A stretch of 32,898 bases of DNA. Origin: Bacillota bacterium. GTDB taxonomy: Bacteria; Bacillota; Sulfobacillia; JAJYWN01; JAJZPE01. Location of the stretch: assembly GCA_036504675.1 (NCBI GenBank), contig DASXUT010000053.1, forward strand, positions 1 through 32,898. The letters run 5' to 3'. A program made the position numbers and the translations under genes. Below, in pieces: positions 1 to 32,898 of the stretch (positions are counted from its first letter, which is position 1; each line of letters starts with the position of its first letter). The notes below the pieces were generated by a model. That model saw only the letters and a program-made list of their open reading frames with translations. It had not been told where the DNA came from and ran no database searches.

Positions 1-1
1 C

Positions 2-139
2 GAAAGGAGCCCCGACAAGGTCTCCTTCGCCGCCCTCGGCGGGAAGATGCGTGGCGCCTACCATCTCGTTCACACCAGAGAGAACCAGTGGTTGCTGATG
101 AAGACCGCGGACGACGTCCCCGCGGAGGAGACGAAGTGA
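2..139 (+). CDS. C-terminal fragment of a LigD-type 3'-phosphoesterase (DNA repair) protein
   Basis: An open frame enters from the left edge and runs 45 codons to a TGA at 137-139. Its residues include KMRGAYHLVHT followed by QWLLMK and an acidic residue. This is the pattern of the final beta-strands of the 3'-phosphoesterase (PE) domain of bacterial NHEJ ligase D and its stand-alone relatives, where a K(L/M)xGxxxLVxT strand is followed by WLL(I/M)K. The family trims 3' ends before ligation. The stop overlaps the ATG of ubiX (TGATG), so the two genes are translationally coupled. Only the tail is visible, so whether the full protein is stand-alone PE or part of a ligase/polymerase fusion cannot be told. 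The family call rests on a short motif. Confidence 0.6.
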   Translation, partial: ERSPDKVSFAALGGKMRGAYHLVHTRENQWLLMKTADDVPAEETK

Positions 140-792
140 TGGACCGCTATGTCCTCGGGGTGACCGGGGCCAGCGGGGCCGTCTACGGGCTCCGGGCGAT
201 GGAGCTGCTTCTCAATGCCGAAGCCGAGGTGCACATGGTGATCACCGAGGCCGCTCGGAAGACCATTTCCCAGGAAATGGGGCTGGCCCTCCCGACCGAA
301 CCGGCCGGCCAGACCGAGGCCCTCCTCCGCTTCTGGATCGACCGCGCCCCGCGGCGGGCCGTCCCGGAGCGGGTACGGCGGGGCTTCTCCTGTTACGCCC
401 CGGACGACCTGGGAGCGCCGCCCTCGACCGGGGCCTTCGCCACCTCGGGGATGATCATCGCCCCCTGTACGATGGCCGCCGCCGCGGCCGTCGCCGCCGG
501 GCTGGCGGGCGACCTCATTGAACGGACCGCCGAGGTGACCATCAAGGAGGGACGTCCCCTGGTCGTCGTCCCGCGCGAAGCTCCGCTCAGCGGCATCCAC
601 CTGCGCAACCTGCTGGCCCTGTCGGAGATGGGGGTCCGCGTCCACCCGGCTTGCCCGAGCTTCGCCGGCGGGCCCAAGGACGTTGGCCGGCTCGTCGATT
701 CGGTCGTCGTCAGGGCCCTGGCGTCGCTGGGGGTCGAGCCAGAGCCGGCGGAGGACCGCTTCGCCTCGCCGCGACCGGCTAAACGGTATTAG
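139..792 (+). CDS. ubiX: flavin prenyltransferase UbiX
   Basis: The 217-residue product matches UbiX/Pad1, which joins dimethylallyl phosphate to FMN to make the prenylated flavin cofactor of UbiD-type decarboxylases. Visible hallmarks are the N-terminal flavin-binding GVTGASGA loop at about residues 7-14, the central PCTMAAAAAVAAGLAGDL segment, and the signature IKEGRPLVVVPREAPLSGIHL with its conserved Lys, Arg and Glu. Length is normal (about 190-220). The start at 139 is chosen over an in-frame GTG at 88 because it aligns with the family's first beta-strand and has GGAGGAG eight bases upstream. It overlaps the stop of the preceding repair gene. No UbiD partner is present in the window, so the decarboxylase it serves lies elsewhere. 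Confidence 0.93.
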   Translation: MDRYVLGVTGASGAVYGLRAMELLLNAEAEVHMVITEAARKTISQEMGLALPTEPAGQTEALLRFWIDRAPRRAVPERVRRGFSCYAPDDLGAPPSTGAFATSGMIIAPCTMAAAAAVAAGLAGDLIERTAEVTIKEGRPLVVVPREAPLSGIHLRNLLALSEMGVRVHPACPSFAGGPKDVGRLVDSVVVRALASLGVEPEPAEDRFASPRPAKRY

Positions 793-828
793 TCTCGGCC
801 GATGTGAAGGTGCTCTGAAGACAGGAGC

Positions 829-850
829 CGTCAAGCCCTCGGGCTCGACG
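829..850 (+). terminator. possible terminator hairpin downstream of ubiX
   Basis: CGTC-a-AGCCC-tc-GGGCT-c-GACG forms a near-perfect hairpin 37 bases after the ubiX stop. It is not followed by a clear T-run (CATTGTC), so intrinsic termination is uncertain. Confidence 0.35.
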
Positions 851-1131
851 CATTGTCAGGAGGGGCTTCCCGTGGCAACTCAGTTGGGTCTCATCTTCAG
901 TGCCAGTCCCCGGGTTCGGCACACCGCGCCCAAGCGTTCTGGATCAGCATCGAATATCCAGCTAAGGACGAGAACTGGCCAGAATCCGTCTTCCCACGGC
1001 CAGACGATAGTCCTCGAGTTCGGCCACCTCCTTCCCACCCTTGCAGGACAGGCTAGCGCGCGGCTCCTATTGGGGCAAGTCAATCCCGGGGCCATTTAGC
1101 AGGTCAAGGACAAGGCCTCGAGTAAACGGAG

Positions 1132-1154
1132 GCCCAGGGCTCGGAGCCCCGGGC
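1132..1154 (-). terminator. possible terminator hairpin for the lipoprotein gene
   Basis: GCCC-a-GGGCT-cgg-AGCCC-c-GGGC is a symmetric hairpin about 85 bases beyond the minus-strand lipoprotein stop. On the minus strand the next bases are TCCGTTTAC, a weak T-tract. Confidence 0.35.
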
Positions 1155-1238
1155 AACAAACGCGGCAAGCTACGGGTCGCCATTCCCACTCATGCCGGAA
1201 CCGAGACCTTGGTCATTGATGTATGGTCTTGTCTTCCT

Positions 1239-2324
1239 TCATTGCCCGCCCCCACCGATGTTCTGGATGTAGTAGCCCGCCCCCTCATCGATGATGTTCA
1301 CAAAGGCTGCCTTATTTAGGATCCATCCGCCGGGACCGATCTGACCGTTCGCCGGCAGCCAGTGGGAGAAGCTCTTTTCGCTGGCTGGCAGGACGGAGTA
1401 TTCGACGAGAAAGGTGACTCTCCCGGTGGACGGCCACTCCGACCGGAACTGCAGTCTTTCGATCCGATAGTCCGACAATCGATGGCTGTCGTCAACGTCC
1501 GATGATTTATAGCCCAGCAGGTAATCGCCAAAGAGGCTTTGGCAGACATCGGCGAGTGTTGGACCCGCGGGAATAGGATTTTGTAGCGGAATCCGCTCCT
1601 CCCCAACTGACCCTCCGACGATTTTGGATTTGGCGCCAGCTTCGTAGACCTCGACTTTGGCGGCGGTTGGCAGTGTGGCGACAAAACCAAGAGTGACCGC
1701 CGCTTCGTCCACTCTGGGTGAAGACTCATGCGACTCCAGGTATTGGAACATGAACCGCCAGGTACCATCCGTGTAATCGGCGTTGACCAGACTCACCGCA
1801 TTGCCGCCCCCGGCTTGCGAGCCCGCACTCACGACCAGAATGTTCCCGTCACCGAATAGCCCACCAAGGCCGAGCACCGCGCCCTTCTCCTCGTTCTTCG
1901 ACTTAAGCCAACGAACGACCGGCCCAGGGAAACCGGACGTACCCACCGCGAAGGACCGCACCCCGTCCTGTGGCTGCGGCCACGGGAATTGACGCGCCAG
2001 GTGATACGTCCTTCCCCTATACGAGACAAGTTTACGGGATTCATCGTAGAGGAGCACCCGTCCCGGGCCTGAGAACCCGTCGGCAATGATCAAACGAAAT
2101 CCGTCACCGGGGTTGATGCTCTGGCCCTCTGCTCGGCCCCCAACGGCCAGGCGAAACGATTGCAGGAACTCTTGCGCGGGCCTGCCGGTCAGGAGGTGGC
2201 ACTGGAAGGGCCCAAGGATGATGACTCGGTCGGCGTTTTCCCCCAGCGGCAGATGAGAGCCGCAGCTGCAAGATAGGAAGGACACCACTAGAAGGACCGC
2301 AAGGAGACAAATGCTCCGTTTCAT
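1239..2324 (-). CDS. predicted secreted lipoprotein of unknown function
   Basis: A 361-residue protein. It opens with MKRS, then a hydrophobic run and FLSC at 16-19, which satisfies a relaxed lipobox with Cys19 as the lipidation site; Cys21 is an alternative. The start at 2324 is preferred over upstream in-frame starts because AAGGAGG lies six bases ahead of it and the signal peptide begins there. The middle of the protein is rich in Gly, Ser and Val. The C-terminal third (DYRIERLQF, GRVTFLVEYSVLP, GGWILNKAAFVNI) looks like a small alpha/beta or beta domain of a kind seen at the end of secreted Firmicutes proteins, but I cannot name the family. Base composition is lower in GC than the housekeeping genes. 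It lies 225 bases downstream of the amidase gene on the same strand, and may share its role at the cell surface. Confidence 0.75.
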   Translation of the reverse strand: MKRSICLLAVLLVVSFLSCSCGSHLPLGENADRVIILGPFQCHLLTGRPAQEFLQSFRLAVGGRAEGQSINPGDGFRLIIADGFSGPGRVLLYDESRKLVSYRGRTYHLARQFPWPQPQDGVRSFAVGTSGFPGPVVRWLKSKNEEKGAVLGLGGLFGDGNILVVSAGSQAGGGNAVSLVNADYTDGTWRFMFQYLESHESSPRVDEAAVTLGFVATLPTAAKVEVYEAGAKSKIVGGSVGEERIPLQNPIPAGPTLADVCQSLFGDYLLGYKSSDVDDSHRLSDYRIERLQFRSEWPSTGRVTFLVEYSVLPASEKSFSHWLPANGQIGPGGWILNKAAFVNIIDEGAGYYIQNIGGGGQ

Positions 2325-2549
2325 CGCTAACCTCCTTGGCTGAACCTCTTGGGTTTCTGACGGCCGCCTCGACAACTTGGTTTCGGATGCTCTGCCAGGA
2401 CCGCTGAGCTTACCAAACATGCCTCTCCTTGAGAAGCGCAGGAGGCTAAGGGTGTTTACCGTTAGGTCCAGTTCACAAGAAGAGAGGCGCCGCATGGTTA
2501 GCTACCAATACGACGCCCAGGTGACCCGGCCTCTTTGTTTTGAGCTATC

Positions 2550-3695
2550 CTAGTTCCATGGAATGTAGTTGTTGACATGAACAAGATATATCTTGTCGCC
2601 CTGGACCACGATGCCGGAATACGGTACGTGGTAGTAGTCCCAGTTGTGGGCGTCTACCAGCGGAACCCCATCAGTGGTCCGACCCACGACTATAGCCACA
2701 TGCTGAATTTTGTCGGGACCATCTGGACTCACGTAAGCCCAGTCATAGTAAACAGGATCACCTGTGTCAAGCTGCGAGGGACTCCCGACCTGCACACCTC
2801 TCGCTCCAGCCCAATAGCTGAAATGCGTTGGAGCGTAGGTCCACGTTGTGGAGGCCGTATCATCAGACGTTTGAGTTCCGCCTGTCCCGTTGTTGTTATA
2901 CCACCAAGACGAATCGTACTGCCACCCTCCTGCGAATAATGCCTGAGATACGAAGTTGGCGCAATCGCCCCCATAATCTGGAGGGTTGTAGTTCTTGTAG
3001 GCGGGGTTGTAGTAGCTCGCGTCTCGTACATTGTAGCCGATCGTAGAGTTGTGAATGACCCAGCTATCGGCGTAACTTGCAGCGTTCGAGCGGTTATACG
3101 GAACATATATCACCTTCGGATTAACCACTGCATCTGGTGCAGAAGCGAGGCGTACGGTCGGGGTGGCTATATTCGGATTGCTGCAGGGCTGTCCCCAAAC
3201 GAGCGGGCCCTCGTCGTACGCGTCGCTCACAATGCGCCAATTCGCGTTGGCATAGGCGAGAGTAATGTCATGCCATACACCGAGCCCAGAAAGGTTATCA
3301 CCTCCAGCCGCGTCCTTCCACGAGAACATTATCACTTCATACGCTTTGAGCATCGCATTGTTTCCGTCAAGTGTAGGATCCATCATGTCTAGTCTGTCCA
3401 GCGTGAATGCGGTAATCGGTCCACCAAGCTTCTTTTCGACCGCCCGCCACGCCATCTGTCTGGAGGCCTCGTGTGCAATTGCGTCAGATCCTTGTACGTA
3501 GAAGCCCTCAAGGGCCTTGGTATTATTGCTGTTCAGTGCTCGAACCCGTTCTCCGAAAGCACGGTGGACAACATCCGTCACATCACGGGATCTGGAATCT
3601 GCACTCCCCGCTGCCCAGGCCGGCGAAACGCTGAACATGAGAACTGTCAGCACCACCAAGAGACTAATACACTTCCGACTTCTCAAACCTCTCAC
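2550..3695 (-). CDS. secreted NTF2-like / amidase-fold (Amidase_6-type) protein
   Basis: A 381-residue exported protein with a signal peptide ending near AWA|A (residues 26-29). Residues about 38-165 look like an NTF2-like domain (repeated hydrophobic strands ending in NWRIVSDAYDE). Residues about 200-381 match the putative amidase domain of the NlpC/P60-like superfamily: Ala/Tyr-rich helix (SNAASYADSWV), NPAY, the nucleophile motif GGDCANFVSQ with Cys245, QHVAIVV with His332, and a closing DAHNWDYYHVPY. This argues for a cell-wall or peptide amidase, but the substrate is unknown. The called start is GTG, only one base after AAAAGGAG; a TTG three codons later has far better spacing and is an equally good start. 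GC is visibly lower than in the surrounding genes, and the gene stands alone with a lipoprotein, which suggests acquired DNA. Confidence 0.85.
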   Translation of the reverse strand: MRGLRSRKCISLLVVLTVLMFSVSPAWAAGSADSRSRDVTDVVHRAFGERVRALNSNNTKALEGFYVQGSDAIAHEASRQMAWRAVEKKLGGPITAFTLDRLDMMDPTLDGNNAMLKAYEVIMFSWKDAAGGDNLSGLGVWHDITLAYANANWRIVSDAYDEGPLVWGQPCSNPNIATPTVRLASAPDAVVNPKVIYVPYNRSNAASYADSWVIHNSTIGYNVRDASYYNPAYKNYNPPDYGGDCANFVSQALFAGGWQYDSSWWYNNNGTGGTQTSDDTASTTWTYAPTHFSYWAGARGVQVGSPSQLDTGDPVYYDWAYVSPDGPDKIQHVAIVVGRTTDGVPLVDAHNWDYYHVPYSGIVVQGDKIYLVHVNNYIPWN

Positions 3696-4036
3696 ACTCC
3701 TTTTGGCTATAGCTAGATCTTAGCCGGTTTGTTCCTTCTCCGGTAATGTAAGGAATTCCTGCCATACTTTTCCGTGGTCGTTTAACATTTCGAATATTGC
3801 GGTCATAATTGATTGAATACAGGAACCGGGATGCTTGCAGAGATCGAGCTAATAGGTCATCCGGGGCATGAATCAACTTTGCCGGCGGTCTGAACTCGCT
3901 CGGGGACAGGCTAGTCCCGCATCAGAGCATACAGAGAGGCATTCGAACATGGCCCACCGAATCGTCCAAGAATTCCAGACCTCTCATTCGTAATGACAAT
4001 CCAGGGGACCCCGCATTGCCATCGGCCCGGAAGAAC
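3696..4036. other. AT-richer intergenic region upstream of the amidase gene
   Basis: No supported gene. The sequence is clearly more AT-rich than the rest of the window. It should hold the amidase promoter on the minus strand; TTATGA and TTAAAC 17 bases apart are a weak candidate within 3781-3806. A minus-strand hairpin (GGCTA...TAGCC, about 3704-3724) sits just upstream of the amidase ribosome site. I see no known riboswitch. Confidence 0.4.
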
Positions 4037-4064
4037 GAGCGCCAAGCCGCAGGGCTTGGCGCTC
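4037..4064 (-). terminator. terminator after mnmA
   Basis: A perfect 12-base stem, GAGCGCCAAGCC/GGCTTGGCGCTC, with a four-base loop lies 48 bases beyond the mnmA stop. It is followed on the minus strand by GTTCTTCC. It ends the Rrf2-iscS-iscU-mnmA transcript. Confidence 0.75.
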
Positions 4065-4112
4065 TTGTTCATGGCGCTGGGGCATGTTCGGTTCTTTCTG
4101 ATCATCGGACCA

Positions 4113-5210
4113 TCAACGGCTGACCGCCTGCTCGATCTTCCCCCCGCCGACGACGACCTCATCATCATAGAAGACGACGGCCTGGCCGGGCGTGACCGCC
4201 CGCTGCGGACGATCGAAGGTGGCCCGGATGCCATCGCCGCCCTCGATCGGTTCGATGACCCCCGGGGCCTCCTCGGCCCCGTACCGCACCTTCACCCCGA
4301 CCCGCATCGGGCCGTCCAACTGGTCGAAAGGGATGAAGTTGCAGCCGCCGGCCTCGAGCCCCCGGCTGTAGACATCCTCGGCGAAGCCGAGGACGACGGC
4401 GTTCTCGTCGGGCTCCAGGCGAACGACGTACATCGGCCGCTGGGCCGTCAGGCCGAGGCCCTTCCGCTGCCCGACGGTGTAGTTGGGCAGTCCGCGGTGG
4501 GTGCCGATGACCTGCCCGTGGATGTCCTTGAAGGGCCCCGGGGTGAAGGCCTCCGGGGCCCGCTCCCGGACGAAGCGGGCGTAATCGTCATCCATCACGA
4601 AGCAGATTTCCTGGCTCTCGGGCTTGTCCGCCGTCGGCAGCCCGCACGCCGCGGCCCTCCTCCGGACCTCGGGCTTGGTCAGCCCGCCCAGCGGCCAGAG
4701 GACGTGGGCCAGTTGGCCCTGGGTCAGGCCGTAGAGGGCGTAGGTCTGATCCTTCCGATTGTCCCGGGCCTTGAGGATGAGGTGTCGTCCGGTGCCCAGA
4801 TCCCTGGCCACCCGGGCGTAGTGTCCGGTGGCGATGAACCGGCATTCCAGGGCCAGGGCCTTCTCCAGAAGAGCCGTGAACTTGACCACATGATTGCAGA
4901 TGATGCACGGGTTCGGGGTTCGACCGCGGCTGTATTCAGCGACGAAGTCGTCGACGACCGCCCGCTCGAAGGTCTCTCTCAGGTTCAAGACATAGTAAGG
5001 GATGCCCAACCGGTCGGCGACCCGCCGGGCATCCTCGACGGCCACGAGCGAACAACAGCCACCATAATTCTCGGCCACTTCGGGGACGACGTCGGGCCAG
5101 ATCTGCATGGTCGCCCCGATGACCTCATACCCCTCGTCCTTGAGCAACGCGGCCGCCAGCGAGCTGTCGACCCCGCCACTCATCGCCACCAGGACCCGTC
5201 CCTTGCTCAA
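4113..5210 (-). CDS. mnmA: tRNA-specific 2-thiouridylase MnmA
   Basis: A 365-residue enzyme that thiolates U34 of Lys, Glu and Gln tRNAs using ATP and persulfide sulfur passed on from a cysteine desulfurase. The N-terminal PP-loop SGGVDSS is at 11-17. Catalytic Cys102 lies in TPNPCIICN and the second active Cys203 in SQEICFV, matching the usual Cys pair. The tRNA-binding NYTVGQRKGLGL and a C-terminal beta-barrel follow. Length is typical. The start is TTG at 5210: a TGA (the iscU stop) lies in the same frame two codons upstream, and the next Met is inside the PP-loop strand, so no other start fits. It is last in the operon behind iscS and iscU, matching its need for sulfur from IscS. Confidence 0.96.
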   Translation of the reverse strand: MSKGRVLVAMSGGVDSSLAAALLKDEGYEVIGATMQIWPDVVPEVAENYGGCCSLVAVEDARRVADRLGIPYYVLNLRETFERAVVDDFVAEYSRGRTPNPCIICNHVVKFTALLEKALALECRFIATGHYARVARDLGTGRHLILKARDNRKDQTYALYGLTQGQLAHVLWPLGGLTKPEVRRRAAACGLPTADKPESQEICFVMDDDYARFVRERAPEAFTPGPFKDIHGQVIGTHRGLPNYTVGQRKGLGLTAQRPMYVVRLEPDENAVVLGFAEDVYSRGLEAGGCNFIPFDQLDGPMRVGVKVRYGAEEAPGVIEPIEGGDGIRATFDRPQRAVTPGQAVVFYDDEVVVGGGKIEQAVSR

Positions 5211-5213
5211 CGC

Positions 5214-5681
5214 TCAGTGCTTGTCCTTTCCACCATCAGCCGCCGCGGCCTTGGCCGCGGTCTTCGTCTCGGTGTCTGAGCCGGCGCCCACCGCCTGTCC
5301 GTTGCCGTCGGCCCCGCCGTGCCTGGCCTTGTAGTCCTTGATCGCCTCGTGGAGGGCATCGGCCGCCAGGTTCGAGCAATGCAGCTTGTTCGGGGGCAGG
5401 CCGCCGAGGGCCTCGGCGACGGCGCGGTTGGTGATATCGAGGGCCGCGTCGAGGGTCTTGCCCTTGACCATCTCGGTGACCATGCTCGACGTGGCGATGG
5501 CCGCCCCGCAGCCGAAGGTCTGGAACTTGACGTCCTCGATCCGGTCGTCCTTGACCTTGATCGCGATCTGCATGATGTCGCCGCAGGTCGGGTTGCCGAC
5601 CCGCCCGATCCCATCGGGGTCCTTGATCTCGCCGACGTTCCTCGGGTTGTAGAAGTGCTCCATCACTTTTTCGTTATACAT
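5214..5681 (-). CDS. iscU: Fe-S cluster scaffold protein IscU/NifU-type
   Basis: A 155-residue scaffold on which [2Fe-2S]/[4Fe-4S] clusters are built from IscS sulfur. The three ligand cysteines are present: Cys33 in NPTCGD (with Asp35), Cys58 in FGCGA and Cys102 in LHCSNLA. The IscU domain ends near residue 118; it is followed by a tail of about 35 residues rich in Ala, Gly, Asp and Lys, not part of the standard fold. The start overlaps the end of iscS by eight bases, and the stop lies three bases before mnmA in the same reading frame. It lacks the ferredoxin and thioredoxin-like modules of full NifU, so it is the IscU-like type used in housekeeping Fe-S assembly. Confidence 0.95.
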   Translation of the reverse strand: MYNEKVMEHFYNPRNVGEIKDPDGIGRVGNPTCGDIMQIAIKVKDDRIEDVKFQTFGCGAAIATSSMVTEMVKGKTLDAALDITNRAVAEALGGLPPNKLHCSNLAADALHEAIKDYKARHGGADGNGQAVGAGSDTETKTAAKAAAADGGKDKH

Positions 5682-6909
5682 CTTCGTGATGCTCCTCCTC
5701 GGCGGGCGTGAGTGGCGCGGCCGCGTGGCCCTTGATCTTGTCGGCGTAGAGCGGTGACATCGAACGGAGCCGCCGGACTATGTCTGGCAACGTCCCGATG
5801 ACGTACTCGATGTCCTCCATGGAGTTGTCGGTGCCGACCGTCAACCGCAGAGACCCGTGGGCGACCTCGTGCGGCAGGCCCATGGCCAGGAGGACGTGGG
5901 ACGGCTCGAGGGAGCCGGAGGTGCAGGCCGAACCGCTCGACGCGGCGACGCCCTTCATGTCCAAGTTGAGGAGCATCGACTCGCCCTCGACGTACTCGAC
6001 CGAGATGTTGGCGTTGGCCGGCAGGCGCTTCACCGGGTGGCCGTTGAGCTGAGCGTAATCGATCTGGGCCAGGAGCCCGGAGATCAGTCGGTCCCGAAGG
6101 GACGTGTTGTGGGCGATCCGCTGGTCGAGGGTGTTCTTGGCGATCTCGGCCGCCTTGCCGAAGCCGACGATTCCGGGGACGTTCTCGGTCCCGGCCCGTC
6201 GCTTGCGCTCGTGCGACCCGCCGAAGACCAGGGGCATCAGCTTGACCCCCTTGCGTTGGTAGAGGGCGCCGCAGCCCTTGGGCCCGTAAATTTTGTGCGA
6301 CGACACCGACATGAAGTCGACCCGCAGGTCGTCCACGCTGACCGGCCAGTTGCCGTAGGTTTGGACGGCGTCGATGTGGTAGTAAGCGTTGCTGTGCTCC
6401 TTGACGATCCGGCCGATCTCGGCCGACGGCTGGATCGTCCCGACTTCGTTGTTGGCCCCCATGATCGTCACCAGGATGGTCTGGGGGGTCAAGGCCTTCC
6501 TGACGTCCTCCGGGTCGACCATCCCGTACTTGTCGACCGGGAGATAGGTCACCCGAAAGCCTTCTTTTTCGAGGTACTCACAGGTATGAAGGATGGCGTG
6601 GTGCTCGATGGCCGAAGTGATGATGTGGTTGCCGAACTCGCGCCGGCCCCTGGCCGTCCCCTGGATAGCCAGGTTATCGGCCTCGGTCCCGCCCGAGGTG
6701 AAGATGATCTCGGTGGGGTTCGCCCCCATCAGCGCGGCGATCTGCTCGCGGGCCTCCTCGACCCCCTTGCGGGCCTCCCGCCCGAAAGCGTGGATGCTCG
6801 ACGGGTTGCCGAAGGCCTCGAGCATGTAGTGATCCATCATCCGGACGACTTCCGGTAGGACCGGGGTCGTGGCGGCGTGGTCAAGGTAAACTCGGCGTTG
6901 CTCGGCCAT
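5674..6909 (-). CDS. iscS: cysteine desulfurase IscS/NifS
   Basis: A class V aminotransferase-fold PLP enzyme of about 411 residues that takes sulfur from L-cysteine for Fe-S clusters (IscU) and tRNA thiolation (MnmA), both next in the operon. It shows the N-terminal YLDHAATTP, the PLP lysine in SSHKIYGPKG (Lys206 from this start) and the persulfide Cys329 in SSGSACTSGSLEPSHVL. The long loop makes it an IscS-type (group I) enzyme. The ATG at 6909 is preferred; an in-frame GTG at 6921 lies only one base after AAGGAG, too close for good initiation, whereas the ATG is 13 bases away. The 3' end overlaps iscU by eight bases. Confidence 0.95.
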   Translation of the reverse strand: MAEQRRVYLDHAATTPVLPEVVRMMDHYMLEAFGNPSSIHAFGREARKGVEEAREQIAALMGANPTEIIFTSGGTEADNLAIQGTARGRREFGNHIITSAIEHHAILHTCEYLEKEGFRVTYLPVDKYGMVDPEDVRKALTPQTILVTIMGANNEVGTIQPSAEIGRIVKEHSNAYYHIDAVQTYGNWPVSVDDLRVDFMSVSSHKIYGPKGCGALYQRKGVKLMPLVFGGSHERKRRAGTENVPGIVGFGKAAEIAKNTLDQRIAHNTSLRDRLISGLLAQIDYAQLNGHPVKRLPANANISVEYVEGESMLLNLDMKGVAASSGSACTSGSLEPSHVLLAMGLPHEVAHGSLRLTVGTDNSMEDIEYVIGTLPDIVRRLRSMSPLYADKIKGHAAAPLTPAEEEHHEDV

Positions 6910-6954
6910 CTCTCTAGTCACGCTCCTTGAGGCTCGACTGGTTGTCTGGGGGGT

Positions 6955-7404
6955 TCACAGGTACAAGGAGTAGTTTTCGGCGTCAGTCCTGGCCTCGGTG
7001 ACCAGGTCGGCCAGGGTCACGGAGTCGAGGGCCTTGGTGATGCTGTCCCGCAGCTTGACCCAGACGCTCCGGGCCACGCAGCCCTGGGACTTGGCGCAGT
7101 GCTGGTAGGGACCCTCGCTCTCGCTGGCGCAATCAACCGGGGCGATGGGGCCCTCGAGGACCCTGATGATGTCGCCGACGGTGATCCCTTGGGCCTCCCG
7201 GGCCAGCGTATAGCCGCCCTGGGCACCGCGGACGCCGGTGATCAGCCCGGCCTTGCGAAGGGGTCCGGCCAGTTGTTCGAGGTAGTTCTCGGAGAGACCT
7301 TGCCGTTCGGCCACGGCCTTCAAGGACACCGGCCCGTCCTGGCTGTTCAGGGCCAGGTCGACCATGGCCATGACCCCGTATCGGCCTTTCGTCGACAGCT
7401 TCAC
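6955..7404 (-). CDS. iscR: Rrf2-family Fe-S/cysteine-responsive regulator (IscR-like)
   Basis: A 149-residue Rrf2 regulator. The N-terminal winged helix begins with the family signature MKLSTKGRYGVMAMVDLA and continues through LSENYLEQL and RGAQGGYTLAR. Cysteines 92, 103 and 109 sit in the loop where IscR holds its [2Fe-2S] cluster, although the spacing (C-x10-C-x5-C) is wider than in E. coli IscR. This suggests a cluster-sensing regulator rather than a CymR type acting through CysK, though the Firmicutes relative in this position is CymR. The start is GTG with a GGGGGAGAG ribosome site. It is first in the operon with iscS, iscU and mnmA, and an inverted repeat in its own promoter implies autoregulation. 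Confidence 0.9.
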   Translation of the reverse strand: MKLSTKGRYGVMAMVDLALNSQDGPVSLKAVAERQGLSENYLEQLAGPLRKAGLITGVRGAQGGYTLAREAQGITVGDIIRVLEGPIAPVDCASESEGPYQHCAKSQGCVARSVWVKLRDSITKALDSVTLADLVTEARTDAENYSLYL

Positions 7405-7466
7405 GGCCCTCTCCCCCCGTTTCTGCCGGCGACCAATTCCGAGTCGTCCGCTTGGTTATCCGCGTT

Positions 7467-7490
7467 AATCCTACCATCCCGCTAGGTATT
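7467..7490. promoter_or_regulatory. inverted-repeat operator, probably for the Rrf2 regulator
   Basis: AATCCTA-N9-TAGGTATT is an imperfect palindrome (core CCTA-N9-TAGG) that fills the -35/-10 spacer and overlaps the -10 box. Its size and symmetry suit a dimeric winged-helix repressor. Position directly ahead of the Rrf2 gene argues for autoregulation. Confidence 0.6.
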
Positions 7491-7496
7491 TGTCAA
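7468..7496 (-). promoter_or_regulatory. sigma-A promoter of the Rrf2-iscS-iscU-mnmA operon
   Basis: On the minus strand TTGACA (7491-7496) and TAGGAT (7468-7473) are 17 bases apart. Transcription would begin near 7461, leaving a leader of about 57 bases before the GTG of the regulator. Confidence 0.8.
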
Positions 7497-7666
7497 CGCT
7501 CCGCTCTCGTTTCGAAAACAGCCGTAAGGCGAGCTTTGGGGAAGCGGCGAAAGGGCTAAACTCGGGGCCTTTCGGACCCGATAAGAGTGATAGGAGTGTC
7601 CGGATTCGGGACAGACCCTCGCCCCCAAGACGGGGGGCAGGAGGCTTTCGAAAAGGGGCTCGTCAA
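7497..7666 (+). other. leader region of the large glycosyltransferase gene
   Basis: These 170 bases lie between the divergent Rrf2 promoter and the preferred start at 7667. They are in frame with the downstream gene but do not read like a conserved protein. Several nested repeats are visible: CGAAAGG/CCTTTCG around a 13-base loop, CGGAC/GTCCG further on, and GCCCCC/GGGGGC just ahead of the ribosome site. No clear plus-strand sigma-A promoter and no known riboswitch consensus is seen. Confidence 0.35.
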
Positions 7667-10600
7667 TTGGCACTCTCCTGGCGGCAGACGGCTGAACATT
7701 ACCATCGGGGCTTGGTCCGACTGGTCGACGGTCGACCGACCGAGGCTCTGGCGGAGTTCGATGAGGTCGGTTTTCTCGGCGGGTTGTCTTCAGCCTACGA
7801 TTACAATCGCGGGCTCGCTGAGCTTTGGGTCGGCGAACTTGACAGGGCCCTTGGGGACTTGCACCGGGCGGCCAAAGCCGCGGACGGACCCTCCCCGGCC
7901 CTACTTGGGGTGGCCGCGGCCAGCCTTCTGCTGGGGCGGGTATCGGACGCCCGTGCCGGCCTGGCGGAAGCGGCCAGGCGTATACCTCCTCTTCCGCGCC
8001 TGGCTTCATTGGCCTCCGTCATTGACGGGGTGACCGGCGGATCCAGGCTTACGGACTACCCGGCCCTGGTCGCCCGCCAGATGTCAGTCGCCCGGAAAGG
8101 CCACCATCCGCTGGTCCTCACGTTCCTGACCGACCCCCCAGTCCTTTGCGGTGGCCAACTGATCTACTACGAGTGGGTCAACGGAATGGCCGCGCGCGGC
8201 CATGAGGTCACCGTCCTGTCGCACGGTCAGGCGCCGCCGTGGAAAGAAGTGAAGGCGCCTTTCCGGACCCTGCCCCTCTCCCAGCGGCTCAGTGACGCGA
8301 TCCCCCCGGGTGACGCCTCCTTCGGCATCTATTGGGACCAGATAGCCGATTTGGTCGCCGGAAACCCACGCTCCACGCCCTTCTATGTCTTCCAGGGCGA
8401 CCCCTACATCTTCGAACGAGGCCACGAGCGGCTCTCGGCCGAATTGAGCCCACACGTGGCCAAGGTGGTCGACCACCTGTACGGCCAACCCTGCCGCCTA
8501 ATCGTCATCTCCGATCTGCTTCATGACCTCTTGAAGAAGCATTATGACCGCGAGAGCGTGGTCGTCGAGAACGCCATCGAGCCCAGCCATTTCTTCCCGC
8601 GGCCAAAAACGTCCGTCCCCGGACGCCCCAGGATCGTCTTCATGGGCCCGGAGGCCGAGTTCAAGGGGACCAAGGAAATCAAGGTCGCCCTCGATCTCCT
8701 GCGGCAGCGAGGAGTGACTTTCGAGGCCATCCACATCTGTCCGAACCCGTCCGCTGATCCCTCCTTCACGGGCCTTTTCATTGAGGCCCCACCGCCCGAG
8801 GAAATCGGCCGGATCGTGGCCGAGGCCGACCTCCTCGTCTCGGCCTCCCACTATGAGTCCTTCGCCATGCCTCCGCTGGAAGCCATGGCCTGCGGGACGA
8901 CGGTGGTCACGGCGGCCAACGACGGGGTCCGCCAATATGCCGTCGACGGCAGCAACTGCTTGATGTTCCCGCCTGGAAACATCGAAGCGATGGCCGCGGC
9001 CATCGAGTCGGCGATCAAGGACCAAGGGCTACGTGACCGCCTGGTTCAGGCCGGCCAAGCGGCGGCGGCCCGGTTCAGGTGGCCCAAGAGTCTTTCTAAA
9101 CTGGAGGATATCGTTTGGGATCAGACCGTAGCCCTTCAGCCCGATCTGAGGCCATTGGCCAAAACGGTCGCCGAAGCAGAGGCCAGACGGGCGGGGGCCC
9201 GGAGCCAGACGGTCAGTGTCTGTATGATCGTCCGAAACGAGGCGAGCCACCTGGGGCGGTGCCTGGCCGGCATCGAAGAGGTCGCCGATGAGCTTGTCGT
9301 GGCCGACACCGGGTCGGCGGACCACTCGGCCCTGATCGCCATCCTCTTCGGAGGAAAGGTCGGCCCATTCCCTTGGGGTGACGACTTCAGCGCCGCCCGT
9401 AACTGGGTTCTGGACCAGGCCAACGGGGACTGGATCCTCTGTCTTGACGCCGACGAGGAACTCCATCCTGAGAGCATTCTTCCCCTGTTGGCGCTGGCCC
9501 GCTCAGACACCAGCGCCGACGCTTTCTATCTCACCGCGGAGAATCTCTGCGGCAGCGACGATCGGCAACCGGGTGACGACAGCAGGGTCTTGCGGCTGTT
9601 CCGAAACAACGGGGCCTATCGTTTCGAAGGGAGGATCCACGAGCAGGTCCTGCCCTCGATCATCAGGGCCGGTGGTCGGGTCGAGGCCTCGTCCATCCGC
9701 CTTCGGCACTATGGTTACCTGGGCGCCGAGACAGCGGCCAAGGACAAGCCCAGAAGGAACATCAGGCTCCTGGAGGAATGCCTGCAGGAGCAACCTGAGG
9801 ACCTCTACCTGCGCTTCCAGCTGGCCAGAGAGCAGTTGCGGACGGGTGACGACGAGGCCGCCGTGGATACCTATGACCGGGTCGTCCGTGGGCTACTCAA
9901 ACGGAAGGCGGCAGTGACCAGCGAGGACTTCGTACCGGTGGCCGTCCTGGGGGCGACCCAGATTCACCTGCGCACCGGGCGGGCGGCCCGGGCCAAGGAG
10001 ATAGCCGATCAGTTCAGCCCACTCTGGCCCGATTACGCTGAACTGAACCTGACCCGTGGTCAAGCCCTGAGGTCCCTCGGCCACCATCGGGAGGCCGCCC
10101 GGGCATTCCTGGGGTGCATCGCCGGCGGCCCGTCGCCGGCCGGCCGATACAGCCTCACCTGGGGCCTTGGGGTCGTCGTAGAGGCCTGGCGGGAGCTGGG
10201 TCTGACCTACGAGGAAAGTGGGCACCCGGCGGAAGCGTTGGCCGCTTACCAGCAGGCCCTGGCAGTGTCGCCCGGCCATCCGGAGACTCTCCAGTACCTG
10301 TCTTCTCTGATCCTCAGATCGGAGCACCCTCAAAAGGCCTTCCCGCATTTGGTCGGGCTTGTTTCCGGGGCCGACGACCGACTGGCCCTGGGGCCGGCGA
10401 CGGTCGTCGCCAAGGCTTCAATCAAGGAACGGTTCCCCCAGTTCGCCGAAGAGCTCTTGACCAAGGCCCTGGGGCCGTTGGTCAAAGCCGGAACGGCCTC
10501 GCCGGACCAAGAGATCCCCCTCTACTGGCTGGCCATCGCCCTGGAAGCTCAAAACCGCTATGACGAGTCTGGGGCCATCTTCGCCCGCCTAGCAGACTGC

Positions 10601-11281
10601 CCCGACGTCGGCCGCGAGGCCCGTTGGCACTGGGCCCTCCGCTCGGTCCTGGTTGGACGACCCGTCGAAACGGCTGATTGTCTGGGTCCCTTGACGGAGA
10701 GGGCCCCCGCTGAAGCGGGTCTGTATCTCGAACTCGCGCGAGTCATGGCCGCCGGCGCCGGGCCCGGATCAGGCGGCCGCGCGGCGACCACCGAGACCGT
10801 GCCTCAGCCCCTGACGGGTGCCAGGAAAGCCTTCATGTCCCTGGCCGAACACCTGTGGGACTTGGGGGAAGCGGGTGCCTTCGAGGGCTTGATCAGTTTA
10901 GCCGGACGCGTCTTTGAAAACGCCGGAAAGGCCGCCCGGGAGTTGGGCAAACTGTACTACCGGCGGGGGGCCGAGGATGAAGCCCTGGCCTGTCTGGTGC
11001 GGGCGGCAGAGAACGGGGCCAGCGATGGGGATTCCCTGGCCTGCCTTGGAAAGCTGGCCTGGCGGAGAGGTTTGCCCGAGGACGCCGTCGAATTCCTGCG
11101 ACGCTCGATTTGGGCCGACGCCGGTCGGTTCCAGGCCTGGCTTGATTTAGTCAGAGTCTTGGTGGACCTCGACCGGCGTGGGGAGGCGCTCAAGGTGGTC
11201 CAGGCGGCTCTGGCCGGGCCGTTCCGTGGACATGCCGTCTTCTTGGCCCTGGAGCAGGAACTTGCCGCCGGGGCGGCATGA
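7667..11281 (+). CDS. multidomain glycosyltransferase: TPR - GT4 - GT2 - TPR
   Basis: From the TTG at 7667 (AAAAGGGG eight bases upstream) the protein has 1204 residues. An upstream in-frame TTG at 7490 is less likely: it falls inside the divergent promoter and adds 59 unconserved residues. Residues 1-115 are TPR-like helices (YHRGLVRLVDGRPTEALAEF). Residues about 150-475 are a GT-B, GT4-type transferase opening with VLTFLTDPP..GGQLIYYEWVNGMAARGHEVTVLS, with an EX7E motif at Glu397/Glu405 (ESFAMPPLE). Residues about 515-690 are a GT-A, GT2-type transferase with SVCMIVRNEA, FSAARNWVL, the metal-binding LDADEE (Asp594, Asp596) and the closing FEGRIHEQ. The remaining 500 residues are TPR repeats. 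Two transferases in one chain suggest sequential sugar transfer, perhaps onto a surface protein or glycan; donor and acceptor are unknown. The stop overlaps the rarA start (ATGA). Confidence 0.88.
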   Translation: MALSWRQTAEHYHRGLVRLVDGRPTEALAEFDEVGFLGGLSSAYDYNRGLAELWVGELDRALGDLHRAAKAADGPSPALLGVAAASLLLGRVSDARAGLAEAARRIPPLPRLASLASVIDGVTGGSRLTDYPALVARQMSVARKGHHPLVLTFLTDPPVLCGGQLIYYEWVNGMAARGHEVTVLSHGQAPPWKEVKAPFRTLPLSQRLSDAIPPGDASFGIYWDQIADLVAGNPRSTPFYVFQGDPYIFERGHERLSAELSPHVAKVVDHLYGQPCRLIVISDLLHDLLKKHYDRESVVVENAIEPSHFFPRPKTSVPGRPRIVFMGPEAEFKGTKEIKVALDLLRQRGVTFEAIHICPNPSADPSFTGLFIEAPPPEEIGRIVAEADLLVSASHYESFAMPPLEAMACGTTVVTAANDGVRQYAVDGSNCLMFPPGNIEAMAAAIESAIKDQGLRDRLVQAGQAAAARFRWPKSLSKLEDIVWDQTVALQPDLRPLAKTVAEAEARRAGARSQTVSVCMIVRNEASHLGRCLAGIEEVADELVVADTGSADHSALIAILFGGKVGPFPWGDDFSAARNWVLDQANGDWILCLDADEELHPESILPLLALARSDTSADAFYLTAENLCGSDDRQPGDDSRVLRLFRNNGAYRFEGRIHEQVLPSIIRAGGRVEASSIRLRHYGYLGAETAAKDKPRRNIRLLEECLQEQPEDLYLRFQLAREQLRTGDDEAAVDTYDRVVRGLLKRKAAVTSEDFVPVAVLGATQIHLRTGRAARAKEIADQFSPLWPDYAELNLTRGQALRSLGHHREAARAFLGCIAGGPSPAGRYSLTWGLGVVVEAWRELGLTYEESGHPAEALAAYQQALAVSPGHPETLQYLSSLILRSEHPQKAFPHLVGLVSGADDRLALGPATVVAKASIKERFPQFAEELLTKALGPLVKAGTASPDQEIPLYWLAIALEAQNRYDESGAIFARLADCPDVGREARWHWALRSVLVGRPVETADCLGPLTERAPAEAGLYLELARVMAAGAGPGSGGRAATTETVPQPLTGARKAFMSLAEHLWDLGEAGAFEGLISLAGRVFENAGKAARELGKLYYRRGAEDEALACLVRAAENGASDGDSLACLGKLAWRRGLPEDAVEFLRRSIWADAGRFQAWLDLVRVLVDLDRRGEALKVVQAALAGPFRGHAVFLALEQELAAGAA

Positions 11282-12675
11282 CTCTGGGGGTATTGCGAAC
11301 CGTGAGGGATGATCTCTTCGATTTCAGCCGGCGGAAGCTCCTCAGTCAGGAAGGACCACTGGCGGCCAGAATGCGCCCGAAGGCCCTTGATGAGTTGATT
11401 GGACAAGAGAAGGTCGTCGGCCCCGGTCGGCTGCTGCGGCGGATGATCGAAGCGGACCGGCTGTCTTCGATCATCCTGTGGGGCCCCGCCGGTTCCGGCA
11501 AGACGTCCCTGGCCCGGGTGGTCGCCGAGACGACTGAGTCTGAGTTTGTTGAGTTGAGCGCGGTGACGTCCGGGGTGGCCGATGTCCGCCGGGTCATCGA
11601 GGAGGCCGGCGACCGACTGGGTCAGCACGGTCGGCGGACGATCCTCTTCATCGACGAGCTCCATCGCTTCAACAAAGTGCAGCAAGACGCCCTTCTACCC
11701 CACGTTGAGAAGGGGATCATCACCCTCATCGGAGCCACCACGGAGAACCCGTACTTTGAAGTCATCGCCCCGCTGGTCAGTCGATGCCGGGTCTTTCGTC
11801 TGGAGCCCTTGGATAGCGCGGCCCTGGCAACCATCGTCCTACGCGCCCTGGCCGACCGTGAACGGGGACTGGGCAACTACCGCGTGGAATTGACCCCTGA
11901 GGCCCTGGCTCATTTGGTCGAGACAGCCAACGGCGACGCCCGGACCCTGCTCAACGCGGTCGAACTGGCCGTCCTGACGACCCCGCCGGATCCGGATGGA
12001 GTTCGACGAATCACCCTCCCCATCGCCGAAGAGTCCATTCAGCGCCGGGCCTTGACCTACGACAAGACGGGCGACCAGCACTATGACACGATTTCGGCCT
12101 TCATTAAGAGCCTGCGCGGCAGCGACCCCGACGCGGCTCTCTACTGGTTGGCCCGGATGCTTTACGCCGGGGAGGACCCCACCTTCATCGCCCGCCGAAT
12201 GGTCATCCTGGCCTCGGAGGATGTCGGCAACGCCGACCCCATGGCCCTCGTCCTGGCCACCGCGACCTTTCAGGCCGTGGAATCCATCGGGATGCCGGAG
12301 GCCCGCATCCCACTGGCCCAGGCGGCAACCTACCTGGCCTCCGCCCCTAAGAGCAACGCCGCTTACCTCGGGGTCGACGAGGCCCTCAGGGACGTGGCCG
12401 ACAAGACGATCCACTCTGGTGTACCCCGGCACCTCAGAAATCCAGTCGCCAAGGGCCTGGCCGACATGGGGCATGGCCAGGGCTACCGTTACCCGCACGA
12501 TTTTGCGGGCCATTTCACGCCTCAGGAGTACCTTCCGACGGAGTTGCGTGGGAAACTATACTACCGTCCAAGCGACGAGGGGCGCGAGAAGGAACTGAAG
12601 GAGCGTTTGGAGAGGCAGTGGCCCGAGCGGAGGAGGACCCCCAATGGTACGGCCGGAGATCGACCCGGCCGGTGA
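11278..12675 (+). CDS. rarA: replication-associated recombination protein A (RarA/MgsA AAA+ ATPase)
   Basis: A 465-residue clamp-loader-like AAA+ ATPase of the RarA/Mgs1/WRNIP1 family that acts at stalled replication forks. Visible motifs are PLAARMRP and DELIGQE near the N-terminus, Walker A GPAGSGKT (69-76), Walker [11 protein letters not shown] (122-131), sensor [11 protein letters not shown], and the C-terminal helical tetramerisation region with [14 protein letters not shown] and APKSNAAYL. Length is normal. The ATG overlaps the stop of the glycosyltransferase gene. A GTG eight codons in ([12 protein letters not shown]) would also give a family-like start. In Firmicutes rarA usually lies next to the Rrf2-iscS cluster; here the glycosyltransferase gene separates them. 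Confidence 0.95.
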
Positions 12676-12687
12676 TCGAGGAAGGAA

Positions 12688-12720
12688 AGGCGCCCGGTGG
12701 CTGAAAGCCTCCGGGCGCCT
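12688..12720. terminator. bidirectional terminator between rarA and the sugar operon
   Basis: AGGCGCCCGG and CCGGGCGCCT form a 10-base stem with an inner GGCT/AGCC extension. It lies 13 bases after the rarA stop and 48 bases after the minus-strand GT2 gene. The minus-strand side is followed by the pyrimidine run TTTCCTTCCTC, so it probably serves both converging transcripts. Confidence 0.8.
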
Positions 12721-12767
12721 CGGTCTCTTGCGACTTTCCTCTTCCCGGCTCGGGTGGTCGGCCCGGG

Positions 12768-14447
12768 CTAACCCCCGGAGGCCGCCCGACATGCGTCCGG
12801 CGATGTCTTCGTTCGGGTCCGGGCGCGCCGCCGGATGATTTCCAGGGCGCCCTTGGGGTGGCCGACCCAAGCCATCTCGAACGGGATCGACGCGGGGTTT
12901 GGCGCGGGACAGCCGAGATGGAAGTCACCATCGCCGGTCGGCAGTTCCCCGGAATCGGCCGGCAGGATGAGGAGCCTCCCCGAGAGGGCGCTTTTCCTGG
13001 GCCTGGGCTGTCCTCGGCCGATGATGAGTGTGACGAGATGGTCCCTTTTCGCCAGGGCATTGGCCACCTCGATCATCGCCGAACGCTCAACATCGGTGGC
13101 TTCCGGTCCGAGGTGGAAGTTCAGTCTCAGGCGCTTGCCGTCACCGGCTGGTCGGGCCCGGATCAATCCCGCCGAGACTGCGGCGAGGCCTGCGCGGGCT
13201 AAGCGGTGGTCGGGGACCAGCCGGAGCACTTCCCGGAGAACAGTCTCGCCCTTGAAGGGATCCCCGGCGCAGGTGCAGGCAAAAGCCAGATGATAGAGGG
13301 TCGCCGGGTCATTGGGAAGGAGGCGCGCCGAGCGACTGAAGGCCAGCTCGGCTTCGCCCCACCGTTCCTGCTTGAGCCGGACGATACCGAGGTTGTACCA
13401 GACCTGGGCCGGTCCGAGGCCGGAATACCGCCGGTCGCTCGGCAGGTCTTCGATTGCCTCCAAAAAAAGCTCCTCGGCGCGGCTCACTTCCCCCCGGGCG
13501 AAAAGTCCGGCCCCGAACCCGCCCAGGGTCCTCACCCATTCGGCCCGCAGGTGATCGGCTTCGTGAGGTCCCACAGCCAGTGCCTTCGTCAGCTGTTCCC
13601 TGGCCTCTACGGGCATCGGCCTCGTGGGCCGGGTTCGCAGGGCGCAGGCCAGCTTGGCCAGGATGTCGGCCCGTTTGGCCGGGGACAGGCGGCGGCCGCC
13701 GAACTGTCTCTCAGGGGTCCAGTTCGCGAGGTGGCTGCGGATAGCCAGTACGGCGTCATCCTCGTTCCGGTTGTCGTTGCTCATCTGCCCGGGGTGGACA
13801 CGCGTCTTCACCAAAAGACCCGCGGCGAGCCTGATCCGCCGGCCGGTGGTGATGCGCAGCCACATCTCATAGTCCTGGGCGTACGTGAAGGCCGGGTCGA
13901 ACCGGCCGACCTCCTCGATGACCGCCCGGCGGATCATCACCGAGCATCCGTTGATGAAATTCGACTTGACCAATTCGAAGAAGGCCGAGTCGTCAGGATA
14001 CTCACCGACCCGGGTGGAGCCGATCGGCCGGCCGCACTGGTCGATGATCTCCCACCCCGAGTAGACCAGGGCCGCCTCAGCGTCGCGGGAGTATACGTTC
14101 AACTGTCTCTCCAGCTTATCGGGCACCCACAGGTCGTCCGAGCTGAGCCAACAAACGAATTCGCCGGCGGCCTGCTCGATCCCCGTGTTGAGGGCCCGGG
14201 CGACGCCGCCGTTGGCCCTGGTGACCGGTTTAACCCGGGGATCCCTGGCCGCGTAGGCCGTAAGAATAGCCGCCGTGCCGTCGGTCGACCCGTCATTGAC
14301 GACAATCAGTTCCCAATTCCCGTAGGTTTGGGCCAGGACACTCTCAATGCTTTCCCCGACGAAGGCAGCCTGGTTGTAGGTCGGCATGACCACCGACACT
14401 AGGGGCCCCGCGTTCGCCGGACCACCGCTTCCGCTTAGCTCACGCAT
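12768..14447 (-). CDS. family 2 glycosyltransferase with TPR region and GT4-like C-terminal remnant
   Basis: A 559-residue protein. Residues 16-240 are a GT2 (GT-A) domain: VSVVMPTYNQAAFVGESIESV, ELIVVNDGSTDGT, RANGGVARALNTGI and the metal-binding LSSDDLW (Asp104/Asp105). Residues about 250-430 are helical with TPR repeats (WYNLGIVRLKQERWGEAELAF). Residues about 445-540 (LRLNFHLGPE..SAMIEVANALAKRDHLVTLII) resemble only the first Rossmann strands of a GT4 enzyme and then stop, so this part looks like a truncated second transferase. The start has GGAGGG seven bases upstream and overlaps the end of the SDR gene by 13 bases. Last gene of the UGDH-SDR-GT2 operon, probably acting in surface glycan synthesis; sugar specificity unknown. 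Confidence 0.88.
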   Translation of the reverse strand: MRELSGSGGPANAGPLVSVVMPTYNQAAFVGESIESVLAQTYGNWELIVVNDGSTDGTAAILTAYAARDPRVKPVTRANGGVARALNTGIEQAAGEFVCWLSSDDLWVPDKLERQLNVYSRDAEAALVYSGWEIIDQCGRPIGSTRVGEYPDDSAFFELVKSNFINGCSVMIRRAVIEEVGRFDPAFTYAQDYEMWLRITTGRRIRLAAGLLVKTRVHPGQMSNDNRNEDDAVLAIRSHLANWTPERQFGGRRLSPAKRADILAKLACALRTRPTRPMPVEAREQLTKALAVGPHEADHLRAEWVRTLGGFGAGLFARGEVSRAEELFLEAIEDLPSDRRYSGLGPAQVWYNLGIVRLKQERWGEAELAFSRSARLLPNDPATLYHLAFACTCAGDPFKGETVLREVLRLVPDHRLARAGLAAVSAGLIRARPAGDGKRLRLNFHLGPEATDVERSAMIEVANALAKRDHLVTLIIGRGQPRPRKSALSGRLLILPADSGELPTGDGDFHLGCPAPNPASIPFEMAWVGHPKGALEIIRRRARTRTKTSPDACRAASGG

Positions 14448-15403
14448 CTCAGGGCCCTCCGCCCGGCCTCCCTGATTCGCCCCGGAAGATCGACTTTGTA
14501 GACTTCAGCCATCCATTCGACCGTCTTTGGGATCCCGATTTCAAGCGGGACAACCGGGTTGTGGTCGAGGAGCCGCTGAGCCTTCGAGATGTCCGGGCGC
14601 TTATTGACCGTGTTGTGCTTGTCCTCCGGGAGGTACTCGACCAGGGCCGGGTCGGCCCCGGTGGCCGCCAGGACCAGTTCACTGAGCTCTTTCACGCTCC
14701 GATACTCCGTCCCGCCGATGTTGACGACCTCGCCCGGGACAAACCGGTCGCAGGCCCGGGCCAGCGTCGGGATGAAGTCGTCGATGTACATGAAGACCCG
14801 ACAATAGCCTTCAAAGACTTGATAGGTCTGGTTGTGCAGGGCGCGGTAGGCGAAAAGGCAGACCACACTGCGGTAGTTATGGTAGTATTCGCCGGGACCA
14901 TAGGCGTTGAAGAAGCGCAGGCGCATCACCGGGACGCTGTAGCGCTTCTCGAAGTTCATCACCTGGACCTCGTTGACCCACTTGGTCAGGGCGTAGTCGT
15001 TATGCTGGACGATGGTCTTCAGCTTGGGCAGATCCTCGGTCAGGATGGGCTCATCGGCCTCCCCATAAATCTCCGACGAACTGGCGAAGATGAGCCTGAA
15101 CCCCTTCTTCCGCTGGAACTCGAGGACGTTGCGGGTCCCGATGACGTTGGTCTCCCAAAGGGTGTCGTAGTACTCCTCGCCGTTGATCCGCCCGAACTCG
15201 GCGGCCAGGTGGTAGACGTAGTCATAGCCCTGCTCGAACACCCGTTCGAGCTGTCGGTAGGACGAAACGTCGGCCCGGATATAGCGCTCCTCCGGGTGGT
15301 GCTGGAGGTCGCATTGCCAGACCTCGTGACCGTTGGCTTCCAACTGGGCCACGAGGGGCCGCCCAAGGGTTCCGTGACTTCCGGTGACCAGGATCTTGGC
15401 CAT
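14435..15403 (-). CDS. NAD-dependent sugar epimerase/dehydratase (extended SDR)
   Basis: A 322-residue extended short-chain dehydrogenase/reductase acting on nucleotide sugars. The NAD-binding TGSHGTLG lies at 7-14, the catalytic Tyr137/Lys141 pair in DYALTKW, the Ser-rich ASSSEIYG strand at 108-114, and RFFNAYGPGE in the substrate region. Closest in outline to UDP-glucose 4-epimerase or dTDP-glucose dehydratase relatives, but the exact reaction cannot be told. The ATG overlaps the stop of the upstream dehydrogenase gene (TAATG) and is preceded by GGAGG. Its neighbours suggest it makes the sugar donor used by the following GT2 protein. Confidence 0.9.
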   Translation of the reverse strand: MAKILVTGSHGTLGRPLVAQLEANGHEVWQCDLQHHPEERYIRADVSSYRQLERVFEQGYDYVYHLAAEFGRINGEEYYDTLWETNVIGTRNVLEFQRKKGFRLIFASSSEIYGEADEPILTEDLPKLKTIVQHNDYALTKWVNEVQVMNFEKRYSVPVMRLRFFNAYGPGEYYHNYRSVVCLFAYRALHNQTYQVFEGYCRVFMYIDDFIPTLARACDRFVPGEVVNIGGTEYRSVKELSELVLAATGADPALVEYLPEDKHNTVNKRPDISKAQRLLDHNPVVPLEIGIPKTVEWMAEVYKVDLPGRIREAGRRALRCVS

Positions 15404-16521
15404 TACCTCCGACCTCCCATCAAGCCGGCCTCAGCCGCCACCCGCGACTTCGCCGGGTGGACTTCGATCCGGCCGCGTTCAATGATCACGTCGTAGTCGG
15501 CTCCCGCCTCCTCTACATGGAAGCCGGCCCGGATGAGTTCCGCCGGGGTCAGGGTTTCGTCGGAGACGTCGATGGCGACCCCCTTGCCCTCAAGAGCCTT
15601 GACCAGTTCCACCGCCTTGCTGAACTTGAGCTGGGCGGTACCCTTCTTATAGGACACCCCGCGGACCAGGACCCGCTGGGGACGCCCGGCCAACACCCGG
15701 CCGACCAGGTCCTCCCGATAACGGCGGTCGGCGTTGACCGCCCCGTCGAAGAGGGCCGACTTGGGTTCGTACTTGGCCTCCTGTAACAGGCGGATGTCTT
15801 TGGGCAGGCATTCCCCGCCGATGCCGCACTCAACTCCCGGCAGGTTGATGTTGCCCTTGGTGTTCATTGCCTCGCGGACCTCGCTGAAGTCGAGGCCCCG
15901 CTCGCCACAGATCATCGACAGTTCCTCGGCGAAGGCGATGTCTACGAAACGATAGGCGTTCTCGGCCATCTTGGCCAGCTCGGCCACCTCCGGCTGGCTC
16001 ACCGGCAGGAGCCTCGGGACGAAGTGACTGTAAAAGGCCGTCCCGCGCTTGAGGCAGGCCGGGGTGACCCCGGCGATGACCCGGGGCGGATCGAAGACCG
16101 ATTGGTCCTGACCGAACATGATCCGGTGCGGGCAGGTGATGAGGAAGTAATCCCTCCCGGCGGCCAGCCCATGACCGGCCAGCTTGGCGGCCACCCGGCC
16201 GGTGGTCCCCAGCGGCACCGTCGACTCGATCGAAATCAGCGGGCGCCGGCTCAGGTCGAACCCCTCGACGACCCGGGCGAGGTTGTCGCCCCTGACCGAA
16301 ATGGCGATCAAGTAAGCAGAAATCGGCGTCCCCGAAGGCAGGGCGGTAAACGCCCGGACCCCTTGCCGCCGAAGGCGCCGAACCAAAGGCTCTTCGATAT
16401 CAATCCCAATGACCTCACCCTGGACTCGCGAAACCAAAGAACGATACAGGTTCTCGCCGATGTTGCCGAGCCCGACAACGCAGATTGCGCCGTCCGACCC
16501 AGCCTCGGTCAGCCTGGCCAT
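15403..16521 (-). CDS. UDP-glucose/GDP-mannose dehydrogenase family protein
   Basis: A 372-residue member of the four-electron nucleotide-sugar dehydrogenases, somewhat shorter than the usual 420-440. The N-terminal NAD fold has VVGLGNIG (15-22) and STVPLGTTG. The central domain keeps Lys184 and Asn188 (AKMAENAYR) and the catalytic Cys238 in GIGGECLPKD. Two positions are unusual: the NEL that normally follows the central helix is EEL, and the C-terminal RxSP stretch that helps bind substrate reads LKFSKA. The family link is sure, while the substrate, probably UDP-glucose or UDP-HexNAc, is not. AGGAGG precedes the ATG. First gene of the operon with the SDR and GT2 genes. Confidence 0.87.
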   Translation of the reverse strand: MARLTEAGSDGAICVVGLGNIGENLYRSLVSRVQGEVIGIDIEEPLVRRLRRQGVRAFTALPSGTPISAYLIAISVRGDNLARVVEGFDLSRRPLISIESTVPLGTTGRVAAKLAGHGLAAGRDYFLITCPHRIMFGQDQSVFDPPRVIAGVTPACLKRGTAFYSHFVPRLLPVSQPEVAELAKMAENAYRFVDIAFAEELSMICGERGLDFSEVREAMNTKGNINLPGVECGIGGECLPKDIRLLQEAKYEPKSALFDGAVNADRRYREDLVGRVLAGRPQRVLVRGVSYKKGTAQLKFSKAVELVKALEGKGVAIDVSDETLTPAELIRAGFHVEEAGADYDVIIERGRIEVHPAKSRVAAEAGLMGGRR

Positions 16522-16625
16522 CCTTGGCCACCTCCTGGATATTGCCGGCCCGTCCCTGGGGCCGCCTGTGTTACACCCCTTATATCGGCTCCTCGCTGGC
16601 TTTTGTTTACCGGGAGGAAATGGAA

Positions 16626-16651
16626 AAGGCAGTCCCTCGGGGGGCTGCCTT
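16626..16651 (-). terminator. terminator after threonine aldolase
   Basis: AAGGCAG-t-CCC and GGG-g-CTGCCTT pair across a short loop, 68 bases past the aldolase stop. On the minus strand the stem is followed by TTTTCCATTTCC. It separates the aldolase from the sugar operon on the same strand. Confidence 0.75.
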
Positions 16652-16719
16652 CAACTATCAACCGCAACTCGCCGGTCGGTAACCTCCGCTTCCTGGCCCT
16701 TTCATGACCCCTGGCCGAT

Positions 16720-17760
16720 TCAGGCCTCCTTCATCACCCGGGCCACGGCCATCAGGACCGCGTCGACATCCTTCCGGTCGATGTCCTTGTGGGTGACCAT
16801 CCGGATCCGCCGGCCCATTGACGGGTTGACCAGGATGCCCTGCTTCTTCAACTCGGCCGGGAGGACCTGTCCATCGACCTTGGGGTGGGAGATCTCGAAG
16901 TAGACGATATTGGTCTCGATCGAAGCCGGGTCGAGTTCGATCCCGGGGATCGCGGCCAGCCCTTCGGCCAGGACCTTGGCGTTGGCGTGGTCCTCCGCGA
17001 GGCGGTCGACCATCTTCTCCAGGGCGATGATCCCGGCCGCGGCGATGACCCCGGCCTGACGCATCCCCCCGCCCATGACCTTGCGGCTCCTGCGGGCCCG
17101 TTCGATGAACTCGCGGGACCCGGCCAGGATCGAGCCGACCGGGGCCGAGAGACCCTTAGATAGGCAGAACATGACCGTGTCGCAGGATTGGGTGAGGTCG
17201 GTGACCGGCCGCCCGAGGGCCACGGCGGCGTTGAAGATGCGCGCCCCGTCGACATGGACGTTGAGACGGTGCTGCTTGGCCAGGTCATAGACGGCCTTCA
17301 TCTGTTCTGGACGGACGATCACGCCGCCGGCCCGGTTGTGGGTGTTCTCCATGCAGACCAGGGTCGTCGGCGGATGATGGAGGTCGTCATCGCGGATGGC
17401 CGCCTTGACGTCCTTGGGGTCGAGGATCCCGCGGTCGCCCCTGACCGTCCGGACCTGCGCCCCAGACAGGCTGGCCACCCCGCCGAGTTCGTAGTAGAAG
17501 ATGTGCGATTCGGCCTCGAGGATAACCTCGTCGCCGCGGCGGGTGTGGGTCATCACCGCGCACTGGTTGCCCTGCGTCCCGCTGGTCACATAGAGGGCGG
17601 CTTCCTTCCCGACCTTGGCGGCCGCCAGTTCCTGCAGGCGATTGACCGTCGGGTCCTCGCCGTAAACGTCGTCGCCGACCTCGGCCTCGGCCATCGCCCG
17701 GCGCATCTCCGGGGTCGGAGTGGTGACGGTGTCGCTTCGAAGATCGATGTATTGGCCCAT
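16720..17760 (-). CDS. ltaE: low-specificity L-threonine aldolase
   Basis: A 346-residue PLP enzyme of fold type I that splits L-threonine/L-allo-threonine to glycine and acetaldehyde. It opens with the family signature [20 protein letters not shown] and continues with [15 protein letters not shown]. The ring-stacking His86 is in ESHIFYYE, Asp171 in [11 protein letters not shown], and the PLP Lys202 in [13 protein letters not shown]. Length is typical. An AGGGG ribosome site precedes the ATG. It stands alone, 118 bases downstream of the 6S RNA terminator on the same strand, with its own terminator. Confidence 0.94.
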
Positions 17761-17878
17761 CTTTGATCACCCCTTGAACGTCTTGGGTTCGACGTCCGGC
17801 CGACAAGTCCTGCGAAGCGACGGCGGCCGAGGCGGACTGGGAGAGGGTTCAAAGGGCCATCGCGGGCCCCGGAAACAG

Positions 17879-17910
17879 ACAAGGACGGCCAGCCGACTGA
17901 CCGTCCTTGT
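17879..17910 (-). terminator. terminator of the 6S RNA
   Basis: ACAAGGACGG...CCGTCCTTGT forms a long hairpin (with an inner CAG/CTG) directly at the 3' end of the 6S RNA and is followed on the minus strand by CTGTTTCC. Confidence 0.85.
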
Positions 17911-18093
17911 GGTCCGAAATAGGGAACCCCACCATGCCGTGACGCCCCGTGTTTTGAACCTGCTTACGCAGGTGGGTGTCCTCCCGATGGCTCCCAGCGT
18001 CCCCTGGCACCCTTTGGTAGGTGGGGGCATGCTGTCGACCGCCGAAGTACAGACTCCCTAGGTATTGATGTTGGCTCAAAACCTATCGGACTT
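17911..18093 (-). ncRNA. ssrS: 6S RNA
   Basis: This minus-strand stretch of about 183 bases folds and reads as a 6S RNA, which binds the housekeeping RNA polymerase holoenzyme and mimics an open promoter. The ends pair (GTCCGA at 18091-18086 with TCGGAC at 17917-17912, and ATAGG with CCTAT). Inside, CCCCACC pairs with GGTGGGG, and GGGTG pairs with CACCC in the apical stem. The 3' strand of the central bubble has the family-typical small hairpin CCACCTGCGTAAGCAGGTTCAAAAC followed by CGGCA. A perfect terminator follows at once. TTGCAT-N18-TATCAT (18170-18199) is the nearest good promoter but would give a precursor some 70 bases longer. From memory, Bacillus also carries a 6S gene near aspS and rarA. 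Confidence 0.8.
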
Positions 18094-18408
18094 ACACGCA
18101 CACGGCAGGGTATCCGCGAAGCCTCAGAACTGATCGGCCGCGTCTGTGGCTCTTGCGACTCCGGTACTTATGATACCACTCCAACAGAAGCAAATGCAAG
18201 TCGGATAAAGATTTGCGTCGCAGCGCCTTTAGACTGGAATCGCGAAGGGTTTGCCTTCAAAGGGCGAACGAAAGTGGCGGAATCGGAAGGAATGGCGCCC
18301 CCGCACGTGGAATGTTTTTGGGAATCGCCGGAAAGCTTTAGCCCGGGAATCATAAGCAACCGCGGCGTAAGGCCCGGAAAAGCTGGCAAAAATCAAGCAT
18401 TTCTGGCA
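18094..18408. other. intergenic region between the 6S RNA and a secreted protein gene
   Basis: About 315 bases with no supported gene. It holds a possible minus-strand promoter for the 6S precursor (TTGCAT at 18194-18199, TATCAT at 18170-18175, spacer 18). The rest is purine-rich, with scattered GGAATCG-like words, and no fold or product I can recognise. Confidence 0.4.
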
Positions 18409-18436
18409 TTGCCAGCCGTGATATCCATGTTATAAT
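18409..18436 (+). promoter_or_regulatory. sigma-A promoter of the secreted beta-rich protein
   Basis: TTGCCA (18409-18414) and a perfect TATAAT (18431-18436) are 16 bases apart. Transcription should start near 18443, leaving a leader of roughly 105 bases. Confidence 0.8.
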
Positions 18437-18442
18437 AGGTTT

Positions 18443-18547
18443 ATATGTTTGTCATGTTCCGTCGAATTGTGCCGGCAAAGCTCCTGGAATCCCAACCGGT
18501 CTGCGGAATAGACTGGTACAAGTAAAGCAAGGAGGCAAGAGGGGCTC
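18443..18547 (+). promoter_or_regulatory. structured 5' leader, possible ribosome-site sequestration
   Basis: The leader holds a seven-base hairpin (CCGGTCT/AGACTGG, 18496-18516, one G-U pair). A CTCCT at 18481-18485 can pair with the AGGAG of the ribosome site (18530-18534), so the hairpin would sit inside a larger stem hiding that site. It does not match the c-di-GMP-I consensus or another class I know. Confidence 0.35.
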
Positions 18548-19045
18548 ATGAAGAAGGTTTTAGCACTTATCCTTTCCCTGTGCCTGGCGGTGGGCGGCAT
18601 CCTGCTCCTCGTCGAGGCCAACAAGCCGGCAAATGCGGCTGGTGGTACCGTTTCGGTTCAGGTGAAACCCGTACACAAGTTGGTCCTCACCCTAAGTACC
18701 CTATCGGTAGACTTTGGCGTGGACATGTGGCCGGGAGATACGGCGACGGCCGCTTCCCCCATCGGAGTGACGGTCGTGTCGAGTAAGGCCTGGAATCTCA
18801 CCTATGACGCGAGTGGGTTCCTGCCCGCCCCGGCGGCCTTCCCCCTGGCCAGCCTCAAGTACGGTGCGGCTTCAAATGGGACGGGCGCCGTGCCCTTCTC
18901 CTCAACCGGCACCCTCGTTACCGGGGCGCCTAAGACGTCCAAGGCTGGGGAGACCAACTCGTATTACTACACACTGACAATTCCCGATACAGCTGTGTCC
19001 GAGACCGTCTACACCGCTTCGGTGGTGTACACAGCGATACAGTAG
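18548..19045 (+). CDS. small secreted beta-sandwich-like protein
   Basis: A 165-residue exported protein. The signal peptide is MKKVLALILSLCLAVGGILL and more, with cleavage near NANA|A or ANAA|G (about residues 30-32). The mature part of about 135 residues has almost only Ser, Thr, Val, Ala and Gly in alternating strands, no cysteine, and a LSVDFGxDMWPGDTA then VTVVSSKAWNLTYDA pattern reminiscent of WxL-like, DUF4402-like or spore-coat-U-like beta-sandwiches. I cannot assign a family firmly. AAGGAGG and AGAGGGG precede the ATG. It has its own strong promoter and terminator, and lies just upstream of a membrane-anchored Ig-like protein. The abundance signals and small size suit a structural surface or matrix protein. 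The minus-strand protein at 20354-20827 shares its general layout. Confidence 0.85.
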   Translation: MKKVLALILSLCLAVGGILLLVEANKPANAAGGTVSVQVKPVHKLVLTLSTLSVDFGVDMWPGDTATAASPIGVTVVSSKAWNLTYDASGFLPAPAAFPLASLKYGAASNGTGAVPFSSTGTLVTGAPKTSKAGETNSYYYTLTIPDTAVSETVYTASVVYTAIQ

Positions 19046-19077
19046 CCGTGCGGGCTGCGCAGTGGTCTAGCAAATGG

Positions 19078-19115
19078 GAGTTGGAAGCCGCCAGGTCTCC
19101 AGCTCTTTTCTTTTC
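19078..19115 (+). terminator. terminator after the small secreted protein gene
   Basis: GAGTTGGA and TCCAGCTC-type arms (19078-19105) make an eight-base stem with one wobble, followed by TTTTCTTTTC. Strong intrinsic terminator, so the next gene depends on partial read-through or another promoter. Confidence 0.75.
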
Positions 19116-19200
19116 GGGTCTTTCCTTCGGTTCAACGTAGACCCGGGCCAGCCACGCCGGGTGCCGATGAATCCCTCTGATCTGGGAGGAGAGCGGCCCA

Positions 19201-20274
19201 TTGAGGACAAGAGCCTTCGCCCGTCTGCTTCTGACCTGGTTGGCCTTCGCCCTGGTTTGGCCGACTCCGGCCTTTGCCGCCGCGGGCATCGGGGTGTCCC
19301 CGGGCGTGATTGAAGTCGAGGCCATGCCCGGGCAGGTCATCGAGAAATCCGTGACCGTCTCCAACGAGGGGGACAGTCTGATCGATCTTCGCGCCTACGC
19401 CAGGGATCGGCGGGTCCAGCCGGGAGGGCAACTCGTTTTCCTTCCTCCGGGCAACCCAGTTGATTCCGCAGCCACTTGGCTGACCATCGACCCCGCTGAA
19501 GTCACCCTTCAGACCGGCAAGGAAGCGGTTGTCCGTTGGAAGGTGTCGGTACCTCAACAGGCCAGCCCCGGTGACCACGTCGCCGTCATCTTCTTCGAAG
19601 ATGCCCCCAAGACTCAAGGGGGCGGGTTGGTCATTGGGAGCAGAGTCGGTGTGGTCATCCCGGTTCACGTCGTCGGAAACACGGTTATGTCCGGCAAGCT
19701 CAGCAGCTTCCGCTGCCCGCCGGTACCGATCCAACTTAGACTTGTTCTCTTTGGGAAGAAATTGCTTTGGCGGACATGGGTGCCAGCCTTCCCCATTACC
19801 GAGCGCGGGCCCCTTAAGTTTGAGGCCGGCATTGAGAACACAGGAAACGTCCGCCTGGCGGTTGGCGGCAAGGTAGAGATAAGAGACGTCTTTGGCCGAA
19901 CCGTCACCACCATCGAGACGCCGGAGCCGATCAACATCTATCCACGTGATAACGGCAGTCTCACTCTTACTCTTGAACAAGTCCCCCTCATCGGCCGCTT
20001 CGTTGCCCTTGGTCGGTTCAGACTGGGCGACCAGGAGGTGACCGCCAGGACGGTATTCTACACGTTCCCAACCCGCAAGGCGGCCGGGGTAGCCCTTCTG
20101 CTCTTGGCCGGTCTGATCTTCGTTGGCCTACGGCGCCGTGGCCGAAGGGTCACCCCTTCGGAGACGGCCGGGCAGTCCCAACCATCCCCCGCGCCATCGT
20201 CACCACCGCCATCACCACCGTCATCGTCGCCGGGCGGTGTTCCCACGCGCAGGGAACGGAAGAAGCAGCGATAA
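19201..20274 (+). CDS. secreted membrane-anchored Ig-like (DUF916/PapD-like) protein
   Basis: A 357-residue protein starting at TTG with GGAGGAG about nine bases ahead. The signal peptide runs to PAFA|AAG (about residue 26). Residues about 28-140 form an Ig-like domain of the type seen in DUF916 and chaperone-like surface proteins: GIGVSPGVIEVEAMPGQVIEKSVTVSNEG, ATWLTIDP, VRWKVSVPQQASPGDHVAVIFFE. A second beta domain spans about 175-290 (LKFEAGIENTGNVRLAVGGKVEIRD, YPRDNGSLTL). A transmembrane helix (VALLLLAGLIFVGL, about 296-312) is followed by arginines and a 40-residue Pro/Ser tail on the cytoplasmic side. Relatives in Gram-positive bacteria accompany WxL-type proteins and help hold them at the surface; a similar job for the flanking small secreted proteins is an inference. 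Confidence 0.87.
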   Translation: MRTRAFARLLLTWLAFALVWPTPAFAAAGIGVSPGVIEVEAMPGQVIEKSVTVSNEGDSLIDLRAYARDRRVQPGGQLVFLPPGNPVDSAATWLTIDPAEVTLQTGKEAVVRWKVSVPQQASPGDHVAVIFFEDAPKTQGGGLVIGSRVGVVIPVHVVGNTVMSGKLSSFRCPPVPIQLRLVLFGKKLLWRTWVPAFPITERGPLKFEAGIENTGNVRLAVGGKVEIRDVFGRTVTTIETPEPINIYPRDNGSLTLTLEQVPLIGRFVALGRFRLGDQEVTARTVFYTFPTRKAAGVALLLLAGLIFVGLRRRGRRVTPSETAGQSQPSPAPSSPPPSPPSSSPGGVPTRRERKKQR

Positions 20275-20288
20275 CCAGTCAATGACAA

Positions 20289-20318
20289 GACACCGACCGG
20301 AGCCTTCCGGTCGGTGTC
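20289..20318. terminator. bidirectional terminator between convergent surface genes
   Basis: GACACCGACCGGA and TCCGGTCGGTGTC form a perfect 13-base stem with a four-base loop. It lies 14 bases after the Ig-like gene and 35 bases after the minus-strand secreted protein. The minus side continues TTGTCATTGACTGGTT. Confidence 0.85.
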
Positions 20319-20353
20319 GCCTTATTAGGGTGTGAATGAGTCAGGGTGTCGCC

Positions 20354-20827
20354 TCAGGGGGTTGGAACAATAACGTAGCTGAGCGCTTCCAGGGGATACT
20401 GGCCGACCTCGCCCTCTATCCTGAAACGGTGCTCAAAACGGTAGCCCTTCGTGGGCCGGCCCCGCTCAAGTGGTTGGTCCAGGGCGGCTTCCAGGCCATC
20501 CCCGTTGACTAGCGTGACCGAACCGGACGTGGCGGCAGGGCTCATCCTTTCCGCGCTTGCCAACAACTCCCAACCCGTATTGGCTTTGACGGTACCGCTT
20601 ACAATCAGGACGGTCGAGCCCCCGTCACGCTCTTCCCTTACAGTGTCCACTGTGAGCTGAAGGCTCTTCTTCACTTTCACCTTGACGGTGACCACCCCTG
20701 AGTTCGATGCCGCCGGGGTGGCTTCACCGGCGTCACCGGATGGGGCACCTTCCGCCACCACCATGGCGGCTGGGGGAGCCAGGTTGGCGATGAGGACGGC
20801 CGTCAACCCCAGGATGAGCCAGGTCAT
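20354..20827 (-). CDS. small secreted beta-rich protein behind a c-di-GMP riboswitch
   Basis: From ATG 20827 the protein has 157 residues: signal peptide (WLILGLTAVLIANLAPPAAMVVA), a short Gly/Ala/Ser linker, then a beta-rich domain (VVTVKVKVKKSLQLTVDTV, VLIVSGTVKANTGWELLASAER, YRFEHRFRIEGEVGQYPLEALSYVIV) without cysteines. The layout resembles the plus-strand protein at 18548. The ATG lacks a ribosome site and its signal peptide has no positive charge. Seven codons upstream, ATT at 20848 lies five bases after AAGGGAG and would add THRRSL, giving a normal charged n-region, so initiation at the rare codon ATT is plausible. The ribosome site overlaps the end of the riboswitch, implying control by c-di-GMP at translation. 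Function unknown; likely a cell-surface or matrix component. Confidence 0.82.
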   Translation of the reverse strand: MTWLILGLTAVLIANLAPPAAMVVAEGAPSGDAGEATPAASNSGVVTVKVKVKKSLQLTVDTVREERDGGSTVLIVSGTVKANTGWELLASAERMSPAATSGSVTLVNGDGLEAALDQPLERGRPTKGYRFEHRFRIEGEVGQYPLEALSYVIVPTP

Positions 20828-20858
20828 GAGACTGCGTCTATGCGTAATCGTCGCTCCC

Positions 20859-20962
20859 TTCGGCAGCCTGGCGGTCCGTGCCGGGTGCCTGGAAACGCCA
20901 CCCCGGCCTTGGGACCCATAGCTTTGCGCCCCCGCCTTCCGACGGGTTAGCCTTTATCGAGT
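20859..20962 (-). promoter_or_regulatory. cyclic-di-GMP-I (GEMM-I) riboswitch
   Basis: On the minus strand the aptamer reads GATAAAGGCTAACCC, a GTC-GGAA-GGC tetraloop stem, GGGGGCGCAAAGCTATGGGTCC, a second helix (GCCGGGGTG/CACCCGGC), GGACC and GGCTGCCGAAG. These match the class I c-di-GMP aptamer in order: the G-G-C with the ligand-binding G, the GNRA tetraloop, the conserved GCAAAGC, the second helix closed by GGTCC/GGACC, and the terminal GGCTGCC. The usual GGGACGC is GGGGCGC here. The 3' edge runs into AAGGGAG, the ribosome site of the secreted protein, and an upstream TCCCT can pair with AGGGA, so ligand binding may hide the site. The switch direction is inferred. Confidence 0.88.
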
Positions 20963-20996
20963 AGAGGGACTGACGCTGGCCTTTGGGCCAAGAAAA

Positions 20997-21030
20997 GCCC
21001 CGCCTACCGGGTTAATCGGCGAGGCGGGGC
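20997..21030 (-). terminator. terminator after aspS
   Basis: GCCCCGCCT and AGGCGGGGC make a nine-base stem 67 bases after the aspS stop, followed on the minus strand by TTTTCTTGG. Confidence 0.85.
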
Positions 21031-21097
21031 CGGTCGTCCAAAACGCGAGTTCCCGATTGGCGGAGGAAAAGCGAGCCCGGTGGCGGTATTGCCGGGT

Positions 21098-22891
21098 CTA
21101 CTCCGGCTTGTCGACCGCCAAACCCAATTCCCCCAGCTGCCTCGGGGAGACCGGCGACGGGGCCCCGGTCAGGAGGTCGGAGGCACTGGTCGTTTTGGGG
21201 AAGGCGATGACGTCGCGGATGGTCTCGGCCCCGGACATCAGCATGAGCATCCGGTCCAGGCCGAAGGCGATGCCCCCGTGGGGCGGAGTCCCGTATTCGA
21301 AGGCTTCCAGGAGGAAGCCGAACTTCTCGCGCACCTCTTCGGGCGACAGGCCGAGGGCGGCGAAGACCCGTTCCTGAACGTCCCGGCGGTGGATCCGGAT
21401 ACTCCCTCCGCCGAGTTCGACGCCGTTCTGGACGAGGTCGTAGGCCACGGCCCGGACGGCCCCGGGGTCGGCTTCGAGGAGCGGCAGGTCCTCGTCTCGG
21501 ATCGAGGTGAAGGGGTGGTGCATCGCCACCCAGCGGTCCTCCTCCCGGCTGTACTCGAACATCGGGAAGTCGGTCACCCAGAGGAAACGGTCGATGGTGC
21601 GATCGATGAGGTCCAGACGCTTCCCAAGCTCCAGTCGCAGGGCTCCGAGGGCGGCGGCGACCACGCCCGGCTTGTCGGCCACGAAGAGAGCCAGGTCGCC
21701 GGGGCCGGCGCCGAGGTGGGAACGCAGGTCGCCCAGGGCTTCAGGACTGAAGAACTTGGCGATGGGCGAGCGGATCTGGTCCCCCTGATTCCCCTCGAAG
21801 GCCATCCAGGCCAGCCCCTTGGCCCCGTAGCCCTTGACGAACTCGCCCAGTTCGTCGAGGACCTTCCGCGACCAGGTGGCGGCGCCCGGGGCGACCACCG
21901 CCTTGACCAGGCCGCCGGCGGCCGCGGCTTCGGCGAAGACGCGGAAGGGCGAACCCTTGACCGCCCCGGTCAGGTCGACCAGCGGCATCCCGAAGCGCAG
22001 GTCGGGCTTGTCCGAACCGTATTCGGCCATGGCCTGATGCCAGGTCATCCGGGCGATGGGCAGGCTGATGCGGCGGCCAACCACCTGCTCGTAGACCTCG
22101 GCCATCATCGCCTCCATCATCCCCATCACGTCATCCTGGTCGACGAAGGACATCTCCACGTCGACCTGAGTGAACTCGGGCTGGCGGTCGGCCCGCAGGT
22201 CCTCATCGCGGAAGCAGCGGACGACCTGGAAGTACCGGTCGAAGCCAGAGACCATCAGGAGTTGCTTGAAGAGCTGCGGGGACTGGGGCAGGGCGAAGAA
22301 CCGGCCCCGGCTGACCCGGCTGGGGACCAGGTAGTCTCGGGCCCCCTCGGGGGTGCTCTTGGTCAGCATCGGCGTCTCGATCTCGAGGAAGCCGTGGCGA
22401 TCGAGGAAGTTGCGGACGGCCATCGTCACCTGGTGGCGGAGGATCAGGTTCCGCTGCATCCTGGGGCGTCGCAGGTCCAGGTAGCGATAGCGCAGGCGGG
22501 TGGTCTCGTCGACGGCCGGGGTGTCGGCCGCCTCGGCCACATAGATCGGCGGGGTCAGGGACGGGTTGAGGATCTCGATCTCGGCCGGGAAGACCTCGAC
22601 CTCGCCGGTCGACAGCTTCGGGTTGACCTGCTCGGGGTCGCGCCGCGAGACGGCCCCGCGGACGGCGACGACGAACTCAGACCGCAGCCCATCGGCCGTC
22701 CGGTGGGCCTCCGGGTTCTTCTCCGGGTTGAAGACCAGCTGGACCAGCCCTGAGCGGTCACGGAGGTCGATGAAGATCAGGCCGCCGTGATCGCGGCGCC
22801 GGTGGACCCAGCCGGCCAGAGCCACCTCCCGGCCGATGTCCTCGGCCGACAGCTCCCCGCACCCGCTGGTCCGCTTGATGGCCTCGCTCAC
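21098..22891 (-). CDS. aspS: aspartyl-tRNA synthetase
   Basis: A 597-residue class IIb synthetase that charges tRNA-Asp. The N-terminal OB-fold anticodon domain (VALAGWVHRRRDHGGLIFIDLRDRSGLVQ) is followed by the catalytic core with motif 2 FRDEDLRADRQPEFTQVDVEMSF, the bacterial GAD insertion in the middle, and motif 3 GIAFGLDRMLMLM near the C-terminus. Length is normal for the bacterial type. It starts with GTG, overlapping the hisS stop (GTGA), and has GGGGAGG four bases upstream. Whether it also charges tRNA-Asn cannot be decided here. Second gene of the hisS-aspS pair. Confidence 0.97.
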   Translation of the reverse strand: MSEAIKRTSGCGELSAEDIGREVALAGWVHRRRDHGGLIFIDLRDRSGLVQLVFNPEKNPEAHRTADGLRSEFVVAVRGAVSRRDPEQVNPKLSTGEVEVFPAEIEILNPSLTPPIYVAEAADTPAVDETTRLRYRYLDLRRPRMQRNLILRHQVTMAVRNFLDRHGFLEIETPMLTKSTPEGARDYLVPSRVSRGRFFALPQSPQLFKQLLMVSGFDRYFQVVRCFRDEDLRADRQPEFTQVDVEMSFVDQDDVMGMMEAMMAEVYEQVVGRRISLPIARMTWHQAMAEYGSDKPDLRFGMPLVDLTGAVKGSPFRVFAEAAAAGGLVKAVVAPGAATWSRKVLDELGEFVKGYGAKGLAWMAFEGNQGDQIRSPIAKFFSPEALGDLRSHLGAGPGDLALFVADKPGVVAAALGALRLELGKRLDLIDRTIDRFLWVTDFPMFEYSREEDRWVAMHHPFTSIRDEDLPLLEADPGAVRAVAYDLVQNGVELGGGSIRIHRRDVQERVFAALGLSPEEVREKFGFLLEAFEYGTPPHGGIAFGLDRMLMLMSGAETIRDVIAFPKTTSASDLLTGAPSPVSPRQLGELGLAVDKPE

Positions 22892-24192
22892 CTGGCCTCC
22901 CCCTCCCCTTCGACGGCTCCGACCGTCGGCTCCGCCTTCACCGAGGCCAACCGCGCCGCCAAGTCGGCGGCGGCCACTCTCTCCTGCTTACGGGTGGCCA
23001 AATCGCGCAGGGTCACCTGGCCCGCGGCCAACTCCTCGTCGCCGATGATGGCCACCCAGCGGGCCCCGGTCCGGTCGGCGTACTTGAACTGTGCCTTGAG
23101 GCTGCGGCCGAGGTAATCGAGGTCGGCGGCGATGTCGGCCGCCCGCAGATGGTGGACGACGTGCATCGCCTGGCCCGCCGCGGCCTGGCCGATGGCGGCC
23201 ACGAAGACGTCCAGGACGGCCTGGGACGGCGGGGTCACGCCTTGCTTCTCGAGGGTCAGGAGAACCCGCTCGATGCCCATCCCGAAGCCGACCCCCGGGG
23301 TCGGGTCGCCGCCGAGGACCTCGATCAGGCCGTCGTATCGGCCTCCTCCGCAGACCGTGCTTTGAGCACCCAGAGGCGGGTAGATGATCTCGAAGACGGT
23401 CTTGGTGTAGTAATCGAGGCCGCGGACCAGCCGCGGGTTGATCCGGAAGGGGATGCCGTAGCCGGCCAGATAGGCGTGGACCGCCTGAAAATGCTCGGCG
23501 CACTCCGGGCAGAGGTGCTCGGAGGCCACCGGCGCAGCCTCCAGGTGCGGGCGGCAGGCCTCGTTCTTGCAGTCGAGGACCCGCAGTGGGTTGCGCTCGA
23601 GCCGTGAACGGCAATCCTCGCACAGGAGCTCGACCTTTGATTGCAGGTAAACGACGAGCTTCTCCCGGTAGGCGGGACGGCACTTGGGACAGCCGATGCT
23701 GTTGATGGTCACCTCGAGGCCGGTCACACCGAGCCGGCCCAGGTAATCGACGGCCAGGGAGATGATCTCCGCGTCGAGGGCCGGGTTCTGTGAGCCGAAG
23801 GCCTCGATGCCAAACTGGTAGTGCTGGCGCACCCGCCCGGCCTGGGGCCGCTCGTAGCGGAAGACCGGCTCGACGTAGTAGAGCTTGGTCGGTTGGGACT
23901 GGGCATAGAGCTTGTCCTCGAGGAAGGCCCGGGCGGCCGGGGCGGTGCCTTCGGGCTTCAGGCTCAGGCTGCGGCCGCCGCGGTCCTTGAAGGTGTACAT
24001 CTCCTTCTCGACGATGTCCGTGGCTCCGCCCACCGTCCGCTCGAACAGCTCACTGTGCTCGAAGACGGGCGTCCGGATTTGCTGGTAGCCGTAAAGGCGG
24101 CAGACGTGGTGGACGAGGCCCTCGACGCGGTGCCAACGGTCCATGTCCGCCGGCAAGTAGTCGAGTGTCCCCCTCGGCCGCGTGGTCAGCAT
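22888..24192 (-). CDS. hisS: histidyl-tRNA synthetase
   Basis: A 434-residue class IIa synthetase. It shows RGTLDYLP at the N-terminus, motif 2 around SLSLKPEGTAPAARAFLED, the histidine-specific GLDYYTKTVFEI and GGGRYDGL, motif 3 VGFGMGIERVLL, and the C-terminal anticodon domain. A Cys-rich insertion (about residues 165-235, with four CxxC-like pairs) is usual for Firmicutes HisRS. ATG 24192 is chosen over one 15 codons upstream because it begins the conserved MLTTRPRGT and has AGGGGGA seven bases ahead. No T-box is seen upstream; the 104-base gap to the divergent membrane gene must hold both promoters. Confidence 0.96.
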   Translation of the reverse strand: MLTTRPRGTLDYLPADMDRWHRVEGLVHHVCRLYGYQQIRTPVFEHSELFERTVGGATDIVEKEMYTFKDRGGRSLSLKPEGTAPAARAFLEDKLYAQSQPTKLYYVEPVFRYERPQAGRVRQHYQFGIEAFGSQNPALDAEIISLAVDYLGRLGVTGLEVTINSIGCPKCRPAYREKLVVYLQSKVELLCEDCRSRLERNPLRVLDCKNEACRPHLEAAPVASEHLCPECAEHFQAVHAYLAGYGIPFRINPRLVRGLDYYTKTVFEIIYPPLGAQSTVCGGGRYDGLIEVLGGDPTPGVGFGMGIERVLLTLEKQGVTPPSQAVLDVFVAAIGQAAAGQAMHVVHHLRAADIAADLDYLGRSLKAQFKYADRTGARWVAIIGDEELAAGQVTLRDLATRKQERVAAADLAARLASVKAEPTVGAVEGEGEAR

Positions 24193-24296
24193 GGTCGTTC
24201 CCCCTACCGGTTTTGGTCTAATTCCACATAATGACAAAGGGATTTAGCCCTAGCAGAAGTAAGTTTTACACCTATTACTCCTTAAGGAGCCAAGTC

Positions 24297-25922
24297 ATGG
24301 CCGAAGATAACGGCCGGAACCTCTTGCCCCTGCCCCGAAACCCCATCGCCCGGACGCCCATGTCGCCGTCCGGCCCGTCGGGATCGTCGGACGAATCCGA
24401 CTCCGGGTCAGGCGGACCCGGCCGCCAGAAGCCGACTGCGTCGCCGCACGACTTCGAGGCCCGGCCGCATCGGAGCGATGCCCATCGGACCCGTAATCCG
24501 GTGCACTTCATCCTCCTCCTCGGCCTCGGCGCCCTCATCGCCGGCGCCCTCGCTCTGGGACTGTTCTTCATCAGCCCGTCCAGCATCGGGCTTCTCCGCG
24601 AGGAGTACGTCGGCCAGGAGGTCCTCTCCTTCCAGCGGGTCGTCGTCGACGACCCGTACCTGAAGATCGACGTCAAGGACGGGCAACTGGTGCCGACCTA
24701 CCGTGGCCCGCGGGTGACCGGTGTGGTCATCCTGGGCAACGGCCTCTATCGGCTGGTCCCCCCGCCTGAACAGGCCGACGTCCTCTCGGCCACGCTGGCG
24801 TCGGGAAACCTGCAGGACTCGTTCACCGCTATTTACCTGCCCCTGACCTACCAGGAACTCGAAGAGATGAAGGACCGCTCGTCGGCCAAGCCGACCGATT
24901 CGCCGCCGTCCCTCGAACGGGCCAGGACCATCGTCTCCGACCTGAAGCGCGAACTCAGGCTGGTCGGGATCTTCGGGGTCAATCGTGAGTTCCAGTCGGG
25001 GGCCGAGTCCGAGGCCATCCAGATCTTCGGCGATCAATTCGGCCGGGTCCGGATGTACCTGGGGCGCCAGGTCACCCTGAACTTCCCCTCGTCCGGCCTC
25101 CGTTTCAGCTTCCCCAACCTGTACTCGGGCACGGGCATGTTCTTCCTGGTCTATGCCCAGCCTAAGGTCCTCCCCATCTCCGTGCTGCTGCTGGCGGTGA
25201 TGGTCGGCTTCCTCGGGGCGATGGTCTACGTCCTGACCGTGGACTCCAATCCGGCCTACACCCATCGCTCGATCATCGAGCGTGAGGCGGAACTTCGCGA
25301 CTGGCCGCCGCGGGCGTCCCTCTATGCCGCCGGGATCATTTCCTTCTACCTCATCCTGGCCGCGCTGGTCGGAGCCTACCTGCCCGGCCGGATCATCGGG
25401 ACCCTGGCCGACCTCGTCGTGGCCGGGTTCATCCTCCGCCTCTTTCTGCGGGCCAAGGTCACCTGGAAGCGCCTCGGCCTGCGTCGCGAGGAACTGACCC
25501 GCAGCCTGCTGGTGGGCGGGGCGGTTGGGTTCCTGACGGTCAGCGCCGGGGCGCTCTCCTTCCCCGCCGGGCTGCAGCACCTCAGTCCCCTCGGGCTCGT
25601 CCGCCAGTTCTACTGGTCTTTCCTGGTGATCGGCCTGGCCCGAACGGTGATCTTCCACGCCTACTTGCAGACCTGGCTGCAGAACCGCCACGGACGGGTG
25701 CGCGGGCTCGTAGCCACTGCCTTTCTCGTCGGGATCCTCTTTTCCCTGCCGGCCGCCCTGATTCGCGGGACGGCCATCCTCCCGGCGCTCCTCGAGAACG
25801 TCGTCGTCGTCCCGGCGATGACCGCCCTTAACGGCTTTCTCTTCCAGCGGACCGGCAACGTCTTCGGGCCGGCCCTCTCCCGCGCCCTGGTCGATTTCCT
25901 CCCGGCCTTCTTCCGATACTAG
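24297..25922 (+). CDS. membrane protein with degenerate CPBP-like C-terminal region
   Basis: From ATG 24297 (AAGGAG eight bases upstream) the protein has 541 residues. Residues 1-66 are a disordered Pro/Ser/Gly/Asp-rich cytoplasmic segment. A helix at about 70-92 leads to an extracytoplasmic domain (about 95-295) unlike any I recognise. A second helix (VLPISVLLLAVMVGFLGAMVYVL, about 300-323) follows, then five or six helices. The end (LARTVIFHAYLQTWL ... GILFSLPAAL ... FLFQRTGNVFGPALSRALVDFLP) has the outline of a CPBP (Rce1/abortive-infection) membrane protease, but where EExxxR should stand there is ARTVIFH, and the second-motif His is missing. So it is probably not a peptidase. Divergent from hisS; function unknown. 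Confidence 0.78.
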   Translation: MAEDNGRNLLPLPRNPIARTPMSPSGPSGSSDESDSGSGGPGRQKPTASPHDFEARPHRSDAHRTRNPVHFILLLGLGALIAGALALGLFFISPSSIGLLREEYVGQEVLSFQRVVVDDPYLKIDVKDGQLVPTYRGPRVTGVVILGNGLYRLVPPPEQADVLSATLASGNLQDSFTAIYLPLTYQELEEMKDRSSAKPTDSPPSLERARTIVSDLKRELRLVGIFGVNREFQSGAESEAIQIFGDQFGRVRMYLGRQVTLNFPSSGLRFSFPNLYSGTGMFFLVYAQPKVLPISVLLLAVMVGFLGAMVYVLTVDSNPAYTHRSIIEREAELRDWPPRASLYAAGIISFYLILAALVGAYLPGRIIGTLADLVVAGFILRLFLRAKVTWKRLGLRREELTRSLLVGGAVGFLTVSAGALSFPAGLQHLSPLGLVRQFYWSFLVIGLARTVIFHAYLQTWLQNRHGRVRGLVATAFLVGILFSLPAALIRGTAILPALLENVVVVPAMTALNGFLFQRTGNVFGPALSRALVDFLPAFFRY

Positions 25923-25967
25923 GCCGGGCGGCTCAGATCGGGCGGCTCAGCCCCCCACGGCATTGAC

Positions 25968-25994
25968 ACGGCCGGCCTTCATCGGGCCGGCCGT
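25968..25994. terminator. terminator between the membrane protein and the hydrolase gene
   Basis: ACGGCCGGCC and GGCCGGCCGT pair around a seven-base loop, followed by TTTCG on the plus strand. It sits between two converging genes whose stops lie 46 and 7 bases away. Confidence 0.75.
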
Positions 25995-26000
25995 TTCGCG

Positions 26001-26666
26001 TCACATCAGGAACGGGTTCGACGCCCTCTCCTCACCGATCGTCGTCGCCGGGCCGTGGCCCGGGTAGACCTCGGTGTCGTCATCGAAGACGAGGAGCTTC
26101 TCCTTGATCGATCTGATCAGGTCGTCGAAGGAACCCCCGGGGAAATCCGTCCGTCCGACCGAGCCGGCGAAGAGGGTGTCGCCGCTGAAGATGACCGGCC
26201 CCTCACAGGCGTCCGGCCGACCGGCCGGGTTGGTCGAGTCGTCCCGAACGACCAGGCAGATGCCGCCCGGGGTGTGGCCCGGCGTGTGCAGGACGGTCAG
26301 GGCCAGGGTTCCGACCCGGATCTCCTCGCCGTCCTCGAGCAGCCGGTCGGCCGGTGGGCCGAAGAGCGACAAGCCCGCCCACGACGAGAGGTTCATCGTC
26401 GGCTGGGTCAGGAAAGCCGCCTCGCTCCGGTGGACCATCAGCGAGGCCCCGGTCTCCTGCCTCACCTGGCCGTTGGCGGCGATGTGGTCGGCATGCCCGT
26501 GGGTGTTGATGATCACTGAGACGGTCAGCCCCAACCTTCTCACGGCCTCGAGGATGTCACGGGCGTCGGCGCCGGGGTCGACGACCGCGGCCGCCGAGGC
26601 GCCCTCCCCGGCGACGATGTAGCAATTGGCCATCATCGGCCCGACGGTCATAGTCTCGATGAGCAT
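26001..26666 (-). CDS. metallo-beta-lactamase-fold hydrolase (glyoxalase II-like)
   Basis: A 221-residue MBL-fold protein. The zinc-binding THGHADHI is at 55-62, followed by a His in LHTPGHTPGG, the bridging Asp in FSGDTLF and the last His in VYPGHGP. The short length, lack of the glyoxalase II C-terminal helical domain and the MANCYIV start match the YcbL/GloC-type hydroxyacylglutathione-hydrolase-like family common in this Firmicutes neighbourhood. The substrate is not certain. A ribosome site (AAGGGTG) lies in the 15-base gap after dtd. Last gene of the recJ-apt-rel-dtd operon. Confidence 0.9.
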   Translation of the reverse strand: MLIETMTVGPMMANCYIVAGEGASAAAVVDPGADARDILEAVRRLGLTVSVIINTHGHADHIAANGQVRQETGASLMVHRSEAAFLTQPTMNLSSWAGLSLFGPPADRLLEDGEEIRVGTLALTVLHTPGHTPGGICLVVRDDSTNPAGRPDACEGPVIFSGDTLFAGSVGRTDFPGGSFDDLIRSIKEKLLVFDDDTEVYPGHGPATTIGEERASNPFLM

Positions 26667-26681
26667 TCGATCACCCTTCGC

Positions 26682-27131
26682 CTAGAAGAGCCGGTCGCTG
26701 TCCACCAGGATGGTGACCGGCCCATCGTTCTCTATCTCCACCAGCATCTCGGCGCCGAACTCACCGGTGGCGACGATGATCCCCATCGCCCGGAGGGCCT
26801 CGACGTAGGCCCGGTACAGCGGTTCGGCCTTCTCAGGCCGGGCCGCGGCGGAAAAGCCGGGGCGCCGGCCGTTGCGGACGTCCCCGAACAGGGTGAACTG
26901 GGAGATGGCCAGGACCTCGCCCTTCACTTCGAGCAGGGAGAGGTTCATCTTGCCCTCCTCGTCCTCGAAGATTCGCAGGTTGGCGGTCTTATCGGCCATG
27001 TAGGCGGCGGCCTTGGCCTCGTCTTCCGGCCCGACCCCGACGAGCACGACAAGACCCCGCCCGATCCGCCCGATCTCGCGCCCGCCCACGGTGACCCGGC
27101 CCGACTTGGCCCGTTGGATTACCGCTCTCAC
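26682..27131 (-). CDS. dtd: D-aminoacyl-tRNA deacylase
   Basis: A 149-residue DTD enzyme that removes D-amino acids (and glycine mischarged on tRNA-Ala) from tRNAs. It starts [15 protein letters not shown] (GTG codon) and carries the two active-site motifs SQFTLFGD (about 77-84) and NDGPVTI near the C-terminus, which supply the cross-subunit Gly-cisPro pocket. Length is exactly typical. It lies 45 bases after rel. Confidence 0.96.
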
Positions 27132-27176
27132 TCGCTCACCACCTCGATCGACGACGTCAGCGCCGGATCGCCCGCC

Positions 27177-29357
27177 TCACTTGGGCTTGTCACGGACGAC
27201 CCGCGACACGCTGAAGACGTCGCGGACCCTGGCCAGGCGCTGGAAGACGTAACGCAATTGGTCGAGGTTGCGTATCTCCAGGACGAGGTCGATGATGCCG
27301 ACCCGGTTGCGGTCGGCCCTGGCGTTGGCGGCCAGGATGTTGGTCCGGGTGTCGGCGATGGAGTTGAGGATGTCGGCCATCAGCCCCGGCCGGTCGACCC
27401 CGGTGATCTCGACCTCGACGGCGAAGGTCGACGGCTGCTCGGTATCCCACCCCACCTCGATCAACCGTTCCTTCTCGTCGGAGTAGTGGGTGACGTTGGG
27501 GCAGTCCGCCCGGTGGATGGAAACGCCCCGCCCGCGGGTGATGTAGCCGACGATCAGGTCGCCCGGAATGGGGTTGCAGCAACGGGAGAAACGGACGAGG
27601 ACGTTGTCCTCACCCTTGACCCTGACCCCCATCGTCGGCTTCGGCTTGCGGACCGGGGCCGTGGTCGGAAACCCCAGCTCCGCCAAGTCGACGATGGGCT
27701 TGGCCTTCTTTTCCTGGTCGTACTGTTCCCTCAGCTTTCCAACCACATACTGCGGGGTGATCCCGCCGTAGCCCACGCCCGCCCACAGGTCATCCTCACC
27801 GGTGTACCCGAACTTCTGCAGGACGGGGTCCAGCCATTCGTCCTTGAGCAGGTCAGACCGCTGCAGGCCGAGCCGCTCGATCTCCTTCTCCACCTGGTCC
27901 CGGCCGCGAACCACGTACTCGTCGCGGCGCTCGCGCTTGAACCACTGGCGGATCTTATTCTTGGCGCCCGTGGCGACGACCATGTCAAGCCAGTCTTCGC
28001 TGGGCCCGGCTCCCTGCTTGGCGGTGAGGATCTCGACGATGTCGCCGTTCTTCAGCTTATAGGTCAGGGGGACGATCTTCCCGCTGACTTTCGCGCCGAT
28101 GCAGCGATGCCCGACGTCGGTATGAATCTGATAAGCGAAATCGAGCGGTCCGGCCCCGGCCGGCAGCTCGATGACGTCGCCCTTGGGGGTGAAGACGAAG
28201 ACCTCGTCGGCGAAGAGGTCGGACTTCAACCCTTCCATGAACTCCTGGGGATCGGTCAGCTGACGCTGGCCCTCCAGGCGCTCGCGGAGCAAGGCCAGCT
28301 TGTCCTCGAACTCGGCGTCGGCCCGGCCGCCTTCCTTGTAGCGCCAGTGGGCGGCGATCCCATACTCGGCCGTCCGGTGCATGTCCCAGGTTCTGATCTG
28401 GATCTCCACCGGCTCGCCCTCGGGGCCGATGACCGTCGTGTGCAGCGACTGGTACATGTTGTTCTTGGGGACGGCGATAAAGTCTTTGAACCGGCCCGGG
28501 ATGGGCTTCCACATCGTGTGGATGATCCCCAGGGCCGAGTAGCAATCCTGGTCCGACTCGACCAGGACGCGGACGGCGATCAGGTCGTAGATCTCGCCGA
28601 AGTCGCGCCCCTGGACGTACATTTTCCGGTAGATGCTGTAGAAGTGCTTGGCCCGGCCCTGGATGTCGGCCTTGACGCCGGCGGCCGACAGCTTCTCGGT
28701 GAGGATGCCGATGAACCGGCTGATATAATCCTCGCGCTCGATCCGCTTCTTCTGGACCTTCTGGGCCAGGTCGTGGTAGACTTCCGGCTCCAGGTAGCGC
28801 AGGGCGAGGTCCTCGAGCTCGGTCTTGATCTGGAAGATCCCCAGCCGATGGGCCAGCGGGGCGAAGATCTCCAGGGTCTCGTGGGCGGTCGCCTTCTGCC
28901 GCTCGGGCGGCAGGTGCTTCAGGGTCCGCATGTTGTGGAGGCGGTCGGCCAGGCGGATCATCAGGACCCGGATGTCCCGGTCGATAGCCAGGAACATCTT
29001 GCGAAGGTTCTGGATCTGCTCCTCCTCGTGCGAGCGGAGCTCGATCTTGCTGAGCTTGGTGACCCCATCGACGAGTTGGGCGATCTCCGGGCCGAACTTG
29101 GCCTGCAACTCGGCAAGGGAAACGCCGGTATCCTCGACGACATCGTGGAGGAGGCCGGCGGCCAGGGTGACAACGTCGAGTTGGAGCTCGGCCAAGATGG
29201 CCGCGACGGCCAGGGGATGCTCGACGAAGGGCTCTCCGGAAACGCGAAATTGCCCCTGGTGGGCCTTCTTCGCAAAGGCGTAGGCCTCTTCCAGGAGCTT
29301 CAGGTCGGCTTGTGAGTTGTAACCCTGGACCTTGGTCTTCAGCTCTTCGAGCGTCAT
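27177..29357 (-). CDS. rel: bifunctional (p)ppGpp synthetase/hydrolase Rel
   Basis: A stringent-response enzyme of 726 residues from ATG 29357. Domains in order: HD hydrolase (HPLAVAAIL, LLHDVVEDT, RLADRLHNMRTL), synthetase (GRFKDFIAVPKNNMYQSLHTTV), TGS (VFVFTPKGDVIELPAGAGPLDFAYQIHTDVGHRC), helical, zinc-finger-like (RCCNPIPGD ... HRADCPN) and C-terminal ACT. The intact HDxxED and the RxKD (RFKD) form both argue for a bifunctional enzyme, as is usual for the single long Rel of Firmicutes. A TTG at 29390, overlapping the apt stop, would add 11 residues; neither start has a strong ribosome site, but the ATG begins the conserved MTLEELKTKV. Confidence 0.96.
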   Translation of the reverse strand: MTLEELKTKVQGYNSQADLKLLEEAYAFAKKAHQGQFRVSGEPFVEHPLAVAAILAELQLDVVTLAAGLLHDVVEDTGVSLAELQAKFGPEIAQLVDGVTKLSKIELRSHEEEQIQNLRKMFLAIDRDIRVLMIRLADRLHNMRTLKHLPPERQKATAHETLEIFAPLAHRLGIFQIKTELEDLALRYLEPEVYHDLAQKVQKKRIEREDYISRFIGILTEKLSAAGVKADIQGRAKHFYSIYRKMYVQGRDFGEIYDLIAVRVLVESDQDCYSALGIIHTMWKPIPGRFKDFIAVPKNNMYQSLHTTVIGPEGEPVEIQIRTWDMHRTAEYGIAAHWRYKEGGRADAEFEDKLALLRERLEGQRQLTDPQEFMEGLKSDLFADEVFVFTPKGDVIELPAGAGPLDFAYQIHTDVGHRCIGAKVSGKIVPLTYKLKNGDIVEILTAKQGAGPSEDWLDMVVATGAKNKIRQWFKRERRDEYVVRGRDQVEKEIERLGLQRSDLLKDEWLDPVLQKFGYTGEDDLWAGVGYGGITPQYVVGKLREQYDQEKKAKPIVDLAELGFPTTAPVRKPKPTMGVRVKGEDNVLVRFSRCCNPIPGDLIVGYITRGRGVSIHRADCPNVTHYSDEKERLIEVGWDTEQPSTFAVEVEITGVDRPGLMADILNSIADTRTNILAANARADRNRVGIIDLVLEIRNLDQLRYVFQRLARVRDVFSVSRVVRDKPK

Positions 29358-29386
29358 ATTTGGGATTAGGTTCTGGTCGAGGCCCT

Positions 29387-29923
29387 TCAAACGGGATACT
29401 GGATCAAGCTTACGACGTCAAAGCCCGGGAACTTGGCCCGTCCCCGGAGGTCGGTCAGTTCGATCAGGAAAGCCAGCCCGACGATGTTTCCGTCGAGTTG
29501 CTTGACCAGGTCGACGCTGGCGGAGATAGTGCCCCCCGTGGCCAGCAGGTCATCGACGACGAGGACCCGCTCCCCCGGCTGAATGGCGTCGAGATGAACC
29601 TCCAGGGTGTCCCGGCCGTATTCGAGGGCGTATTCACCCTTGTAAGTCGCTCCGGGCAGCTTGCCGGCCTTGCGCACCGGCACGAAGCCGACCCCCAACT
29701 CATAGGCCAGGGCCGCGCCGATGATGAAGCCGCGGGCTTCCGGGCCGACGACCACGTCGGGCTTGGCCGGCCGGCAGGCGTCCGCCAGGGCCTTGATCGA
29801 CTGGTGCCAGGCCTTGCCGTCCTTGACCAGGGTGGTGATGTCCTTGAAACTAATGCCCTTCTTCGGGAAGTCGGGAACGATCCGGATCAGCTTCTTGAGG
29901 GCTTCGGCGTCGATCGGCGTCAT
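29387..29923 (-). CDS. apt: adenine phosphoribosyltransferase
   Basis: A 178-residue purine-salvage enzyme converting adenine and PRPP to AMP. The N-terminal IRIVPDFPKKGISFKDITTL and GPEARGFIIGAALAYEL are diagnostic of APT, and the PRPP-binding loop VLVVDDLLATGGT is at 120-132. Length is typical. AGGGGAG precedes the ATG, which overlaps the recJ stop (ATGA). The recJ-apt-rel order is classic for Firmicutes. Confidence 0.96.
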   Translation of the reverse strand: MTPIDAEALKKLIRIVPDFPKKGISFKDITTLVKDGKAWHQSIKALADACRPAKPDVVVGPEARGFIIGAALAYELGVGFVPVRKAGKLPGATYKGEYALEYGRDTLEVHLDAIQPGERVLVVDDLLATGGTISASVDLVKQLDGNIVGLAFLIELTDLRGRAKFPGFDVVSLIQYPV

Positions 29924-32520
29924 CCAACTGCTCCCCTCTCTTCTGGGCCTGGGCTCGCTTTGGCCAGGCTAAAGGCCGGTCCGAGAAGAGCCAGGGCCTC
30001 GGCCGACAGCGCCTCAAGGCTGAAGGCGGCGAAGGCTTCCCTGGCCAGGCGTCCGCGGCGGTAGGCCGGGCTGGACTCCAGGTCCAACTTCGCCTTGACC
30101 GCCGGTTTGGACAAAATGAGTGATTCCTCGTTCGCCGCCATTATCCTCTCCAGGAGACCAAGTTCTTCAAAGATGTGCAGCCCCACCATCAGCCGGGCCC
30201 GGTCCCAAGGACCCCTGGTCAGTCGGGTGACCCGCCCGATCGCCACGGCGACCCCGTAGGGGGCCGCCTCGCGGAGGGTCCGGTAGAGCTCGACCAGGGC
30301 CCCGCGATCCGGGGCCTGTCGGGCCAGGATGACCTCAGTCAGCCTGATGTCGGCCGGACCATAGAGCAGATGGACCTCGGCCTCCGACGGGTCCGTGGCG
30401 GCCAGGGCGCGGGCCAACTCGTCCAGGTCGGCCGGGCCGGTCGGCGGGTGATAGAGGACCAAGGCGGCCCGACGCCCCGGGGTGGCCGGCCCCCGGCCGC
30501 CGCCACCGGCGAGCGGGCGTCCGCCAACCAGGTAGCGCCTCTCGGTGGGCAACCCGAAGGCGGATAGCCGACCATCGAGAGAACCGGCCGTCCAGTCGTT
30601 GTTCACGGCGATCAAGGCCACGTCGACTCGCGCCAGGATCTCGATGAGGGCGGCCAACCGGTCGGGGGCGGCCCTCCGGTCTTCGAGCCGGGTGACCACG
30701 ACGCGAGGCACCGGCCGAGCGACCGCCAACGGTGGGTCCGCCACGGCCGACCCGGCGGCCGACCCGGCGGCCGGCCCGGCGGCCGGCCCGGCGGCCGGCC
30801 CCGTCGCGCGGAGGCCCCGGACGACCAATTGCAGCCGCTCACGCCCGTTCCACTCGTTCATCTCCGGGCTGAAAAGGATATCCTGCGGACCCCGGCGGGC
30901 CTCCTCGACGGCCGAGCCCAGGTTGAAGGCGATGGCCTCGAGATCCCGTTGTTCCTGTCTCAGCTTCATCCGCAGGTGGGTGGAGTCCTGGCCGACGCAG
31001 CGGGCCTCGACAGTCTCGACTCCCCGGGCGACCATCAGGGGGGGCGGGTTTCCGGCCCCGAACGGGGCGAAACGTTGCAGCGCATGGGCCAACCGATGGT
31101 CGACGGCGGCGATCGGGAGTTCGGCGTCGACGTCGACCCGCGGGCGCAGGTCCCGTCCTTCGCCCAGGTGGGCGACGGATTCGATGAAGGTCTCGCGGAA
31201 GGACGCCACTCCGTCGGCGGGCAGGGTCAGGCCGGCCGCCAACTCATGACCACCGAACCTGGTCAAGGCCTCCCCGCAAGCCTTCAGGGCTTGAAAGACA
31301 TCGATCCCAGGGATGCTCCGGGCCGAGCCCCGGGCCTGACCGTCAGGCTGCTCGGCCAGGAGGGCCACCGGTCGGTGGTACTCTTCCACCAGCTTGGAGG
31401 CGACGATCCCGACCACGCCGACGTGCCATGACGGCGAGGAGAGGACGATGGCCGGTCGCTCGACGGCCGCCGGGTCGGCCTCCAGGCGGCGGCGGGCCTC
31501 GTCAAGGATGGCCGCCTCGATCTGTTGCCTGGAACGGTTCTCGGCGTCGAGGCGGGCGGCCCGGGCGCAGGCATCCGGCCAGTCCCCCGAGAGGAGGAGG
31601 GCCACCGCCTCGCCGGCGTCGCCAATGCGGCCGATGGCGTTGATCCGCGGGGCGAGGCCGAAGGCCACGGCTTCGGCGGTGATTGGTCGGGTACTGAGCC
31701 CGGCCACGTCAGCCAGGGCCCGCAGCCCGAGCCGACCGCCCTGCCTGATCAGGGGAAGGCCGGCCCTGACCATCGCTCGGTTCTCCCCCAACAGGGGGAC
31801 GACATCGGCAACCGTGCCCAGGGTTACCAAATCAAGGTATTCCCCCGGATCCGGACGCCCATACCGCCTGGCCAGGGCGACGGCAAGCTTGTAAGCCACG
31901 CCGACGCCGGCCAGACCCTTGAAGGGATAGGAACAGTCCGACCGCTTCGGGTCGACCACGGAGACTGCCGCGGGCAGGGTCCCCAGGGGTTCGTGGTGAT
32001 CGGTGATGACCAGGTCCAAACCAATGGCGGCGGCCTGACGGGCCTCCTCGAGGGAGGTCACTCCGCAGTCGACGCTGACCACCAGGCCGATCCCCTGGTC
32101 CCGGGCCTCGGCCAGAGCCGCCGGGTTCAGGCCGTATCCTTCGTCGAGTCGGCTTGGAATGTAAAAGTCGACGTCGGCCGCCAGCCCGCGTAGGAACGAA
32201 AGCAGCAACGCGGTACTGGTGACCCCGTCGGCATCGTAGTCCCCGTAGATCCTAATCCTCTCTTTGTCCTCGACGGCCCGTTGGATCCGGTCAACGGCCT
32301 GAGCCATCCCGGCCAACATCAGGGGGTCGTGGGCTTCCTCGAGGCCAGCGGAGAGGAACTGCTTGGCCTCTTCGAGTTCGTGGAACCCTCGGTTGAGCAA
32401 GACCTGTACGGCAGCGGGCGGGAGATCGAGTTCCCGGGACCATAGTTCCTGTCGGTCCGGATCGGCCTCGGCGACCTCCCAGACGGCCCCGGCCAGGCTC
32501 CTCCGGACCGCCGGGCTCAT
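29920..32520 (-). CDS. recJ: single-stranded-DNA-specific exonuclease RecJ
   Basis: From ATG 32520 the product has 866 residues: the 5'-3' ssDNA exonuclease of recombination and repair. It has the DHH phosphoesterase motifs IYGDYDADGVTSTALL, VSVDCGVTS, VITDHHEPLG and GLAPRINAIGRIGDA, then the DHHA1 domain with the GSARSIPGIDV and RFGGHELAAGLTL signatures, the OB domain (FAPFGAGNPPP), and a long C-terminal region as in Bacillus RecJ. Between the OB and C-terminal domains is a low-complexity linker of GPAA/GSAA units. The open frame extends 119 codons further upstream, but only through the lapA-like gene in another frame, so that part is not RecJ. ATGA junctions join it to lapA-like upstream and apt downstream. 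Confidence 0.95.
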   Translation of the reverse strand: MSPAVRRSLAGAVWEVAEADPDRQELWSRELDLPPAAVQVLLNRGFHELEEAKQFLSAGLEEAHDPLMLAGMAQAVDRIQRAVEDKERIRIYGDYDADGVTSTALLLSFLRGLAADVDFYIPSRLDEGYGLNPAALAEARDQGIGLVVSVDCGVTSLEEARQAAAIGLDLVITDHHEPLGTLPAAVSVVDPKRSDCSYPFKGLAGVGVAYKLAVALARRYGRPDPGEYLDLVTLGTVADVVPLLGENRAMVRAGLPLIRQGGRLGLRALADVAGLSTRPITAEAVAFGLAPRINAIGRIGDAGEAVALLLSGDWPDACARAARLDAENRSRQQIEAAILDEARRRLEADPAAVERPAIVLSSPSWHVGVVGIVASKLVEEYHRPVALLAEQPDGQARGSARSIPGIDVFQALKACGEALTRFGGHELAAGLTLPADGVASFRETFIESVAHLGEGRDLRPRVDVDAELPIAAVDHRLAHALQRFAPFGAGNPPPLMVARGVETVEARCVGQDSTHLRMKLRQEQRDLEAIAFNLGSAVEEARRGPQDILFSPEMNEWNGRERLQLVVRGLRATGPAAGPAAGPAAGSAAGSAVADPPLAVARPVPRVVVTRLEDRRAAPDRLAALIEILARVDVALIAVNNDWTAGSLDGRLSAFGLPTERRYLVGGRPLAGGGGRGPATPGRRAALVLYHPPTGPADLDELARALAATDPSEAEVHLLYGPADIRLTEVILARQAPDRGALVELYRTLREAAPYGVAVAIGRVTRLTRGPWDRARLMVGLHIFEELGLLERIMAANEESLILSKPAVKAKLDLESSPAYRRGRLAREAFAAFSLEALSAEALALLGPAFSLAKASPGPEERGAVG
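30745..30802. repeat. 12-base in-gene tandem repeat in recJ
   Basis: GGCCGACCCGGC is repeated almost five times (three copies with GGCCGG in place of GGCCGA). It encodes the GPAA/GSAA linker of RecJ and keeps the frame because the unit is 12 bases. Such a repeat could vary in copy number between strains. Confidence 0.85.
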
Positions 32521-32867
32521 CGGGCCACTGTTCCCCCGGCCGTCTTCTCGACCTTGCCGGTCCCGGTCTCCTTGCATTGCGCCAGCTCTTCCTGCAGCTT
32601 GCGTTGGTTCTCCTGGGCGGCCTTCAGTTCGCCCTGAAGCCGGCGCAGCCGCCCCTGGACCTCCCAGACCTTGATGTTCCCCCGGACCGTCCGACTTAGC
32701 AGGAGGAGCAGGACGAAGGCGGCTCCCACCCCGGTGGCGATCAGGGCCACATGGGAGACGAAGGTGTGGAAGCGCCAACCCATGAAGACAATGTCCACCG
32801 GGTTGACGTTCTGAATGGAGAAGACCAGCACGCCAAGGGCGAAGAGCAAGACCAGGAAAACGACCAC
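32517..32867 (-). CDS. LapA-family (DUF1049) membrane protein
   Basis: A 116-residue protein with two transmembrane helices (about 1-17 and 38-58) separated by the family's conserved QNxxPVxxxFxxW stretch (IQNVNPVDIVFMGWRF), then a coiled-coil tail of about 45 residues (VQGRLRRLQGELKAAQENQRKLQEEL). This is the LapA/LapB-assembly-type (DUF1049) layout. The role in Firmicutes is poorly known. It starts with GTG; a TAG lies in frame ten codons upstream, so the gene is complete in the window, though the ribosome site is weak. It leads into recJ by an ATGA overlap and is the first visible gene of this operon. Confidence 0.85.
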   Translation of the reverse strand: MVVFLVLLFALGVLVFSIQNVNPVDIVFMGWRFHTFVSHVALIATGVGAAFVLLLLLSRTVRGNIKVWEVQGRLRRLQGELKAAQENQRKLQEELAQCKETGTGKVEKTAGGTVAR

Positions 32868-32898
32868 CGACCGGCACCCCGCTTTCTGTAATGGCTAG

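Follow-up and report, generated by a model that had tools for sequence, protein, structure and literature searches.

The closest described relatives of the system analysed here are the WxL-WxLIP (Csc) clusters of Lactobacillales and Bacillales, which carry the families PF13731, PF06030 (DUF916) and DUF3324 and have so far been described as tools of gut Bacilli. Their commonest make-up (98 of 179 published clusters) is one two-Ig membrane protein with two small/large WxL proteins (PMC10599100). WxL proteins are reported to bind peptidoglycan (PMC9772566, PMC10599100). In a published AlphaFold model a hairpin of the WxLIP completes the WxL sandwich (PMC10599100), and a WxLIP-WxL complex has been solved (PDB 9i25). 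According to one published proposal, the membrane helix of the WxLIP enters the membrane of the host (PMC10599100). The relatives that we describe belong to uncultured bacteria outside Bacilli. The stretch of DNA that was analysed (the window, 32,898 nucleotides) carries the layout of one WxLIP plus two, with WxL-like proteins that fail PF13731.

The locus consists of P1 and P2 on the forward strand and P3 on the reverse strand, so that P2 and P3 are convergent. The original prediction placed three exported proteins side by side at 18409-20962, and every feature that it named exists. Its description of the small proteins as cysteine-free held for mature P1 and P3 (the P1 precursor has a single Cys, in the signal peptide). 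The two Ig-like domains, single membrane helix and Pro/Ser tail of P2 were confirmed by model and sequence, as were the TATAAT promoter and terminator at one small gene (P1) and the c-di-GMP-I riboswitch at the other (P3). The statement that the small proteins match no nameable family needed correction, for they form one shared, remotely WxL-like family to which Pfam is blind. Homology, folds, neighborhood and riboswitches support the suggested DUF916/WxL flavor and c-di-GMP-controlled surface system, with the refinement that the only riboswitch detected in the window precedes P3, and that relatives carry one before the P1-P2 operon as well.

P2 (19201..20274, forward; 357 aa, TTG start) is very likely a divergent WxLIP with a C-terminal transmembrane helix. 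Against canonical WxLIPs (seven proteins from two Bacilli-type genomes) it aligned over 223 columns that include both Ig-like domains (HHalign 97.4%, E 1.2e-11), which establishes homology over both. PF06030 (WxLIP_PGBD) scored 14.5-15.1 bits, below its 27.3-bit cut-off, and the NQIDKxxxYFDLK motif, partly present in the canonical WxLIP alignment, was absent from the P2-type alignment. The P2 model (pLDDT 84) comprises two beta-sandwiches followed by a single helix. Foldseek searches with this model returned the E. faecium WxLIP 9i1y first and 9i25_C, the WxLIP bound to WxL, third; the pilus chaperones CfaA, CsuC and FimC were interleaved with WxLIPs in the list (E about 1e-8 to 1e-11). The P2-type sequence profile scored only slightly above permuted controls when compared with E. 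coli chaperones. Hence, the assignment of P2 as a two-Ig PapD-like chaperone is predicted from the modelled fold only. The predicted membrane helix (20071..20139, forward; model residues 264-286) is followed by an Arg-rich stretch (RRRGRR, positive-inside) and then by the basic Pro/Ser tail, which is probably cytoplasmic. Because the Arg cluster comes after the helix, P2 is likely to be anchored in the membrane of the cell itself rather than in that of a host, although this topology is inferred. Short P2 relatives found across the phylum have no membrane helix and are the size of PapD-type chaperones. Together, the positive-inside helix and the helix-free relatives argue for own-membrane anchoring and a chaperone role.

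P1 (18548..19045, forward; 165 aa) is a small secreted subunit with a WxL-like beta-sandwich model (pLDDT 93.4), and P3 (20354..20827, reverse; 157 aa) is a second secreted subunit. The two are paralogues, as shown by the alignment of P1-like and P3-like profiles (HHalign 98.2%, E 5.7e-14). Our first HHalign comparison of the small proteins with WxL was not significant. The later alignment of mature domains (21-sequence profile) reached 42%, E 2.6e-4 and a score of 29.7, against 14.6 for the reversed profile and a maximum of 12.8 for permuted ones. The P1-like subset aligned with canonical WxL over 127 columns (HHalign 70%, E 4e-5) with the first Trp motifs in register; profile comparison with the P3-like profile alone gave no direct link to WxL. 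We describe both proteins as WxL-like because the profile scores exceeded the reversed and permuted controls and the first Trp motifs aligned. Thus, P1 and P3 likely form one family with a remote relationship to the WxL domain over its whole length, yet formal WxL membership failed: PF13731 matched neither protein, nor any of 151 genomes of the class. The first W-x-L motif is kept (W-N-L in P1, W-E-L in P3) and the second is lost (Y-T-A in P1, within YTASVVYTAIQ; absent in P3). The start of P3 is uncertain. Its ATG has no good Shine-Dalgarno, AAGGGAG lying 26 nt upstream of it but 5-8 nt before in-frame ATT/ACG codons (20845-20848); translation may start at these codons, which would add a basic n-region to the signal peptide.

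Searches of Pfam, NCBIfam and PDB sequences with P1 and P3 returned no credible match, and neither protein matched the TasA/camelysin sequence family in Pfam or NCBIfam. PDB matches of the small proteins to Bap repeats and to the ScaE cohesin were dismissed as compositional or short-motif similarities. On a rival view, the subunits would serve in adhesion as carbohydrate-binding or cohesin-like modules, and P2 would be a surface Ig protein in its own right. Weak profile matches to the ScaE cohesin and NPCBM_assoc speak for it, but the cohesin likeness covers no more than a short motif at the C-terminus (E 0.06) and the subunits are co-conserved with P2 far above chance, making this reading very unlikely. 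Foldseek matched the P1 model to TasA-like proteins, the TasA fibre, FimG, CsuA/B and CupE with modest values (E 1e-3 to 1e-1, TM 0.45-0.53), and the WxL structure 9i25_A was not among the top 50 matches. Kinship of P1 with E. coli pilins by profile was rejected as not significant. The first 13 residues of mature P1 (GGTVSVQVKPVHK; 18641..18679, forward) are not modelled as a strand in the monomer; they follow an alternating V-x-V-x-V pattern shared by most homologues. None of 5000 shuffles reached the pattern; the test used 14 sequences that are related to one another, so the shuffles are not independent. We consider this segment a candidate donor strand, a function that is inferred.

The gene set is conserved well beyond the window. 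In a class sample of 154 genomes, a strong P2-type match was present in 10, and a P1-type gene adjoined it in all 10. A genome of the same family (G001) has aspS, P3, P1, P2, 6S RNA and threonine aldolase in one neighborhood, with P1 and P2 inverted as a block. A P3 match in another genome (G002) was uninformative, as it coincides with aspS, where the contig breaks off. Among 348 Bacillota genomes, the subunit profile was found in 33, the P2 profile in 61 and both in 31 (5.8 expected, p 5e-25); the genes are adjacent in 20 clusters, and two subunits are present in eight. Profile searches of genome contigs recovered one locus with the pair alignment (G055, Clostridia bacterium AS04akNAM_48) and none with P2 alone. 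These results, established computationally, show that the trio has distant relatives which turn up repeatedly in the phylum. The original prediction would have been refuted had the three genes not been found together in relatives, and this was not the case. Chance juxtaposition of unrelated secreted proteins, for which it could be cited only that Pfam matches neither P1 nor P3, is all but excluded by the conservation in class (10/10) and phylum (31 versus 5.8); the arrangement is more than chance because both the gene set and its switches recur in relatives.

An alternative, published for WxL clusters, is a static platform for anchoring, in which P1 and P3 would bind peptidoglycan and P2 would stabilize them by strand insertion without polymerization. 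Supporting this possibility are the homology of subunits and P2 to WxL and WxLIP, the published binding of peptidoglycan by WxL (PMC9772566, PMC10599100; inferred for P1 and P3) and the fact that some relatives join the domain of the subunits to Fn3 or F5/8C modules, as in large WxL proteins. Against it stand the conserved free V-x-V-x-V N-terminus, the fold match to donor-strand fibre subunits and the presence of 3-4 subunit genes in each of several relatives' clusters, more like a fibre operon. One cluster (G396) has a DUF4402 protein as subunit.

Upstream of P1 is a sigma-70-type promoter (18409..18436, forward; TTGCCA-16-TATAAT, TG-extended -10, 11/12 matches); the region holds two promoter-like sites where 0.6 would be expected. 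An intrinsic terminator between P1 and P2 (19076..19107, forward; 10-bp stem, 12-nt loop, TTCTTTT tail) was found by a separate scan, its loop exceeding the 3-8 nt limit of the standard terminator search, and may reduce P2 relative to P1. Terminator searches identified another after P3, between P2 and P3 (20289..20318, reverse). An intact c-di-GMP-I-GGC aptamer (RF03167; 20858..20961, reverse) adjoins the P3 Shine-Dalgarno and scored 66.9 bits against a gathering score of 59 (E 8e-16). The terminator of the upstream gene aspS (20996..21031, reverse) separates aspS from the riboswitch unit. No riboswitch was detected in the P1 5' UTR by Rfam scan, even at a relaxed threshold. Within the window the class-I switch thus likely controls P3 only, as inferred from position. 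The other class-I switches of this genome lie upstream of type IV pilin-like genes, of flgB/flgC/fliE, of genes for two membrane proteins and of a ParM-like gene (identities from sequence motifs, without family search).

Riboswitches for c-di-GMP, a biofilm signal, were found within or next to clusters of this kind in no fewer than 14 genomes (G000, G001, G055, G387, G172, G315, G253, G410, G286, G474, G454, G445, G358 and G396). Thirteen enlarged phylum loci (113 kb) contained 17 c-di-GMP riboswitches against about 0.2 predicted from the density of the window's own genome (6 in 3.28 Mb). Of the 10 clusters in the class, only 3 have a riboswitch. In 10 relatives a class-II switch (RF01786) stands at the head of the subunit(-WxLIP) operon. 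Both classes occur at 8 loci, where class II precedes the operon of subunit and WxLIP and class I a subunit gene standing alone. In distant genomes these solitary subunits under class-I control correspond to P3 in position, without clear orthology. Each of the nine class-II leaders examined has a hairpin that begins in the 3' end of the aptamer and is followed by a T-run; some of these hairpins were recognized by eye where the scripted stem search missed them. With aptamer and terminator overlapping and mutually exclusive, c-di-GMP should turn the operon on. The class-II leaders are therefore likely ON switches of standard anti-terminator logic, as inferred from sequence alone. It remains possible that in the window's genome P1-P2 is constitutive and c-di-GMP is relevant only to P3, so that a c-di-GMP-controlled system would be overstated here. 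The near-consensus promoter, the lack of an Rfam match before P1 and the inversion of the block relative to G001, without the class-II switch of that genome, favor this view; the class-II switch at the operon head in 10 relatives and the membership of P3 in the same assembly family speak against it.

On balance we lean toward a surface assembly regulated by c-di-GMP, with P2 completing the subunits by strand insertion. In this model P2, a WxLIP with a pilus-chaperone-like fold tethered in its own membrane, would capture the secreted WxL-like subunits as they leave the Sec channel and insert a strand that completes their sandwich. Such completion is expected by homology, since a WxLIP hairpin completes the WxL sandwich in the published model; the 9i25 entry contains a WxLIP-WxL complex. 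The subunits would then be released into the surface assembly, probably with the N-terminal V-x-V-x-V strand of each entering the next subunit (donor-strand exchange). P1 would be the main subunit and P3, by inference, a variant one. Output would be set by c-di-GMP, which in relatives is predicted to turn on the subunit(-WxLIP) operon by class-II anti-termination while a class-I switch, of unresolved direction, would control the subunit encoded apart from it; of these switches the window retains only the class-I one, on P3. The folds fit this model, with P1 and P2 matching PDB pair types (fibre subunit and subunit chaperone). The structural check offered with the original prediction is thus covered only by half, for the folds and not for a P1-P2 interface, and its inference that the Ig-like protein holds or assembles the small ones is compatible with WxLIP homology. 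Strand insertion by P2 and polymerization are inferred only, no complex or fibre having been modelled or seen.

A bolder reading, which we hold more tentatively and would not favor on present evidence, is that monoderms have here an equivalent of the chaperone-subunit pilus pathways, usher-free and spread through Bacillota. Tethered or soluble WxLIP-type chaperones would pass WxL-like or DUF4402 subunits on for donor-strand polymerization, and the two riboswitch classes would choose the subunits made, so that c-di-GMP would switch the composition of the fibre and not just its amount.

Comparison with known systems places the locus between several of them. As in WxL-WxLIP (Csc) clusters, one two-Ig membrane protein accompanies two WxL-like proteins, P2 being homologous to WxLIP and P1 remotely so to WxL. 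Unlike those clusters, the trio lies outside Bacilli, has no PF13731 match, replaces the second W-x-L motif (Y-T-A or similar), lacks NQIDK and is linked to c-di-GMP riboswitches, none of which was found in the canonical WxL clusters examined. With archaic chaperone-usher systems (CsuC-CsuA/B, CupE) and Fim/CFA pili it shares a two-Ig chaperone fold and incomplete-sandwich subunits with an N-terminal strand. It differs from them in its Cys-free subunits, the membrane helix of P2, the absence of a significant E. coli pilin profile match and the lack of Omp85 or any outer membrane sign in the window's genome. The Omp85 search found none in the genome and detected 7 of 14 controls; from this absence the bacterium is likely monoderm, and no usher route is expected. 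Like the TasA-TapA fibres of Bacillus subtilis, the locus has a secreted beta-sandwich subunit whose fold matches TasA fibres (8aur, 9ikj); donor-strand assembly in a monoderm is a known feature of TasA-TapA and is proposed likewise, by inference, for P1. In contrast to TasA-TapA, no sequence relation was found, the partner is a two-Ig WxLIP rather than TapA, and no SipW-type signal peptidase gene was seen adjoining the trio. The locus thus likely behaves like a WxL-WxLIP pair with the folds of a chaperone-subunit pair, yet fails defining tests of both families. The co-occurrence of a WxLIP fold with a TasA/Csu-like subunit fold makes donor-strand assembly in monoderms testable. As for regulation, the window aptamer passes as c-di-GMP-I-GGC (RF03167) and the class-II (RF01786) leaders of relatives are of the anti-terminator type, as in known c-di-GMP riboswitches; unlike these, relatives place both classes at a single surface locus, where they act on different subunits. 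The WxL-WxLIP pairing itself was already known. The link between c-di-GMP riboswitches and WxL/WxLIP clusters, of which we found no report in the literature searched, is likely new within that scope, and the riboswitch pairing provides a direct, genome-readable connection from c-di-GMP to surface assembly across Bacillota.

We identified further c-di-GMP-I riboswitches in the genome that carries the window (loci L099-L103), positioned upstream of type IV pilin-like genes, of flgB/flgC/fliE, of a ParM-like gene and of genes encoding two membrane proteins. Judged from sequence alone, these targets would make up a motility and surface regulon. The same genome encodes a third, solitary paralogue of the small WxL-like subunits (contig C36; L017:8407-8973) that carries a Gly/Ser/Asp linker in place of the V-x-V-x-V N-terminus, the putative donor strand. 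This paralogue could be an acceptor without a donor strand, i.e., a cap or tip.

The tail of P2, the divergent WxLIP, terminates in a basic motif (window 20239-20274) conserved in three genomes, including the L018 (Clostridia bacterium AS04akNAM_48, G055) and L019 (G001, same family) counterparts, as the versions TRRERKKQR, SRSERKRRKRQ and SRRDRKKK. A 6S RNA gene (17922-18114, minus strand; 93.7 bits) lies between a threonine aldolase gene and P1, and one likewise adjoins the cluster in G001 (L019:7368-7558).

Most phylum-wide clusters adjoin a gene, usually convergent with the lone subunit, for a secreted protein of ~900-1100 amino acids (L167-L173, L176 and L178). The two of these proteins that were scanned contain SdrD_B-like and NEW3-type domains. 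No such gene was seen next to the cluster in the window. The WxLIP-like gene of G081 (L091:2577-7749) is split by ~3.5 kb containing an ATPase-like ORF of mobile-element type, each half matching a different part of the profile. An additional subunit-like gene in G055 (L018:3165-3486) has its signal peptide in one frame and its C-terminal half in another, and may reflect either a broken gene or an assembly error.

Riboswitches also accompany another subunit family in the relative G396 (L095). There, a class-II riboswitch precedes a DUF4402 subunit and a WxLIP-like gene, and tandem class-I riboswitches lie upstream of another small secreted protein (riboswitch positions 1535-1620, 6965-7049 and 7110-7188). 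The regulatory logic is that of the other clusters, but the subunit family is different.
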